A stretch of DNA of 64,000 nt from Thermasporomyces composti (lineage in GTDB: Bacteria; Actinomycetota; Actinomycetes; Propionibacteriales; Actinopolymorphaceae): positions 2,976,001-3,040,000 of the forward strand of contig NZ_QTUC01000001.1 in the NCBI RefSeq assembly GCF_003386795.1, written 5' to 3'. The position numbers and the translations under genes were made by a program. Under the pieces are notes generated by a model. It had not been told where the DNA came from and ran no database searches. It saw only the letters and a program-made list of their open reading frames with translations. Within the stretch, counting starts at the first letter, position 1; each line of letters opens with the position of its first letter. Below, piece by piece: positions 1 through 64,000 of the stretch.

Positions 1-93
1 GCCAGTCGTGGGTGTAGGCATGCGCGCCGGTCGCCGGATCCAGCAGCGCCAACGGCTCGTCTTCGGGGCCGTAGGCGAATCCCCCTTTCGCGC
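1..93 (-). pseudogene. Possible Rhs/YD-repeat-like fragment
   Basis: Read on the minus strand, this stretch gives FAYGPEDEPLALLDPATG followed by AHAYTHDW. This resembles the Tyr-Gly-Pro...Leu-Asp-Pro spacing in bacterial Rhs/YD-repeat surface proteins. The reading frame stays open upstream to about position 170, but the residues there are Arg-rich and there is no start codon. It therefore looks like a 5'-truncated remnant whose 3' part lies beyond the window edge. The resemblance rests on one short motif, so the call is weak. It could equally be a chance reading. Confidence 0.25.
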
Positions 94-162
94 GGCGACG
101 CCGGTGGTGCCACCTCGGTCGGGGAGTCGAAGGTCGAGGACCGGGGACGCGCCTCAGACAGA

Positions 163-194
163 GACATCGCAGACGAGGGACATCGCAGACGAGG
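163..194. repeat. Tandem 16-bp direct repeat
   Basis: The unit GACATCGCAGACGAGG occurs twice head to tail (163-178 and 179-194) with no spacer and no mismatch. It lies between the Rhs-like fragment and the terminator of the fibronectin-type gene. It fits a simple slippage duplication. No function is visible. Confidence 0.8.
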
Positions 195-196
195 CA

Positions 197-233
197 GTGG
201 CCTGGCTCGGGACGCGCCCGCGAGCCAGGCCAC
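197..233 (-). terminator. Terminator hairpin after the FnIII gene
   Basis: A perfect 13-bp inverted repeat (197-209 with 221-233, 11-nt loop) lies 15 bp beyond the stop codon of the minus-strand fibronectin-type gene. It is GC-rich and has no clear T-tract, as is common for actinobacterial terminators. Confidence 0.7.
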
Positions 234-248
234 CGGATTTCTTGATGA

Positions 249-1187
249 TCAGCGGCAGCTTTCAGCCATCTCGTCGCTCATGACGACCGCGGATCGGTTG
301 CCGGCCTCGTCCACTGCCCTGATCCCAGTCGGCGGACCGTCACTCGAGCGCAGTGGCAGGTCGTAGTTGCGGACGTACGACTCCGTCGTGCCGAAGGAGA
401 CGGTGGGCTCCACCTGCTCGTAGCGGATGTTCGCCTGCGGTGTGGTGTCGTCGGTCGACTCCACCACGATCTGGAAGCCGGGCTGGCAGCCGGGATCCAG
501 CCCGATGACCCATTCCGGCTCGGTGGGAGGAGTCGTGTCCGCGGACGGTGGAACGGCCAGCGTCGCCGGGTCGCTCACCGGCCCTGGGCTGAGTCCCTTG
601 CTCACCTGCACCGTGTACTCGTGGGTCGTGCCCGGGAGGACACGGGGGATCGTGAGGCTCACGACGTCACCGCCGACCTTGTGGATGGTCTCCAGCTGGC
701 CGTTGATCCGCACGCCGTAGGTGGTCAGGGTGCGCGGGTTCACGGCCGCGGGTCGGTGCCACGTGAGGGTGATCGTGTCACCGTCGAGACTGGCGTGGAG
801 ATCAGTCGCTGGGTCGAGGTGGGGAATGGTCGCGACGACCCTGTCGCTCGGCGGAGATTCCTTGCCGTTGGTGACGGCGATGATTTCGAACGTGTAGGTC
901 TCACCTTCCTCGATGCCGCCACCCGAGACGTAGGTCGTCTCCGTCGTCGCACTCGTCAGACCGGTCGTGAGGTTGCGGACGCGATAGAAGACGGGGTCGG
1001 AACCACCCTGGCCCGGCTCCCACGAGAGCTCGACCTGGTTCCAGTAGGCCTCCGCCTGGACGTTGACGGGCGCGGCGGGGGCTGGGTCGCCGGCGGCGGA
1101 CGCCGGGACGCCGACGGCGGCCCCTGCCACGATGACGACGAGGGCGGTCAGGGTCCCGGCGAGCCTCCGTGGTCGGACGTGGAACAC
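249..1187 (-). CDS. Secreted fibronectin type III domain protein
   Basis: This 312-residue protein begins with a Sec signal peptide: basic MFHVRPRR, a hydrophobic stretch to about residue 25, and an AxA-like VPASAA cleavage site. Two fibronectin-III-like repeats follow (roughly residues 38-120 and 125-215). They show the PVNVQAEAYWNQVELSWE and DLHASLDGDTITLTWH openings typical of that fold. A further extracellular segment of about 90 residues contains a Cys pair (PGCQPGF and the terminal ESCR). No catalytic domain is visible, so an adhesive or wall-surface role is likely but inferred. The GTG start is supported by GGAGGTGA 6 nt upstream. The gene stands alone, divergent from the next gene. 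Confidence 0.85.
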   Translation of the reverse strand: MFHVRPRRLAGTLTALVVIVAGAAVGVPASAAGDPAPAAPVNVQAEAYWNQVELSWEPGQGGSDPVFYRVRNLTTGLTSATTETTYVSGGGIEEGETYTFEIIAVTNGKESPPSDRVVATIPHLDPATDLHASLDGDTITLTWHRPAAVNPRTLTTYGVRINGQLETIHKVGGDVVSLTIPRVLPGTTHEYTVQVSKGLSPGPVSDPATLAVPPSADTTPPTEPEWVIGLDPGCQPGFQIVVESTDDTTPQANIRYEQVEPTVSFGTTESYVRNYDLPLRSSDGPPTGIRAVDEAGNRSAVVMSDEMAESCR

Positions 1188-1457
1188 GAGACTTCACCTC
1201 CGTCTCGACACTGGTCGGGTTCCCCCGTCACCACCGACACGGAGGGCGGCGATCATCGGTTCGCGTCGAGGTCAAAACGTGTCCAAACCGAGAACTGGCG
1301 TCGTCGAGATGGTGAGCGTCGGACGATCGCACCGGCTCACCTATGGCCGATGTCCGCCAATCTCGAGGTCCCCGACAGTGCAACCCACGCTTGGCTGCAA
1401 GGCTCCGCATAGCCTGAGCCGTCGAACGATACGTCGACCAGAGGGAGCGATCACGCG

Positions 1458-2231
1458 ATGACGAGGCTGACGACGGTCATGATGACCTACAACATCTGGG
1501 GCGACACCTTCTGGCCCCAACGCGAGCCCGCCCTCCGAGCGCTCCTCACCCTTCGCGACCCCGACATCCTCGGTGTCCAGGAGCTGCGGCCGCACTCGCG
1601 TCAGGTCATCGACGAGGCTCTGCCAGGGCACGACCGTGTACACGACGACTTTCCCGGCTGGTCGGTCGAGGGCAATATCTGGTGGCGCCGCGAGCTGTAT
1701 GAGCTGGTGGAGTACGGCGCCGAGGACGTCGGGATGCGGGAGACGTATCGTCGGCTCTTCTGGGTCCGCCTGCGTCCGAGGTGCTTCCAGTCTGGCCCCT
1801 CGCTCGTCTTCTCCACCGCGCACTTCACCTGGCCCGGGAACCCTCAGGAAGTCGAGGACGACCGGAATCCGCGGGTGGAGCAGGCGCGACGCACCGCCGA
1901 GGCGCTGACGCGAATCGCGGGTGACGACGCGTGCGTGTTCGTCGGTGACCTCAACGACCACGCGCGTCCCATCGCCGTGCTGCGGGACGCCGGTTTCCGC
2001 GACGCCTTCGCCGCGATGGGCACGAGCTCACCGACGACTCATCCGGTGATCCCGCTCCCGGTCAAGGAGGACGGTGCCGCGCCGGCTTATCTGCGCAAGA
2101 CCCTGGACTACCAGTTCCACCGGGGTCCGATCACGCCGCGACTGAGCGAGGTGATCGACTTCTTCCACCAAGGCCTCGCGCCGTCCGACCACAAGCCGGT
2201 CATCACGACCTACACCATCGACGGCTCGTAG
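1458..2231 (+). CDS. Endonuclease/exonuclease/phosphatase-fold hydrolase
   Basis: This 257-residue protein of the DNase I-like EEP superfamily would be a metal-dependent phosphoesterase. Family landmarks are in order: TYNIWG with the metal/phosphate-site Asn (residue 12), GVQE with the metal-binding Glu (residue 42), FSTAHF in the middle, VGDLND with the catalytic Asp-Leu-Asn, and a C-terminal SDHKPV with the catalytic Asp-His pair. There is no signal peptide or membrane segment, so it should be cytoplasmic. The fold covers nucleases, sphingomyelinases and inositol phosphatases, and the substrate cannot be chosen from sequence. A GGGAG ribosome site precedes the ATG. Confidence 0.85.
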   Translation: MTRLTTVMMTYNIWGDTFWPQREPALRALLTLRDPDILGVQELRPHSRQVIDEALPGHDRVHDDFPGWSVEGNIWWRRELYELVEYGAEDVGMRETYRRLFWVRLRPRCFQSGPSLVFSTAHFTWPGNPQEVEDDRNPRVEQARRTAEALTRIAGDDACVFVGDLNDHARPIAVLRDAGFRDAFAAMGTSSPTTHPVIPLPVKEDGAAPAYLRKTLDYQFHRGPITPRLSEVIDFFHQGLAPSDHKPVITTYTIDGS

Positions 2232-2249
2232 ATCGCGAGGTCGCATCAC

Positions 2250-2293
2250 GAAGCCGCGGAACGCCTCGACACGGCGTGACGTTCCGCGGCTTC
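2250..2293. terminator. Bidirectional terminator between convergent genes
   Basis: A perfect 14-bp inverted repeat (2250-2263, GAAGCCGCGGAACG, with 2280-2293) encloses a 16-nt loop. It sits between the plus-strand EEP gene (ends 2231) and the minus-strand SnoaL-like gene (ends 2330), so it can serve both. Confidence 0.8.
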
Positions 2294-2329
2294 GCCCATC
2301 GCTTGGTCGCAGCACGGGGCACGCCCAGG

Positions 2330-2821
2330 TCAGGTCGCGGGCTGCGCCCTACCTCCGGAACCCTTGGCCACGCGTGCCTGTGCCTGCTCCACGAGCGCCC
2401 GGTCGCCTTCCTCGTAGGCGAGGCGGAGCGTGATCCCGCTGATCCGCCAAGGCGGGGTAGCGCTGGGGGCGGGAACCAGCGAGATCTGGTACCGGCCGGC
2501 CACCATCCAGACGTCAGTCCGCCCGTCCTCGACCAGCGTGTGGTAGGCGCGCACCGTGGTCGCGCAGGTGGCACCGGTGTCGTTGGCGGCGGTGACGACG
2601 ATCGGGCCGGTCAGGTGCTGGGTGGCGTCGAATCCCGGCAGCAGCTGCTGCCACGCCGCCACCACCTCATTGCCGGTGATCTCCTGCGGTGTCCCTCCCC
2701 ACAAGGAGGTGTAGTCCAGGGCCACCTGGTCGGCGAGCAGCTCGCGTACGGTCTCCCAGTCCAGGTCGTCGACGGCGTGCAGCAGGCGGGTGACCACCGT
2801 GGCGACGTTCTGATCGGACAT
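2330..2821 (-). CDS. SnoaL-like / NTF2-fold protein
   Basis: This 163-residue protein has the cone-shaped NTF2/SnoaL layout: an N-terminal helix pair (VVTRLLHAVDDLDWETVRELLADQVALDY), a central region, and long strands such as CATTVRAYHTLV and DVWMVAGRYQISLV. The family includes polyketide cyclases, dehydratases and small ligand-binding proteins, and no particular activity can be read here. I chose the ATG at 2821 because GGAGG lies 6 nt upstream; the frame is open further but has no site. It is the last gene of a three-gene set with the alpha/beta hydrolase (19-nt gap) and the AraC regulator. Confidence 0.8.
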   Translation of the reverse strand: MSDQNVATVVTRLLHAVDDLDWETVRELLADQVALDYTSLWGGTPQEITGNEVVAAWQQLLPGFDATQHLTGPIVVTAANDTGATCATTVRAYHTLVEDGRTDVWMVAGRYQISLVPAPSATPPWRISGITLRLAYEEGDRALVEQAQARVAKGSGGRAQPAT

Positions 2822-2840
2822 CCAGGACCTCCGTCTCGGT

Positions 2841-3746
2841 TCAGTGGGCGCCCGGGTCACCCAGGACGCTCCGGAAGTGGGCGTCGACCGCCGACACCGC
2901 GAACTCCACCTGGGCGGGCTGGTCGTAGAAGTCGATCTGCGCGCCCTCGCCCCAGGCCACCTCGACCGGCCCAGCCAGACGCTTGGCGAGGGCACGGATG
3001 TGGTCGGGGAAGACACATCCGTCGGAGTGGACGAACAGCGAGGGGACGGCCACCGACTCCGCCGCGGCCAGCCCGTCGAAGGTGAGCCAAGGCAGCCAGC
3101 TCAGCTCCGCCATCTCGTTGCGCCACTGCGGTATCGCCCCGCGGGACGGGTTGCCGTAGTAGTCCATCTCCAGGAACATCCCGGCGGTCTCGTTGCCCGG
3201 ATCGTACGCGGGCACCATGCGCACTTCGCCGGTGCGCAGGAACAGCTCCGTGGCCTCCTGGGCGCGACGCAGCCGCATGGCCACGCCCTCGGCCCCACCG
3301 TAGAAGGGGGCTACCGAGGGCAGGTCGTGGAACCATCCAGCGACGCTGGCGAAGGCCTTGATCGGCGCCCCCTGCGCGATCGCGGCGAGCGCGTACTGGG
3401 CGCTCGCGCACACGCCGAGGTACCCGACGCCGCCTCGGGTGGCCCAGGAGAGCCGGGAGGCGTACTGCGCCGCCGCCACGATGTCGGCGATCTTGCGCTC
3501 TGGGAGTTCGGCCTGTCGCGGTTCCCCGCCGCTCTCACCCCAGCCGGTGAAGTCGAAGGTGATGGCGGTGAAGCCGCGCCGAGCCAGTTCCGCGGCGTAC
3601 CGGTCGGCCATTTGCTCCTTGACGGTCAACCAGGAGCCGGTGACCAGCACCACCGGGGTTCGGGCGGTGAGGTCGTCCGTTGGCCGGTGGACCCGGCCGG
3701 CGAGTGTGATGCCGTTGCTCGTGAAGACGATGGGGTACGTGATCAC
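2841..3746 (-). CDS. Alpha/beta hydrolase (Cys at nucleophile position)
   Basis: This 301-residue cytoplasmic alpha/beta-fold hydrolase belongs to the DLH/YcjY-like group. The oxyanion region is VVLVTGSW (residues 32-39), followed by FDFTGWGESGG. The nucleophile elbow reads YLGVCASAQ, so Cys113 stands where most family members have Ser. The late Asp is plausible in FVHSDG. Where the catalytic His normally stands (G-x-H-x-D-F-Y-D) the sequence has GAQIDFYD, so Gln replaces it. It may be a Cys-type hydrolase of the dienelactone kind, or catalytically altered. It lies between an AraC regulator and a SnoaL-like protein, which suggests a small inducible detoxification or catabolic unit. Confidence 0.8.
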   Translation of the reverse strand: MITYPIVFTSNGITLAGRVHRPTDDLTARTPVVLVTGSWLTVKEQMADRYAAELARRGFTAITFDFTGWGESGGEPRQAELPERKIADIVAAAQYASRLSWATRGGVGYLGVCASAQYALAAIAQGAPIKAFASVAGWFHDLPSVAPFYGGAEGVAMRLRRAQEATELFLRTGEVRMVPAYDPGNETAGMFLEMDYYGNPSRGAIPQWRNEMAELSWLPWLTFDGLAAAESVAVPSLFVHSDGCVFPDHIRALAKRLAGPVEVAWGEGAQIDFYDQPAQVEFAVSAVDAHFRSVLGDPGAH

Positions 3747-3794
3747 CGGTCAAGAGTCACACGTGGACGGGCTGGTGGGAGGGTCGAATCTTGC

Positions 3795-4673
3795 TCAGTT
3801 GCGGGCCGCCCGCTCCGGCCGGAGCGCCGAGGGTGAATACCCGGTGTGACGGCGGAACAGACGTCGGAAGTGGCTCACGTTCTCGTAGCCGAGAGTCGTG
3901 GCGATCGCGGCGATGCTGTGCTCGCCGCGGACCAACAGCGCCTTCGCCCGTTCGATCCGACGGATGGTGACGTACTCGTGCGGCGCCAGCCCGGTGGTGC
4001 GCTTGAACGCGCGAGCGAAGTGGTAGGGGCTCAGGTGCGCGACAGCGGCCAGGTCATCCAGGCGGAGCGGATCGCCGAGCCGCTGCTCGACCAGATCGGC
4101 GATCCGGTCCACGAGCCTCCTCTCCAGGCGTCCGGGGTGCCGCAGCCGGCGTCCGGGCCGCGGGCTGCAGTAGTGCTCAGCGAGGTGGCCCAGCAGGCGG
4201 TGGGCGAGTGCACTGGCGTGCATCGGGTCCAGGTCGTCTTGGCCTACATGGACGCGCCGGAGCACGGTCGCCAGCCCCAGCACGGTGGCGTCGCGCGCGG
4301 CCGCGGCTGGAATGATCTCGACCCGGCCTGAGCCGGCCGGTTCCACGATCCGCGCCAGCTGGTCGAGGTCGGGGTAGATTTCCAGCGCCTCGATCGGCTC
4401 CACCACCTCGGCCCAGACGATCTCGTCGGCGCCGTTGGCGAACACCGCCCCCGGGGGAACCGTCAACGTCGACCAGCGTGCCCCTAGTCGGTATCGGAGT
4501 CGGGAGTGGTGACTGAAGGACACACCCACCTGGTACGGGCGTGTGCGCGTGATGGCGGCGGGGTCAGCCGGCAGGCGAGCGTAGATCGATCGCAGGTGGG
4601 GCAGGTCCCGTGTCGACACCAGGGAGACGCGGATCGGCGCTGGTCCCCACGCCTGCGAGACGTCACCCACCAC
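3795..4673 (-). CDS. AraC-family transcriptional regulator
   Basis: This 292-residue protein has an N-terminal cupin-like sensing half (SHHSRLRYRLGARWSTLTVPPGAVFANGADEI) and a C-terminal pair of helix-turn-helix motifs (about residues 185-285). The family signature is present at LSPYHFARAFKRTTGLAPHEY and ENVSHFRRLFRRHTGYSPSA. It is the first gene of the set with the alpha/beta hydrolase and SnoaL-like genes (48-nt gap to the hydrolase), so it probably controls them. The GTG start is uncertain because no strong ribosome site is seen and the first few residues could be trimmed. 163 bp without a recognisable gene separate it from the ABC exporter pair. Confidence 0.85.
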   Translation of the reverse strand: MVGDVSQAWGPAPIRVSLVSTRDLPHLRSIYARLPADPAAITRTRPYQVGVSFSHHSRLRYRLGARWSTLTVPPGAVFANGADEIVWAEVVEPIEALEIYPDLDQLARIVEPAGSGRVEIIPAAAARDATVLGLATVLRRVHVGQDDLDPMHASALAHRLLGHLAEHYCSPRPGRRLRHPGRLERRLVDRIADLVEQRLGDPLRLDDLAAVAHLSPYHFARAFKRTTGLAPHEYVTIRRIERAKALLVRGEHSIAAIATTLGYENVSHFRRLFRRHTGYSPSALRPERAARN

Positions 4674-4836
4674 CGACAGCGCCTACCGTCCTCGAGGTTT
4701 CCGTTGGGAGACTTCGTAGGACCGATGATCATTCTAGGCTTGGCGGCCACCCGATGACCGGATCTTCGTTGGCGCCGTGCACCCGCATGTCGCCGCGTCG
4801 GTCCGCGTTCCCTCGCCGCCGAGGGGATCGACGAGG

Positions 4837-6729
4837 TCAGCGGTAGGCCCTGGCCTGGATCTCGTAGAGCTCGGCGTAGACACCTCGGGCGGCCATCAGC
4901 TCCTCGTGCGTGCCCGCCTCGACGAGCCGGGAGCCCTGGAGCACGAGGATGAGATCGGCCATGCGCACGGTCGAGAACCGGTGGGAGACGAGAATCGTGA
5001 TTCGCCCGTTGTCCGAAGCCTCGCGAGCCTGTCGAGCGTAGCTCTCGAAGAGAGCGTGCTCGGTCTCGGCGTCGAGCGCTGCCGTGGGCTCGTCCAGCAC
5101 CTGCAGCAGCGTCCCGTCGCGCATGAAGCCGCGGGCGAGCGCGATCTTCTGCCATTGGCCGAACGACAGGTCGACACCGCCGTCCCACGTCGCGCCGAGC
5201 TGGGTGTCGAGCCCGTCGCGGAGGCGAGCGATGACGTCGTTGGCGCCCGCCCGGTCGACGGCCCTTTCCACCGCCGGACGGTCATCAGCCCGCGGAAGGT
5301 CACCCACGCCGATCGACCGGCGGGCGGGGAACTCGAAGGTGAAGAAGTCTTGGTAGGCGCCGGCCATGCGGGATCGCCACTCCGCGGCGGGAAGGCGTCG
5401 CAGATCGACACCGTCGACCGTGATCCGTCCCGACGTGGGGTCGTAGAACCGGGACAACAGCTTCATCAAGGTTGACTTGCCGGCGCCGTTGTCGCCCACC
5501 ACGGCCACCACCGAGCCCGCCGGCAAGGTGACGCTGACGTTCTGCAAGGCCCAGCGGTCGCTGCCGGGGTAACGGAACGACACCGACTCGAGGGTGATGC
5601 CGTGCTGGAGCCGGTCGGGCACGACGCCGTCGGCGGTATCGCGGTGCCGCTCGGCGTACCTCTCCAGCCAGACCAACCGCTGGGAGGCATCGAGCCACAT
5701 CCGCAAGAAGTCGGCGCTCCCGGCCGTCATGGCGACGTACTGGGAGAGCCGGCTGCCGGCGGTGAGGATGAGGAGGACTTGTCCGGCGGTGCCGGAGAGG
5801 ACGGTCGCAGTCAACACCACCGCGGCGACGTAGGCGGCGGCGAACAGGGCCCAGGCCGCGGCCTGCCAGAAGGCGGTGTGCCAGCGCGTCCGTGCGAGCG
5901 GCGCGTACCACGCCTCCCACGCGGCCCGGCGACGGCGGACCAGGTCGGGGCCGATCCGCCAGATGCGCACTTCCTTGGCCGGTGACTGGGTGGTGCCGAG
6001 CGTGAACAGGTGCCTGTGCCGTCGCTGGTGCGGCGCCACCTCCTCGGTGACCCGCTGTGTCACGGCGGACCGGCGGGCCGAGACCCACACCGTCGGCAGC
6101 GCGAACACCAGGAGCAATCCCATGGCCGGGTGCACCGACACCAGAAGCCCGAGCGTGACCGCCAGCCGCACTCCGGCGCCGAGCAGGTCGAACAGCGCGA
6201 GGAACATGTGGTCGAGCTGCCAGGTCTGCTCCTTCAGCACCGAGAGCCGGTCGAGGTAGTCGGGTCGCTCCTGGTGCTCGATCGTGGGGACGCGCGCCTG
6301 GAGTCGCGCCACGTGGGCCTCGAGCGAGGCGCCGACCCTCATCCGGAACGTCCGCTGGACGCGGGACGCGAGCGTCATCAGCAGCCAGGACCCGACCGCT
6401 GATCCCGCGAGTCCGGCGCACCCGGCGACGAGCCGTGTCGTGCTTCCCTGCGCTACGCCGTCGGCGAGCAGCATCAGCCACACCGCGAAGAGGCTGTCCG
6501 GCAGCGCTTGGAGGAGCGCCATGCCGAGCGACAAGAGGATGAGCCTCGGCTCGGCCTCGTACGCCAGGCGCATCGAACGCCACAGGGTCGGCAGCGTGCG
6601 AGGCAGCTCGTCCGGCGCTCGGTGGCGCGGCGTCCCAGACGGGTGACCGCTGGGAGCGTCGGTCGCGGTGGCGGGCGCGGCGGCGGCACCGGCTTCGGTG
6701 TCGCCGTTCAACGGAGTCGTGTCGGTCAT
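4837..6729 (-). CDS. ABC exporter half-transporter (TMD-NBD), second subunit
   Basis: This 630-residue type I ABC exporter subunit has an N-terminal membrane domain (about residues 60-340) and a C-terminal nucleotide-binding domain. The domain shows Walker A GDNGAGKST, a Q-loop (AYQDFF), a signature altered to LSFGQ in place of LSGGQ, Walker B LLQVLDEPTAALD and the H-loop VSHRF. The start overlaps the stop of the upstream half-transporter by 4 nt (ATGA), so the two are probably translated together and form a heterodimer. No substrate gene is adjacent, so drug, lipid or peptide export cannot be distinguished. The non-canonical Phe in the signature suggests that one ATP site may be weakened, as in asymmetric exporters. 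Confidence 0.9.
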   Translation of the reverse strand: MTDTTPLNGDTEAGAAAAPATATDAPSGHPSGTPRHRAPDELPRTLPTLWRSMRLAYEAEPRLILLSLGMALLQALPDSLFAVWLMLLADGVAQGSTTRLVAGCAGLAGSAVGSWLLMTLASRVQRTFRMRVGASLEAHVARLQARVPTIEHQERPDYLDRLSVLKEQTWQLDHMFLALFDLLGAGVRLAVTLGLLVSVHPAMGLLLVFALPTVWVSARRSAVTQRVTEEVAPHQRRHRHLFTLGTTQSPAKEVRIWRIGPDLVRRRRAAWEAWYAPLARTRWHTAFWQAAAWALFAAAYVAAVVLTATVLSGTAGQVLLILTAGSRLSQYVAMTAGSADFLRMWLDASQRLVWLERYAERHRDTADGVVPDRLQHGITLESVSFRYPGSDRWALQNVSVTLPAGSVVAVVGDNGAGKSTLMKLLSRFYDPTSGRITVDGVDLRRLPAAEWRSRMAGAYQDFFTFEFPARRSIGVGDLPRADDRPAVERAVDRAGANDVIARLRDGLDTQLGATWDGGVDLSFGQWQKIALARGFMRDGTLLQVLDEPTAALDAETEHALFESYARQAREASDNGRITILVSHRFSTVRMADLILVLQGSRLVEAGTHEELMAARGVYAELYEIQARAYR

Positions 6730-8588
6730 CGGTCGCCTCCGATCTCCCCGACCAGACCGGCGTCCTCGTCCAGGTCACGACCTTCCGCGAACCGTGCCGC
6801 CTGCAGCTCGAACATCGTCTTGTAGCGGCCGCCGGCCGCCATGAGCTCGTCGTGGCTGCCGATCTCGACGACGCGGCCGCCTTCCAGCACGCAGATCCGA
6901 TCCGCGTGGCGGACGGTGGAGAAGCGGTGGGAGACGAGGATCGTCGTGAGTCCGCGGGTGGCCTGCAGGATGCGGTCGAAGACCTCGGCCTCGCCGCGCA
7001 CATCGAGCTGTGCGGTCGGCTCGTCCAAGATCACGACCTTGGCGCCCCGAGCGACGGCGGCCAGCGCGCGGGCGAGCGCCACCCGCTGCCACTGCCCACC
7101 AGAGAGGTCGATACCGCCGGCGAACTGCTTCGACAGCACGGTGTCGAGGGCGGCGAGGTCGGCCGCGCCGGCCTGCTCGAGGGCCTTACGGATGACGTCG
7201 TCCGGCGCCCCGTCGGGGGCGACGTTCTCCCGCAGCGGAAGCTGGTAGCGGACGAAGTCCTGGAACGCCGCGGCGATCTGGCCGCGCCACGAGTCGGGGT
7301 CGAGGTCACGCAGGTCGATCCCGTCGACCCGCACCACACCGGCTGTGGGGTCGTAGAGGCGCGCGAGCAGCTTGATGAGCGTCGTCTTCCCGGCGCCGTT
7401 CTGCCCCACGATGGCGAGCGACGTGCCCGCGGGGATGGTGAGGTCGAGCCCGTCGAGGATGGGCCGCGAGTCCGCCCGGTAGGAGAAGGACACGTTCTCG
7501 AACCGGATCTCGTGCCTCGGCAGGTCTCGCGCCGACGTGGTGCCGACGGGAAGGTCGCCGATGGCCTTCATGGCCGGCTCCAGCTCCGCGACGACGGGGA
7601 CTGGGCGCGACGCGTCCGCGAGCCACCACCCGAACTCCAGCGAGGCCACGGCGCTGACGCCGATCGCCGCGCCGGCGTACGTCACCAGGCCGGACAGGCT
7701 CAGATCGCCTGTCAGGGCCGCGTGCGCCAGCGCCCACGCGACGAGACCGTTGCCGACGACGAGCACGAGCACGGTGAGCCGGATCGGGCGCTCACGCAGC
7801 CGCATCGCCTGGAGGGAGAGCTCGAGGAGCGCGCGGCGCCGTTCGGTGAAGCGTTGCGCCGTCCAGTCCGCCAGGCCGAACAGCCGGATCTCCTTGGCGG
7901 CCGGAGCGTCCACTGCCATCCGGTAGGCGTACTCCGCGTGCCGCTGGTGGGCCTTCACCTCGTCGGATCGCCAGTCCTTCCACGCGACGCTCTCCCTCAA
8001 CAGCAGGTGGGGCGAGGCCCAGACCAGGAGCAGCAGGAGCCCGGCCCACCACCGGAAGCCGCAGACGACGAGCGCCGAGAGGATGCCGGCGACGAAGTTC
8101 ACCAGCCCGGACGCGATGTAGCCCATGCAGGTCCGCAGCTCTGGCGCGGTGATCCCCAAGTCGAAGTCACGGGCCAGGCTGAAGTCGCCGGCGAGCTCGG
8201 GGTCCTCGAGGTGGGCGATGCCGACCGGTGCGACGGCGGAGGTGAGCAGCCGATCCTGGAGGGCCGCGGAGGTTCGGTCACCGAGGTTCGTCGCCAGCTC
8301 GGTGTGGAGGGGGCCGAGAGTCTGGATCAGCGTGAAGAGCACACCGACCGTCGCGAGCGGGACCGTGAGGGAGCCGCCGTCTTGGACCGTCCCGACCAGC
8401 CAGCCCGTCGCGACGGCGAGCGCCGGGGGCAGCAGCGCTCGGAGGACGATCAGCGCCCACCACACCGCCGCGAGCCGGCGGTCGGCCTGCCAAATGATGT
8501 GGAAGAGCAGCTGCCACTCTCCTGAGCGCCGGAGCCTGGCCCACCAGGCTCGTGGCACGCCGCCGGCGAGCCGCGTCGCTATCGCCAT
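6726..8588 (-). CDS. ABC exporter half-transporter (TMD-NBD), first subunit
   Basis: This is the partner of the following exporter gene, 620 residues from the chosen start. The membrane domain spans roughly residues 25-330. The nucleotide-binding domain has Walker A GQNGAGKTT, Q-loop AAFQDF, the standard signature LSGGQWQR, Walker B VVILDEPTAQLD and H-loop VSHRFST. An open frame extends 10 codons upstream to a GTG at 8618. Those codons contain a GAGGAGGAGG ribosome site 11 nt before the ATG at 8588, so the ATG is the more likely start. Together the pair would form one asymmetric exporter in the plasma membrane. Confidence 0.88.
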   Translation of the reverse strand: MAIATRLAGGVPRAWWARLRRSGEWQLLFHIIWQADRRLAAVWWALIVLRALLPPALAVATGWLVGTVQDGGSLTVPLATVGVLFTLIQTLGPLHTELATNLGDRTSAALQDRLLTSAVAPVGIAHLEDPELAGDFSLARDFDLGITAPELRTCMGYIASGLVNFVAGILSALVVCGFRWWAGLLLLLVWASPHLLLRESVAWKDWRSDEVKAHQRHAEYAYRMAVDAPAAKEIRLFGLADWTAQRFTERRRALLELSLQAMRLRERPIRLTVLVLVVGNGLVAWALAHAALTGDLSLSGLVTYAGAAIGVSAVASLEFGWWLADASRPVPVVAELEPAMKAIGDLPVGTTSARDLPRHEIRFENVSFSYRADSRPILDGLDLTIPAGTSLAIVGQNGAGKTTLIKLLARLYDPTAGVVRVDGIDLRDLDPDSWRGQIAAAFQDFVRYQLPLRENVAPDGAPDDVIRKALEQAGAADLAALDTVLSKQFAGGIDLSGGQWQRVALARALAAVARGAKVVILDEPTAQLDVRGEAEVFDRILQATRGLTTILVSHRFSTVRHADRICVLEGGRVVEIGSHDELMAAGGRYKTMFELQAARFAEGRDLDEDAGLVGEIGGDR

Positions 8589-8678
8589 GTCCGCCCGGGC
8601 CTCCTCCTCGTGGGACACGGGTCGTCACGAGCCAGCCTCCGCCGTCAGGAGCGTCACGACGGGCGTCACCGGTTGCGG

Positions 8679-9059
8679 CTAGGAGCTGGCTGTGGGGAGT
8701 GGCTGGGAGAGGGTCAAGGTGTACCCGTCGGGGTCGGCGACATTCGCCTCTCGGACACCCCAGGGCTGGTCAGTCGGCTCGCTCGTGATCCGGTGACCGT
8801 CCGCGCGCAGCCGCTCGACGAGCCCGTCGACGTCGTCGACGGTGAAGGTGCCGAGCTCGTGCGGGGTGACGTCGATGCCCTCGTGCCGCTTGTGCAGCAG
8901 GAGCCACGCGCCCTCGGGGTTGCCCTTGGTCGGCAGGGCGAGGGTGATGTCGCCGTCGGACGACTGTCGTCGCAGCCCGAGCAAGCCCTCGTAGAAGGCG
9001 GCGGACTTCTCGACGTCCGCGCAGAAGATCACCAAGCCCTCGAACGATACCGTTCCCAC
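8679..9059 (-). CDS. VOC-family (glyoxalase/bleomycin-resistance-like) protein
   Basis: This single VOC-domain protein of 126 residues has two beta-alpha-beta-beta-beta modules: FEGLVIFCADVEKSAAFYEG opens the first and TPHELGTFTVDDVDGLVERL the second, which ends with DPDGYTLTLSQ. The family includes metal-dependent lyases, dioxygenases and drug-binding proteins. The frame is open far upstream, but the GTG at 9059 is chosen because AAGGAGG lies about 9 nt before it and the length then matches the family. It is transcribed away from the ArsR-type regulator across a 63-bp gap, which suggests that regulator controls it. Confidence 0.82.
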   Translation of the reverse strand: MGTVSFEGLVIFCADVEKSAAFYEGLLGLRRQSSDGDITLALPTKGNPEGAWLLLHKRHEGIDVTPHELGTFTVDDVDGLVERLRADGHRITSEPTDQPWGVREANVADPDGYTLTLSQPLPTASS

Positions 9060-9084
9060 GTGCCGAAGTCCTCCTTCGACCACT

Positions 9085-9122
9085 CTCAGCGTTGCGCTTT
9101 GCGCAGTGCGCATGCTAGTAGC
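9085..9122. promoter_or_regulatory. Divergent VOC/ArsR control region
   Basis: The 63-bp gap between the two divergent genes contains repeated TTGCGC / TGCGCA units (TTGCGCTTTGCGCAGTGCGC from 9090). TGCGCA is self-complementary, so several overlapping dyads are possible. This is the natural place for the ArsR-type regulator to bind. Assignment is by position and symmetry only. Confidence 0.35.
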
Positions 9123-10292
9123 ATGACGACGCCCCTGCCAGACCTCGCGATCGCGCGACCCGCCCCTGTCCTGCGGGTCGCCGAGCCGAGCCTCGCGGCG
9201 ACCGTGCCGACGACGATGCTGCTGGTCGACTACGCGCTCGGCTTGATGGCCATGCCCACACCGGAGCTGCAGGCGCTGGCGGAGCACCTGCCGGCCGAGA
9301 TCGTGGAGGAGAGCTGGCCGGTCCGCGCCGCCATGGCTCACGGCACGGTGTTGCGCGACGTGCTCATGCACCACCTGCCGGCAGGTCATCCCGGCCACCA
9401 GGAGTGGACGGACCTGCGGCGGTGGCTCGCCGAGTGGTCGGACGAGTTCACGCATGGCGTGATCGCCTGGGGCGTGGACGCGGTCATGCGCTACGGCAAG
9501 CCGCAACCCGACCCCAAGCCCACCGCTGCCGACATCGCGCCCCTGTCGCAGCCGTCACCGGCCGTGCGCCGCGATGGCGTCGAGGTGCTCCGCGCCTGGG
9601 GTGTGCGCAACGCCGAGGAACGGCTGGGTGAGCTGCTCGACCCTCGGGTCTTCCGTGCCGCGCTGCTTCGCTTGCTGGACGCCATCTGGGACGGGTGGCT
9701 CGACCGCGCCTGGCGCGAGTCCCTCGACGAGATGCGCGCCGTGGTCGCGGCGACGCCTCCGCCACCGCCGGGCTGTGGCGGTGCCCAGTGGATCAGCCTG
9801 GTGACCGGGCTTCGGCCCGACGAGCAGTACGCGGCCGAGGCCGAGCGCGCGACCGAGCTCGTGGTGATGCCCACGCCTGGGCTCGGGCGGAGCCTGTCCC
9901 TCTTCACGGACCAGACGACGTGGGTGCTCTTCACCCCGCAGCACGAGCCGCGAACACCGGAGAGGACGACCGCGAGGCTGGGGCCAGGTCGGTGGGTCGG
10001 CACCAGTGAGCGGACGGGCATCTCCGTGGGGCGGCTCGGCGCGCTGGCACCCGCCATGCACGCGCTCGGCGACCGAACCCGCCTCGCGATCGTGCTGCAC
10101 CTACTGGAGCATGGCCCGCTCACGATGCAGGAGCTCGCCGAGGCGCTCCAGGTGCACCAGAGCACGATCTCCCGCCAGGTCACCGCGCTGCGGAAGGCGG
10201 AGATGGTCACGGTCCGGCGCGACCGCCGGGTCGCCGTCCAGCGAGAGACGATCCGCGAAGCGTGCCAGACGCTGCTCGCCGCGCTGGAGTGA
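9123..10292 (+). CDS. Large ArsR/SmtB-type regulator with N-terminal sensing domain
   Basis: This 389-residue protein has a C-terminal winged helix-turn-helix (about residues 300-385): LGDRTRLAIVLHLLEHGPLTMQELAEAL followed by the recognition segment HQSTISRQVTALRKAEMV. That is characteristic of ArsR-type repressors. The N-terminal 300 residues are a long helical region with no metal-binding Cys cluster. They resemble the actinobacterial ArsR-like proteins that carry a large uncharacterised effector domain. There is no ribosome site before the ATG and the gap is short, so the message may be leaderless. A VOC gene is divergent, which suggests autoregulation and control of that gene. Confidence 0.8.
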   Translation: MTTPLPDLAIARPAPVLRVAEPSLAATVPTTMLLVDYALGLMAMPTPELQALAEHLPAEIVEESWPVRAAMAHGTVLRDVLMHHLPAGHPGHQEWTDLRRWLAEWSDEFTHGVIAWGVDAVMRYGKPQPDPKPTAADIAPLSQPSPAVRRDGVEVLRAWGVRNAEERLGELLDPRVFRAALLRLLDAIWDGWLDRAWRESLDEMRAVVAATPPPPPGCGGAQWISLVTGLRPDEQYAAEAERATELVVMPTPGLGRSLSLFTDQTTWVLFTPQHEPRTPERTTARLGPGRWVGTSERTGISVGRLGALAPAMHALGDRTRLAIVLHLLEHGPLTMQELAEALQVHQSTISRQVTALRKAEMVTVRRDRRVAVQRETIREACQTLLAALE

Positions 10293-10300
10293 AGGGATGT

Positions 10301-11379
10301 CTACTTGAGGACGAGTTTCACAAGATCGGGCAGCGCGAGTTGGCCGGAGGCGAACAGAAAGATCGCGAGTGCGGCAAGAGCGACCACGACCAAGGTCTTG
10401 AGGCGGCCGAGCTGCTCGGAGAACCTGGCGACCGCCTCGGCCGCGGACGCCAGCCAACTCCTCCTTCCCCTCGACAACCGTCGGCTGACCCTCGGCGTCA
10501 AACGCGTCCACCCGGCGGGCGAGACTGGCGTAGGGGGTGGCGGTTGACGAGATGAGCAGTCGCGCCGTCAAGGCGAGGATCTCTCGGACATCGTAGGGGA
10601 GCTCGGGGGAGAGCGAGCGCTGGCTGGTCACGAATCTCTCCAACTGCAGCGCTGACGCGCGAAGGAGGGATGAGACCGGGTGCGGCGCCGCGTTCCGCGG
10701 CATCCTCCTCTCGACATGTCTGGCCGTCCGTCGCATGAGGATGGCGGCTTCGGCGATCGTCAGGCGTTGCCCTTGGAGAGGATCACGAGGATCACGCGGT
10801 GTCACGCTTGGGCGTCGATCATCCTTCTCGCCGGTGAAGATCTCCAGGATCTTCACCAACGTCTCCACGCCGGCGTGACGCTTCTCGAGTAGACGGGTTT
10901 GCGCGCGGACGACGAGACCACCTAGGAAGAGAGTGAGCGTGAGCTTCCAGTCCAGATCCACTTGATCTGGTCCGGGCGAAGACCTGGCGGTGACGATCTC
11001 TGGTATTGCTATCGCGAGGACCCAGGCGTAGATCGCGCCATAGAACAGCTTGTTGTACCAAAAGATGTTCAGTGTGGCCTGGTAGCGGTCGCGTTCGGCG
11101 ACACCATCGAGTAGGTCGTATGCCTTGCCCTCGAAGGGTCGTTGTCTCGCGGAATGGACGAGGCCTTGGCCCAACCACAGGCAAGAGACGAGTACCGACA
11201 CCGCCATCAGTGCGGAGATGGTAAAACGTCGAGCCTTCCCTTTCCGACAGGGTGAGGCCTGGGAGGATCACCGGAGACGCGGTGCCGACGATGAACAGGA
11301 TCGTGGATATCTGGAGAAATCTTGGGTCTCGTATCAAGCGAAGAAATCGTTTCGAGGGCGTCGCATCCTCCTTCGTCAA
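10301..11379 (-). pseudogene. Multi-frame membrane protein gene (apparently frameshifted twice)
   Basis: Three minus-strand frames each hold part of one plausible membrane protein. The first frame gives MTKEDATPSKRFLRLI and a helix LQISTILFIVGTASPVILPG. The second, picked up near 11225, gives FTISALMAVSVLVSCLWLG, two more hydrophobic stretches and a long cytoplasmic part to about 10465. The third gives a final helix LKTLVVVALAALAIFLFASG and ends at 10301. Likely shifts are near 11230-11260 and 10455-10480, the latter in a GA-rich run. Either the gene is dead or there are sequence errors. I do not recognise the family. Base composition is slightly less GC-rich than its neighbours, which may hint at transfer. 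Confidence 0.55.
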
Positions 11380-11549
11380 GACTGCGAAGTGCTCATCGAC
11401 GAGAGTCTGATGGATCTCACGCAGCGCTACGACTGAGCATGTCCGGCGGAGGTCGCGAGTACGAGAAGAAGCAGTGCATTGATGCCCTCCGCGATGTACT
11501 GCGTCATCGAACTGTTCTCGGGGGTCAGAGCGTCGGGGTCTTCGCAGAA

Positions 11550-12137
11550 ATGAACGAGGACGAGTACGTCTCCCGGGGCATGGCTCCTCGAACCAGCGTC
11601 GTACTCTCGGAGGACGTGACTGTCGAGACGGAACCGGTACGGCTGGTACGTCCGCGTCGGCCGGTCGTGGCCGTGGCCGCCGTCGACGTGGTACTCGGGC
11701 TTGCCCTCGTCCTGGTCGGCGCCAACCAGGTCAGCGCCGTGGGAGCGGTCCTCGTCGCCGCGGGTGTCGCGCTCGCTCTCGGCGGACCGGTGTGGTTCTG
11801 GTTCTGGGCAAGGGTCCGCGAGGTGCGCGTCGACCAGGACGGGATCCACCTGCGTGGCCTCGGCCTGGCGCCGTCGGTGCCGTGGTCGGAGATCAGCGAG
11901 GTGCGCGCAGAGCGACTCGGACCGACGACGTTCCTCGTCGCGCGAACCGCGTCCGGGCGCGCCATGCCGCTGCTGTCACCGTTCCGACGACGTTTCGCCC
12001 GCCTCCTCGGCGTGGACGACCCGAGGACGCTCCTCGTCGTGCGGACCGTGGACTTCTCCGGCCGGGACGAGGCGTTCGGCGTCGCGCTGCGGGCGCACGT
12101 CCCGCCGACGGTGCGACTCGACTGGACGCCTCACTGA
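11550..12137 (+). CDS. PH-domain membrane protein
   Basis: This 195-residue protein has two adjacent membrane helices (VAVAAVDVVLGLALVLVGA and VGAVLVAAGVALALGG), then a cytoplasmic bacterial PH-like domain: REVRVDQDGIHLRGLGLAPS, VPWSEISEVRAE and a later strand region TFLVARTASGRAMPLL. This arrangement is common in small actinobacterial membrane proteins of unknown role. The frame is open further upstream, but the residues before 11550 do not look like protein. The ATG at 11580 is an alternative start. It converges on the sialidase-like gene with a gap of only 23 bp. Confidence 0.72.
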   Translation: MNEDEYVSRGMAPRTSVVLSEDVTVETEPVRLVRPRRPVVAVAAVDVVLGLALVLVGANQVSAVGAVLVAAGVALALGGPVWFWFWARVREVRVDQDGIHLRGLGLAPSVPWSEISEVRAERLGPTTFLVARTASGRAMPLLSPFRRRFARLLGVDDPRTLLVVRTVDFSGRDEAFGVALRAHVPPTVRLDWTPH

Positions 12138-12160
12138 CACAGCGACACGCTCAGCGATCG

Positions 12161-13900
12161 TCAGCTCCTCACCACCTCGACGTTCCGGTACGACGCCGTC
12201 CCCGCGTGGTGGCGCAGACCGACGAGGCCGGTCGGGAACGACGCGTACGGGTCGACGAAGGAGACGCGACCCAGCTCGGCCCCGTCCATGGTGGCGAGCG
12301 AGGCGGTCAGGGTGCTGCCGTGGACGCGGAACGTCAGCCGGTACCACTCACCGGACCGCACCTCCACCGGCACCGCGGCGAGTCGCAGGTACGCGTACTC
12401 CTGCCGTGCGATGATCAGCTCCCGGGTGTTGACGTCGAAGAACGCGTGGTAGCCGCGGTGCGAGTCCGCGCCGACGTTCGGGTCGGTGACGCGCGCGAGG
12501 ACGCCGGCGTTGCCCGACGAGGAGGTGATCTGGACGTCCGCGCTCACGGTGTAGTCTCGCCACCCGGTCGAGCCGGTGAGCGCCTTCGCGCCGACCGTCC
12601 CGCCGCACGACTCCACGTAGACGTCACCCTCGACCGACCAGCAGCCGCCGTAGGTGTTCCAGCCGGCGTCGCCGTTCTCGGCGAACGCCGAGCGGAACGG
12701 CAACGTGCCCACCGAGGCCGTCCCGGTCGCCTCGCCGCACGGTCCGGAGTCGTCGATGCTGGTCGGCGCGGTGAGTCGCAGCACCCCAGGCGGGCCCTCC
12801 GGCATGAGGTGCGGGCTGTAGTTCGCGTTGCACCGCGGCGAGGCGTTCGACACCCGCCACGGCGCCGGCGCCCACGACCACGGACCCTTCACGCCGTTCT
12901 CGCTCAGGAACACCGCGCGGTAGTCCTCGCCCACGGTGTCGTGGCCCACGACGGAGAGGACGCGCTGTCCCGCGAGCACCAGGTGCCCCGTGCCGGGTGC
13001 GGTCGGCACCCAGGTGACGTACGGGCTGTGGCCGAGGTAGCGGCCGTCTGACGTCTCGGCCCGGACGCCGAGGTCCTCCGGGCGGGACCAGCGGCTGCCG
13101 TCGGCCGACTCCTTGAGCCGGATCTCGCAGTGCGGCCGGCCGCACACCTCGAAGGCCAGCACGAACCTTCCCGACGGACCCATGCGGGTCACCGTGGGCA
13201 TGCCCGGCCGGTCGCCGGGGACGGCGCTGGCCACGTCACGGACGACCGGCCCCCACGTGTCACCGCCGTCGGTCGAGACCGTGTGAACGATCATTTGGCT
13301 GTGCTGCGGGGCGTCGCGCTCGTCGGCGAAGAACATGAGCAGTCGGCCGCGTGCGTCGAGGGTGAGGAACGGCTCCCAGATACCGCGGCCGAACGTGCCA
13401 CCCCGTTGCACGACACCGACGGGCTCCCAGGTGACACCGTGGTCGGTGGACCGCCAGGCGAAGAACTCCGTGAACGCCGCGTCCGCGGGCACCATGTTGC
13501 CGACGAGGAGCAGCGTCCCCGCGGGGTAGTGGCCGAGCTGACGCGGGAACTCGAACAGGAACGGCTGCCACATCCGGGACACCGGGTGGCCCGGGCCGTC
13601 GAGCGGGTCCGGCACCGTGGTGAGCGTCGTCCAGGTGCGGCCGTCGTCGTCGCTGGCCCGGATGATGAACTCAGCCGGTGAGCCGTCGTCGAACCAGTGC
13701 TCGAAGGTCGCGAGCAGCCGGCCGTTGAGCTCGCCGGCGTGCTGGAGGCGGATGACACGGGCGTACGCGTTCGACTCGTTCTGTGTGGTCGGGCGATAGA
13801 GGAGGTTCCCGGGGGAGTCCGCCGCCACCGGTGAGCTCGCGAGGCACGTGCCCGCCAGCACCGTCGCTGCGATCAACCCCAGCAGGGACCGTTTGCGCAT
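12161..13900 (-). CDS. Secreted sialidase-like BNR propeller with C-terminal lectin-like domain
   Basis: This 579-residue exported protein has a signal peptide (MRKRSLLGLIAATVLAG to a VAA site). Residues about 30-370 carry repeated sialidase-type Asp-box motifs: SDDDGRTWTTL, STDHGVTWEPV, STDGGDTWGPV and SADGSRWSRP. From about residue 395 a concanavalin-A-like (LamG/DUF1080-type) module follows (WRDYTVSADVQITSSSGNAGVLARV, then GEWYRLTFRVHG), which would bind glycan. Asp-boxes occur in sialidases and other propeller glycosidases, so hydrolysis of sialic acid is not assured. A GGGAGGTGG ribosome site sits before the ATG at 13900; a longer open frame upstream lacks one. Confidence 0.82.
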   Translation of the reverse strand: MRKRSLLGLIAATVLAGTCLASSPVAADSPGNLLYRPTTQNESNAYARVIRLQHAGELNGRLLATFEHWFDDGSPAEFIIRASDDDGRTWTTLTTVPDPLDGPGHPVSRMWQPFLFEFPRQLGHYPAGTLLLVGNMVPADAAFTEFFAWRSTDHGVTWEPVGVVQRGGTFGRGIWEPFLTLDARGRLLMFFADERDAPQHSQMIVHTVSTDGGDTWGPVVRDVASAVPGDRPGMPTVTRMGPSGRFVLAFEVCGRPHCEIRLKESADGSRWSRPEDLGVRAETSDGRYLGHSPYVTWVPTAPGTGHLVLAGQRVLSVVGHDTVGEDYRAVFLSENGVKGPWSWAPAPWRVSNASPRCNANYSPHLMPEGPPGVLRLTAPTSIDDSGPCGEATGTASVGTLPFRSAFAENGDAGWNTYGGCWSVEGDVYVESCGGTVGAKALTGSTGWRDYTVSADVQITSSSGNAGVLARVTDPNVGADSHRGYHAFFDVNTRELIIARQEYAYLRLAAVPVEVRSGEWYRLTFRVHGSTLTASLATMDGAELGRVSFVDPYASFPTGLVGLRHHAGTASYRNVEVVRS

Positions 13901-14132
13901 CCATCCACCTCCCACGCGCACGTGGGGCTGGAGCAGCCCGCGCGTCGGTGAGCAGAGTGCGCGATGGGGGAGGGCGCCGCCTAGCGGTATGTCCCGGGTC
14001 GGCCAGGAAGAGCGGAGAGGTCCCACAGGTCCCGTCGTCGTCCCGCGAACCGGTCAGGAATCGAGAAGCACCGCCGACGGCCCGAGCCCTAGCGTGACGG
14101 GCGAGAGCAACCTGACCGACAGGAGGCCGCCG

Positions 14133-14606
14133 ATGACCACGAGCCTGCAGACGAAGCGTCGCGCCGCCCGCCAGCCCGGGACGCCCGGGGCGCTGTCGCG
14201 ATGGTTCCAGCGGACGATGAACGCCCGGACCAACCAGAAGATCCGGCGGGGTCGCGGCACGTTCATGGGCATGGACCTGCTGATCCTGCACACGGTGGGT
14301 CGCCGGAGCGGGCAGCGGCGAGAGACACCGCTCGCGTGGTTCGCCGACGGCGACGACGCGTGGCTGATCGTCGCGTCGGGCGGTGGCAGCCGGAACCCGG
14401 ACTGGCACGCCAACCTCATCGCCCATCCCGACCAGATCGCGATCGAGCTCCCAGGACGCAAGCCCATCCCTGTCACGCCGCGCGAGCTGCTCGGCGCCGA
14501 GCGGGAGCAGGCGTGGCAGCGCATCGCCGCCGCGCAGCCCCGGATCGCCAAGTACCAGGCCAAGTCCACCCGGGTCTACCCGGTGATCCGGCTCACCCCA
14601 TGGTGA
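14133..14606 (+). CDS. Deazaflavin (F420)-dependent nitroreductase/quinone reductase family protein
   Basis: This 157-residue protein belongs to the Ddn-type split-barrel family, which uses reduced coenzyme F420 to reduce quinones or nitro compounds. The hallmark order is visible: the N-terminal Arg/Lys-rich helix, DLLILHTVGRRSGQRRETPLAWF (cofactor-phosphate contact), WLIVASGGGSRNPDWHANL and a C-terminal Tyr-rich segment (AKYQAKSTRVYPVIRL). Family size matches. AGGAGG lies 7 nt before the ATG. It is a single gene, divergent from the sialidase-like gene over 232 bp that contain no other recognisable gene. Confidence 0.88.
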   Translation: MTTSLQTKRRAARQPGTPGALSRWFQRTMNARTNQKIRRGRGTFMGMDLLILHTVGRRSGQRRETPLAWFADGDDAWLIVASGGGSRNPDWHANLIAHPDQIAIELPGRKPIPVTPRELLGAEREQAWQRIAAAQPRIAKYQAKSTRVYPVIRLTPW

Positions 14607-14712
14607 CCGCGGCACCGGGTGAGGACCTCAACGAGTGCCACGCTGGGCGGGCTGACGGAGCTGACGCACGCAGCGGCCGTCGAGCCCGTGTCACGTCGGG
14701 CCAACGCCGGGG

Positions 14713-14751
14713 CGGAAGGTGGCGACGAGCGTCGATCGACGCCACCTTCCG
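14713..14751. terminator. Bidirectional terminator
   Basis: A perfect 12-bp inverted repeat (14713-14724, CGGAAGGTGGCG, with 14740-14751) with a 15-nt loop lies between the plus-strand F420-type gene and the minus-strand sugar-binding protein gene, which converge here. Confidence 0.75.
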
Positions 14752-14800
14752 TCGACTGTCACTCCATTCCGCACGGCGAGGCATGCGCCCAGGCGCTCAC

Positions 14801-16249
14801 CTACGTGATCTCGTAGTCGGCGCCTGGCTTCCAGTCGCTGAAGATGTAGTCGTCCTCCGAGACGTTCGCTCCGGCCGACTGAGCCTTCCTCATCGCCTGC
14901 TCCCGGTCGGCCTCGAAGGCGTCGCTCAGCTTCTTCAGCTCACGTCGCAGGTCGGTGATGGATCCGCCGAGGTACCCCTGGACGATGTTGCCAAGGTGCG
15001 GAGTGACTGGTTTGCGTTCCGCGTCGACCGCCGCGATCTCCGGGTTGCGGACGATCGCCTGCGGCATCAGGAAGACGTTCTCCCCGCAGAAGGCGACCGC
15101 CTTCTTGTACGCGTCGATCGCGTCGGACTCGGCGACCAGGTCCAGGTTGAGCGGTGGCTGGTCCATCGCGGCGATCATGCCCTTCTGGTACTCGTCCGAC
15201 ATGAGCGAGGCGATGAGCAGGGACGCCTTCTCCGGATCCTCGCTGTCGGCCGCGACGAACCATGTCGCGCTTGGCCTGCCGCGATACGTCCAGGGCTGAG
15301 CTTCGGGCAAGGGGACCAGGATGGGGCCGAACGCGATCTTGTCGACGAACTCGGGAACGAGGGCCTTGGAGCCGCCGGCGCACCAGATGCCGTCGATGAA
15401 GATCCCGACCGCCCCGGTCGCGTACCGCGTTCGCGCGTCCACGACGCTGAAGTTGTTCGTACCGGGGAGCATGAACTTCGAGTCGTACAGCTCCTTGAGG
15501 AACTCGATCACCGTGACGTAGCTGTCGTCGTGGTACGCGTACTCACCCGTGGTGAACTTGAGGCCCTGGTAGCCGGGGAAGCCAGCGGCCTGCGCCATGT
15601 CGTCGACCTGGTCTCGGATGCGTGAGCCGTCGGCTCCCAGCGCCAACGTCATGGGTGTGACGCCGGCCGACGCCAACGCCCGACAGGCATCCTTGTACGC
15701 CTGGTAGTCGGATGGCGGGTCGTCCGGGTCGAGGTCGGCCTTGGCGAAGTGGTCCTTGTTCAGCCAGACCAAGGTCGTGCTCTGCCGGAAGCTGAACAGC
15801 GGAAACCCATAGAGCTTGTCGTCGAGGTTGGTGATCCCCTCCGTCAGGGTGTTCGGGGGGATCTTCCGCAGGACTTCGTCCGGCAGCGTCAGCTCGTGCA
15901 CCCACTTGCCGCTCACGAGCGCGGCGAGAGGAAGCCCCACGATGTTCGAGTAGACGTCCGGCATCTTGTTCGCCTGATGCGCCAACTGGTACGCCTGCAC
16001 CGCCTTGGACGCGTCGTAGTAGGTGTGGACGACCCGGACGCCCAGCTCATCCGACTGCTTCTCGGCCCAGTCGTCGTTCAGCTGCTGGAACGAGCTGAAG
16101 TGGTCCCACCAGTCCAGCGTCCCGGAGGACGCGCCACCCGACCGTCCGCCGGAGCGGCTGGGCTCGCCCGACTTGGCGCAACCGGTCGCGAGACCGATCG
16201 TCGCGAGTGCCGAGGCTCCGAGCAACCCGCGACGAGTGAGTCCAGTCAT
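14801..16249 (-). CDS. Sugar ABC transporter substrate-binding lipoprotein
   Basis: This 482-residue family-1 extracellular solute-binding protein starts with a Tat-like, lipoprotein signal (LTRRGLLGASALATIG then LATGC, so Cys26 is lipidated). The mature part shows the family layout, with SGTLDWWDHFSSFQQLNDDW near the start and mid-protein motifs such as GAVGIFIDGIWC. It would deliver an oligosaccharide to the two permeases encoded just upstream. The ATG at 16249 is preferred over an earlier GTG because GGGAGG precedes it at good distance. It is unusual as the last gene in its operon. Confidence 0.9.
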   Translation of the reverse strand: MTGLTRRGLLGASALATIGLATGCAKSGEPSRSGGRSGGASSGTLDWWDHFSSFQQLNDDWAEKQSDELGVRVVHTYYDASKAVQAYQLAHQANKMPDVYSNIVGLPLAALVSGKWVHELTLPDEVLRKIPPNTLTEGITNLDDKLYGFPLFSFRQSTTLVWLNKDHFAKADLDPDDPPSDYQAYKDACRALASAGVTPMTLALGADGSRIRDQVDDMAQAAGFPGYQGLKFTTGEYAYHDDSYVTVIEFLKELYDSKFMLPGTNNFSVVDARTRYATGAVGIFIDGIWCAGGSKALVPEFVDKIAFGPILVPLPEAQPWTYRGRPSATWFVAADSEDPEKASLLIASLMSDEYQKGMIAAMDQPPLNLDLVAESDAIDAYKKAVAFCGENVFLMPQAIVRNPEIAAVDAERKPVTPHLGNIVQGYLGGSITDLRRELKKLSDAFEADREQAMRKAQSAGANVSEDDYIFSDWKPGADYEIT

Positions 16250-16289
16250 GATCGACACCTCCCTTCGTGCGGGCCGGTGGTCCCGCGAG

Positions 16290-17171
16290 TCAGGACTTCA
16301 CCGCACCCGATATGCCTTCGACGAAGTAGCGTTGGAGGAAGACGAAGACGATGACGACCGGCAGGATCGAGATCACGCCGGCCGCCGCCATTCCCGTCCA
16401 GTCAGTTGCCGTCTCGCCGACGAATGCCTGCATCCCCACGCTGACCGTCCGGAGCTCGGGCCGACTGAACGAGAACACCAACGGCAGGAAGAAGGAGTTC
16501 CACGTCGTGATGAACGTCAGCACGGCGACAGTCGCCGTGACCGGCATGGCGAGCGGAAGCATGACCGAGACGAACGTCCGGACGAACCCCGCACCATCCA
16601 CGACAGCCGCCTCTTCCAGCTCTCGTGGGATACGCCTGAAGTAGCCGTAGTACAGGAGCACCGCTGACACGTATCCCCCGCCGCTCAACGCGAGGATCAT
16701 GCCGGTGAGCGAGTCGATCAGGCCCAGTTGCATGGAGACCTTGACGACCGGGATGATCGTGTAGCCGGTGGGCACGAACAGGGTCGCGACCAGGACGGCG
16801 AGGAAGACCTTCGAGCCCATGAAGCGGTACCGGGCGAGCACGTACCCACAGGTGGCGCACCTGATCGTGACGATCAGCACCGTGACGAGCGTCACGATGA
16901 CGGTGTTGCTCAGATAGGTGCCGAAGTGGGCGTCGTACCAGGCGCGTTCGTAGTTGCTCCAGACGAAGTCGGTCGGGAGGAGGTTGAGGCCCCCGGCGAA
17001 CATCTCCATGTTGTCCTTGAGCGAGGCCGAGAGCATCCAGACGAACGGGAACACCCACAGCGCGGCCGCGCCGAGCAGGAACGCCGCGGCGATCCACCAG
17101 GGCAGGCGGCGCGCGACTCGCCGCCATCGCGAGGATGGCGCGTGGTGCGTGGCGACTGGGAGAGTGGTCAT
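16290..17171 (-). CDS. CUT1-type sugar ABC permease (MalG-like)
   Basis: This 293-residue inner-membrane permease has six predicted helices and the ATPase-docking EAA loop near residue 195 (RRIPRELEEAAVVDGAGFVRTFVSVMLP). Its length and short N-terminus match the MalG/LacG subunit. The start overlaps the stop of the preceding permease gene by 4 nt (ATGA), so the two are translated together. No ATP-binding subunit is encoded in the operon. Confidence 0.92.
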   Translation of the reverse strand: MTTLPVATHHAPSSRWRRVARRLPWWIAAAFLLGAAALWVFPFVWMLSASLKDNMEMFAGGLNLLPTDFVWSNYERAWYDAHFGTYLSNTVIVTLVTVLIVTIRCATCGYVLARYRFMGSKVFLAVLVATLFVPTGYTIIPVVKVSMQLGLIDSLTGMILALSGGGYVSAVLLYYGYFRRIPRELEEAAVVDGAGFVRTFVSVMLPLAMPVTATVAVLTFITTWNSFFLPLVFSFSRPELRTVSVGMQAFVGETATDWTGMAAAGVISILPVVIVFVFLQRYFVEGISGAVKS

Positions 17172-18142
17172 CGGTGCGATCTCCTCCTCACACGTCGCGC
17201 GTAGATGGCCCAGAGCTGGACGGCGCCGACGATGGAGACGAGCAGGCCGAAGAGCACGGCCGCGGCGGAGGCGTGCCCGAGCTGGGGGATCGAGGCCGCG
17301 AAGGCCCACCGGTAGATGTAGATCTCGATGATCTCGGTGTGGAAGTAGGGTCCGCCGCCGGTCAGCGTGTACATGAGATCGAAGGCACGGAAGGTCTCCT
17401 CGATCGTGAGCACCGTGATGATGAGGAGGAACGGCTTCAGCAGCGGTAGCGTGACGTGGAAGAAGATCTGGCGTACGTTCGCTCCGTCGATCCGGGCCGC
17501 CTCGTAGAGCTCTTGTGGGATCGTCTGGAGGGCCGCGAGCCAGTAGATCATCGTGATCCCGAAGAACTTCCACACGTACAGGGCCGCCGCGGTCGGAAGC
17601 GCGGCGCTCTCGCTGCCGAGGAAGTCGACTCCCTCGAAGCCGAACATCCGAAGCCCGTTGTTGATCGGTCCGCTCGCCGGATCGAGGACGAACCGCATCA
17701 CCACGCCGATGATCGCGGTCGTGGTGACCACGGGGATGAAGAAGGCCGAGCGGAGCAGGCCGACGAGTGGAAGCTTGGGGGAGTTCAAGACGACGGCGAG
17801 GAGCAGGCTGAGCAGCACGCGTGCCGGGACGACCAGCAGCATGAACAGCAGGGTGACCTTGAACGAGTTCCAGAAGAACGGGTCCTCGAGGACCGCTCGG
17901 TAGTTCTGGATCCCGACGAGTCGCTGGTCGGCCTCGAACCCGTTCCACTCGACGAACGAGTACCAGTAGCTCGCGATGATCGGGTAAACCGTGTAGAGGC
18001 CGTAGAGAACGACCGTGGGCAGCAGGAAGATCCAGATCCAGAGCGTCCGCTTCCAGTCGCGTGCGGCGGGCACGCGCACGACGGTTGTCGAGGGAACGCC
18101 GCGCGGTTCGCGTCGGGTGAACGGTATGGATCGGATGGACAT
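17168..18142 (-). CDS. CUT1-type sugar ABC permease (MalF-like)
   Basis: This 324-residue permease has a first helix at WIWIFLLPTVVLYGLYTVYP and an EAA loop (TIPQELYEAARIDGANVRQIFF). Its C-terminal TGGGPYFHTEIIEIYIYRWAF segment is typical of MalF/UgpA subunits. It forms the translocation pore with the next gene product. I chose the ATG at 18142 because a G-rich ribosome site lies 7 nt upstream, although the frame is open further. It lies 26 nt after the aldo/keto reductase gene. Confidence 0.92.
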   Translation of the reverse strand: MSIRSIPFTRREPRGVPSTTVVRVPAARDWKRTLWIWIFLLPTVVLYGLYTVYPIIASYWYSFVEWNGFEADQRLVGIQNYRAVLEDPFFWNSFKVTLLFMLLVVPARVLLSLLLAVVLNSPKLPLVGLLRSAFFIPVVTTTAIIGVVMRFVLDPASGPINNGLRMFGFEGVDFLGSESAALPTAAALYVWKFFGITMIYWLAALQTIPQELYEAARIDGANVRQIFFHVTLPLLKPFLLIITVLTIEETFRAFDLMYTLTGGGPYFHTEIIEIYIYRWAFAASIPQLGHASAAAVLFGLLVSIVGAVQLWAIYARRVRRRSHR

Positions 18143-18168
18143 CGCCACACCCCCCCTCGTGGCCGTGG

Positions 18169-19005
18169 CTACCGGATCTGGCTCAAGGAGAAGGTCCGCG
18201 GGTCGTTTCCCGTCCGGTTGCCGGACTCCAACGCGGTGATCGAGGCCATCTCCTCGGGCGTCAGGTTGAAGCCCGCGAGGTCGATGTTGGAGCGGATCCG
18301 GTCCGGCGAGATCGACTTCGGGATCACGATGTGGCCCCGCTGGAGGTGCCACCGGAGCACGACCTGGGCGGGGCTGACCCCGTGCTTGTCGGCGAGCGCC
18401 GAGACGACCGGGTTGTCGAGGTCCTGTCCTCTACCCAACGGGGAGTACGCCTCCACCGCGATGGACGACCGCTGGCAGTAGCTCGCCAGCTCGCGTTGCT
18501 GGTAGGTGGGGTGTAGCTCGATCTGGTTGACGGCGGGCACGACCGTGCCCTCGGCCAGCACCCGGTCGAGGTGCTCCGGCAGGAAGTTGGACACACCGAT
18601 GGCCCGCACCCGTCCCTCGTGGTAGATCCGCTCGAGGGCGCGCCAGCTGTCGACGAGCTTGTCCGCGGCCGGATTGGGCCAGTGGATGAGATAGAGGTCG
18701 GCGTAGTCGAGGCCGAGACGAGCGAGGCTGTCGTCGTATGCCTTCAACGCCGAGTCGTAGCCCTGCTCGCCGTTGCGCAGCTTGGTGGTGATGAAGACCT
18801 GGTCCCGCGGTAGGCCACTCGCCCGCACGGCGGCCCCGACGCCTGCCTCGTTGTTGTAGGCGGCGGCCGTGTCGATGTGTCGGTATCCGGCCTCCAGAGC
18901 GCGTTCCACGACAGACTGCGTCGTCTCAGGCGGAACCTGGAAGACACCGAAGCCGATCTGCGGGATGCGTACGCCGTTGTTCAGGGTGACGTAGGGCTGG
19001 CTCAT
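18169..19005 (-). CDS. Aldo/keto reductase
   Basis: This 278-residue NADPH-dependent (beta/alpha)8 reductase is close to the 2,5-diketo-D-gluconate reductase group. It shows the catalytic tetrad in context: HIDTAAAYNNE (Asp and Tyr), TKLRN (Lys) and YLIHWP (His). The family signature GVSNFLPEHL and a C-terminal IPKSISPDRIRSNID NADP phosphate-binding segment are present. AAGGAGC lies 6 nt before the ATG. It sits between the GH39 gene and the importer permeases, so it probably reduces or oxidises a sugar or aglycone released inside the cell. The substrate is unknown. Confidence 0.9.
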   Translation of the reverse strand: MSQPYVTLNNGVRIPQIGFGVFQVPPETTQSVVERALEAGYRHIDTAAAYNNEAGVGAAVRASGLPRDQVFITTKLRNGEQGYDSALKAYDDSLARLGLDYADLYLIHWPNPAADKLVDSWRALERIYHEGRVRAIGVSNFLPEHLDRVLAEGTVVPAVNQIELHPTYQQRELASYCQRSSIAVEAYSPLGRGQDLDNPVVSALADKHGVSPAQVVLRWHLQRGHIVIPKSISPDRIRSNIDLAGFNLTPEEMASITALESGNRTGNDPRTFSLSQIR

Positions 19006-19051
19006 GGGTGCTCCTTGGTGCCTCCACACGCCATGGGACGGTCCCGCGTGG

Positions 19052-20782
19052 TCAACGGGCGGGCTTCAGGATGAGGAGGGACGCGGCTGGAAGCGGGAGT
19101 GAGATGTCCAGGACGACACGACCCGAGTCGGTCTCGATGGTGCGAGCGGGCTCCAGCTCCTCGAGCCCTTGTCCCGCCTTGATGTGAGCGAGCTCCTCGG
19201 GGGTCGGGTCCTGCGGCGAGCCGAGGGACTTCCAGCGTGTGTGCGAGTTGCTGTGCTCAGCGTCGATCCGGTAGTGCCGCACGTGGACGGTCGAGTGGGC
19301 CAGGTTGCGTATCGTCACCCTGACCGGCGTCTCTCGCTCGCTGGTCTGGTACTGGTCGTCGGTGTGACGCCAGACCAGGGCCGCCACCGTTCCGTCCTGG
19401 GAGCGGGAGGCCAGCACGTCGACCTCCTCGCGCATGCTGCTGCCGTCGGTGTGGTCCAGCTCGTCGACGCTCCACGCGGCGTCGGAGGTGGCGCTGAGTC
19501 GCTCGTCACCCAGCAGTGACAGCATCCGGTACGCGTTCAACAGAGGCTTCTCGACGCCGCCGGCGGTGAGGAAGGCCCGAGTGCCCTCGAAGTACCGCTC
19601 GCCCTCGAAGTAGAAGCTCCAGGAGGTCGCTAGTCGGACCTTGACGGTCTCCCTCGCGTTCAGGTCGAGGATCTTCTTCATCAGCTTGACCTGGAACACG
19701 GGGTAGTACTCGGTGTTCTGGAACTCGTAGTTGCGGTTGTCGTATCGACCGAAGTGGGCGGGGACGGCCGCGTCGCACTCGTCCACGATGGCCGGGAGGT
19801 CTCGATACCGCTCGTGCTCGGCGATCGCCCGGTTGAACTCCCGGATGTCGTACAGCATCTTCGTGGACATCGGGCTCAGCCGCTCGGTGGGCGGGCTGTC
19901 GGCTGGGCGGTACTCGCGGGTCGTGAAGCGGCAGCCCTTGGTGTGGTAGGAGATGAAGTCCAAGGGCTCGTCGCGGCGCGAGGTGTAGTCGAGGAAGCCC
20001 TTGAGAAACTCCAGGCCGCCGCTGGTGACCGCCGGCCCACCGACCAGGGCGCGTGGGATCACCTCACGGATGGCGCGCGCCGTGACCGTGTACAGCTCGT
20101 AGTACTGCTGTGGTGTGCCCCGCCAGTAGTAGATGTCGGGCTCGTTCCACAGCTCCCACAGCCAGGTGGAGACCTCCGCCTCGCCGTATCGCTCCAGGCA
20201 GTGGCGGGCGTGCGCGGCGACCAGGCCGGCCCACTTGTCGTAGTCGCGGGGCGGGTAGCCCCAGGCGCCCGCCTCGTAGGCGGTGTAGACGGTTGGACTG
20301 GGCACCACCGTGAGCTCGGCTGCCTCCGGCGGAAGCAGGTCGCGCGGGGTGAAGCCGAGCTCGACGAGCACGTGGTGGCCGGCCCCCACGATGGCGTCGT
20401 AGACCTGGTCGACGATGGAGAAGTCGTAGTACGGACGTCCCTCGGCGTCCTCGTGGTAGACGTTGCCGGAACCCCAGTGCGGGATGCCGAAGCCGCTGCC
20501 GGAGCAGAACACGTAGTGCGGACGGACGTAGTAGCCACCGCCTGAGAGCTCGGCGAACGTCCGGAGCAGGCGTTTGCCGGTCGGTGTGTAGGTCCAGTTG
20601 TTCTCGTCGTACCCGATGCTTTCCCAGATCCGGGTGAGGGGTCCCTGGGTGGCGGACGCGTCAACGTCCACGTGCGCCCGTTCCACGTGTGGCGCATGGG
20701 GATCGCTGGGGGCAGCCGGCGGGAAGGGCCCCAAGGTGACTCGGCTGACGTGGGCCGCGGCCGTGTCGGTGCTCTGTGTCAT
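19052..20782 (-). CDS. GH39-family glycosidase (beta-xylosidase type)
   Basis: This 576-residue glycosidase has a GH39 core: RIWESIGYDENN, YYVRPHYVF, FSIVDQVYDAIVGAGHHVLVE, and the acid/base Glu214 in WLWELWNEPD. The probable nucleophile is Glu335 in AIVDECDAA. A C-terminal beta-sandwich (about 430-576) follows, as in family xylosidases. No signal peptide is present, so it should act in the cytoplasm on imported oligosaccharide. Family members remove beta-xylose or, less often, iduronate; which applies here is not decided. The ATG at 20782 is preferred (GAGG 7 nt upstream) over a GTG at 20815. It is the first gene of the operon. Confidence 0.88.
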   Translation of the reverse strand: MTQSTDTAAAHVSRVTLGPFPPAAPSDPHAPHVERAHVDVDASATQGPLTRIWESIGYDENNWTYTPTGKRLLRTFAELSGGGYYVRPHYVFCSGSGFGIPHWGSGNVYHEDAEGRPYYDFSIVDQVYDAIVGAGHHVLVELGFTPRDLLPPEAAELTVVPSPTVYTAYEAGAWGYPPRDYDKWAGLVAAHARHCLERYGEAEVSTWLWELWNEPDIYYWRGTPQQYYELYTVTARAIREVIPRALVGGPAVTSGGLEFLKGFLDYTSRRDEPLDFISYHTKGCRFTTREYRPADSPPTERLSPMSTKMLYDIREFNRAIAEHERYRDLPAIVDECDAAVPAHFGRYDNRNYEFQNTEYYPVFQVKLMKKILDLNARETVKVRLATSWSFYFEGERYFEGTRAFLTAGGVEKPLLNAYRMLSLLGDERLSATSDAAWSVDELDHTDGSSMREEVDVLASRSQDGTVAALVWRHTDDQYQTSERETPVRVTIRNLAHSTVHVRHYRIDAEHSNSHTRWKSLGSPQDPTPEELAHIKAGQGLEELEPARTIETDSGRVVLDISLPLPAASLLILKPAR

Positions 20783-20920
20783 GGGCAGCCTCAACTTCCC
20801 TCGGTCGTGAGGCACTTCCGGGTTGGAGCGAGGTCCCGCGAGCGAGGGAGAGCACCCCCGTCGACCCTGGCGGCGGGTATTGGGCCATGAGTGTCTCCTG
20901 TTACCAGGAAACTGTCAATG

Positions 20921-20942
20921 ACAAATTGTTTTTGTTGTACAA
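20921..20942. promoter_or_regulatory. Probable GntR/FadR operator in divergent promoter
   Basis: An AT-rich segment stands out in GC-rich DNA. It contains a 9-bp palindrome ACAAATTGT (20921-20929) and TTGTTGTACAA (20932-20942). The latter fits the FadR-subfamily operator pattern T-N-G-T-N3-A-C-N-A with perfect outer arms. It lies between the GH39 operon and the GntR gene, 65 bp before the latter's start, and so can control both. Confidence 0.6.
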
Positions 20943-21006
20943 TCTCGGTCAGCTCCGCTGGAGTGTTCGCTTGGTTTCGGTACGTGTTCCCTGGAGGAGG
21001 TGGTCC

Positions 21007-21681
21007 GTGGCTGAGGGCATCTCGCCCCTGCCGTCGCAGCGCCCTCTCGGCGAGCTCGTGACCGACGTGCTCCGCGAGATGATCATGAAGGGCAGGTTCA
21101 AGCCTGGCCAGCACCTCAAGGAGTCCGAGCTGGCGAACGCGCTCCAGGTGAGCCGCGGTCCCGTCCGGCAGGCCCTGGCGCGCCTCGAGGTGGAGGGGTA
21201 CGTCGAGCTACGCCGGCACCGGGGGGCGTTCGTCAGCACGCTGACCAAGGCGGATATCGAGGAGGTGCACACCCTCCGGGGTGCCATCGAGCGGCTGGCC
21301 GCCAGCCGTGCCTGCACCCGAATGCAGGGGCAGGGGTTCGCCGAGATGGATGCCGTGCTGGAGTCGATGAAGCGCGTGGACAAGAAGATCGATCCGGACG
21401 ACGCGGCCCTCCTCGACCTCCGGTTCCACGACATCATCTACGCCTACTGTGACCACAGCCGAGTGCAGCGGGTCTGGTCGTCTCTTCGCGGTCAGGTGAT
21501 GGCCTACCTCCGCGCCCGCAACGCCTGCTTCCCGGACTTCCTCGAGGTGGGCTACATCGAGCACCTCGAGCTGCGCGACGCGCTGGCCTTGGGCGACCCG
21601 CAGGTCGCGCAGGACGCCATCGACAAGCACATCAGTGGCGCATACGAGCGGCTGAAGCGACTCAACCTCCCCGACCGGTGA
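21007..21681 (+). CDS. GntR/FadR-family transcriptional regulator
   Basis: This 224-residue regulator has an N-terminal winged helix (residues 1-75: REMIMKGRFKPGQHLKESELANALQVSRGPVRQALARLEVEGYV), then the all-helical FCD ligand domain. The metal-ligand positions of FCD proteins are recognisable at LRFHDIIY and at the late YIEHLELRDAL. The GTG start is supported by GGAGGAGG 6 nt upstream. It is divergent from the GH39-importer operon and very likely represses it, with a sugar acid or sugar as inducer (inferred). Confidence 0.9.
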   Translation: MAEGISPLPSQRPLGELVTDVLREMIMKGRFKPGQHLKESELANALQVSRGPVRQALARLEVEGYVELRRHRGAFVSTLTKADIEEVHTLRGAIERLAASRACTRMQGQGFAEMDAVLESMKRVDKKIDPDDAALLDLRFHDIIYAYCDHSRVQRVWSSLRGQVMAYLRARNACFPDFLEVGYIEHLELRDALALGDPQVAQDAIDKHISGAYERLKRLNLPDR

Positions 21682-21692
21682 GCACGGGCAGC

Positions 21693-21710
21693 GGTTCGCA
21701 CCAGCGAACC
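21693..21710 (+). terminator. Terminator hairpin after GntR gene
   Basis: A 7-bp stem (GGTTCGC / GCGAACC) with a 4-nt loop begins 12 bp after the stop codon. It is nested inside a weaker outer pairing of GCACGGG (21682-21688) with CCCGTGC (21726-21732). Confidence 0.5.
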
Positions 21711-21838
21711 CACCCTCAGGACGTTCCCGTGCCCCGGTGAGTGAGACGTCGCCCTTGCCTTGGCGACATCCCGGTCACCCACCGGCTCTCGGTCGAACGC
21801 GTGCTCGATCGTGCGCGGACTTGCGGGACCAGTAGTCA

Positions 21839-22200
21839 GTGATGCCGAGCAGCATGACCGACACGGCCACGCGGAAGGTCGCAACGTACTCGGGTGGTAT
21901 GCGTCGCTGGCGCGACATCGCGATGAGCATGATCGGGAGTCCGCCGATCGTCCTTCTCGACGAGCCGACGACAGGGGCTCGACCCGCAGGCGCGCCTCGA
22001 CGTATGGCAGACCGTCAAGAGACTCGCCGAGAGTGGCACGACCGTCCTCCTCACCTCGATCGAACGACGCCGGGCAACTCGCCGACCGGATCGCGATCTC
22101 CCATCAGGGCCGGGTCATGTGGACGGCACCCTCGCTGACTCGAGCAGCTACTCACGCCCGTCATGGTCGAGTACGTCGAGGTGCAGATAGGCGAAACAAG
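21839..22200 (+). pseudogene. Remnant of a DrrA-like ABC ATPase gene
   Basis: Only the second half of an ABC ATPase survives, split over three frames. The first frame gives DTATRKVATYSGGM (signature) and IVLLDEPTTG (Walker B). The second gives LDPQARLDVWQTVKRLAESG and TTVLLTS. The third gives QLADRIAISHQGRVM. The Walker A region is missing altogether. The order matches the DrrA/multidrug ATPase type. Frameshifts lie near 21975 and 22060. The flanking stretches 21711-21838 and 22201-22381 hold no recognisable gene. Confidence 0.8.
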
Positions 22201-22381
22201 GTGCTTCTAATGACCAAATGCTTCCACGTCCTCGGCTAAGCGGGGGCGTCTAAGCGGTCCTCAGCTGCCTGCACGCCTCCTGTCGCTCTCGCCTCGAGCA
22301 TGTGAGCTGACGACCTTTGCTGGCCAGGCGTCTTCACCCGCTTCGTGAGTCGCACTAGCGTCGCCGAGCGGGAGGCGCACG

Positions 22382-25006
22382 ATGGCACGGGCACGGACGC
22401 GCGTTTCGGACGCCGGAGACCAGGGACGGACACTCACACGGCGCGGACTGTTCGGCGTCGCGGGAGCACTCGGCCTCACCGGCCTAACCCCGCTCGACCG
22501 AGCTGGGGCGACCCTCGAGAACTCCGCATCGGACCGTGCCGCCCTGAGAGTCGACGATCTCGCGATGACGGGGCCACGCCAGCCGCGCTGGCTTTCGGTG
22601 CCGATGAGCCGGATCGTCGTGAACCCCTACGACTTCAACCAGTCGACGAGTGAGGTCGCCCAGAACAGTGGTCCGCAGCTACCGCTGTCCGCCGGCTACT
22701 TCGCGTACGACGACGCCATACGACTGCCATCCCTGCTGACCGTCTACCGCCGACCTGGCGGTGAGCCCGACCCGCAGCCTCCGCCCGAGGCGTTCTCTGA
22801 CGAGTTCGTCGAGCTCGATCCCGCCTGGTCCGCCGAGCCAGGTGTCTCCGCCAGCGTGGCGGAATCACGACTCACCATGGTGTTGCCTGACTCGGCGCCC
22901 AACCCGTGGGGCGCGCTGTCACGTCAACTCACTCTTGACGTCGGCACGTTCCCACTCGTGTCCATCGAGGTTCTCGACGTCGTCGGTGCATGGGCGTTGA
23001 AGGTGAACGACGGGTCGAGTGACGTCGACACGGTGCTGCAGGCCGACACCACAGCGACCGGAACGTTCACCTACGACCTGCGACAGCTGACCGGGTGGTC
23101 GGGAACGAAGACGTTCACGCTCCGGCTGTTCGTCGTGCAGAGGCAGGCACCGCTCGTCGTCGAGCGGATCGCCGTGCATGGGCGGCCGACAACCTGGCTG
23201 CAAGTCGCCGCCACCTACACGACGACCTGGCGGCCGGAGGCGCTCGACTTCAGTGCCGAGTACGCCGGGGGTGGGAGACTCCATGGATACGACGTGTTCC
23301 ACGACACGACGAGCGTCACGCGCCTTCTCGTCGGAACCGGACTCGACATCGACGGCGGAGGTCTCGCCCTCGCGGGACGGTTCACCGGCGCGGTCCAGTA
23401 CGACGCCGCACGCGGAGTCCTGTCGGTCAGCCAGGGCAATGTCCGCTACGCCGTGGCTGTCGGTCCCGGCCGACAGGTCACCTACTACCGCAGCGAGCTC
23501 GACCTGCTCGCCGGCGGCCCGGCGCTGCCTGAACCACCCTCCACCGGCTTCTGGTCGGCCGAACTCCCCGCGAGTGGGATGACGGTCGGCATCGGATTCG
23601 CCCACCGAGGCGAAGGAGGCGGGGTCGCCGCGGATCGGGCCCGTGCTGCCGCGCGCCCGAACGCCGCTCCGCGGGCCCGTGCTCGGTGGCGCGACTACTG
23701 GAACAGCTACCTCGCCCGCGTGCCCCGTCCGGCCGACTTCACGCTCACCGCGGTACCCACCGAGGGGGTGAGCGCGGACGACATCGCGGTGACCTACTAC
23801 CGAGCGTGGCACTTCCTGTCCGCGAACACGCTGCCGGAGATGCCGGAGATCGACTACCCGTTCCCGCAGGTCGCGACGGGCAAGCCGTCGATGTGGGCGT
23901 TCGGTGCTGAAGGCTCCCGACCGTCCGCCAGCTGGGACAGCCTGCTGGGGATGCAGTACCTCGCCTACGTCGAACCGGACATCGCATGGCGAGCGTTCCT
24001 GGGTCTGATGTCGCTCGTCGACGACACCGGCCGGCTCGGCGGCGAGAGCCTTCCGAGCCGCAAGGCACAGACCGCCTGGATCCTGTACAACGTGACAGGC
24101 GACACGGGGCGACTGGCGGCCTGTTACGAGAATCTGCGTCGGTACTTGCTGTGGGCGCGGGAGAATCCGCGGTGGATCTTCGGCGACCACGACATCCCTG
24201 ACGAGCGGGACGCCGAGTTCGTCGTGTCGTTGCTCCTGGACTTCGACTACGCCGCGCGTATCGCGGCGAGGTTGGGTCGGCACGACGAGGTGACGTTCTG
24301 GCACGACCAGTTCGACGCACTGAGCGCTGACTATGGTGCGTGGTTCTTCCCGGTCGACGGTCCCTATCCGACGCTGCAGTACCACTTCGTCGAGGGCAGT
24401 CACCCCGACAGCCCCGGCAACACGCTCTGGGTGTGCACCGGACTGCACTTGCCACGACTGACGGAGCGGCAACGGCGACTGCTCATCGAACGTTTTCTCG
24501 GCGAGTACCGCCCGGACGCGACACTGGCCGGATGGGGGTTCCCGAACGTCAAGGCGCCGGACGTGACCTACACCGCGTACGGGCTGCTCGACTCCGGCAT
24601 GGTGCGGGAGGCCGACGTCTTCCTCCAGGCCAACCTGCGGGACGTCGTGCGGGCCGGTGTGTTCGCCGAGGTCTACGACGACCCGCCCGATGGCCCTGTC
24701 GGTGTAGGCGTCCGGCCCTCACTGTTCGGCGCGGTGACCGTCATCGATGTCGTCTGGCTGCGCAACGGCTACCGCGCCGATGACGGTGAGCCGCTGTTCG
24801 TCCGGATGCCGGGCGCCGATGGAGGCCTCAGCGGGTTGACGTTCCGCGGACGGAAGCTAGCTGTCGACATCGACGCCTCCGCGGGCGAGATTCGACTGTC
24901 CGGCAACGCCGTGCGCGGCGGTCGCGCGTGCCGCCGGCTTCCGGCGCCAGTCGGCGAGTCCCTATCCATCCCTGCTGGCTGCGCGATGCCTACGGCCGAC
25001 CAGTGA
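22382..25006 (+). CDS. Exported (alpha/alpha)6-barrel glycosidase-like protein (GH63-like)
   Basis: This 874-residue protein begins with a twin-arginine signal (TLTRRGLFGVAGALGLTG). The N-terminal half (about 60-430) is beta-rich and probably a carbohydrate-binding sandwich. The C-terminal half (about 450-800) has the alternating helix pattern and short motifs of clan-G-like (alpha/alpha)6 enzymes. These include PSASWDSLLGMQYLAY, where the Asp could be the acid, and GVFAEVYDD, where the Glu could be the base. The closest match I can suggest is GH63-type glucosidase or mannosylglycerate hydrolase. Family and substrate are tentative. GGGAGG precedes the ATG. It is followed 217 bp later by the GH76 gene. 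Confidence 0.7.
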   Translation: MARARTRVSDAGDQGRTLTRRGLFGVAGALGLTGLTPLDRAGATLENSASDRAALRVDDLAMTGPRQPRWLSVPMSRIVVNPYDFNQSTSEVAQNSGPQLPLSAGYFAYDDAIRLPSLLTVYRRPGGEPDPQPPPEAFSDEFVELDPAWSAEPGVSASVAESRLTMVLPDSAPNPWGALSRQLTLDVGTFPLVSIEVLDVVGAWALKVNDGSSDVDTVLQADTTATGTFTYDLRQLTGWSGTKTFTLRLFVVQRQAPLVVERIAVHGRPTTWLQVAATYTTTWRPEALDFSAEYAGGGRLHGYDVFHDTTSVTRLLVGTGLDIDGGGLALAGRFTGAVQYDAARGVLSVSQGNVRYAVAVGPGRQVTYYRSELDLLAGGPALPEPPSTGFWSAELPASGMTVGIGFAHRGEGGGVAADRARAAARPNAAPRARARWRDYWNSYLARVPRPADFTLTAVPTEGVSADDIAVTYYRAWHFLSANTLPEMPEIDYPFPQVATGKPSMWAFGAEGSRPSASWDSLLGMQYLAYVEPDIAWRAFLGLMSLVDDTGRLGGESLPSRKAQTAWILYNVTGDTGRLAACYENLRRYLLWARENPRWIFGDHDIPDERDAEFVVSLLLDFDYAARIAARLGRHDEVTFWHDQFDALSADYGAWFFPVDGPYPTLQYHFVEGSHPDSPGNTLWVCTGLHLPRLTERQRRLLIERFLGEYRPDATLAGWGFPNVKAPDVTYTAYGLLDSGMVREADVFLQANLRDVVRAGVFAEVYDDPPDGPVGVGVRPSLFGAVTVIDVVWLRNGYRADDGEPLFVRMPGADGGLSGLTFRGRKLAVDIDASAGEIRLSGNAVRGGRACRRLPAPVGESLSIPAGCAMPTADQ

Positions 25007-25223
25007 GAGGCTTGACCGGAGCGAGCGGCTGCCTAACTGCGTTCTCAGAACGGGTGCGACCCCTGCGTCGACATGAGATTGTCGCCGGTCCACCGTCCGG
25101 TTCTGGTCGGGCGGTGTCCGAAACCTGCCCACGTCTTACCGGTCCTCCACGCGTCCCCCTACGTTTGTCATGCCATTCCCTCGCCAGGTTCCTGACGCAC
25201 GCTTGTGAGAGGCAGGTGGAATC

Positions 25224-27128
25224 GTGCCCACATCGCCACCACGTCGCGGGGTTCGCGCTGTCCTGGCTGGGATCGCCGCGTTGCTCCTCGGCATGGCTCC
25301 GGCCGCGGCCGCCAACGCCAAGGCGCCTAACCTGACCGACGGATCGACCGCGGTGGCGCGGGCCCGCGTCGCGGCGGACGTCTTGATGTCGTCGTACGAC
25401 TGGGAGAAGGCGTGGTTCCCGTCGAGCTGGTGGAACTCGGCTGTCGCCTTGCAGACGATCGGCGACTACATGCAGCGGACGGGGGACCGGCGCTACCTGC
25501 CGCAGCTGGACCGGACGTTCGAGCGGAACAAGGGTCCGTTCCCTGCCGGTGAGCTGTCCACCGACGAGATCTGGGGCAACTTCACCAGCCGCGCCATCGA
25601 CGACGGTATGTGGTGGGCCTTGAACTGGGTCCAGGCCTACGACCTCACCGGCAAGCGCAAATACCTGCGGATGGCGGAGAAGATCGCCGAGTTCACCGAG
25701 GACTACTGGGACACCACCTGCGGTGGCGGGGTCTGGTGGAACGCGGAGCGGACCTACAAGAACGCCGTGACCAACGGTCAGTGGATCCGGCTGACCGCCG
25801 CCCTCCACAACCGAATCAAGGGTGACAAGTACTGGCTGACCAGGGCTCAAGCCGCGTGGGACTGGTACGTCGACAGCGGCATGATCAACCAGGACTACCT
25901 GGTCAACGACGGCTTGAACGACGACTGCCAGAACAACGGTCAGAACGTCTGGACCTACAACCAGGGCTTGGCGATTGGCGGGGCGCTGGAGCTGTGGCGG
26001 GCGACCGGTGACCCGGAGCTGCTGAGCATGGCGCGTCGGCTCGCCGACGCCGCCATCGAGGGCGGACTGACCGTCGACGGCGTGCTCACCGAGTGGTGTG
26101 ACGCGCTCGACCGTACCTGCGACGACAACGCCAAGCAGTTCAAGGGCATCTTCCTGCGCTACCTGATGGACCTCGCCGACACCACCGGCGACGAGCGGTA
26201 CCGGGCGTTCATCGCCGAGCAGGCGGAGACCATCTGGGAACGCGACCGCGACGCCGCGAACCGCCTCGGTACGCGCTGGGCGGGTGGCACCAGCCCGGAG
26301 CACCCCAACGTGTTCGACTGGCGTACCCAGGCGAGCGCGCTGAGCGCCCTGATCGCCGACATTCCGGTGCCGGCGCCGACGTACTCCCTCGCCGCTACCA
26401 CGTCGCCGGCGCAGCCGGTCGTCATGCCCGCGCGCACCGGCACCACGAAGCTTCGGATCGACGTCGGGGTGTCGGTCACGGGCCCGGCATCGAAGCCGAT
26501 GAAGGTCACGGTGAAGGTCGAGGCACCGGACGGCTGGGCGGTCTCGCCGACGACCGGGACGATCACGCTGCGCCCGAAGGGGAGCGCGCGGCCGGTGAGT
26601 GGCGCCTTCCCGGTGGAGGTGTCCATCCCCGCGAGCGCCGCGGACGGCCACCACGACGTCACGGCGACCGTCACCGCCGAACCCGGGCTGTCGTTCAGCA
26701 CCCGGTCAGATGTGCTGGTCGCGCACGAGGCGGACTTCGACACGGGAACGGCCGATGAGCTGCCGTGGCTGTGGGACGCCGACGGCTCGCAGAGCAACGG
26801 TGTGCAGAACCGCTTCGCCGACGGTCACCGCTACTTCGTCTACAAGTTCCCGTTCCCGGCCGACACCACGTCGGCGCGGGTCGTCTTGACGATCGACAAC
26901 CAGTACGTGGTGGAGGTCAGCCCGGACGCCGAGCAGTGGACCACCGTGCTGCGGGAGGACCGGTGGATCACCGACGGCAGCAACAAGGCCGACCAGGTGA
27001 TCGACCTGACGCCGTTCCTCGGGCCGGACAAGGCGGCCTACGTGCGGGTCTCGGACTCGTTCCCCGAGGACGGCTGGGGTGGCCGCGTCTACCACGTCAC
27101 CGCCACCGCCTCCGCCGACGAGCGCTGA
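25224..27128 (+). CDS. Secreted GH76 family alpha-1,6-mannanase-like enzyme
   Basis: This 634-residue secreted protein has a signal peptide to about residue 32. A GH76 (alpha/alpha)6 catalytic domain (about 40-390) carries the paired catalytic Asp residues in RAIDDGMWWALNWVQAY. Further typical segments are TCGGGVWWNAERTYKNAVTNG and VWTYNQGLAIGGAL. The C-terminal part (about 395-634) is an NPCBM/NEW3-like Ig module plus another beta-sandwich, probably for substrate binding. Family enzymes cut alpha-1,6-linked mannan such as the fungal wall backbone. The GTG start has AGGTGGA upstream. Confidence 0.88.
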   Translation: MPTSPPRRGVRAVLAGIAALLLGMAPAAAANAKAPNLTDGSTAVARARVAADVLMSSYDWEKAWFPSSWWNSAVALQTIGDYMQRTGDRRYLPQLDRTFERNKGPFPAGELSTDEIWGNFTSRAIDDGMWWALNWVQAYDLTGKRKYLRMAEKIAEFTEDYWDTTCGGGVWWNAERTYKNAVTNGQWIRLTAALHNRIKGDKYWLTRAQAAWDWYVDSGMINQDYLVNDGLNDDCQNNGQNVWTYNQGLAIGGALELWRATGDPELLSMARRLADAAIEGGLTVDGVLTEWCDALDRTCDDNAKQFKGIFLRYLMDLADTTGDERYRAFIAEQAETIWERDRDAANRLGTRWAGGTSPEHPNVFDWRTQASALSALIADIPVPAPTYSLAATTSPAQPVVMPARTGTTKLRIDVGVSVTGPASKPMKVTVKVEAPDGWAVSPTTGTITLRPKGSARPVSGAFPVEVSIPASAADGHHDVTATVTAEPGLSFSTRSDVLVAHEADFDTGTADELPWLWDADGSQSNGVQNRFADGHRYFVYKFPFPADTTSARVVLTIDNQYVVEVSPDAEQWTTVLREDRWITDGSNKADQVIDLTPFLGPDKAAYVRVSDSFPEDGWGGRVYHVTATASADER

Positions 27129-27188
27129 GGGGAGCACTGCGGCGGAACCGCGGACAACGGTGAGTCCGCGAAAAGCCTTCTCAGGAAC

Positions 27189-27223
27189 CATGGAGCCCAG
27201 GTTCGTCGAACCTGGGCTCCATG
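27189..27223. terminator. Perfect 16-bp terminator hairpin
   Basis: The arms 27189-27204 (CATGGAGCCCAGGTTC) and 27208-27223 are exactly complementary around a 3-nt loop. It lies between the GH76 gene and the convergent VOC gene and can stop transcription from both sides. Confidence 0.85.
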
Positions 27224-27267
27224 TGTCACGAGTGGACGGACGTCATCCGACGAGCAGCTCGCTGGCC

Positions 27268-27672
27268 TCAGGCGGCGCGGTCCCAGTACCCAGGCGGCGG
27301 CTCGAGCACACAGAACTCGTTGCAGTCGGGATCGGCCAGGACGACGTGCCCTTCGTCGCCACGCTGACCTACGTCGAGGTGGCTCCCACCGAGCCGCAAC
27401 ACCGTCTCCACCTTCTGCCGCTGGTCGTCGATGCTGGTGATGGTCAGGTGAAGCTGCATCCGGCTGGGCTCGACCTTCGCTGTGTGGCTGGAGACGAAGC
27501 GGAGACCGAGCTGTGTCTCGTCGCCGGGCAGCAGCTTTCCATCGGTTTCCTCGACGACCTCCCGGCTCAGAACCGCGGCCCAGAATGCTGCCAGGCGAGC
27601 TGGGTCGTGGGCGTCGAAGGCAATCGTCAACGATCGGGCGGCACGCTCCGGACCGTAGGGGCAAGCGGGCAC
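27268..27672 (-). CDS. VOC-family protein
   Basis: This 134-residue protein has the VOC pattern: LTIAFDAHDPARLAAFWAAVLSREV opens the first module, MQLHLTITSIDDQRQKVETVL the second, and the end is VVLADPDCNEFCVLEPPPGYW. It is of the type often annotated as glyoxalase-like (4a-hydroxytetrahydrobiopterin-dehydratase-like VOC). The GTG at 27672 fits the domain edge; the open frame upstream does not look like protein. It reads away from the broken cupin gene. Confidence 0.8.
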   Translation of the reverse strand: MPACPYGPERAARSLTIAFDAHDPARLAAFWAAVLSREVVEETDGKLLPGDETQLGLRFVSSHTAKVEPSRMQLHLTITSIDDQRQKVETVLRLGGSHLDVGQRGDEGHVVLADPDCNEFCVLEPPPGYWDRAA

Positions 27673-27673
27673 G

Positions 27674-27927
27674 GTGGCACCGGAGCTTTCCACGGGCCCT
27701 CGCTCGCGGGAGGGGCCGAACGGGGCGCACGCCCACGTGCTGGAGATGGACCCGGGCACGTCCTGGCCGCGCCGTCGTCCACGAACCCGGTCTACGTCGT
27801 CTCTGGCACGTTCAACGACAGCGCACGGGACCATCCGGCCGGCACTTTCCTCCACGCACCGGCCGGGTCATGGCACGTGCCCGCGACGACGGGCTGCACG
27901 CTCTTCCTCTTCTATCCGGAGGGCTGA
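27674..27927 (+). pseudogene. Frameshifted ChrR-like cupin gene
   Basis: One frame gives NGAHAHVLEMDPGTSWPRR. A second frame, from about 27785, continues PVYVVSGTFNDSARDHPAG, TFLHAPAGSWHVPATTGC and TLFLFYPEG before the stop at 27927. Joined, they form the typical small cupin of the ChrR/anti-sigma type. A one-base change near 27760-27785 breaks it, and the His-rich metal-binding segment between the halves is scrambled. Either a short dead gene or a sequence error. Confidence 0.65.
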
Positions 27928-28146
27928 CGGTCCTTCACAGCTCCAGGCCGACGAGAGACGCGATGGGGTCGCCCGGCCGCCGCAGCGGTGCGACAGCGTC
28001 AGGACGGGCTCTTAGCGTCAGGTCCCGGGTCGCCACGTCGTGCTTGGGGCGCGACTACCACCTCGACGCGCTCGGTCGACCTTGCCGTCGCGGCCGCAGC
28101 GCGTGAGCGGCGAGGCGTCGTCGGCCAGGTCGTGGGTGGTAGGGAC

Positions 28147-28189
28147 CCCACGCCGTCACCTGCCGGACGGCCTCTGCCCGCGGCGTGGG
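28147..28189 (-). terminator. Possible terminator after the fucosidase gene
   Basis: Arms CCCACGCCG (28147-28155) and CGGCGTGGG (28181-28189) pair over 9 bp with a long 25-nt loop, 25 bp past the minus-strand stop codon. The rest of 27928-28213 holds no recognisable gene. Confidence 0.35.
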
Positions 28190-28213
28190 TAGCGACGGGT
28201 GACCGCCGGACAG

Positions 28214-29674
28214 CTAGCGTGCGGCACGTTGGATCGCCAAGCAGTTCAGCTCCTCAGCCGGGCCGGTCTCGGGCAGGCGGACACGGAGACCCTCCTCGAC
28301 CTGCGCCCACTCGACGTCGCCGTGACCGAGAAGCCGGACTGATCGCACGCGATCCGCTGAGGTGAAGGTACGGATCAGCGCAGTGCGGTCGCTCGGCCAA
28401 CGCATGAGGAACGCGTACACGGTGCTGCCGCGTTGGGTGAACCGGAAGTCCTGGGGCGTCCAGTCGACTCGGTCCTCCCGGAACCCGTCGATCACGACAC
28501 GGCTAGGGCCCTCACCGAACACCCGGAACGGCCGGGTGCCGAAGATGCCTTCTCCGCAGATGCTCATCCAGCGAGCCATCTGGTCGAGGAGGAAGCTGCA
28601 CTCGTCATCGAGCGTGCCGTCGGGTCGCAACGGAATGTTCAGCAGGAGGTTGCCGTTCTTGGCGACGACGTCGACAAGGATCTCGAGAACGTGTCCCGGC
28701 GTCTTGTAGCGGCAGCGGGAGTCGTAGAACCAGTTGCCGACGCAGGTGTCGGTCTGCCACGGGTCAGGCCGAATGTCCGGTTCCTGGCTTCGCTCGACAT
28801 CCAGGACCCCGACACGTACCAGGTTGGGATCCCGAGTCTTCTGCGTGTAGACGGCCTGGTTGACTCCACCGTGCGCGGCTGCGCTGGTGTTGTACAAGTG
28901 GGCGACGGCACGCGCGCCCGCCGCGTGCCCGTCGGACTCGAAGGGGAGCGAACCGTCGGTGTACAGCAGGTCGGGCTGGAACCTGTCGATCATCTCGGTG
29001 ACGAGATCCAGCCAGCGTTGGTGCCACCAGGCGTTCGACGTGTACCACGGGTGTTGCACGGCTTCATCGCCCGCCCGGTAGTGCTCCTGGTTCGGCAGGT
29101 AGAGGTCCTCGTAGGCCGGATCGGTTCCGTCGTACGGCACTCCCTTGTACGGGCCGGCCTGGTCGGCACCCTTGTTCGTCGCGAACCAGCTGAACGATGC
29201 GCCGAGGTGTTCGCTGATCCCGAACCGTAGTCCACGCTTGAGAGCAGCCTCTCGCCATTCCGCGACGAGGTCACGCCCAGGCCCCACCTTCGCGGAGTTC
29301 CATCGGTGGAGGGCGGAGTCGTAGTTGAGGAAGTTGTCGTGGTGCACCGCCAGAGCGACGAAGTAGCGTGCGCCGGCCGCAACGTACCTGTCCATGAGGG
29401 CCTCGGGATCGAAGTTCTCCGCCTTCCACAGGGCGACGATGTCCTTGTAGCCGAACCTCGACGGATGGCCGTACGTGCGTACGTGGTGGCGGTACTGTTC
29501 CGAGCCTTCTCGATACATGTGTCGGGCGTACCAGTCACCCAGGCGAGGTACTGACTGCGGACCCCAGTGCGCCCAGATGCCGAGCTTCGCGTCGCGAAAC
29601 CACTCCGGCACCTCGAACGTCGACAGTGACTCGACGGTCGGCTGGAACGGGCCATTCAGCGGATGCGTGGTCAC
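28214..29674 (-). CDS. GH29-family alpha-L-fucosidase
   Basis: This 486-residue enzyme has a GH29 (beta/alpha)8 domain. It shows WFRDAKLGIWAHWGPQSVP (substrate His36), DRYVAAGARYFVALAVHHDNF, FGISEHLGASFSWF, the nucleophile Asp240 in PDLLYTDGSLPFE, and KNGNLLLNIPLRPDGTLDDE. A small C-terminal beta domain follows (about 400-486). There is no signal peptide, so it acts in the cytoplasm on imported fucosylated glycans. The GTG start has GGAGGAG 7 nt upstream. It is the last gene of the importer operon (57-nt gap), which links fucoside uptake to hydrolysis. Confidence 0.92.
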   Translation of the reverse strand: MTTHPLNGPFQPTVESLSTFEVPEWFRDAKLGIWAHWGPQSVPRLGDWYARHMYREGSEQYRHHVRTYGHPSRFGYKDIVALWKAENFDPEALMDRYVAAGARYFVALAVHHDNFLNYDSALHRWNSAKVGPGRDLVAEWREAALKRGLRFGISEHLGASFSWFATNKGADQAGPYKGVPYDGTDPAYEDLYLPNQEHYRAGDEAVQHPWYTSNAWWHQRWLDLVTEMIDRFQPDLLYTDGSLPFESDGHAAGARAVAHLYNTSAAAHGGVNQAVYTQKTRDPNLVRVGVLDVERSQEPDIRPDPWQTDTCVGNWFYDSRCRYKTPGHVLEILVDVVAKNGNLLLNIPLRPDGTLDDECSFLLDQMARWMSICGEGIFGTRPFRVFGEGPSRVVIDGFREDRVDWTPQDFRFTQRGSTVYAFLMRWPSDRTALIRTFTSADRVRSVRLLGHGDVEWAQVEEGLRVRLPETGPAEELNCLAIQRAAR

Positions 29675-29731
29675 AGTCGAACTCCTCCAGTGCGGTGAGC
29701 TGCGTGTCTCGGCAGGTGGGGTCGGTGTCAG

Positions 29732-30709
29732 CTACCAGAGGCTGGACCTGGCGAACCTCCGGGCGATCTGGTTGGCGATGACCAGCAGGATCAGACCGAC
29801 GACGGATCGGAACAGCCCGATAGCCGCGGCGTACGAGTACTGTGGCACCTCGGCGGCGAGGCCGATCTTGTAGACATAGGTGTCGATGACCTCCGAGGTC
29901 GACAGGTTGAGGCTGTTCTGCATGAGCAGGACCTTCTCGAACCCGATCGACAGGATCGAGCCGATGTTGAGAATGAGCATGATGACGGCCACCGGCATGA
30001 TCCCCGGCAGGTCGATATGCCAGATCCGCTTGACACGTGACGCGCCGTCGACGATCGCGGCTTCGTGAAGCTGTGGGTCGATGCTCGACAACGTGGCCAG
30101 GTAGATGACGGACCCGAAGCCCAGGTTCTGCCAGACGCTCGACCAGACGTAGAGATGACGGAAATAGCTCGGGTCGCTCAGAAAATCGAGTGGCCCAAGC
30201 CCGAAAAGGCCCAGCAGGTTGTTCAGCAGCCCGGTACGAGGGTCGAGGAGGACGACCAACATGCCCACGACGACGACAGTCGAGATGAAGTACGGGGCAT
30301 AGGTGATCATCTGCACAGAGCGCTTGAACCATCGAAGTCGTACCTGGTTCAGAGCCAGCGCCAGGATGATCGGGAGAGGGAACCCGACGAGGAGCTCGTA
30401 CGAGTGGAGGATGATCGTGTTCCGGATCACCGGCCAGAACATGAACGACTCGATGAAGCGTTCGAAGTGCGAGAAGCCGACCCATGGGCTGCCGGTTATC
30501 CCTTGCACCACGTTGTAGTTCTTGAACGCGATCTGCAGCCCGTACATGGGCCAGTAGTGAAAGATGAGAAGGTAGACGACTGGCAGCAGCAGCATGAGAT
30601 ACAGCTGCCAGCAGTTGCGAGCCCTGCGCCAGGTCGTGGTGCGAGGCCGTTGAGGCTGCTCGGCGACGCTCTCTCGGTGCGCATCCGGGCGGCGCAGCAG
30701 CGTGACCAT
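29732..30709 (-). CDS. LplB-type polysaccharide ABC permease
   Basis: This 325-residue permease has the LplB hallmarks: LLPVVYLLIFHYWPMYGLQIAFKNY near the N-terminus, TIILHSYELLVGFPLPI, and the EAA loop SIDPQLHEAAIVDGASRVKRIWHI. The ending SYAAAIGLFRSVVGLILL is typical of the family. It pairs with the next permease upstream. GAGGAGG lies just before the ATG. Confidence 0.92.
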   Translation of the reverse strand: MVTLLRRPDAHRESVAEQPQRPRTTTWRRARNCWQLYLMLLLPVVYLLIFHYWPMYGLQIAFKNYNVVQGITGSPWVGFSHFERFIESFMFWPVIRNTIILHSYELLVGFPLPIILALALNQVRLRWFKRSVQMITYAPYFISTVVVVGMLVVLLDPRTGLLNNLLGLFGLGPLDFLSDPSYFRHLYVWSSVWQNLGFGSVIYLATLSSIDPQLHEAAIVDGASRVKRIWHIDLPGIMPVAVIMLILNIGSILSIGFEKVLLMQNSLNLSTSEVIDTYVYKIGLAAEVPQYSYAAAIGLFRSVVGLILLVIANQIARRFARSSLW

Positions 30710-30746
30710 CGTTCCTCCTCTAGCTCGCCGGGACCCTGCGCGAGAG

Positions 30747-31679
30747 TCAGCCCTTGAGAGAGCCGATCATGATGCCTTTGACGAACTGCTTCTGTACGAA
30801 GGGGTAGGCAAGGAGCGGTGGGATACTGGCCACGACGATCAGGCAGTACTTGAGCAGGTCGCGCAGCTCCCGCCGACGGGCGAGCTCGGCCGCGTCGGCC
30901 ATCGTCGGGTCGATGCTGCTCTGGATGAGGATCTCCCGGAGCACGAGCTGGAGTGGGAAGAGCTCCTCGTTGGTCAGGTAGATGAGAGCGTTGAAGAACT
31001 GGTTCCAGTGGCCGACCGCGTAGAAGAGAACATTGACCGCGATGATGGGCTTCGACAGCGGCAGCACGATGCTCCAGAAGAAGCGGAAGTCGTCGCAGCC
31101 GTCGATGCGCGCCGCCTCGAGCAGTTCGTGAGGAATCGTTACCTGGTAGTACGTCCGAGTGATGATCACGTTCCACACGGCCAGAGCGGTGGGCAGGATG
31201 AGCGCCCACCGCGTGTTGAGCAGACCCAGGTCATGCACCACGAGGTAGGTGGGGATGAGCCCACCGGAGAACATCATGGTGAAGACGAAGAGCAGCATGA
31301 ACCAGTGGCGACCGACGAGGTCGCGCCGTGACAGCGGGTATGCCGCCAGGAGGGTCAGCGTGAGGTTGAGGGTGGTTCCGACCGCGACGTAGAAGAGCGA
31401 GTTGGCGAACCCGCGAACGATCGGCTTGTGGTTGAAGATCGTCTCGTAGCCGTTGAAGTTGATGTCGACAGGCCAGAGCCAGACGCGACCCGACGACACG
31501 GCGTCCGGGTCGCTGATGGACGCTGAGGCGATGAATATCAGCGGATACAGGATGACGAGGAGCAGGAGAGTGAGGACGATGTAGTTGACGACGGTGAATA
31601 TCCGGTCGGATCTGGATTCTTGAATCCGCCTGGGAGTCTTCGATCGCGTGCTCCTAGCCTGAAGGGTTGTGGCGGCCAT
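30747..31679 (-). CDS. LplC/YtcP-type ABC permease
   Basis: This 310-residue permease shows the LplC pattern: a first helix at VNYIVLTLLLLVILYPLIF, SLFYVAVGTTLNLTLTLLAAYPLSR, the docking loop IPHELLEAARIDGCDDFRFFW and the C-terminal PFVQKQFVKGIMIGSLKG. The GAGGAGG ribosome site is well placed. It lies between the binding-protein and LplB genes with gaps of 53 and 37 nt. Confidence 0.92.
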   Translation of the reverse strand: MAATTLQARSTRSKTPRRIQESRSDRIFTVVNYIVLTLLLLVILYPLIFIASASISDPDAVSSGRVWLWPVDINFNGYETIFNHKPIVRGFANSLFYVAVGTTLNLTLTLLAAYPLSRRDLVGRHWFMLLFVFTMMFSGGLIPTYLVVHDLGLLNTRWALILPTALAVWNVIITRTYYQVTIPHELLEAARIDGCDDFRFFWSIVLPLSKPIIAVNVLFYAVGHWNQFFNALIYLTNEELFPLQLVLREILIQSSIDPTMADAAELARRRELRDLLKYCLIVVASIPPLLAYPFVQKQFVKGIMIGSLKG

Positions 31680-31732
31680 ATCGATCCTCCTCGCCGTACC
31701 CGTTGGCCGCGACTCACCTGTAGGACTGGTGC

Positions 31733-33562
31733 TCAGGAGTACTTGGCGTCGTAGGCCTCCTGGTACGCCCGGAGGTAGTTCTCGAGGCCGATCCGGTTGA
31801 GCGTGTCGACGTAGGTCTCCCAGGCGGCGTTGTCGTTGATGTCGAGCTCGCCCATGGTGAACTTGGCTTCGTGCTGCAGCACGTGGTTCTCGATCGCCAG
31901 CTCGATCTCGCTCGTGATACTGGCCTGCTCCTCGGTGAGGTAGACAAGCGGAAGCTGGAGACGCTGGTCCTGACGCGCCTCGTAGTACTTCTTCGACTCC
32001 TCGTACAGCGGCTGCTCGAACGTTGGAGCCTTGGGGTCGACCGCCTCAGACAGCCGGAACTCGTTCGAGCGGAAGCTCAGACCCAGCTGCCCCCACCAGA
32101 TGCCGTCCTCCGGAGGCCAGGTGATGAGAGCCTTGTAGAGAGCCTGCTTTCCGTTGATACCCTTCTCGCCTTCTTTCGCCCAACGCCAGCCCTCGTTGAT
32201 GTCGCCGTAGTAGAGCCGGAGCTGAGCTTCAAGCTCGTACAGCCCATCGGCCCATTGCACGGCGAGTCCTGGGTACTTGCACGCGCTGGTCACAACGAAG
32301 CCAGCGTTGTTGCCGGCCTTCCCGTAGTAGTTCCAGGACGAGATCGCGGTCCCGTCCGGACCCTTCAGGGTGGGCACGCACACGTAGCCGTGCCAGCGGG
32401 CGTCGGGATCCGAGGCGTCGACAGTCATGAAGCTGCCCCAGTCCCACGCGCGTACGACGCCGAGGATGTTGTCGCCCTCGCGGTTTCCGATGCGCTGGAG
32501 CGCCTCCAGGTCCTGGGTGAAGGACTCCTTGGCGATCAGGCCCTTTCGGTACAGCCGGTTCTGGTAGCGCCACCCTTCCCGCCACTCGGGCTTGTTCACG
32601 ACGATGTCGACCTTGCCGTCGTTGAGGTACAGCCACGGGTAAGGACGGTTGCTCGCGGGCCCTCCCGGGTTGTACATGAACGACCCCATGAAGAAGTTGC
32701 TCAACGGTGCCGGCCACCCAGGATGTGCGTGGCCCATGAGCGGGAGCTCGTCCTTCTTCCCGTTGCGGTTCGGGTCCTCGTTGACGAAGGCGGTGAGGAC
32801 GTCCTCGAACTCGTCGAGAGTGGTCGGCATGCTCAAGCCGAGCTCGTCGAGCCAAGGCTTGTAGATCCACATCCGCTGGATGCCGCAGTTGCAGTGGAAG
32901 CAGTCATTGACGTAGGGCATCGTGTAGATGTTGCCGTCGTTGGCGGTGACGAGCTCCTTGACGTCCGGGTACGCCTCGAAGATCCGCTTGATCTCGACGC
33001 AGTACTCGTCGATCAGGTCATTGAGCGGTACGAACAGACCCTGGGAGCCGTAGAGCATCTGCTGCGCAGGGCTGAAGTCGATGTTCATGAACGCGTCCGG
33101 CAGGTCTCCGGACGCGATCATCGCGTTGACCTTCGTCATCGCGTCAGAGGAGCCTGCTTCGCCCGCGACCACGTGCCACTCGATGTGCACGCCCGTGATC
33201 TCCTCGTACCACTTCGTGAAGAGGTTCTCCTTCCAGTCGCCGACGGCTGTGTTCTGCGGCACGACGATCCGGAGCGTGACCCTCTCCTTGACGAGCGGTT
33301 GCTTGTGCGACGCGACCGGGCCGACGTATCCCTCGGGATAGATCGGGTCGTTGTTCGGTGATGACTTGGGCCCACCCTTCTGCGCCAGCGGATCCTCGGG
33401 CACGGAGCCGCCCTGCGGATTGCCGCCGCCGCTGCAACTGGCCAGGAACGCAGCGGTGGAGGCTGCGGAGAGGCCGATGCCCAACGCGTGGGTGACGAAT
33501 TGCCGCCGCGACATGCCGCTCACGGCAGGGTCCTTCGATGTGCCGTGGTGCTCTTCCGCCAT
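31733..33562 (-). CDS. LplA-type extracellular solute-binding lipoprotein
   Basis: This 609-residue binding protein has a Tat/lipoprotein signal (MSRRQFVTHALGIGLSAAS then FLASC). A long Gly/Pro/Ser-rich linker leads to a family-1-type binding domain with NTAVGDWKENLFTKWYEEITG, DLPDAFMNI and RNGKKDELPLMGH. The size (550-610 residues) and the paired LplB/LplC permeases identify the LplA group, which takes up oligosaccharides. I chose the ATG at 33562 because GAGGAG lies 6 nt upstream; an open frame runs further without one. It is the first gene of the operon ending with the fucosidase. Confidence 0.92.
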   Translation of the reverse strand: MAEEHHGTSKDPAVSGMSRRQFVTHALGIGLSAASTAAFLASCSGGGNPQGGSVPEDPLAQKGGPKSSPNNDPIYPEGYVGPVASHKQPLVKERVTLRIVVPQNTAVGDWKENLFTKWYEEITGVHIEWHVVAGEAGSSDAMTKVNAMIASGDLPDAFMNIDFSPAQQMLYGSQGLFVPLNDLIDEYCVEIKRIFEAYPDVKELVTANDGNIYTMPYVNDCFHCNCGIQRMWIYKPWLDELGLSMPTTLDEFEDVLTAFVNEDPNRNGKKDELPLMGHAHPGWPAPLSNFFMGSFMYNPGGPASNRPYPWLYLNDGKVDIVVNKPEWREGWRYQNRLYRKGLIAKESFTQDLEALQRIGNREGDNILGVVRAWDWGSFMTVDASDPDARWHGYVCVPTLKGPDGTAISSWNYYGKAGNNAGFVVTSACKYPGLAVQWADGLYELEAQLRLYYGDINEGWRWAKEGEKGINGKQALYKALITWPPEDGIWWGQLGLSFRSNEFRLSEAVDPKAPTFEQPLYEESKKYYEARQDQRLQLPLVYLTEEQASITSEIELAIENHVLQHEAKFTMGELDINDNAAWETYVDTLNRIGLENYLRAYQEAYDAKYS

Positions 33563-34139
33563 GTCGTTCTCCTCTTCACATGCCGGGAGATGCCTCGCAC
33601 CGGCTCGGAATGCTTGGTGATCGGTCGGATGTAGAGGGGCGGCAACGCGTCCGGATATCGCACGTCGCCCGCGCACGCTGACCGGAGGCACCGGCGACTC
33701 GTATCTGACGTCGGTCATGACGCCAGTCCGGAGCCGGATCGCCGTCATCGGTGAAGGAAAATGTATATGAGATAGATCTACTGTCTAGACTCGTGGCCAA
33801 GTCCGGTCGCGCTGTCTGCCCTCCCACGTCGTCCTGGTCGCCGTGCGGAGATGCTGTGGAGCGTCGAACCGGTCGATGGAGGGTGGGCGGTTTGCCAGCC
33901 CAGCGCGACGTGCTTCAGGCAGAACGCCTGTCTCGCGGTCGATTTCGCTCGTCGAGGAGATGCGGGGCCGTGGCTCGAGACCGTGGGGGTCCGCTCCGAA
34001 CGGGTCGGCGTGATGGGTTGATCTCAGGCGTTGAGGCGTCCTTTGATCTCTGTCAAGAGAGACCGTGACGATATAGCGTATATATGTAGGATGCCGCTCA
34101 TCCCTCATGGGGTTGACGCTCGATGCAAGGTGGTGGCAG
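33563..34139. promoter_or_regulatory. Divergent regulatory gap with two AT-rich islands
   Basis: This is the 577-bp gap between the LplA operon and the GntR gene, with no protein-like frame. Two AT-rich islands stand out. Near 33760-33790 are TAGATCTA (33773-33780) and GTCTAGAC (33783-33790), both perfect palindromes, beside ATGTATATGAGA. Near 34071-34088 is ATATAGCGTATAT, a 5-3-5 inverted repeat, followed by a TATATA promoter-like run. The first would serve the operon, the second the regulator. Promoter assignment is inferred from composition. Confidence 0.45.
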
Positions 34140-34823
34140 GTGTCAGCTGATCCGCTTCCGCTCGAGCGCCTCGCGCCTCGACGGGTGCTCGTCGACGAGG
34201 TCGCTCAGGCCGTCCGAAACCTCTTGATGGACCAGACGATCAAGCCTGGACAGAGCCTGATCATCGGACGGCTTGCCGAGGCGCTTGGGGTCTCGCACAC
34301 CCCTGTGCGTGAGGCGCTTGCCCGTCTCGAGTCCGAAGGCCTCGTCGTCAAGCGGCCACAACGCGGCTACTTCGCGACCGAGCTGCTGACGACGGACGAG
34401 ATGATCGAACTCTTCGAGCTCCGCCTCCTTCTGGAGCCGTGGGCCGCGGCACAGGTAGCGGCGGCAGCTCGTCACATCGATGTCAGCGGGTTGCGGGCCG
34501 AGCTGACCAGGTTCACCAGTGCCCTGCGATCCGGGCCGGAGTCTCCCTACCGCTTGCTCTGTGATCACGACATCAGGTTCCACGGCCTGCTGATGGAGCT
34601 GTGTGGAAACCGTCAGGTTGCCCGGGCATTCGAGCGCACACACTGTCATTTGCACCTGCTACGGGTCCAGAGCCGAGCATCGAAGGCCGATGTCACTGTC
34701 GCTGAGCACGAAGCGATCGTGACCGCAATCGAACGCCGTGACGTCGACGGGGCAGCTGAGGCCATGCGTCGGCATCTCAACGAGGCCTGCAAGCGCGCTA
34801 TCACCCTTCGAGACGAGGGTTAG
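34140..34823 (+). CDS. GntR/FadR-family transcriptional regulator
   Basis: This 227-residue regulator has a winged helix (QAVRNLLMDQTIKPGQSLIIGRLAEALGVSHTPVREALARLESEGLV) and an FCD domain with metal-binding positions at CDHDIRFHGLLME and VAEHEAIVTAI, plus a final RHLNEACKRA helix. I chose the GTG at 34140 because AAGGTGG precedes it; an ATG at 34107 has no site. It is divergent from the LplABC-fucosidase operon, so it is the likely repressor. Confidence 0.88.
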   Translation: MSADPLPLERLAPRRVLVDEVAQAVRNLLMDQTIKPGQSLIIGRLAEALGVSHTPVREALARLESEGLVVKRPQRGYFATELLTTDEMIELFELRLLLEPWAAAQVAAAARHIDVSGLRAELTRFTSALRSGPESPYRLLCDHDIRFHGLLMELCGNRQVARAFERTHCHLHLLRVQSRASKADVTVAEHEAIVTAIERRDVDGAAEAMRRHLNEACKRAITLRDEG

Positions 34824-35005
34824 CGAACGGCGACCACGTCGCCGAGTCCGCCGTGGGTACGTGGAGGCCCACGGGCATGGCCTCCTTCCAATCTGGCGCC
34901 GCTCGGAGAGCAGGGTCTGGCTCGCCGTCGTCACGGGAGAACGCTCGATGTCGTCGCCGGAAAATCGGATGAGGTCCGGCTGAGCGCTGTCGTAGCGTCG
35001 GTCCC

Positions 35006-35806
35006 GTGACGGATGAGGTGAACACGCACGGGCCGGCCACTCGCCAGCCGTATGACGATCCATCGGACGGTTGGTTCCCCGAGAGCGTCGCGGCGGAGTA
35101 CGACGCACCTGGCGGTGCGAACGCTCCCGAGGTCGTGACGCCCATCGTGGACGTCCTTGAGGACCTGGCTGAGGGCGGTCCGGTGCTGGAGTTCGCGGTG
35201 GGGACCGGCCGGATCGCCGCGCCGCTGGCCGCGCGTGGCGTGCCGGTGAGCGGCATCGAGCTGAGCAAGGCGATGGCGGCGCGGATTCCCGACAAGCCGG
35301 GTGGTGAGGCGGTCAAGGTCACGATCGGCGACATGCGGACGACCCGGGTGCCGGGCGAGTTCTCGCTGGTCTTCCTGGTCTTCAACACGATCTCGAACGT
35401 CACCACGCAGGACGGACAGGTCGAGGTGTTCCGCAACGCGGCCGCGCACCTTCGGCCCGGTGGGCTGTTCCTGATCGAGGTCGGTCTGCCGAGCCTGCGT
35501 CGCCTGCCCCCGGGGCAGGACACCGTGCCGTTCGCGGTGGAGCCTGACGGCCACGGTGGCGGCTACCTCGGGTTCGACCAGTTCGACGTCGTGACCCAGC
35601 AGTTCACGTCGAACCATGTGACCGTCTCCCCGGACGGGAGGGGCAGGTTCCGCCGCATTCCCTTCCGGTACGTCTGGCCGAGCGAGCTGGACCTCATGGC
35701 GCGAATCGCCGGCATGAGGCTGAAGTACCGCTGGTCGGACTGGGACCGATCCGAGCTCACGGCGGAGAGCACCAAGCACGTGTCGGTCTGGGAGAAGCCC
35801 TGGTGA
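35006..35806 (+). CDS. Class I SAM-dependent methyltransferase
   Basis: This 266-residue Rossmann-fold methyltransferase has motif I VLEFAVGTGRIAAPLAARG, an acidic motif II (VSGIELSKAM), GDMRTTRVPGEFSLVFLVFNTISN and the LRPGGLFLIEV post-motif. Its target cannot be inferred: small molecule is more likely than nucleic acid, from size and lack of extra domains. It reads from GTG. No operon partner is visible; the next gene converges. 182 bp before it hold no recognisable gene. Confidence 0.85.
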   Translation: MTDEVNTHGPATRQPYDDPSDGWFPESVAAEYDAPGGANAPEVVTPIVDVLEDLAEGGPVLEFAVGTGRIAAPLAARGVPVSGIELSKAMAARIPDKPGGEAVKVTIGDMRTTRVPGEFSLVFLVFNTISNVTTQDGQVEVFRNAAAHLRPGGLFLIEVGLPSLRRLPPGQDTVPFAVEPDGHGGGYLGFDQFDVVTQQFTSNHVTVSPDGRGRFRRIPFRYVWPSELDLMARIAGMRLKYRWSDWDRSELTAESTKHVSVWEKPW

Positions 35807-35916
35807 GGTTCAGGAGGAGCTGGCTCGCGGCCGGGACGGGCGTTCGCGGCCACCGGGACGCCTGAACATTCTCGGCGACGACGCCCGGGGAACCTCGCGC
35901 CGACCGGTCGGCCCGC

Positions 35917-37326
35917 TCAGACGACGAGGACGGGCCGCTTGGCGGCGTGGGTGGTCGGTGGACTGTACGCGGACCACGCGGCCGCGAGCCGGTGGACGGC
36001 TTCGGTGAGCTTCGCCTGGGAGGCTCGGTAGTGCAGGCGGATGTACTGGTCGCTGCGGCCGGTGACGTCGAGGCCGGAGCCGGGGAGGATGGCGACTTTG
36101 TGGCGGAGGGCGGTCTGGGCGAAGGACGAGCCGTCGCCGTACGGCAGTCGCACCCACAGGCACTGCCCGCCGGTGACGGTCGGGACCTCCCAGTCCGGGA
36201 GCTTCGTCGCGAGCAGGGAACGCAGGTGGTCGTGCCGAGCCTTGAGCGTCTGGTGCAGAGCTGGGTCATCGAGGAACGGCAGCAGCTGGACCGCGGCCAG
36301 CTGCGTGGGCACGTCGCCGCCGAGGTCGTGGACCGCCCGGAGGCGGGCGAGCCGGTTGATCAGCGGCGTGGACGCTCGAACCCAACCGATGCGCAGGCCG
36401 CCCCAGATGCTCTTGCTGAGTGAGCCGACCGAGATCACCGAGTCGCCGTACGCCGCGATCGGCGCCGGCACCTGCTCACCGGGGAAGCGAAGGTCCGCCG
36501 GCACCTCGTCCTCGATCAGCGGAACGTCGGAGCTCGCGAGCCGTTGCCGAGCGAGCGTCGGGAGCACGGATCCGGTGGGGTTGTGGTACGTCGGGATGAC
36601 GTAGGCGAGCGCGGGACGCCGTTCACGGACCGTGGCCTCCAGCCCGTCCAGCCCGACCGGTAGGCCGCGGGGGACGGCGCCATGCCTCCGGAACACCTCC
36701 AGCGCGCCGGGATACGTCGGTGCCTCGACGAGCACCTGGTCGCCCGGTGAGAGGAGCGCGTGGGCGAGCAGGGAGAGGGCCTGCTGACCGCCGTTGGTGA
36801 CCAGGATCTGGTCGGGCGTCGTCGGCGCGCCGCGACTGGTGTACCGCTCCGCCAGCGCCGCTCGTAACGACGGATGACCGTACGGGTAGTAGCCGAGGTC
36901 GTCCTGGATCCGACCGAGCTCGGGGGCGATCCGCTGGAACGCCTCCGCCACGAAGCTCGGAGGCTCGTCGGGCGCCGCGCACACGGCGTGGAGGACGTCG
37001 TCGGGCCTCTCCAAGGAGTCGACGAAGAAGGGATCGATGGGTGCGTCCTTCGCTCGCGCGCCGTTGGGCTCACCGGCGACGCGGGTGCCGCTGCCTTGTC
37101 GCCGCGTGATCCGTCCTTCCGCGCGGAGGAGGTCGTAGGCCGCCACGACGGTCGTCCGTCCGACTGCGAGGGCGGCGGCGAGCGCGCGGTCGGGCGGGAG
37201 GAGCTCGCCGGGCGGCAGTTCGCCGTCGTCGATCAGCTGTCGCAACCGTGACGCGAGCAGCACGTACAGGGGCCCGCGCCCGGACGACCAGCGGCCCAAC
37301 CGATCGGCCAACTCAATTGGTCTCAT
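35917..37326 (-). CDS. MocR/PdxR-family regulator (GntR DNA-binding + aminotransferase fold)
   Basis: This 469-residue fusion has an N-terminal winged helix (1-80: SRLRQLIDDGELPPGELLPPDRALAAALAVGRTTVVAAYDLLRAEG) joined to a fold-type I aminotransferase domain. The PLP-Lys is visible in VGSLSKSIWGGLRIGW, with IPTYHNPTGSVLP (Asn-Pro) and IEDEVPADL in place. Such proteins sense PLP or amino-compound adducts. The ATG at 37326 sits inside an inverted repeat, so it probably controls its own translation or transcription together with the divergent aminotransferase gene. Confidence 0.9.
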   Translation of the reverse strand: MRPIELADRLGRWSSGRGPLYVLLASRLRQLIDDGELPPGELLPPDRALAAALAVGRTTVVAAYDLLRAEGRITRRQGSGTRVAGEPNGARAKDAPIDPFFVDSLERPDDVLHAVCAAPDEPPSFVAEAFQRIAPELGRIQDDLGYYPYGHPSLRAALAERYTSRGAPTTPDQILVTNGGQQALSLLAHALLSPGDQVLVEAPTYPGALEVFRRHGAVPRGLPVGLDGLEATVRERRPALAYVIPTYHNPTGSVLPTLARQRLASSDVPLIEDEVPADLRFPGEQVPAPIAAYGDSVISVGSLSKSIWGGLRIGWVRASTPLINRLARLRAVHDLGGDVPTQLAAVQLLPFLDDPALHQTLKARHDHLRSLLATKLPDWEVPTVTGGQCLWVRLPYGDGSSFAQTALRHKVAILPGSGLDVTGRSDQYIRLHYRASQAKLTEAVHRLAAAWSAYSPPTTHAAKRPVLVV

Positions 37327-37338
37327 TTGCAGACCAAT
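37316..37338. promoter_or_regulatory. MocR operator overlapping its own start codon
   Basis: The exact inverted repeat ATTGGTCT - 7 nt - AGACCAAT (37316-37323 and 37331-37338) surrounds the start codon of the MocR gene (37324-37326). A third half-site ATTGG follows at about 37345. It lies between the two divergent PLP-enzyme-fold genes, as MocR operators usually do. Confidence 0.65.
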
Positions 37339-37389
37339 AGTGCCCGATTGGCACTCCTCTCGGTCGAGACCGCCCAGGACCATGGCGGT

Positions 37390-38505
37390 ATGCCGACGTT
37401 CTCGCCGCACGAGATCCTGACGTTGATCGACCAACAGCCCCGGTACGAGCTGGGCGACAGTATCGGCCCGAGCCTCCGGCTCGCCGACCTGCTGAGCCCC
37501 GAGCTGGCTGACCTCGAGCTGGGCTACGGGACCTGCGCGGGTGACGCCGAGCTGCGGAGAGCGATCGCCGAGCGGTACGGCGTCGGCCCGGACGACGTCG
37601 TCGTCACCGTCGGCGGGGTGCACGGGGTCTTCCTGCTCTCGTACCTGCTCGTGGAGCCCGGTGCTCAGGTCGTCATGACCGCGCCGCTGTTCCCGATCAC
37701 GCGCACCATCGTCGAGTCACTCGGTGCGGACGTGCGTGTCGTCCCCCTGACGTTCGACGAGGGGTACCGACTCACCGCCGACGCGGTTCGTGCGCACCTG
37801 ACGCCCGACACGAGGCTGGTCAGCCTCACCACACCACAGAACCCGTCTGGTGTCGCGATACCGCTGTCGACGCTGCGAGAGGTCGCCCACGCGATGGCCG
37901 AGATCTGTCCGACCGCCTCCCTGCTGGTCGATGACACCTATCGGACGGCTGTGTACGGCGACGCCCCGCTCGCGCACCCCGCCGTGAGCCTGGGGCCGAG
38001 AGTCGTGTCGGTGGCGTCGGTGTCGAAGTGCCACGGCGCGGCGGGACTGCGGATCGGATGGGTCGTGACGACGGACGCTGAGCTGGTGGCCGCGTTGATC
38101 ATGGCGAAGGCCAAGACGGTCATCTCCCACTCGCCGGTGTCCGAGGCGCTGGCGCTCCGGCTGTTCGCGCGTGAGGACGAGATCCTCGCCGAGCGGCGTT
38201 CGTGGCTCGCGGAAAACCTCGCGATGACCGAGGACTGGGTCCGGGCCAACAGCGACCTGGTCGAGTGGGTCCGCCCGGATGCCGGCGCCACGTGCGCGAT
38301 TCGACTGGGCCCCGCCGTCGACCTCGACCGGTTTCGCCAGGAGACCGCTGAGCTGGGCGCTCACCTCGCGCACGGCGAGTGGTTCGACGACGTGCCGAAC
38401 GTCTCCTACCTGGGTTTCGGCTTCCTTCCCCCGGCTGACCTGAAGGGTGCGCTCGACGCGCTTCGGCGCGCTCTCCTCGCGTCCTGTGTGCGCCGCGCCG
38501 GATAG
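37390..38505 (+). CDS. Class I/II pyridoxal-phosphate aminotransferase
   Basis: This 371-residue fold-type I enzyme has ADLELGYGTCAGDAELRRAIAERYG, GGVHGVFLLSYLLVEPG, TTPQNPSGVAI (substrate Asn-Pro), LLVDDTYRTAVYGD (PLP-ring Asp, Tyr) and VASVSKCHGAAGLRIGW with the PLP Lys. It resembles aspartate/kynurenine-type transaminases; the amino donor is unknown. The ATG at 37390 gives the usual family N-terminus. It is divergent from the MocR regulator, its likely controller. Confidence 0.88.
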   Translation: MPTFSPHEILTLIDQQPRYELGDSIGPSLRLADLLSPELADLELGYGTCAGDAELRRAIAERYGVGPDDVVVTVGGVHGVFLLSYLLVEPGAQVVMTAPLFPITRTIVESLGADVRVVPLTFDEGYRLTADAVRAHLTPDTRLVSLTTPQNPSGVAIPLSTLREVAHAMAEICPTASLLVDDTYRTAVYGDAPLAHPAVSLGPRVVSVASVSKCHGAAGLRIGWVVTTDAELVAALIMAKAKTVISHSPVSEALALRLFAREDEILAERRSWLAENLAMTEDWVRANSDLVEWVRPDAGATCAIRLGPAVDLDRFRQETAELGAHLAHGEWFDDVPNVSYLGFGFLPPADLKGALDALRRALLASCVRRAG

Positions 38506-38764
38506 CGTCGTCGCTGGCCCTCGCAGCGTACCGGTGGGCGGGAGGGGCCAGCCCTTGCCAGCCGCGACCGGCTTCGCGGTGGGCGTCGGTCGGCGGTCAC
38601 GCCCACGAGCGCGCCCGGAGGGGCGGCTCACCGGCGATCGGGCTCCGACGTCGGCGCCTGATCGGAGCTCGCCGTCGGACCTGGGACACTTCGGTCGATC
38701 TGGCAAAAGCCCAGATCAGCGCAGTGCTAGGCGGACGTCGACGGGCTGTGGCACCATCCGGAGC

Positions 38765-39214
38765 GTGGCTCGTAACTCCGCTGAGGCGCAGCGTCTTCGC
38801 GATCTCAAGCTGCTGCGTCGGGTTCGCGACAGGATCGACCGGGAATACGCCCAGCCGCTCAATGTCGAGGAGCTGGCTCGCGGTGTGGGTATGTCCGCCG
38901 GTCACCTCAGCCGACTGTTCCGGGCTGCTTACGGAGAGTCACCTTACAGCTACCTCATGACCCGGCGCATCGAGCGTGCGATGGCGCTCCTGCAGCGGGG
39001 TGACATGAGCGTCACGGAGGTCTGCTTCGCGGTGGGCTGCTCGTCGCTGGGCACTTTCAGCACCCGCTTCACCGAGCTGGTCGGGGTGCCGCCCAGCGTC
39101 TACCAGCGGCAGGTCGCGGGCACGGCGGCCGGGCTACCGCCGTGCGTGGCCAAGAAGGTGACCCGACCGATCAGGAATCGAGAAGCGCGGGCCACACGGC
39201 CGTCGTTAGCGTGA
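38765..39214 (+). CDS. Short AraC-type regulator
   Basis: This 149-residue protein is almost only the AraC DNA-binding domain: RRVRDRIDREYAQPLNVEELARGVGMSAGHLSRLFRAAYGESPYSYLMTRRIERAMALL, then a second helix-turn-helix ending GTFSTRFTELVGVPPS. A basic tail CVAKKVTRPIRNREA follows. It lacks a sensing domain, so a partner protein or direct DNA competition may regulate it. The VOC gene begins 4 nt after its stop, so they form one transcript. The GTG has CGGAG upstream. 38506-38764 holds no recognisable gene. Confidence 0.85.
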   Translation: MARNSAEAQRLRDLKLLRRVRDRIDREYAQPLNVEELARGVGMSAGHLSRLFRAAYGESPYSYLMTRRIERAMALLQRGDMSVTEVCFAVGCSSLGTFSTRFTELVGVPPSVYQRQVAGTAAGLPPCVAKKVTRPIRNREARATRPSLA

Positions 39215-39218
39215 CGCC

Positions 39219-39629
39219 ATGGACGTCATCATTCACACAACCTTCCTGCCACACGACGACCCCGAGGCGTCCCTCGCCTTCTACCGTGACGCCCTCGGCT
39301 TCGAAGTTCGCAAGCAGGTCGAATTCAACGGGCTGCAGTGGAACACGGTCGGACCGCCCGGTCAGCCCGAGGTGAACATCGTCTTGCACCCGCCGGGCGC
39401 TGACCCCGGCGTCACCGACGAGGAACGCCGCGTCATCACCGAGATGATGGCCAAGGGCACCTACGCCAGCATCATGCTGGCGACGAAGGACCTGGACGCC
39501 GTCTTCGAGCGGGTGCAGGCCAGCGGCGCGGAGGTCATGCAGGAGCCGACCGAGCAGCCGTGGGGCGCCCGCGACTGCGCGTTCCGCGACCCTGCCGGGA
39601 ACATGGTCCGGATCCAGGAGCTTCGGTGA
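39219..39629 (+). CDS. VOC-family protein (glyoxalase-like)
   Basis: This 136-residue VOC protein has HTTFLPHDDPEASLAFYRDALGFEV at the start, TYASIMLATKDLDAVFERVQASGAEVMQEPTEQPWG in the second module and FRDPAGNMVRIQEL at the end. AraC/VOC pairs of this kind recur in streptomycetes and often respond to reactive small molecules. The stop overlaps the following gene's GTG by 4 nt. Confidence 0.87.
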   Translation: MDVIIHTTFLPHDDPEASLAFYRDALGFEVRKQVEFNGLQWNTVGPPGQPEVNIVLHPPGADPGVTDEERRVITEMMAKGTYASIMLATKDLDAVFERVQASGAEVMQEPTEQPWGARDCAFRDPAGNMVRIQELR

Positions 39630-40096
39630 CGCAGGCCGAGACCGAGGTCATGCCTCCTCGCTCCCGCGAGCAGCGGCGACGCGACACCGAGCGCCGGCTC
39701 GCCGGTGATGTCGACGTCTGGGTCGCCAGTGCCTCCCCGGACGGCACGCCGTACCTGGTGCCGCTGTCGTTCGACTGGGACGGTGAGGCGCTGCTGTTGG
39801 CCACGCCGGGGGACAGCCCGACCGGGCGGAACCTCGCCGCCACTCGGGTCGCCCGGTTGGCGCTGGGCGAGACCCGCGACGTGACCATCATCGAGGGCGA
39901 CGTCGAGGTTCTCGAGATCGACGCACTGCCGCGGGAACAGGGGGACCGGTTCGCCGAGCGCACCGGCTTCGACCCACGCACCCTTGCCACGCCGTACCGG
40001 TGGTTTCGCGTCTTCCCACGCCGCATCCAGGCCTGGCGTGAGGAGAACGAGCTCTCCGGCCGCACGCTGATGCGGGACGGGCGCTGGCTGGTCTGA
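39626..40096 (+). CDS. Pyridoxamine-phosphate-oxidase-like flavin-binding protein
   Basis: This 156-residue split-barrel protein has DVDVWVASASPDGTPYLVPLSFDWDGEALLLATPGD, then ARLALGETRDVTIIEGDVEVLE and a C-terminal PYRWFRVFPRRIQAWRE. This family binds FMN or F420; the activity here is not predictable. It is translationally coupled to the VOC gene (GTGA overlap) and ends the AraC-VOC-flavin unit before the terminator at 40101. Confidence 0.83.
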   Translation: MTQAETEVMPPRSREQRRRDTERRLAGDVDVWVASASPDGTPYLVPLSFDWDGEALLLATPGDSPTGRNLAATRVARLALGETRDVTIIEGDVEVLEIDALPREQGDRFAERTGFDPRTLATPYRWFRVFPRRIQAWREENELSGRTLMRDGRWLV

Positions 40097-40100
40097 GACG

Positions 40101-40132
40101 TGTCGCCCGGTCGTCGCACCGGCCGGGCGACA
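40101..40132 (+). terminator. Terminator after AraC-VOC-flavin unit
   Basis: A 10-bp stem, TGTCGCCCGG (40101-40110) with CCGGGCGACA (40123-40132), starts a few bases after the stop codon at 40096. It separates this unit from the UvrA-like gene that follows, though read-through is possible. Confidence 0.65.
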
Positions 40133-40267
40133 CATGCCAGAAAGGACGTCAACCCCACAAGGAATCGGCACAGACGAGCAGGAGCCCTGCTCGAACGACC
40201 CGGACGAGCTGGCGACCGCGACGACACCACGGCCGCGGCCCATCCGATCGCGAGGTGACCCAACAGC

Positions 40268-42643
<2,376 letters not shown>

Positions 42644-42736
42644 TGCGACGTCCCGGGGCCGGTCGCCGAGCGAGCGATTCCAAACGAGTGACCGGCCCCG
42701 ACCTGCCCGTCCACGACGTGGTGGCGGCCGGGCAGC

Positions 42737-42945
42737 ATGAAGCACCTCGTCACGTTCCAGCCGTCGATCGGCTGGATCAACCACAGGAGATCTACGTGGC
42801 GCGGGGCGCCGACCGGGTGCGGACCGACCCGACGTCAACGATGGTGCGCTGGGTCCCGCTGTCCGAGGCGGTCCACATGATCGACGAAGGATGAGATCAT
42901 CGGCGCGGCGACCGTGGTGGCGATCTACCGCGCGCTCACGCTGTG
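42737..42945 (+). pseudogene. Remnant of a Nudix hydrolase gene
   Basis: Three frames in order give MKHLVTFQPSIGWINH, then PQEIYVARGADRV with MVRWVPLSEAVHMIDEG, then DEIIGAATVVAIYRALTL with a stop. Joined, they match the C-terminal half of ADP-ribose-pyrophosphatase-type Nudix proteins. The Nudix box itself is missing and there are frameshifts near 42785 and 42890. The gene is dead. The rest of 42644-42999 holds only this and the terminator below. Confidence 0.7.
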
Positions 42946-42949
42946 ACCG

Positions 42950-42987
42950 GGACGTGGCGGCGTGATGTGGTGCCCGCCGCCACGTCC
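42950..42987. terminator. Bidirectional terminator hairpin
   Basis: A 12-bp stem, GGACGTGGCGGC (42950-42961) with GCCGCCACGTCC (42976-42987), and a 14-nt loop lie just past the minus-strand DUF4185 gene's stop codon and the Nudix remnant. Confidence 0.75.
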
Positions 42988-42999
42988 GGCGAATGACCG

Positions 43000-44583
43000 C
43001 TACCGCAGCCGCAGCGAGACGTCGTCCACCTGAACCCAGGCGTCGGCGCCGTTGCCCCAGAAGCCGGCGAAGATCTCGATGTTCGTCGAGTTTCCGGGGT
43101 TGAAGTCCACCGTGACCTCGGTGTAGTCGGGCAGGTACCCGAACGTGGTCTGCGCGATCGTGCCGTGCTGGCTCCGCACGCCGAGAGCCCCCGCGGGCGG
43201 GAGACGCTCGGATGACCGCAGCCAGGCCGTCAGGCGGTAGTTGCGCCGCGGCGCCACCACGACCGGTTGAGTGAGCGCGTTCCAGCCTTGCGCCGCGCGG
43301 ACGTAGCCGTTGTTCTTACCGGAGCGGGAGAGCTGCCCGTCGCGGTCGATCCCGCCCTGACCACTCACGTACCACGGCACCCGGACCTGGTGGTCGGGTT
43401 GCTCCTCGAAGCCCGGGTCGCTGAGCAGGTTGTCGGTGTCGACGTCCCGGTCGAGCCGCGTGCGCATGAGGTAGACGTTGTAGGGCGGCCACCACGACAT
43501 GGCGAAGTAGAGGTCCGGTTCGCCGGAAGCGGCCGACCACGGGTGCATGAAGGGCGCGTAGAGACCGGGGTACTCGCCATCGGGGCCACCGCGGACGACC
43601 ACGCGCTGGCCGCTCCACGGGCCGGTGAGCGAGCGAGCCTCCCGCATGACGATGGCGGCGCGGTACTCGTCCAGGTACATCATGACCCACCGGTCGAGGT
43701 AGGCGTTGTAGAGCACCGAGAGCTCGCCCGACGGCGCGGCGACGACGGGAATGGCGTCGGCCTCGTGGCGCGTCCAGGTGGCGCCGTTCCAGTACCGCCA
43801 GGCCGCCATGTCGAGGACCTTGCCCTCTGGCACTCGAGCCAGTCGGATGTCGTAGAAGCGTCCGCTTCCCGTCCCGAACAAGTAGACGTAGCCGTCGTGC
43901 CGGAGCAGGGAGCCGATCTGGAAGTAGCGGTCCCACCGTGGGGCGGAGTTCTCCCAGCGGACGTCGCTCTTCGTCCAGGTCTCGCCGTTGTCGTCGGAGT
44001 AGGCGATGCCGCCGTAGTTCGTGTTCCACGGGCCCCAGTGGTTCTGGGAGAAGTAGTGCAGGTACTGGCGGCCGCCGACGCTCACCCCGGAGTTCGGGAT
44101 CACGGTGATCTCGTCGTGGTCGACCTTCTTCGAGGCGAGGAGCTCCTTGGCGTGACCGGGCTGGTCGACCACCATGTCGTCGAAGTGCATGCCGTCGGCC
44201 AGGTTCCGGTCAGAGGACCGCGCGAGCGTGTTGGAGCGCCAGTCCTCGCCGAACTGGCCGCCTCCGACGTGGCCTTTGCCGAAGGTGTCGCCGAACGCCA
44301 TGAGGATCTGGCCCGACCCGTTGTCCCACATCACGCCGAGGTCGGTGCCCATGACCTGGTAGCGGGTGTCGGTCTCGTTGATGGAGTCGTATCCGGTGAG
44401 CTTCGCCACCATCTCGGCGAGGCTGGGGCCCGGGACGGTCGGCCCTGGCGCCTGCATGGTCGAGACCCCCTCAGCGGGCTTGGGTCGGGGACGTGTGCGC
44501 GTGGCCGCCGTGGCGTCGCGCGTGGGGAGGGCGGCCAACGGAGCGGCCAACGCGGCGGCGGTGAGGAGAGCCCTGCGATGCAT
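43000..44583 (-). CDS. Exported DUF4185 propeller protein with carbohydrate-binding tail
   Basis: This 527-residue exported protein has a signal peptide (MHRRALLTAAALAAPLAALP). DUF4185 (about 60-380) is a five-bladed propeller related to GH43-type folds: YQVMGTDLGVMWDNGSGQILMAFGDTFG, PNSGVSVGGRQYLHYFSQNHWGPW, SDDNGETWTKSD and MYLDEYRAAIVMREARSLTGPWSG. The C-terminal 140 residues form a jelly-roll carbohydrate-binding-like domain (LLSDPGFEEQPDHQVRVPWY onwards). A glycan-active role is inferred. The ATG at 44583 is used because GGAG is 8 nt upstream; an earlier GTG is too close to it. A LacI-type palindrome lies 24 bp before the start. Confidence 0.82.
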   Translation of the reverse strand: MHRRALLTAAALAAPLAALPTRDATAATRTRPRPKPAEGVSTMQAPGPTVPGPSLAEMVAKLTGYDSINETDTRYQVMGTDLGVMWDNGSGQILMAFGDTFGKGHVGGGQFGEDWRSNTLARSSDRNLADGMHFDDMVVDQPGHAKELLASKKVDHDEITVIPNSGVSVGGRQYLHYFSQNHWGPWNTNYGGIAYSDDNGETWTKSDVRWENSAPRWDRYFQIGSLLRHDGYVYLFGTGSGRFYDIRLARVPEGKVLDMAAWRYWNGATWTRHEADAIPVVAAPSGELSVLYNAYLDRWVMMYLDEYRAAIVMREARSLTGPWSGQRVVVRGGPDGEYPGLYAPFMHPWSAASGEPDLYFAMSWWPPYNVYLMRTRLDRDVDTDNLLSDPGFEEQPDHQVRVPWYVSGQGGIDRDGQLSRSGKNNGYVRAAQGWNALTQPVVVAPRRNYRLTAWLRSSERLPPAGALGVRSQHGTIAQTTFGYLPDYTEVTVDFNPGNSTNIEIFAGFWGNGADAWVQVDDVSLRLR

Positions 44584-44606
44584 GGCCACAGCTCCTTCGA
44601 CGGTTG

Positions 44607-44618
44607 GAAATCGATTTC
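44607..44618 (-). promoter_or_regulatory. LacI-family operator (GAAATCGATTTC)
   Basis: A perfect 12-bp palindrome with the CG centre typical of LacI-family operators sits between the promoter side and the ribosome site of the DUF4185 gene. No LacI-type regulator is encoded in this window, so the controller would be elsewhere. Confidence 0.6.
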
Positions 44619-44815
44619 TGGCCAGCTGCGAACGCGAGGCTAGGAAGTGGCCAGCGGCGGGTCAACCGAATCCACGTCGCTGACCGCAGGTGGACGGCTG
44701 CGCGAGCATCGTGAGCGGACGGGCAAGTCGTCGTGCGCTGACGAGCTCGACGAGCCGGACGAGTGAGCTCGAGGCCGTAAGGTCGGGAAGCGCCAGTCGC
44801 GTCGAGAGGAGTGAG

Positions 44816-45553
44816 ATGCCCCAGCTGCGACGAGTCCTGATCAAGCTCAGCGGTCAGGCGGTGGCCGGTCCTCAGGGATCCGGGTTCAGCCCTGAGGCGC
44901 TCGACCATCTGGCCCGCGAGGTGCTCGCGGCACGGGAGGTCGGGACGCAGGTCGCCATCGTCGTCGGCGGTGGCAACATCTTCCGGGGATCGTCCGCTGA
45001 GGCGTGGGGCATCGACCGGGTCGAGGCCGACAACATCGGCATGCTCGCGACGGTCATCAACGCGATCCTCCTGCGTGGGCGGCTGAGCGTCGTGAGTGAC
45101 TACGACGTTCGCGTCATGACCGCCGTGCCGATCAGCGCAGTCGCGGAGCCCTTCATCCGCCTGCGCGCGATCAGGCACCTCGAGAAGGGCAGGATCGTCA
45201 TCCTGGCGGGTGGGATCGGCCAGCCGTTCGTCACCACGGACTACCCGGCGGTGCAGCGGGCGGCGGAGATCGAGGCCGAGGCGATCCTCATCGCCAAGCA
45301 CGGAACGGACGGGGTCTACGACCGGGATCCCAACACGCAACCCGAGGCACGTCGCTACCGCTTCCTCACCTACGACGACGCGCTCACGCAGGGCCTGCGT
45401 GTCATGGACCAGGCGGCCTTCGTCCTCGCCCGGGACCAGAGGATCCCGCTGCACGTCTTCGACATCGAGAGGGAAGGCGTCATCGCCGGCATCTGCCGGG
45501 GCGAGGAGCACGGGACGCGCATCGCCGCGGATGTCGAGACGGCATGGGCATGA
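44816..45553 (+). CDS. UMP kinase (PyrH-like) paralogue
   Basis: This 245-residue amino-acid-kinase-fold protein follows PyrH closely: VLIKLSGQAVAG (phosphate loop; PyrH usually has SGEAL), VVGGGNIFRG, MLATVINAILL, VAEPFIRLRAIRHLEKGRIVILAGG, TTDYPAVQRAAEIEAEAILIAKHGTDGVYDRDP and GLRVMDQAAFVLARD. The reaction would be UMP plus ATP to UDP. It stands alone, away from the rpsB-tsf-frr genes that normally accompany pyrH, so it is probably a second copy. GAGAGGA precedes the ATG. Confidence 0.85.
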   Translation: MPQLRRVLIKLSGQAVAGPQGSGFSPEALDHLAREVLAAREVGTQVAIVVGGGNIFRGSSAEAWGIDRVEADNIGMLATVINAILLRGRLSVVSDYDVRVMTAVPISAVAEPFIRLRAIRHLEKGRIVILAGGIGQPFVTTDYPAVQRAAEIEAEAILIAKHGTDGVYDRDPNTQPEARRYRFLTYDDALTQGLRVMDQAAFVLARDQRIPLHVFDIEREGVIAGICRGEEHGTRIAADVETAWA

Positions 45554-45657
45554 GGCATGCCAGCCAGTGGGCCTCGTGACGCCGCGTCCACCGCAGCCCA
45601 GCCACCGGGTCATCAGGGCGGCACGTGACGTCCAGGTCGTCGGCGGCCACGGCCGCC

Positions 45658-47454
45658 TCACGACGTCGGCCGGAACGGCGCGATCGGGTTCTCCAGCTCA
45701 CCGGCGAACTGCAGCGCGCTCGAAGGATCGGCGAGGTCGAGCATCTGCCGGTTGTTCCGCAGCTGGAGTCGGTTCAGGCACGAGAGCGGGAACGTCGTGG
45801 CGAAGATGTCGAGTCGACGCAACCGCTCGGCCAGCTGAGGGACCGACGCCTGGTAGTCGGCGACGCACTCCGCCACCGTCCGCCAGAAGGTCTCCTCGTC
45901 GAGGACGCCGGCGGTGACGAGGACGGCGTTGAGGAAGCGGAAGAAGCAGTCGAAGACGTCCGTGAAGATCGCGAGCAGCTGCTCGGCCTCGTCCACGTGG
46001 GCACGGATCCGCGCGATCTCCGGCGGCACCGGCGTCGACGGGTCCATGACCACGACCTCTTCGCCGATGTCTTTGAGGATGACCCGCTCCACCGCGGCGT
46101 CCCGTAAGACGAGGATGACGTTCTCCCCGTGCGGCATGAACGCGACGCCGTAGGCGTAGACGAAGTGCAGCAGCGGCACGAGGTAGGCGTCGAGGTAGCG
46201 ACGCAGCCACGCGGCGGGGGAGAGCCCTGACCGCTCGATCAACGCGGCGGCGAAGGACTGGCCGTCCTGGTCGACGTGGAGCAAGGAGGCCATGGTGGCG
46301 AGGCGGTGGCCCGGCTCCAACCTGGGGATCGGGCTCTCCCGCCACAGTGCGGCGAGCATCTTCCGGTACGGCGAGGTCCTGTCGGTGACGGCCTCGAACT
46401 GCCGGTGGCGGTAGCCGACGGCCGCTCTCTCCCGGAGGATGGACACCCTCGTCCGGCGGAGGACGTCGTCGCCGGCGATGAGGTTCGCCACCCAGTCGTT
46501 GATCGCGGGCGTGGCCTCCATGTAGGCGGCTGATAGCCCACGCATGAAGCCCATGTTCAGCACCGACAACGCCGTCTTGACATAGTGCTTGTGCGGCGCG
46601 CTCACGTTGAAGAACGTGCGGATCGATTGCTGAGGGCGGTAGTCGTCGTCGCCGGGGCCGAGACAGACCAGGTGACGCAGGGCGACCTCGCGGGCGAACG
46701 TGACCGCGAGCTTGGTCCACCACTGCCAGGGGTGCACGGGGATGAGCAGGTAGTCGGCCAGGTCGAGGCCGAGGCCCGCCATGGTCGCGGCGAAGCGCCG
46801 TAGCGTGGCCTCGCCGAGCTCGGCCCGCATGAGGTCCTCGTAGTCCACGTCCGGCGAGCAGGTGAACGTCGTGTAATCCCGGTGCGCGGCCACCCAGAGG
46901 AGGCGAATCGGGTTCGCGGTTTCGGGAGCGTAGGCGTGGTGGTCGTCGACGCCGTAGCCGATCCGTCCACTGTTGGCGATGAAGCACGGGTGGCCGTCCA
47001 CCATGGCGGCCTCGATGGTCTGGAAGTCGGCCTCCACGAGGTCGGCGGCGCGCAGGACCGGGCGGCTGAGCTTGTAGGCCATGCTCGCCAGGGTCGAGGT
47101 GATCTCCTCGAGGTAGACGGGGATGATCTCGTCGGTGAGTCGGAGCGAGTCCCGGAGCTCCACGATGAGGTCGCCGGCGTCGAGTGACAGCTGCTCACCG
47201 TCGAGCACCCTGCGGCGGCGGACGCTTCCCGGGGTGATCCGCCAGTGGTCGAGAGCCATCACCTCGGCGGTGAACCGGTACTCCACCGCGTCGTCGTCGC
47301 TGCGAACGACGTAGGCACCGTCGCTGACCTGCTTAGGGGTGACGAGACGCTCGTGGGAGAACTCGGCCAGCGCCTTGCGCACCAGTCGCTCGTTGGCCGC
47401 TGCCCACGCCTCGGGTGTCAGGTGCGCGACGGCCGCTTGGGGGTCCGAGATCAT
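45658..47454 (-). CDS. desD: IucA/IucC-type NIS siderophore synthetase (DesD-like)
   Basis: This 598-residue ATP-dependent synthetase joins and cyclises N-hydroxy-N-acyl-diamines into a hydroxamate siderophore. Family segments are visible: DGHPCFIANSGRIGYGVDDHHAYAPE, LIPVHPWQWWTKL (ATP-site His), SIRTFFNVSAPHKHYVKTALSVLNMGFMRGLS and HGENVILVLRDAAVERVILKD. The C-terminal part continues to 598 residues, the normal DesD length. It is last in the operon; its start overlaps the acyltransferase stop by 4 nt. A GC-rich dyad lies directly after its stop codon. Confidence 0.93.
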   Translation of the reverse strand: MISDPQAAVAHLTPEAWAAANERLVRKALAEFSHERLVTPKQVSDGAYVVRSDDDAVEYRFTAEVMALDHWRITPGSVRRRRVLDGEQLSLDAGDLIVELRDSLRLTDEIIPVYLEEITSTLASMAYKLSRPVLRAADLVEADFQTIEAAMVDGHPCFIANSGRIGYGVDDHHAYAPETANPIRLLWVAAHRDYTTFTCSPDVDYEDLMRAELGEATLRRFAATMAGLGLDLADYLLIPVHPWQWWTKLAVTFAREVALRHLVCLGPGDDDYRPQQSIRTFFNVSAPHKHYVKTALSVLNMGFMRGLSAAYMEATPAINDWVANLIAGDDVLRRTRVSILRERAAVGYRHRQFEAVTDRTSPYRKMLAALWRESPIPRLEPGHRLATMASLLHVDQDGQSFAAALIERSGLSPAAWLRRYLDAYLVPLLHFVYAYGVAFMPHGENVILVLRDAAVERVILKDIGEEVVVMDPSTPVPPEIARIRAHVDEAEQLLAIFTDVFDCFFRFLNAVLVTAGVLDEETFWRTVAECVADYQASVPQLAERLRRLDIFATTFPLSCLNRLQLRNNRQMLDLADPSSALQFAGELENPIAPFRPTS

Positions 47455-48047
47455 GTGTCGGCTCCCTCGAGCGTGGCCAGGTACTGCTCGCGCGTGCAGA
47501 CGCTCAGCAGCGCCTTCTTCTCCGGTTTGGTGACGACACCGACCACCTGGAAGCCGACGTACGCGTTGAGCTTGTGGACTGCCGTGTTGCGGACGTCAGG
47601 CTCCACGACGACGCGACGGGTCGCCGGGTCGGCGAAGAGGAACTCCATGACCGTGCGGAAGACGGCGCGGGTGAAGCCGTGGACGGGGACGTCGGTGGGC
47701 GCGCACAGGACGTGCATGCCCACGTCGCCCTCCTGGGCGTCGTACAGGCCGACCAGCTCGACGTGCGCTGGATCGTACCGCTCCACCAGGAAGGCGGGCG
47801 TGTCGTTGGCGAGTCCGAGGAACGCGTCCCGGTGTGGGTCGTCGAGGACGGCCCGGTACGCAGCGGTGACCGTTGCCAGGTCGGCGTCCTGCATCATCCA
47901 GAACACCGCCTTGGGATGGGTCACCCACTGGTGGACGAGTGCGGCGTCTGTGTCCAGGTCGAGCCTGCGGAGGGCGAAGTCACCCAGCGCGGGGTCGTGG
48001 CGGGTGAAGACGATCCCACCCACGGCGTCACTCGGAGAGTCGGTCAT
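47451..48047 (-). CDS. desC: GNAT acyltransferase for siderophore assembly (DesC-like)
   Basis: This 198-residue GNAT-fold protein is of the IucB/DesC type. It transfers an acyl group (acetyl or succinyl) to N-hydroxycadaverine. Family segments are [50 protein letters not shown] and [28 protein letters not shown]. Both ends overlap the neighbours by ATGA, which gives tight coupling with the hydroxylase and the synthetase. The acyl donor cannot be told from sequence. Confidence 0.93.
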
Positions 48048-49348
48048 GGCGCGACACCCTCCGGGACCCCGAACTCCTGGAACGTGACCGTCTTCTCGAT
48101 CGGGTAGTACTCCCGCCCGAGGATCTCGCGGATGATCCACGCGTTGCGGTAGGCCCCCATGCCGAGGTCGGGGGAGGAGACGCTGTGCGCGTGCACGCCG
48201 CCGTTCTGGAGGAAGATGCCGCGGCCGGTGACGTCGATGCTGTAGTTACGCGCGATGTCGATGTGGCCGTAACGGTCCCATCGGATTCGGCCGAGCACGG
48301 GATTGAGGAAGCTCGGGACGCGGAACACGTAGCCGGTGGCGAGGATGAGGCCCTGCGTGCTCAGGGAGAAGTCCCGGTCTTGCTCGACGTGGTGGAAGCC
48401 GAGCGTGTAGGTGGATGTCGCGTCATCGTAGGCGGCGCTGGTCAGCTCGGCGTTCGTGAGCAGCTGGACCGGCACCGGTCCGTGAACGCTCTTCTGGTAG
48501 AGCAGGTCGAAGATGTCGTTGATGAGGTCGGCGTTGATCCCCTTGTAGAGAGCGCCCTGTTCTCCCGCCAGCTTGTGTCGGGTCTCCTCCGGGAGAGCGT
48601 GGAAGTAGTCCACGTAGTCGGGTGAGGTCATCTCCAGCGTGAGCTTGGTGTACTCCAGGGGGAAGAACCTCGGCGACCGCGTGACCCAGGTGAGCCGGTA
48701 GCCGTAGGTGTCGATGTCGCTCAGGAGGTCGTAGACGATCTCCGCGGCGCTTTGCCCGCTGCCGACGACCATGATGCTGTCCTTGCGGCGCACCTCATCC
48801 CGGCGCTGGAGGTAGTCAGCGCTGTGCAGGAAGTCGCCGCCGATCCCCTGACAGGCACTCGGAAGGTACGGCGCGGTCCCGGTGCCGACGACGATGTGCC
48901 GACCACGGAACTCGACCGTGTCGCGGGTGTCGGTGCGGACGGCACGCACCACGTAGCACTCGTCGGTCTCGTCGTACTCGACCGACGTCACGTCGTGGCC
49001 GAAGCGAAGGGTGTCGAGCTTCTCCGCCGCCCAACGGCAGTAGGCGTTGTACTCGCTGCGCAGCGGATAGAAGTTCTCCCGGATGTAGAAGGGATAGAGT
49101 CGGCCGGTCTCCTTCAAGAAGTTGAGGAAGGAGAACGGCGACGTCGGGTCGGCCAGCGTCACCAGGTCGGACAGGAACGGCGTCTGCAGGCGGGCGGACT
49201 CCAAGAGCATGCCCGGATGCCAGTCGAAATGCGGTCGCCGCTCCAGGAACACCCCATCGAGTGCGTCGATCGGATCGGTGAGGCAGGCCAGGCCGAGGTT
49301 GAACGGGCCGAGGCCGATCGCGACGAGGTCGTGGGTGACGTCGGACAT
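48044..49348 (-). CDS. desB: Cadaverine/lysine N-hydroxylase (DesB-like, FAD monooxygenase)
   Basis: This 434-residue flavin monooxygenase hydroxylates a terminal amine using FAD, NADPH and oxygen. The FAD motif is [14 protein letters not shown] (11-24) with [24 protein letters not shown]. The NADPH motif is [12 protein letters not shown] and a late FAD segment is [10 protein letters not shown]. The C-terminal [27 protein letters not shown] is characteristic of IucD/PvdA/DesB. Context with the decarboxylase makes cadaverine the likely substrate. Confidence 0.94.
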
Positions 49349-49363
49349 GGCGGGTCTCCGGGG

Positions 49364-50953
49364 TCAGGGCTCGTCGGGACGTCGGGTGGTGGGTGGGCTG
49401 TCATCGACGTGCGGTCCGGCGCCGCATCCGTCGGGCAGCCGCTCACACACGTAACGGTGGGCGTGCTCGGCGAGCAGGTCCAGCACGTACGCGATGTCGT
49501 CCAGAGTGGTCGTGGGGTTGAGGAGAGTGAACTTCAAGTAGTGCTCGCCGTTCACGGTCGTGGCGGCGACCATCCCTTCGCCGGAGGCGGCCAGCGCGTC
49601 GCGCGCGTACAAGTTCGCGTCGTCGATGAGCTTGCGGCCCGGCCCGTCCGGCGGTACGTAGCGGAACACCAGCGTGCTGAGCTGTGACGGGGCGACGACC
49701 TCGAACCGTGGGTCGTGGGCCAGCAGCTCCCACGCCTTCGATGCCAGATCCACGACCTGGTCGAAGAGTCTGCCGAGCGTCTCGGGGCCCATGACGCGGA
49801 GGGTGAGCCAGAGCTTGAGCGCGTCGAAGCGGCGGGTGGTCTGCAGGCTCTTGTCGACCTGGTTGGGGATGTCCTGCTCGGCGGCGCGGACTGGGTTGAG
49901 GTAGTCCGCGTGATAGGTGACGTGACGGAGGACGGAGCCGTCGCGCACGACGACGGCACTGGAGCTGACCGGTTGGAAGAAGGACTTGTGGTAGTCGACG
50001 GTCACCGAGTTCGCGCGTTCGATGCCGTCAAGCAGGTGTCGGCGAGTGGGGGAGACGAGAAGCCCGCATCCGTAGGCGGCGTCGACGTGCAGCCAGGTCT
50101 GCTCCGACGCGCACACGTCGGCGATCGCCGGAAGCGGGTCGATGGTGCCGTAGTCGGTCGTCCCCGCGGTCGCGACGACGGCCATGACCCGGTCACCGTG
50201 CCGTCGGCACCGACGGAGCTCACGGGCGAGGGCGTCCGGGCGCATGCGCCGCTTCGCGTCAGTCGCCACCGTGCGCACGGCGTCGGCCGCGAGGCCCAGC
50301 AGGGTCGCCGACTTGCGGACGCTGAAGTGGCTCGCCTCAGACGCCAGGATGCGGAGGCGCGGCAGAAGGTGCTGTCTGCCGGCGTCGTCTCCAGCGCCTC
50401 CGAGGGCTTCCTCCCGAGCGAGCAGGAGCGCCTGGAGGTTCGACTGGGTGCCACCGCTGGTGAAGACGCCATCGGCGGTGTCACCGAAGCCGAGGCGACG
50501 TGCCGTCCACGCGATGAGGTGCCGCTCGATGAGCGTGCCCCCGGCGCTCTGGTCCCAGGTGTCGAGCGAGGAGTTCACCGCCGAGAGGATCGCTTCGGCC
50601 ACGAGGGCCGGGATCACCACCGGACAGTTGAGATGGGCGAGGTAGCGCGGATGGTGGAAGTAGACCGCGTCGCGAAGGTAGACCTCCTCCAACTCGTCGA
50701 GCGCGGCGGTGAGGTCGTGGAGCGGCCGGTCGAGGTCGATCTCGCCGATCTGGCGGGCGAGTGAGCCGGGTGTGATCCCGCTGAAGGGTTGCTCCGTACG
50801 CCTGATGCGATCCGCGACTCGCTCGATCCCCTCGCGAACGGTGCGTCGGTACCGGTCCACGCTGTCGTTGGTGAGCAAGTACGACGCGGCGTCAACGGCG
50901 TCTGGTCGCGTGAGGTCCGCTGGCATGGTGTGGTGAGGGTCCCCGTGCTGCAT
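49364..50953 (-). CDS. desA: PLP-dependent lysine decarboxylase (DesA-like)
   Basis: This 529-residue group II decarboxylase makes cadaverine from lysine for the siderophore. It shows GVFTSGGTQSNLQALLLARE, TAGTTDYGTIDPL, WLHVDAAYGCGLLVS (PLP ring and ring nitrogen contacts) and the Schiff-base Lys323 in SVTVDYHKSFFQP. Residues near the N-terminus (HPRYLAHLNCPVVIPALVAE) match the DesA/DABA decarboxylase group. It lies 21 nt downstream of the binding-protein gene and 15 nt upstream of desB. The first ATG is used; a second at codon 10 is possible. Confidence 0.93.
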   Translation of the reverse strand: MQHGDPHHTMPADLTRPDAVDAASYLLTNDSVDRYRRTVREGIERVADRIRRTEQPFSGITPGSLARQIGEIDLDRPLHDLTAALDELEEVYLRDAVYFHHPRYLAHLNCPVVIPALVAEAILSAVNSSLDTWDQSAGGTLIERHLIAWTARRLGFGDTADGVFTSGGTQSNLQALLLAREEALGGAGDDAGRQHLLPRLRILASEASHFSVRKSATLLGLAADAVRTVATDAKRRMRPDALARELRRCRRHGDRVMAVVATAGTTDYGTIDPLPAIADVCASEQTWLHVDAAYGCGLLVSPTRRHLLDGIERANSVTVDYHKSFFQPVSSSAVVVRDGSVLRHVTYHADYLNPVRAAEQDIPNQVDKSLQTTRRFDALKLWLTLRVMGPETLGRLFDQVVDLASKAWELLAHDPRFEVVAPSQLSTLVFRYVPPDGPGRKLIDDANLYARDALAASGEGMVAATTVNGEHYLKFTLLNPTTTLDDIAYVLDLLAEHAHRYVCERLPDGCGAGPHVDDSPPTTRRPDEP

Positions 50954-50974
50954 GGCGGTGTCCGGTCTCGACGG

Positions 50975-52024
50975 TCAGCGAACCCTGCGCGCCTTCCTGA
51001 TCGCCTCGGCGAGGCGTTCCAGGTTCGGCGCGAACCCCTTGTAGGAGAAGCGAGGGACGGAGTCCCATGGTGTGATCTGGTCGGCCTTGACGGCAGGTAG
51101 CCGGGTCCAGGACGGCATCGCGGCGAGGTCGTCCGGCTGCAGGGCCGTGCTGCGGCTGTCCAGCAGGATCAGGTCGGCGGCGTACGTGTCGGCGTTCTCC
51201 CAGCTGAGGCTCTCGTAGTAGCCGCCGGCGTCGAGCTTCTCCGGTTGGACGAGGTCCACGCCAAGCTCGGCGAAGAAGAGAAGGTCGGTATTGACCTTCG
51301 GGTTCGACACGTAGAGGAGGTCTTGGCTGCCGGACGCGGCCATGACCTTGATGCCGGGGTTCGCGCGCACCGCCTCGCGCAGGGAGTCAGCGGCGGCCTC
51401 GAAGCGCGCCTTGGCTTCGGTGACAGCGGACGAGGTGAGGTCGGCGCCCAGCGCCTCCGCGAGCTCGGCGTAGCGCTGGATCGGCTCGAGGATCGGCACC
51501 CGTGCGACGTTGATCGCGACACTGGGGGCGACCCGCAGGATCGCGTCCTTGCTCTCCTCCAGCACGTACCACAGAGAGCCCGGGTCGTACATGTGGGTGA
51601 CCAGGAGGTCTGGTCGCAGGGCGGCGTACTTCTCGACGTTGAACTCGCCCCAGACGTTGCCGAGGATCGCCACCTTGTCGACGTCCAGGTCGCCGGCTTG
51701 CGGGTGGGGCGTGCCGTCCTGGTTGGTGGTCTCGCCGAAGACTCCGACGATCTTGTCCTCCAGCCCCAGGTCGACGAGCGCGGCCGCTGTGCCGGTGAAA
51801 GCCACGATGCGGGAGGGGGTGGTGTCGGCGGTGATCGTCTCGCCGCGGTCGTCGGTGAACGACCAGCGCGTGCGCTCGTTCGGTTGCGAGGTCGAGGGGG
51901 TGGCTGACGAGCCGGCGGCGTCGCCACCCGTGCCACAGCCACTGAGCAGCGAACCGGCCGCGGCAGCGGCGCCGAGGGCGAGGAGTCGCCGCCGGGATGG
52001 TCGGGCGTCGATGGGGTACGACAT
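50975..52024 (-). CDS. Iron-siderophore ABC binding lipoprotein (DesE-like)
   Basis: This 349-residue protein has a Tat-type lipoprotein signal (RPSRRRLLALGAAAAAG then LLSGC). The type III periplasmic-binding fold is shown by PSRIVAFTGTAAALVDLGLEDKIVGVFGE and YAALRPDLLVTHMYDPGSLW. It would capture the ferric siderophore made by the downstream enzymes. It is first in the operon, directly behind two iron boxes. No permease, ATPase or reductase gene is present nearby, so uptake partners must be elsewhere. Confidence 0.9.
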   Translation of the reverse strand: MSYPIDARPSRRRLLALGAAAAAGSLLSGCGTGGDAAGSSATPSTSQPNERTRWSFTDDRGETITADTTPSRIVAFTGTAAALVDLGLEDKIVGVFGETTNQDGTPHPQAGDLDVDKVAILGNVWGEFNVEKYAALRPDLLVTHMYDPGSLWYVLEESKDAILRVAPSVAINVARVPILEPIQRYAELAEALGADLTSSAVTEAKARFEAAADSLREAVRANPGIKVMAASGSQDLLYVSNPKVNTDLLFFAELGVDLVQPEKLDAGGYYESLSWENADTYAADLILLDSRSTALQPDDLAAMPSWTRLPAVKADQITPWDSVPRFSYKGFAPNLERLAEAIRKARRVR

Positions 52025-52059
52025 GCGAGGACGGGCTCCTTCGTGACGAACCGAGGTTG

Positions 52060-52075
52060 GTTAGGCATACCTAAC
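52060..52075 (-). promoter_or_regulatory. Iron box 1 (IdeR/DmdR-type)
   Basis: GTTAGG-CATA-CCTAAC is a perfect 6-bp inverted repeat with the TTAGG...CCTAA core of actinobacterial iron-regulator sites. It lies 36 bp upstream of the binding-protein start, between the promoter and the gene. Confidence 0.8.
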
Positions 52076-52085
52076 TGAATGTCCG

Positions 52086-52104
52086 TTAGGTTAACCTAAC
52101 CTAA
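52086..52104 (-). promoter_or_regulatory. Iron box 2 (IdeR/DmdR-type)
   Basis: TTAGGTTAACCTAACCTAA has exact 8-bp arms around ACC and matches the 19-bp consensus of DtxR/IdeR/DmdR repressor sites almost base for base. With box 1 it makes iron-repressed control of the whole siderophore operon very likely. Confidence 0.9.
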
Positions 52105-52183
52105 GCCTGTTCGCGACGCAGCTGCCTGTGCGGATCCTCACGGAGTGCGATCCACGTCACGTGGTGCGGGTCACCTGTGTGGG

Positions 52184-52453
52184 TCAACGGTGGTCGCACG
52201 GGGCACGAGCCCCGTGAAGTGAACCCGGCAGCCTTCCGGACGGTGGGCGAGCCGGGTTTGCGCTCTCTGGGCGCCTGTCAGACTCGCTGACCTCGGCGAC
52301 GAGAGGCTCCACCGCAGTGCGCCAGGTGCCGCCGCGGGTCCAGCACCACGCCACCGCGTCCGGGACGGCAAGGAGACACTCCTCGTGCGCTCGGTGGTGT
52401 AGGTACGTCAGCGTGTCAGCGCAACCAGCGAACCGGACCGATTGGCAGAGCAC
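52184..52453 (-). pseudogene. Possible gene remnant of unknown family
   Basis: The minus frame reads LTYLHHRAHEECLLAVPDAV then AWCWTRGGTWRTAVEPLVAE, which looks like real protein rather than random GC-rich translation. There is no good start or ribosome site and the remaining residues are low-complexity. It probably is the tail of a lost gene. The rest of 52105-52636 holds only the iron boxes and the untranslated region of the amidase gene. Confidence 0.3.
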
Positions 52454-52636
52454 CCGGCGGTCGCTCTCGACGAGTTCGCTTCAGACCTTCCGCCCACCTC
52501 CAGCGTGGGCGTGGCCGGCAGCGACGCGCCGTGATTCCCGGTGAATTTACTCGGCCGATTTCGGCAGGGGCGGGCGCTTGTCATCACCACGGTGTACCAA
52601 AGGGAAAAGCTCGCCGCGTCCAGAGGGGAGAGCCCC

Positions 52637-53764
52637 ATGGATGTCCCGCGTTCCCCTGTCGCCCGTCGCACTGTCGTCAAGGCCGGCCTTGGTGCGGCGA
52701 CCGCCGCGATGATAGGAGCTGATGTGGTGTCGGCGGCCGCCGCACACGCCGCGCCCGGCGATGAATTCCCGTGGATTATCAGCTGTGAGGAATGGGGCGC
52801 CCGGCCGCCGAACGGCACGATCGAGCTGAGTGACATCGCCACCAACAAAATCATCGTCCACCACATGGCCTTCCCCAACGTCACCGACTACTCGCGGGAG
52901 CACGCGATTCAGCTCGCGCGCGACTGCCAAGACCTGCACATGGACGGCAACGGCTGGGTGGACACCGGGCAGCACTTCACGGTGAGCCGTGGCGGTTACG
53001 TGCTCGAAGGACGGCATCGCAGTCTCGAGACGCTGTCGTTGGGGGAACGACAGGTGATTTCCGCTCACTGCCCTGGTGAGAACGGCCGGGCGATCGGAAT
53101 CGAGAACGAGGGCACCTACATCACCGAACGACCGCCGGAGGCGCTTCTCCGTTCCCTCACGCGGTTGTGCGTCGTCATCTGTCAGCAGTATTCACTTCAC
53201 GCCTGGGACATCTTCGGGCACTGGGACTTCCGGGACACCCAATGTCCGGGCATCGCCTTCTACGCGATGTTCCCGCAGCTGCGGCGTCGGGTCGCCGAAG
53301 GCCTTGGGGAGGGACCCGGTGACGCGCCCGCCCGTCGGTGGCCGGATATCTGGCGCTTCGTCGGTGGGCCGGTGGTGAGGCTCGTGCAGTACCTGCTCAA
53401 CCACCACGGCTACCAGCTCGACGTCGATGGTGTCTTCGGTCCGTTGACGACGGCCGCGGTCCAGGACTGGCAGGCCCGGAACGGCATTCCGGTGGATGTG
53501 GACGCCACAGTGACGCCACCCACGTGGGAGTCGCTCGTCCCGTCGCTCGACCACACCGCCCAAGGCGTCGCGGTGACGGCCGTCCAGTACATCCTGCGGT
53601 GGAAGGGCTACACCGACGTCGCCTTGACCGGTCGGATCGACCAGCCGACGTGGCAGGCGATTCAGCACATCCAACGCCTGCATGGACTTCGACCGAACGG
53701 TGTCGTCGACGCGAGCACGTGGTGTGTGCTCGCGGGCGGCATCGTACGTGAGTCGCTTCGGTGA
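52637..53764 (+). CDS. Exported N-acetylmuramoyl-L-alanine amidase with two peptidoglycan-binding domains
   Basis: This 375-residue protein has a Tat signal (ARRTVVKAGLGAATAAM to AHAA). A PGRP/amidase_2 domain (about 45-215) has zinc-ligand candidates in NKIIVHHMAF, the GHWDFRDTQCPG region (His and Cys) and nearby Tyr/His. Two PG_binding_1 repeats follow (VVRLVQYLLNHHGYQLDVDGVFGPLTTAAVQDWQARNG and VTAVQYILRWKGYTDVALTG). It would cleave the stem peptide from the wall. I chose the ATG at 52637, behind GAGGGGAG; the frame upstream is open but not protein-like. Confidence 0.88.
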   Translation: MDVPRSPVARRTVVKAGLGAATAAMIGADVVSAAAAHAAPGDEFPWIISCEEWGARPPNGTIELSDIATNKIIVHHMAFPNVTDYSREHAIQLARDCQDLHMDGNGWVDTGQHFTVSRGGYVLEGRHRSLETLSLGERQVISAHCPGENGRAIGIENEGTYITERPPEALLRSLTRLCVVICQQYSLHAWDIFGHWDFRDTQCPGIAFYAMFPQLRRRVAEGLGEGPGDAPARRWPDIWRFVGGPVVRLVQYLLNHHGYQLDVDGVFGPLTTAAVQDWQARNGIPVDVDATVTPPTWESLVPSLDHTAQGVAVTAVQYILRWKGYTDVALTGRIDQPTWQAIQHIQRLHGLRPNGVVDASTWCVLAGGIVRESLR

Positions 53765-53844
53765 GGAGACCGCGCGAGGCTCCCTCGCCGCCTGAAGGCG
53801 GTGGTACGCCGTCGGAATGTGATCGAGGAGTTAGGGGGCGTGGC

Positions 53845-55956
53845 ATGCGCCAGGTGGCGTTTCCCGGTGTGGCGTCTCGCGGTGTGGCTGGCGTCGTCGC
53901 GACGGTCCTCGCACTCGTCGCGACGGTTCTCCTCACACCGTCCTCGGTCGCCCACGCGGCGACCGACACCTCGCCGGCGTGGAGCGGCTCGGCGTCGGTG
54001 GTGTCGGAGGCGTCGGCGTCCTCGGTCGAGGGCCGGTGCACCGACGCGGGCGTGCGGACGTTTGGCCCGGCCTCGACGACGGCGGCGATCGTCGGCGCGA
54101 CCGTCCACGACGACAACGTGTACGTGGTCAGTCGGGGTCTCGTGCCGCCGGTGCTCGCCGAGATCGACGGCGCGACGAAGAAGGTGGTCCGCACCGTCGA
54201 GCTCCCCAGTGGGGAGGGTGGCTGGGCCACCACCGTGTCGGGCGGCCAGATCTACGTGGGTATGTACCCCGTACCAGACGTCCACCGATTCGATCCAGCC
54301 ACGGGCGAGGTGCTGACGGTGGCGCGGCTCGGCGGCTCGTCTGGCTACGTCTGGGCGTTGACCACCGCGCCTGACGGCACCGTCTACGCGGCCACCTATC
54401 CCGACGGTGGAATCTGGGAGATCCGGACCGACACGCATGAGGCTGTCCTCATCGCGCGACCCGTTCCCGGGGCGCAATACGCGCGATACATCGCAGCCGA
54501 CGACACGCACGTCTACGCCTCCGTCTACACCCCTGGGCGACTCGTGGCGATCGACCGACGTGACCACTCGGTCCGCTACCTCAACCCACCCGAGCTCGGT
54601 GACCAGAGCTATGGGCCGATCACGGTCGACGGCGATCGGCTCATCACCACCTCGTCCCACAAGCTCATCACCATGCGCACCGACGGCTCCGAGGTGCTGA
54701 TGGTCGAGCTGCCGGACTCCGAGGTGCTCATCGACGCTCTCGCGGTCGGCCCGGACGCCACGATCTACGCCACGACTCGTCGGTCCGGCAGCCTCTACCG
54801 CTACCGCCCGGGAGCCACCGAGATGGAGCGAATCGCGACACCAGCGCCCTACGACGAGCACCGAGCCATCGTTCTCCTCGACGAGAGCACCATGGTCGGT
54901 GCGGCCGGCAGTGGCGCCGTGTGGTGGCTGGACGTGAACGGTGGAACGTTCACCTACGTCGACCTGATCGAGGCCGGCTTTCCGCCCGGACCGGAGCGCC
55001 CTCAAGCCATCGCGGTGACGGACGACGGCACTGTGTACGTCGGCGGCCACTGGGCGGTCGAGGTCCACCAGCCGAGCACGGGGACGTCGACACGTGTCCG
55101 CGTACCGGGCGAGGTGAAGGCCATGCTGGTCCACGACGGGCTGGTTTACATGGCGCTGTATCCGAGCACGGAGCTCGTCGCCTTGGATACCGCGACGCTG
55201 GAGGTCCACCGGTTCGGGACGATCCTGCACGACCAGCAGCGTCCGTGGGACATGGACTACGACGAGCGCACCGGTCTCATCGTCGTCGCCTCCGCGCCGG
55301 GCACTGGCCTGCTCGAGGGTGCGTTGACGGTGTTCGATCCTCGAACCGGCGACATGGACGTCTACCCCGGCATCATCGAGGGGCAGTCCATCATGTCCGT
55401 GGATGCCGTCGACGGAGTGGCGTACCTGGGTGGAGACGTGCTTGGCGGAGGCGGCGTGTCGCCCACCCGCGACAGCGCGTCCGTCGTGGCGTTCGATCTG
55501 CGAACTCGTTCGGTGCTGTGGGAGATCCAACCTTTGCCTGGCCACCGCACCACGCAGGACGTCATCGTCGATCGCGGCATCCTGTACGGCGTCATGAAGC
55601 GAGAGGCTGGGACGTGGTTCGCGCTCGACCTACCGAGCCGGACCGTGCGACAGCAGGGCTTCATCGGCAGCTATGGCGAGACGTTCGTCCACCGCGGACG
55701 AGTCTTCGCCACCGTCTTCACCGGTCAGATCTTTCAGCTCGGACCCAGCCTGTCCGAGCCACTCGTCGTCGCGGATGGGCTCGGCGACATGTGGTACACG
55801 AACCCACAGCTGGCCCCCGAGGCCGGCTGGTATGGCTGGGGGATCAAGGATCGGGACCTCGCGTGGATTCGCATCGATCCACGGTGCGGAGTGCCCGTCT
55901 CCGAGGCCGGCGCGCTACGGGACGATGCCGCCGTTCGGATCGGCGACGTCATGTGA
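53845..55956 (+). CDS. Secreted beta-propeller protein of unknown function
   Basis: This 703-residue protein has a signal peptide (MRQVAFPGVASRGVAGVVATVLALVATVLL, site near AHAA). Repeated NHL/PQQ/SMP-30-like blades follow: ATIVGATVHDDNVYVVSRG, GQIYVGMYPVPDVHRFDPATG, PDGTVYAATYPDGGIWEI, DDGTVYVGGHWAVEVHQPST and LVYMALYPSTELVALDTATL. No catalytic residues or anchor are visible. It may bind or cleave an extracellular ligand. AGGGGG lies 8 nt before the ATG. It is 80 bp downstream of the amidase. Confidence 0.8.
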   Translation: MRQVAFPGVASRGVAGVVATVLALVATVLLTPSSVAHAATDTSPAWSGSASVVSEASASSVEGRCTDAGVRTFGPASTTAAIVGATVHDDNVYVVSRGLVPPVLAEIDGATKKVVRTVELPSGEGGWATTVSGGQIYVGMYPVPDVHRFDPATGEVLTVARLGGSSGYVWALTTAPDGTVYAATYPDGGIWEIRTDTHEAVLIARPVPGAQYARYIAADDTHVYASVYTPGRLVAIDRRDHSVRYLNPPELGDQSYGPITVDGDRLITTSSHKLITMRTDGSEVLMVELPDSEVLIDALAVGPDATIYATTRRSGSLYRYRPGATEMERIATPAPYDEHRAIVLLDESTMVGAAGSGAVWWLDVNGGTFTYVDLIEAGFPPGPERPQAIAVTDDGTVYVGGHWAVEVHQPSTGTSTRVRVPGEVKAMLVHDGLVYMALYPSTELVALDTATLEVHRFGTILHDQQRPWDMDYDERTGLIVVASAPGTGLLEGALTVFDPRTGDMDVYPGIIEGQSIMSVDAVDGVAYLGGDVLGGGGVSPTRDSASVVAFDLRTRSVLWEIQPLPGHRTTQDVIVDRGILYGVMKREAGTWFALDLPSRTVRQQGFIGSYGETFVHRGRVFATVFTGQIFQLGPSLSEPLVVADGLGDMWYTNPQLAPEAGWYGWGIKDRDLAWIRIDPRCGVPVSEAGALRDDAAVRIGDVM

Positions 55957-55979
55957 CCGCCGCACGAGAACGGCCACGA

Positions 55980-56009
55980 GGCGGTGAGGGCGTCAGTGTC
56001 CTCACCGCC
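55980..56009 (+). terminator. Terminator after the propeller gene
   Basis: A 10-bp stem, GGCGGTGAGG (55980-55989) with CCTCACCGCC (56000-56009), and a 10-nt loop start 24 bp after the stop codon. Confidence 0.7.
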
Positions 56010-56050
56010 GCAGATGACCACAGTTGACCCACCCGGCGAGGGCCCTCTTG

Positions 56051-56071
56051 CGCACCCGCCGTGCGGGTGCG
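56051..56071 (+). other. Leader hairpin before the orphan binding protein
   Basis: A perfect 9-bp stem, CGCACCCGC (56051-56059) with GCGGGTGCG (56063-56071) and a 3-nt loop, ends 38 bp before the next start codon. It may be a second terminator, or part of the 5' leader if transcription starts upstream of it. Confidence 0.5.
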
Positions 56072-56108
56072 ACGGTGCTTGTCATCGGAGAACGTGCCGG
56101 GAGACGCG

Positions 56109-58076
56109 ATGGATGCCAAGCACGGCGAGACCCGTGGGATGTCCCGGAAAGATCTGCTGCGAGCCAGCGGGATCGTGAGTCTGGTGACCTTCGGTCTACC
56201 AGGGTGTCAATTCCTGTCGACCGACCCGGACACTCGAGGGCGGTCTGGAGACGGGGAGGCGGCCCGTGGCGTGGAAGCGCCCGAGCTCGCGCGTAAGGTG
56301 AAGGCGGGCGAGCTTCCTCCTGTCAAGGAGCGTCTGCCCGAGAACCCGGCCGTCGTCCAGCCCGTGGAGCGCCCTGGCCAGTACGGTGGGGAGTGGCACA
56401 CGCTGTTGCAGGGCAGTGCGGACACCTCGTGGGCGGCGCGGATCCTCTTCTACGACTACTTGCTCCGCTGGGATCCAGAGTGGACCCGGGTGCTCCCGAA
56501 TCTGGCCGAGGAGTTCGAGGCAAGCGACGACGCCACTGCCTACACGTTCCGCCTGCGGCGTGGTGTCAAGTGGTCGGACGGTGCGCCGTTCACCGCTGAC
56601 GACATCGTCTTCGCGCAGAACGACGTGCTCAGCAATCCCGAGCTGTACCCCGTTCCGCCGTGGCCGGGGCGGGCGGAGAAGGTCGACGACATCACCGTCC
56701 GGATCACGCTGGATGAGCCGGACGGCTTGTTCCTGCAGCGTCAGTGCACCGCGTTGGGGCGCCACCTCATCGGACACCCCCGACACTACGCCCAGCGCTT
56801 CCACGCGGCCTACAACCCTGACGCCGACGAGATGGCGAAAGCCGAGGGGTTCGAGGACTGGGTCGCGTGGTACGGAGCGAAGCTCGACCCCTACCGCAAT
56901 GTCGAGCTCCCTGTGCTGTCGGCGTGGAAGTTCACGAGCGCGCCGGGGAGTGGCACCCGCGCCGTCGCCGAGCGAAACCCGTACTACTGGAAGGTGGACA
57001 CCGAGGGACGTCAGCTTCCCTACATCGACCGCGTCGTCTTCGAGTTGATCAACGACGTGCAGGTCATGGTCACCAAGGCGATCGCGGGTGACTTCGACAT
57101 CCACTGCCGGCACTTCAACACGCTCACCAACAAGCCGGTGCTGGCGCGGGGCCGAAGCCGGGGCAACTACGACTTCTTCGCCCTGCGGTCAGGATCGATG
57201 AACCACACGCTGATCCAGCTCAACCTGACGCACAAGGATCCGGTCCTCCGAGAGGCCTTCCAGAACAAGGACTTTCGCATCGGACTGTCGCACGCGATCA
57301 ACCGCCAGGAGATCATCGACGCCGCCTTCCAGAAGCAAGGACGACCCTGGCAAGCCGCTCCACGGCCGGAGTCGGAGTTCTTCGACGAGGAGATGGCCAC
57401 CCAGTACCTGGAGTACGACGTGGAGTTGGCCAACCGCTACCTCGACAAGGCCGGTTACGCCGCCCGAGACGGGGAGGGTCGTCGACTCCGACCGGACGGC
57501 AAGCCGCTGGCCTTCACCCTCGAGTTCAGCGCGGAGCTGCGCCCGGAGTGGGCCGACACCGCCCACATGATCGCGGCCTACTGGAAGGCCGTCGGCTTGG
57601 ACGTCATGGCGCAGCCACGCAGCCGCTCCCTGTGGATCGAGCGCGTGGCGGCCAACGAGCACGACGTCGTGATCTGGCAGGGCGACCAGGGTGGGTACAA
57701 CGCGATGGCCACCCTGCTGGAGCCGTTCTACTTCTTCCCGCAGCTCCCCGGCGGGTCACGGTTCGCGGTTCGCTGGGCCGAGTGGTACCAGACCGGTGGC
57801 GCGTCGGGGGAGGAGCCGCCGGAGTTCAACAAGCGTCAGATGGCCTTGTACGACGAGATCCTCGCCACCACCGACCAGGAGCGCCAGTTCGTGCTGATGA
57901 AGGAGATCCTGGCCATCGCCAAGGAGAACTTCCAGGTGATCGGAGTCGGACTCGAGGCCAATGGTTACGGGATCGTCAAGAACAACGTCCGTAACGTTCC
58001 CGCGGAGATGATCGACACCTACACGGTGCAGACGCCGGGGCACACCCATCCTGAGCAGTACTTCATCGAATCGTAG
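56109..58076 (+). CDS. Family-5 extracellular solute-binding lipoprotein (orphan)
   Basis: This 655-residue SBP_bac_5 protein has a lipoprotein signal (ASGIVSLVTFGLPGC, Cys near residue 35). It shows the family layout of peptide, nickel or opine-binding proteins: VLPNLAEEFEASDDATAYTFRLRRGVKWSDGAPFTADDIVFAQND, and a late EFSAELRPEWADTAHMIAAYWKAVGLDV. Permease or ATPase partners for this family are absent here. The next genes encode a sugar importer of a different type, so it is an orphan receptor. GGGAG precedes the ATG; MSRKDLL at codon 11 is an alternative start. Confidence 0.88.
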   Translation: MDAKHGETRGMSRKDLLRASGIVSLVTFGLPGCQFLSTDPDTRGRSGDGEAARGVEAPELARKVKAGELPPVKERLPENPAVVQPVERPGQYGGEWHTLLQGSADTSWAARILFYDYLLRWDPEWTRVLPNLAEEFEASDDATAYTFRLRRGVKWSDGAPFTADDIVFAQNDVLSNPELYPVPPWPGRAEKVDDITVRITLDEPDGLFLQRQCTALGRHLIGHPRHYAQRFHAAYNPDADEMAKAEGFEDWVAWYGAKLDPYRNVELPVLSAWKFTSAPGSGTRAVAERNPYYWKVDTEGRQLPYIDRVVFELINDVQVMVTKAIAGDFDIHCRHFNTLTNKPVLARGRSRGNYDFFALRSGSMNHTLIQLNLTHKDPVLREAFQNKDFRIGLSHAINRQEIIDAAFQKQGRPWQAAPRPESEFFDEEMATQYLEYDVELANRYLDKAGYAARDGEGRRLRPDGKPLAFTLEFSAELRPEWADTAHMIAAYWKAVGLDVMAQPRSRSLWIERVAANEHDVVIWQGDQGGYNAMATLLEPFYFFPQLPGGSRFAVRWAEWYQTGGASGEEPPEFNKRQMALYDEILATTDQERQFVLMKEILAIAKENFQVIGVGLEANGYGIVKNNVRNVPAEMIDTYTVQTPGHTHPEQYFIES

Positions 58077-58468
58077 CCCGGGTCGGAGCACTGTCGCGGC
58101 ACACGAGGGATCCGGGGGAACGGGGAAACAGCCGTACGGCCCTTGTTGCGACCCTCGCGAACGTCGGAGGTGGCGGAGGTGTCATGGGGATGGCCGATGT
58201 CGGACTCCGGCGTGACAGATTTCGGCCACATTGCGTTCCGTCCGCTCCTTGCCACCAGGCCTTACAACGCTGCAACATGCCGGGTCATAGGTGTGCGGGG
58301 GCGATCGGCCTCGACGGTCGGCCGTGGGGTACTGGGAGGGGCTTGCGGTTCGGTGTGTGCTCGGACGTCGACCCTGGCGAACGCTCGCCGTGACCACGCG
58401 AGCGACACGTCATCGCACCCTGTCATGGTCTGTGTGAGCGTCCCGATGACCAACGGCTTGGAGAAGCC
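58077..58468. other. 392-bp intergenic region with possible LacI-type site
   Basis: No protein-like frame is visible here. It must hold the promoter of the importer operon. TTACAACGCTGCAA (58262-58275) is an imperfect palindrome (5 of 7 pairs) with a CG centre, as in LacI-family operators. A 10-bp palindrome GCCGTACGGC is at 58131-58140. Both are weak signals. Confidence 0.35.
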
Positions 58469-59794
58469 ATGAGCACAGCACGGCGAGATGTCCACCGCGT
58501 CAGTCGCCGAGGACTCCTCCTGGGAGGTGCGGCGTTCGCGGGTGCCACCATGCTCGGCGGCTGCGGAGGCTCGGTGTTCCGTGGTGGCGGCAAGGTGCGC
58601 TACTGGAACCTCTTCGGTGGCGGCGACGGCGTCCGCATGGTCGAGATGCAGAACGCGTTCCGTGAGCAGCACCCGGAGATCAACCTCGAGGCGGTGACGC
58701 TGTCGTGGGGCGCGCCCTACTACACCAAGCTCGCGATGGCGGCGGCCGGTGGCCGAGCACCTGAGGTCGCGGTAGCCCACCTGACCAGGCTCCCGCAGTA
58801 CGCCGAGGACCTGCTGGATCCGTTCGACCTCGACCTGCTGGCCGAGTTCGATGTGCGGCCCGAGCACTTCCCCTCGGTGCTGCTGGAGCACGCCACGTAC
58901 GGCGACAAGCTCATGGCGGTGCCCCTCGACGTCCACACCATCGTCCTCTACGTCAACCGACCGCTGGTCGAGCAAGCTGGCCTGCTCGCCAGCCCGGACG
59001 CCCTGGTGGAGCTCAGCAGCCCGGAAGACTTCCTGTCCGCTCTGGACGAGCTGTCCGAGGTGGCGGGAGGCGTGGCGCTGGCCACCGCGAACGACACGGC
59101 GACGCTGTGGCGGTGCTTCTGGACCTTCTACCGTCAAGCAGGCGGCGACATCGTGCTCCCCGAGGGCGGCACGGTGGAGTACGACCGGGAACGGATGCGC
59201 GAAGTCCTCGAATTCTGGTTGCAGGTCTTCGACGGCAAGCGCGCCTCGGCGACGATGGACTACGGCGCCGGCGTCGCGGCGTTCGCCAGCGGCGAGACAC
59301 CGCTGCTGGTGAACGGGAACTGGGAGCTGCCGACCTTCGTCACCGCCCAAGAGGAGACCGGCAAGCCGGACTTCACGATGGTCCCGATACCGGCGCTGTT
59401 CGGGCCGGAGCCGTTGGTCTTCGCCGACTCCCACGCGCTGGTGCTGCCACGCCAGTGGTCCCGTGACCCCGAGACGGATCGCTCTGCCTACTTGTTCATC
59501 TCCAGCCTGCTCAAGGACATCACGTGGGCGGGAGGCGGGCACGTCCCGGCGTACCAGCCACTCGCCACGAGCGAGGAGTACCTCGAGCTGCGTCCTCAGT
59601 CGAACTACCGCGGAGCGGCCGAGGTGGCGCAGCTCGACCCTCCGGCATGGTTCAGCGGAGCCGGCTCGGAGTTCGAGAACCAGCTGGGTCAGGCGCTCTT
59701 CGCGGTCTACCGGAGGACGCTCACGCCTGACGAAGGGATGGACCAGTTCGAAGCGGCGATGAACAAGCTGCTGAAGACTCCCTCGCCCGTCTAA
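58469..59794 (+). CDS. Sugar ABC transporter substrate-binding lipoprotein
   Basis: This 441-residue family-1 binding protein has a Tat/lipoprotein signal (VSRRGLLLGGAAFAGATMLGGC). Family segments are KVRYWNLFGGGDGVRMVEMQNAFREQHPEINLEAV, PEVAVAHLTRLPQYAEDLLD and AFASGETPLLVNGNWELPTF. It is first gene of an operon with two permeases (70-nt gap). GAG precedes the ATG. Substrate unknown. Confidence 0.9.
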   Translation: MSTARRDVHRVSRRGLLLGGAAFAGATMLGGCGGSVFRGGGKVRYWNLFGGGDGVRMVEMQNAFREQHPEINLEAVTLSWGAPYYTKLAMAAAGGRAPEVAVAHLTRLPQYAEDLLDPFDLDLLAEFDVRPEHFPSVLLEHATYGDKLMAVPLDVHTIVLYVNRPLVEQAGLLASPDALVELSSPEDFLSALDELSEVAGGVALATANDTATLWRCFWTFYRQAGGDIVLPEGGTVEYDRERMREVLEFWLQVFDGKRASATMDYGAGVAAFASGETPLLVNGNWELPTFVTAQEETGKPDFTMVPIPALFGPEPLVFADSHALVLPRQWSRDPETDRSAYLFISSLLKDITWAGGGHVPAYQPLATSEEYLELRPQSNYRGAAEVAQLDPPAWFSGAGSEFENQLGQALFAVYRRTLTPDEGMDQFEAAMNKLLKTPSPV

Positions 59795-59864
59795 TGTCGT
59801 CTCGAGTTAGCTCACGGACGCGTGCGATGACCGGTGCTCGCCTCACGCGACGAGGAGGTGCGGC

Positions 59865-60797
59865 ATGGCCGCCCAGGAAGTGGTAGCTCAACAGCAGTCG
59901 GCCACAGTACCAGTGACGGGGTCGGTACGGCGACGGGTACCGACCGGCCTGTGGTTCATCCTGCCGTTCTTCGTCCTCTACGTCGCGTTCCTCATCGTCC
60001 CGGTGTTCTTGGGGCTGGGTATCAGCTTCTTCAACACCAGTCTCTCCGGTGGCCTCGGTGAGTTCGTGGGCTTCGCGAACTACGCGGAGCTGTTCGCCGA
60101 CGAGGCCGTCTGGGACAGCTTGTGGAACACGGTCAAGTTCACCCTGCTGAGCACGCCACCCTTGGTGGTGCTGGCGTTGGTGATGGCGCTGCTCACCAAC
60201 AACGCGATGCCGGCGCGGTGGCTGCTGCGGCTCTCCTACTTCATGCCGTTCCTCGTCCCCGTCACGGTCGTGACGACGGTGTGGTCGTGGATGTTCCGCA
60301 CCGACTTCGGCTTCGTCAACGGCATGCTCGAGGCTATCGGGCTGGAGAAGGTCGACTGGCTCGGTCAGCCCGGGACGGCCATGATCTCGATCGTCATCAC
60401 GACCACGTGGTGGACGATCGGCTTCAACTACCTGCTCTACCTTGCCGGTTTGCAGCAGATCCCGCCGGAGCTGTACGAGGCGTCGGCGATCGACGGTGCC
60501 AACGCGTGGAAGCAGTTCACCAACATCACCCTGCCTCTGCTCGGTCGGGTGACCGGTCTGATCCTGGTGCTGCAGCTCATCGCGAGCCTGAAGGTCTTCG
60601 ACCAGATCTACCTGCTCACCGGCGGCGGCCCGAACTTCTCGACCCGCCCGATCCTCGAGTACGTCTACGACATGGGCTTCACCGGGTTCCGGCTGGGCTA
60701 CGCGTCGGCGATCTCCTACGTGTTCTTCCTCATCATCTTGGTGTTCGCCTTCATCCAGGTGCGGCTGTTCTCGTCGAAGGAAGGATCCGGCCGATGA
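59865..60797 (+). CDS. CUT1-type sugar ABC permease (MalF/UgpA-like)
   Basis: This 310-residue permease has helix 1 at GLWFILPFFVLYVAFLIVPVFL and FVGFANYAELFADEAVWDSLWNTVKFTLL. Its EAA loop (QIPPELYEASAIDGANAWKQFTNITLP) and TGGGPNFSTRPILEYVYDMGF are typical of the family. It overlaps the next permease by 4 nt (ATGA). Confidence 0.92.
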   Translation: MAAQEVVAQQQSATVPVTGSVRRRVPTGLWFILPFFVLYVAFLIVPVFLGLGISFFNTSLSGGLGEFVGFANYAELFADEAVWDSLWNTVKFTLLSTPPLVVLALVMALLTNNAMPARWLLRLSYFMPFLVPVTVVTTVWSWMFRTDFGFVNGMLEAIGLEKVDWLGQPGTAMISIVITTTWWTIGFNYLLYLAGLQQIPPELYEASAIDGANAWKQFTNITLPLLGRVTGLILVLQLIASLKVFDQIYLLTGGGPNFSTRPILEYVYDMGFTGFRLGYASAISYVFFLIILVFAFIQVRLFSSKEGSGR

Positions 60798-61687
60798 GCG
60801 CGACGACGACCATCCCGACGTCCCAGCGACAGGCCGCCAGGGAGCTCACCGGGCCTCGGATCTTCACGCCGAAGGTCGGTCGGGTCCTGATGTGGATCGC
60901 CGCGGCCGTGTTGGCTGTGCTCTGGTTGCTGCCTGTGCTGTGGGCGTTCGACACCTCGCTCAAGCCGGAGTCGGAGACGACGGTCTATCCGCCGACCTGG
61001 ATCCCGAGCCGGTTCACTGCCGAGGCCTACTCGGCCGTTCTGGCCCAAGGGGACGTGCTCGTGTGGTTCGGCAACTCCGTCATCGTCTCCACCGCCGTGA
61101 CCGTCATGACGGTGCTGACCTCGGCGTGGGCCGGTTACGCCTTCTCCCGGCTGCCCTTTCGGGGGATGAACATCCTCTACGCGATCACCATCGCCGGCAT
61201 CATCGTGCCCGGCAACGTGCTCGTGGTGCCGCTGTTCCAGGAGATGCTCGCCCTTCGGATGGTCGACACCTACTGGGGCATCATCCTGCCCCAGGTGGCC
61301 GCGCCGGTCATGGTCTTCATCTTGAAGAAGTTCTTCGACGCGCTGCCGAAGGAGCTCGAGGAGGCGGCGCTCGTCGATGGTGCGAGCCGGTGGCGCATCT
61401 TCTGGCAGATCGTCATGCCGCTGTCGCGGCCGATCCTCGCGGCCGTGTCGATCTTCACCTTCATCGGGGCGTGGAACAACTTCTTCTGGCCGTTCCTCGT
61501 CACCTCCGACCCTGACCTGATGACGCTGCCTGTCGGTCTGGCGAACGTGCAGTCGTCGTACGGTCTGCGGTACGCCCAGATCATGGCGGCCGCCATGATC
61601 GCCGCAGTGCCGCTCGTGGTGGTCTTCATCTTCTTCCAGCGGCAGATCATCCGCGGCGTTGCGACGGCCGGCCTCGGCGGCACGTGA
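60794..61687 (+). CDS. CUT1-type sugar ABC permease (MalG/UgpE-like)
   Basis: This 297-residue permease has the short-loop MalG layout: VLAVLWLLPVLWAFDTSLKPESET, VWFGNSVIVSTAVTVMTVL and the docking loop ALPKELEEAALVDGASRWRIFWQIVMP. It is translationally coupled to the preceding permease. No ATPase gene follows. The operon ends at the hairpin at 61728. Confidence 0.92.
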   Translation: MSATTTIPTSQRQAARELTGPRIFTPKVGRVLMWIAAAVLAVLWLLPVLWAFDTSLKPESETTVYPPTWIPSRFTAEAYSAVLAQGDVLVWFGNSVIVSTAVTVMTVLTSAWAGYAFSRLPFRGMNILYAITIAGIIVPGNVLVVPLFQEMLALRMVDTYWGIILPQVAAPVMVFILKKFFDALPKELEEAALVDGASRWRIFWQIVMPLSRPILAAVSIFTFIGAWNNFFWPFLVTSDPDLMTLPVGLANVQSSYGLRYAQIMAAAMIAAVPLVVVFIFFQRQIIRGVATAGLGGT

Positions 61688-61727
61688 CGGGCCCCGGTCG
61701 AGAGGGAGGTCGACAGTTCGACAGGTG

Positions 61728-61756
61728 TGGGGGTCTCAGCGATGGCTGAGGCCCCC
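61728..61756. terminator. Bidirectional terminator hairpin
   Basis: TGGGGGTCTCAGC (61728-61740) pairs with GCTGAGGCCCCCA (61744-61756) over 13 bp with one G-T pair and a 3-nt loop. It lies between the importer operon and the convergent heparinase-family gene. Confidence 0.75.
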
Positions 61757-61828
61757 AGCCTCATGAAGGACTCCTGCGACGGTGCGCGCGACGAGGACGA
61801 CGGAAGTGTCGCGCCACGCGGAGCCCCG

Positions 61829-64000
61829 TCAGGCGCGTGCGGTCCACTCCCGAGTCAGCGGGATGCGGACGGCTGCGCCGGAAGCGACGTCGTAGCGGTA
61901 TCCCTGGTCGAAGTCGTACGGATCCACGTAGCCACGCACGGTCGTGACGTCGCCAATGTCGAGGACCAGCGCTCGCGGGCTGCCGGCAGTGGCGGTCGCG
62001 CCGTGGATCCGGTACACCGCGTTGCGCTCGCCGTCGTTCTCGACGTACACGTAGCTGCCGACGAGAGCGGCGGGTTCCGGCACGTCCTCGGTCAGCTCGA
62101 CGGTCAGTTGGTTGGTGTCGCTCAGCTCCCGCGTGAAGTCGCGAAGGGTTCCGACAAGCGCCGCTGGCCCCTCGCGGGCGGGCTCGGTGCCGATCAGCTG
62201 AGTGTCGTGTCCCAGCACGTACTCGGCCCTGCCGTGGCGCAGCGAGTACACGCCGAACGCTCCGCGGAAGCTGAACCGGCCGTCCACTCGGAGCGCGACG
62301 TCGGTCCGAAGCGCGCTCACCACGTAGTCGACGCGACCGTCGGTGAGCTCGACGCGCACCGCGGTTGCCTCGTGTGGTGCGAGCGATCCGCTGATCGGCT
62401 TGACCGGCACCTCCCGCACTGACCGGATGTACGGCGTCCGACGATACGGCTCGATCACCGAGACGAACTGGCTGGCGAGATCGTCCCCAGTCCGGTGCGA
62501 GATCACGTAGCGCAGCTTCTTCGGGTTGCCTGGTTTGTTGCGCGGCGGGATGCCGTCGCACAACGCCACGTCGTCGGCGTGGTGGACGGCGCGGAGGCGG
62601 ACGTGCGCCTCCGGATCCGTCTCGTGCACCCGGTAGGTGTCGACGATCGACCAGTCGACGCGGAACGCGCCTGGCGGCGCGGTGTCGCGTTCGACGTTGA
62701 CGAGCCAATCGAAACCACTCGCACCCGCGCGGGGAGCAGCGTCGGCGGGTGGCGCCTCGACGGTCGGGCCGGCGTAGCTGCCGGTCGAGTGGGGACTCAC
62801 GGTGAATCTCGGCGCGTTGGTCTCGGTGCGCCAGGCGGTGGAGCTGGCGTCCTCGAAGTCGGGGTTCTCGATCCTCGCTCCGGTGATTCGGACCTCGTCG
62901 AAGAGCACCGCGACACCGAAGTTCGACACTCCGCGCTTCTCGAACAGACGCAGCGTCAATGTCGCTTTGCTCTTTCCGGCCAGCGCGTCGGTGACGTCCG
63001 CGGTGAGCTCGCGCCACCCCGACGTCGTGGCCACGTCCTCCTCCGCCACGACCTGGCCGTCGAGCAGGACCTGGATCGTGTGGTAACCCGCGGTGGGCCC
63101 GTCGAAGTCATCCCACACCCGCACCGACAGCTGGTAGGAGTCGGCCGGTTCCACGGTGATGTCCTGGTGGAGCGCGCCGAACTGTCCGGTCGTCGAGGGC
63201 GTGCCCCACGGGAAGCTGATCCGGCCGTAGGCGGGCTGGCCTACGAGCGTCAGCCCTTCCGGGGTCGCGGCGCCTTCCGCCGCGTGGAACGAGAAGTAGT
63301 GGTCGTGACCGCCGACGACCCGGAAGACGTCGACGAGGTAGGAGTTCTGTTCGTCGACACGAATCTGGGCGACCGCCCGGCGGTAGACGCTGGTCTGGGA
63401 GTAGACCTGCGGCGCCTCGATGTCGACGTACTGCACCCGCTCGGTGGCGGCGAACCCCTTGGGAGTGCCCACCCACTGGGTCGCCTGCGGAGCCGCGTCG
63501 ACGACGACGGTGTTGTGCGCGATCGTGTTGGACGTCCACTCGTGGCGACGCGCGTTGTTGTCGGCGAACTCCGGGTAGCCCAGGTCGGGCAGCAAGGACA
63601 TCCCGAAGCCGAACAAGCCGAGGTTCAGGGCGTCGCGATGTCCATGGCCGTGGGTCCGACCGTAGTACACCCACGCGGTCCGCTCGTGCTCGCCGGCCCC
63701 GTCGCGCAGTGCCGCCAACCCGTAGCCGGTGAGGTTCTCGCTCGGCAGGCTCAGCTCGCCCCGTGTCTCGATGATGTCCCTGATGCGTTCCTGCGTACCC
63801 GCGACGTCGAGGGCGAAGACGTCGCTGTAGAGGCTGTCGATGTCGCCGTCGCCGGCGAGGTAGGCGAGCTGTGCGTACTCCGGTGAGCCGAACCGCTCGA
63901 ACGCCGCGACGTGCTGGCTCGCCGTCCCCGCCAACGGGAAGAGGCCGGTCTGGCCGCTGTCCCCGATCTCCGGCTGGTAGCGGCGAAGCATGGCCAGCCG
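61829..64000 (-). CDS. Heparinase II/III-family protein (5' part beyond window)
   Basis: The visible 3' part covers more than 720 codons; the start lies outside. The heparinase II/III C-terminal domain is recognisable: YYGRTHGHGHRDALNLGLFGFG (catalytic His/Tyr surroundings), DLGYPEFADNNARRHEWTSNTIAHNTVVVD and VYRRAVAQIRVDEQNSYLVDVFRV. An inserted jelly-roll module (about GRISFPWG... to FEDAS) probably binds carbohydrate. Family enzymes are uronic-acid polysaccharide lyases (alginate, heparin-like), which would mean exported action. The signal cannot be checked because the 5' end is missing. Confidence 0.82.
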   Translation of the reverse strand, partial: RLAMLRRYQPEIGDSGQTGLFPLAGTASQHVAAFERFGSPEYAQLAYLAGDGDIDSLYSDVFALDVAGTQERIRDIIETRGELSLPSENLTGYGLAALRDGAGEHERTAWVYYGRTHGHGHRDALNLGLFGFGMSLLPDLGYPEFADNNARRHEWTSNTIAHNTVVVDAAPQATQWVGTPKGFAATERVQYVDIEAPQVYSQTSVYRRAVAQIRVDEQNSYLVDVFRVVGGHDHYFSFHAAEGAATPEGLTLVGQPAYGRISFPWGTPSTTGQFGALHQDITVEPADSYQLSVRVWDDFDGPTAGYHTIQVLLDGQVVAEEDVATTSGWRELTADVTDALAGKSKATLTLRLFEKRGVSNFGVAVLFDEVRITGARIENPDFEDASSTAWRTETNAPRFTVSPHSTGSYAGPTVEAPPADAAPRAGASGFDWLVNVERDTAPPGAFRVDWSIVDTYRVHETDPEAHVRLRAVHHADDVALCDGIPPRNKPGNPKKLRYVISHRTGDDLASQFVSVIEPYRRTPYIRSVREVPVKPISGSLAPHEATAVRVELTDGRVDYVVSALRTDVALRVDGRFSFRGAFGVYSLRHGRAEYVLGHDTQLIGTEPAREGPAALVGTLRDFTRELSDTNQLTVELTEDVPEPAALVGSYVYVENDGERNAVYRIHGATATAGSPRALVLDIGDVTTVRGYVDPYDFDQGYRYDVASGAAVRIPLTREWTARA

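Follow-up and report, generated by a model that had tools for sequence, protein, structure and literature searches.

Regulators of the MocR type are often described as divergent from target genes that they regulate positively, and as repressing their own transcription. The closest described relative of the system presented here is YczR, whose actinobacterial operator motif is given as GGCCA-N12-TGGCC, some families having two direct repeats and an inverted one (PMC4944035). A second likeness is offered by PdxR, for which mixed direct and inverted repeats, a gap shared with the target gene, and autorepression combined with activation have been described (PMC5320631). In the window, i.e. the whole stretch of 64 000 nucleotides of Thermasporomyces composti DNA analysed here, a mocR-type gene and an aminotransferase gene diverge from a common gap that contains a candidate operator made of three boxes (table 1). 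This system is a MocR divergon that stands nearest to YczR yet outside the YczR group, and its arrangement is of a kind already known. None of the literature matches listed describes this operator or this group of regulators; RegPrecise and the supplements of papers fell outside the scope of that search, and absence from print is not claimed.

Table 1. Features of the mocR-aminotransferase divergon (positions in the window).
Feature	Position	Strand	Basis
mocR-type regulator P0001, 469 aa	35917-37326	-	ORF and Pfam domains
Candidate three-box operator, CCAAT-N8-ATTGG-N13-CCAAT	37316-37351	-	Conservation and DNA-pattern searches
Box 3, CCAAT, in mocR codons 3-4 and within the left arm of the inverted repeat	37316-37320	-	Conservation
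Box 2, ATTGG, inverted relative to boxes 1 and 3, within the right arm of the inverted repeat	37334-37338	-	Conservation
Candidate mocR -10 element CACTAT, overlapping box 2 (weaker prediction)	37337-37342	-	A at second position in 23/31
Box 1, CCAAT (ATTGG on the plus strand), the third half-site of the first-pass annotation	37347-37351	-	Conserved columns
Predicted -10 element GACCAT of the divergent gene	37378-37383	+	nAnnnT at fixed distance from box 1
Divergent class I/II aminotransferase P0002, 371 aa from ATG 37390	37390-38505	+	ORF, Pfam, relatives

By its predicted architecture, P0001 is a member of the MocR/GabR subfamily of GntR regulators. Indeed, it combines a GntR winged helix-turn-helix (PF00392, residues 24-83; 61.9 bits, cut-off 27) with a fold-type-I aminotransferase-like domain (PF00155, residues 121-447; 102.7 bits, cut-off 19.7), and its divergent gap holds repeated boxes in direct and inverted orientation, which is also a feature of the subfamily. 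The protein possesses a lysine, K305, within an SLSK motif, which we take to be the mark of the PLP-binding lysine; 53 of the 54 orthologues have K at this place, and one has Q.

The YczR model is the closest one in NCBIfam (NF052290; 437.9 bits over residues 5-451), but this score remains below the curated cut-off of 487.4. The operator geometry is that of YczR, as CCAAT-N8-ATTGG is equivalent to CCA-N12-TGG, with a third, direct box in addition, whereas the half-sites differ (CCAAT here, GGCCA in the YczR motif; PMC4944035). The YczR/YczE divergon has a membrane protein, YczE, as partner, whereas the partner here is an aminotransferase, a cupin, a Cys/Met enzyme or an RraA-like protein, depending on which of 52 loci is considered. 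As for the signature residues described for YczR (PMC4944035), Val-Asp-Glu-Thr has its counterpart in EDEV in P0001 and mostly in DDEV or EDEV in its group, and the Glu preceding the conserved Arg corresponds to Asp46 in P0001. At the latter place, 45 of the 54 orthologues read PDR, and six read PER or AER. Filing the regulator as YczR was consequently rejected on score, partner and signature residues. P0001 scores weakly on the model of GabR from Bacillus subtilis (61.4 bits versus a cut-off of 600); the partner of GabR is the class III GabT, whereas the partner here belongs to class I/II, and the GabR boxes differ in sequence from the present ones. On the PdxR model, P0001 reaches 207.5 bits, below the cut-off of 320, and no gene of PLP synthesis was seen beside mocR when the window was inspected by eye.

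The gap had drawn attention through an inverted repeat placed around the mocR start codon. Its two 8-bp arms are exact (ATTGGTCT, 37316-37323; AGACCAAT, 37331-37338), the ATG of the regulator does lie in the 7-nt spacer CATTTGC (CAT at 37324-37326 starts the minus-strand MocR frame), and the third ATTGG half-site could be located as well. With a spacer of 3-12 nt, the exact motif occurs once in the window, versus a mean of 0.00 in 100 shuffles, and the version with 7-bp arms has one exact copy in the 4.37-Mb genome, plus five further sites at two mismatches (three for the reversed control); both counts concern a motif that was chosen after having been seen. A blind count of perfect 8-bp arms with loops of 3-12 nt yielded 65 occurrences in the window, nested ones included, versus 21-38 in ten dinucleotide shuffles. 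Since the window is rich in such repeats, one more palindrome is no evidence in itself, and the repeat had to be judged on its conservation. In view of this blind count, the idea of a remarkable bare palindrome was dropped.

Genome contigs were searched with the protein, leading to 48 loci (L082 being left out of the locus reading); one of the six peptide probes was the N-terminus of the window's own MocR, which biases the search towards loci with an operator overlapping the start codon. The exact operator was retrieved in 34 of the 35 protein-found orthologue loci (L035-L069; 55-79% identity) and in 11 of the 12 orthologue loci from whole genomes (L005-L016, including the window, and with several species also represented among L035-L069). 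Its spacers are always of 8 and 13 nt, even though the search expression permitted 6-10 and 11-15. By contrast, none of the 30 more distant loci (L017-L034 and L070-L081; identity of at most 42%) displays the exact operator, the match at L077-L080 spanning the aminotransferase-like part only. In the genome of T. composti itself, the operator exists as a single exact copy. At one orthologue locus, L016 in genome G012, box 1 carries one mismatch and mocR is split into two matches (residues 1-290 and 282-468); regulator and operator may be decaying together there.

The first-pass annotation had let its reading depend on conservation in orthologous gaps, and the repeat region is indeed kept in them. 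The span it had proposed was too narrow: the repeat is real and operator-like, but the conserved unit extends over 37316-37351 and consists of three boxes, not of a single palindrome.

An aminotransferase had also been named as the divergent partner, which holds for the window but is not constant, since other loci have a cupin or a PLP enzyme of Cys/Met metabolism instead. Eleven proteins encoded by divergent genes, P0002 included, were assigned through Pfam to Aminotran_1_2, Cupin_2, Cys_Met_Meta_PP and, in one weak case, an RraA-like family, and the type of the remaining partners came from tblastn or from visual inspection of their N-termini. In total, the 52 loci with an exact operator comprise 24 aminotransferases, 13 cupins, 14 Cys/Met PLP enzymes and one RraA-like protein (L014).

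These 52 loci were reduced to 31 non-redundant ones (less than 80% identity over 156 nt) for the analysis of the flanking columns, which were not selected for, as opposed to the 15 box letters, which are invariant by selection. Next to box 1, an A is found in 31 of 31 loci and a G in 30 of 31 (37355 and 37354 in the window, four and three bases upstream of the box). On the divergent strand, the A at position 28 and the T at position 32 after box 1 are each present in 29 of 31 loci and reach 1.65 and 1.59 bits, while the other divergent-side columns do not exceed 0.84 (beyond the five bases adjoining box 1). The hexamer nAnnnT thus occupies positions 27-32 in 29 of the 31 loci, versus at most five for any other offset. 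Over all 52 loci, it is found next to 23 of 24 aminotransferases, 13 of 13 cupins, 13 of 14 Cys/Met enzymes and the single RraA-like gene, and the two misses (L043 and L091) exhibit, by eye, a similar hexamer shifted by one base. Likewise, 49 of the 52 loci have the start codon of the partner at 38-39 nt from box 1 (aminotransferase, 22/24; cupin, 13/13; Cys/Met, 14/14; RraA-like, 0/1), L014, L053 and L054 breaking this rule. For P0002, the distance is 38 nt when counted to ATG 37390, a start common to the relatives, unlike the TTG of the longest aminotransferase reading frame.

In Mycobacterium tuberculosis, a TANNNT motif centred 7-12 bp before the start is reported as the -10 element of 73% of primary transcription starts, and about a quarter of the genes with a mapped start are reported as leaderless (PMC3898074). 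The conserved hexamer fits this -10 motif. A -10 element at a fixed place, combined with a start codon at 38-39 nt from box 1, would put the transcription start on this codon or immediately beside it, and the mRNA of the divergent gene is accordingly predicted to be leaderless. The same study found M. tuberculosis to lack a conserved -35 in general (PMC3898074), so that the lack of a -35 hexamer is no proof of activator dependence.

These positions lead to a proposal on the mode of action. The three-part site probably serves as a binding site for the neighbouring regulator; most likely, this protein turns its own gene off and the adjacent enzyme gene on, a sign that we infer from position and relatives. 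Relative to the predicted start at 37390, box 1 lies at -43 to -39, box 2 at -56 to -52 and box 3 at -74 to -70: the site ends just upstream of the expected -35, at a constant distance from the -10 (29/31 loci, and 8/8 dissimilar loci found later), which is the layout to be expected of an activator site. Read from the mocR side, the operator takes in the candidate -10, the start and the ATG of that gene. It is from this combination of an upstream-activator position with a covered mocR start region that activation of the partner with autorepression is proposed. Boxes 1 and 3 are direct repeats separated by 31 bp from centre to centre, or approximately three helical turns, with the inverted box 2 between them. 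A MocR dimer could sit on boxes 1 and 3, box 2 offering an inverted contact as an alternative. Once bound, it would lie over the -10 of mocR, its transcription start and its start codon, thereby repressing this gene, and would touch RNA polymerase from the same site, just upstream of the divergent promoter, thereby activating the partner. The switch would be set by an amino compound able to bind, as an aldimine, to the PLP in the aminotransferase-like domain. Overall, we consider it likely that 37316-37351 is the operator through which the adjacent MocR would act in both directions. The initial idea that the bound regulator covers its own start as well as the aminotransferase promoter can be retained for the mocR start region, but the core of the aminotransferase promoter falls outside the operator, which ends 26 bp short of the -10.

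A simpler scheme would have MocR repress both divergent genes until an amino effector releases it, box 1 blocking the -35 region of the partner. It gains from box 1 abutting the expected -35 position, and from the MocR member EnuR, which represses and whose predicted sites lie over the -10/-35 of its target (PMC8739950), a precedent that counts against activation. However, the gap between operator and partner -10 is constant in three partner families, as for an activator site, whereas the site of a plain repressor could sit nearer, over the promoter core, and GabR, TauR and several PdxR are described as activating their targets (PMC5320631). Simple repression of both genes consequently seems unlikely to us.

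The operator was also searched for by its DNA pattern alone. Among 394 genomes of the class, 17 were hit, with 17 sites, one per genome (reversed control: one genome), and all 17 sites adjoin a P0001-like MocR (48-63% identity, or the window's own). The families of three hit genomes provided 14 (120 genomes), 0 (35 genomes) and 26 (38 genomes) new sites, of which 39 out of 40 have a P0001-like MocR in the same 3-kb locus, bringing the ratio to 56 of 57 pattern sites. Twenty of the sites are not fresh, their region being identical to one known from the protein search (2 of the 13 MocR-linked sites in the 120-genome family, 18 of the 26 sites in the Kribbella family). At these 13 loci, both the hexamer and the start-codon distance are found 13 times, including 8 out of 8 for the loci less than 80% identical to every earlier one; the Kribbella family contributes 26 loci, each with an earlier locus at 80% identity or more, where the distance holds 26 times and the hexamer 25 times. 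The operator, with its alternating box orientation and invariant spacing, accompanies this group of MocR regulators in several families of actinobacteria. As it is kept both in orthologous gaps and in pattern-found loci, the repeat does look like part of an operator tied to the adjacent MocR, as first supposed.

Every hit genome has one operator site, except G506, which has two. The second (L120, 1430-1536) is an exact operator without MocR, where the start-codon distance is satisfied by chance and the -10 test failed; it is perhaps a relic of the divergon, or due to chance. This site adjoins a stretch with a faint likeness to a cupin (38% over 21 aa, E 0.015). Within the genome of T. composti, tolerating up to three mismatches led to eight sites (including the operator and one site overlapping it) versus nine for the reversed control, and a second target is therefore unsupported.

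Control of the divergon by a regulator other than the adjacent MocR thus appears improbable, given the association in 56 of 57 cases and the near-universal single site per genome. Moreover, a crude clustering of reading frames (L035-L069 and the window) did not detect any other gene common across genera, although such a gene might escape notice in the largest cluster, where overlapping frames are merged.

On the mocR side, box 3 is read as CCA-AT at 36 of the 52 loci, as xCC-AAT at seven and as xxC-CAA at one, and lies upstream of the start codon at eight (19, 3, 1 and 8, respectively, among the 31 non-redundant loci); of the other proline codons in these mocR matches, 148 out of 2089 (7.1%) are CCA. 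Such a variety of frames, together with the upstream cases, indicates that a DNA word is conserved and not a peptide. The placement of the start codon within the site, emphasized by the first-pass annotation, is hence true of the window but inessential. The candidate mocR -10 element is weak, and the pattern searched for includes its last two letters.

An RNA hairpin around the start codon, controlling the translation of mocR, could also be imagined, as the 8-bp arms of the window could pair around the AUG. However, the outer three pairs of the arms (TCT/AGA) are poorly kept among relatives (Watson-Crick in 15/31, 12/31 and 22/31), box 1, which stands outside the hairpin, is equally constant in the protein-found loci, eight of the 52 loci have the operator upstream of the start, and the predicted mocR transcription start would leave box 2 off the mRNA. 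This reading, very improbable in our opinion, was rejected on the first two grounds. Finally, a chance palindrome devoid of function, to which the blind count lends some plausibility, is hardly credible, as comparative data contradict it: sequence and spacing are conserved across families, and in differing frames.

On a quick maximum-likelihood MocR tree (61 rows, two of them partial), the partner type (aminotransferase, cupin or Cys/Met) needs at least five changes, although well-supported branches alone force fewer. The operator-promoter cassette would be independent of the enzyme driven. It is conceivable, and we put it forward tentatively, that MocR, its operator and the promoter attached to it constitute a portable sensor-switch cassette, which has been put to use repeatedly with unrelated enzymes: an aminotransferase of GntC/VioD-like type, a small cupin, a PLP enzyme of the Cys/Met family and perhaps an RraA-like protein. 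Naming the window's aminotransferase GntC or VioD was rejected; its scores (180 and 170 bits) are far below the cut-offs (415 and 391), and no substrate is therefore claimed.

In related bacteria, one switch would thus drive several unrelated enzymes. If the effector is one and the same at all loci, these non-homologous enzymes should all work on that compound or on its products, and the partner set could then reveal an unrecognised amino compound, possibly sulphur-containing, met by soil actinobacteria; a sulphur compound is hinted at by one partner family only. As regulator, operator and promoter stay constant while the enzyme changes, these loci offer a way into how regulators gain new targets, and into what MocR proteins sense, a question still unanswered for most of them. 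More immediately, an eye-catching palindrome has become a defined candidate operator whose mechanism can be tested, and its DNA signature allows this divergon to be found in the genomes of other actinobacteria.

The window's MocR nests within Kribbella sequences (SH-aLRT 97), whereas its genome is coded as another family, which suggests that the two-gene unit of mocR and aminotransferase was gained by horizontal transfer. What the window and the Kribbella loci have in common, according to a crude comparison, is limited to the two divergent genes (35917-38505). Further along the window, a plus-strand reading frame of 791 aa (40268-42643) reads, by eye from its translation, like a UvrA-type ABC ATPase.

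Two observations concern the boxes themselves. Several distant MocR paralogues (L017-L034) display GAGCCAAT or ATAGCCAAT followed by GTGG 9-10 nt further on, i.e. related CCA/TGG boxes, which we interpret as a related operator with diverged half-sites. Lastly, at L060 (Streptomyces rimosus, 2883-2918), the one protein-found orthologue locus of the 35 that departs from the exact operator, boxes 1 and 2 are kept adjoining a cupin-like gene and box 3 is lost, making this locus a natural test of the need for box 3.
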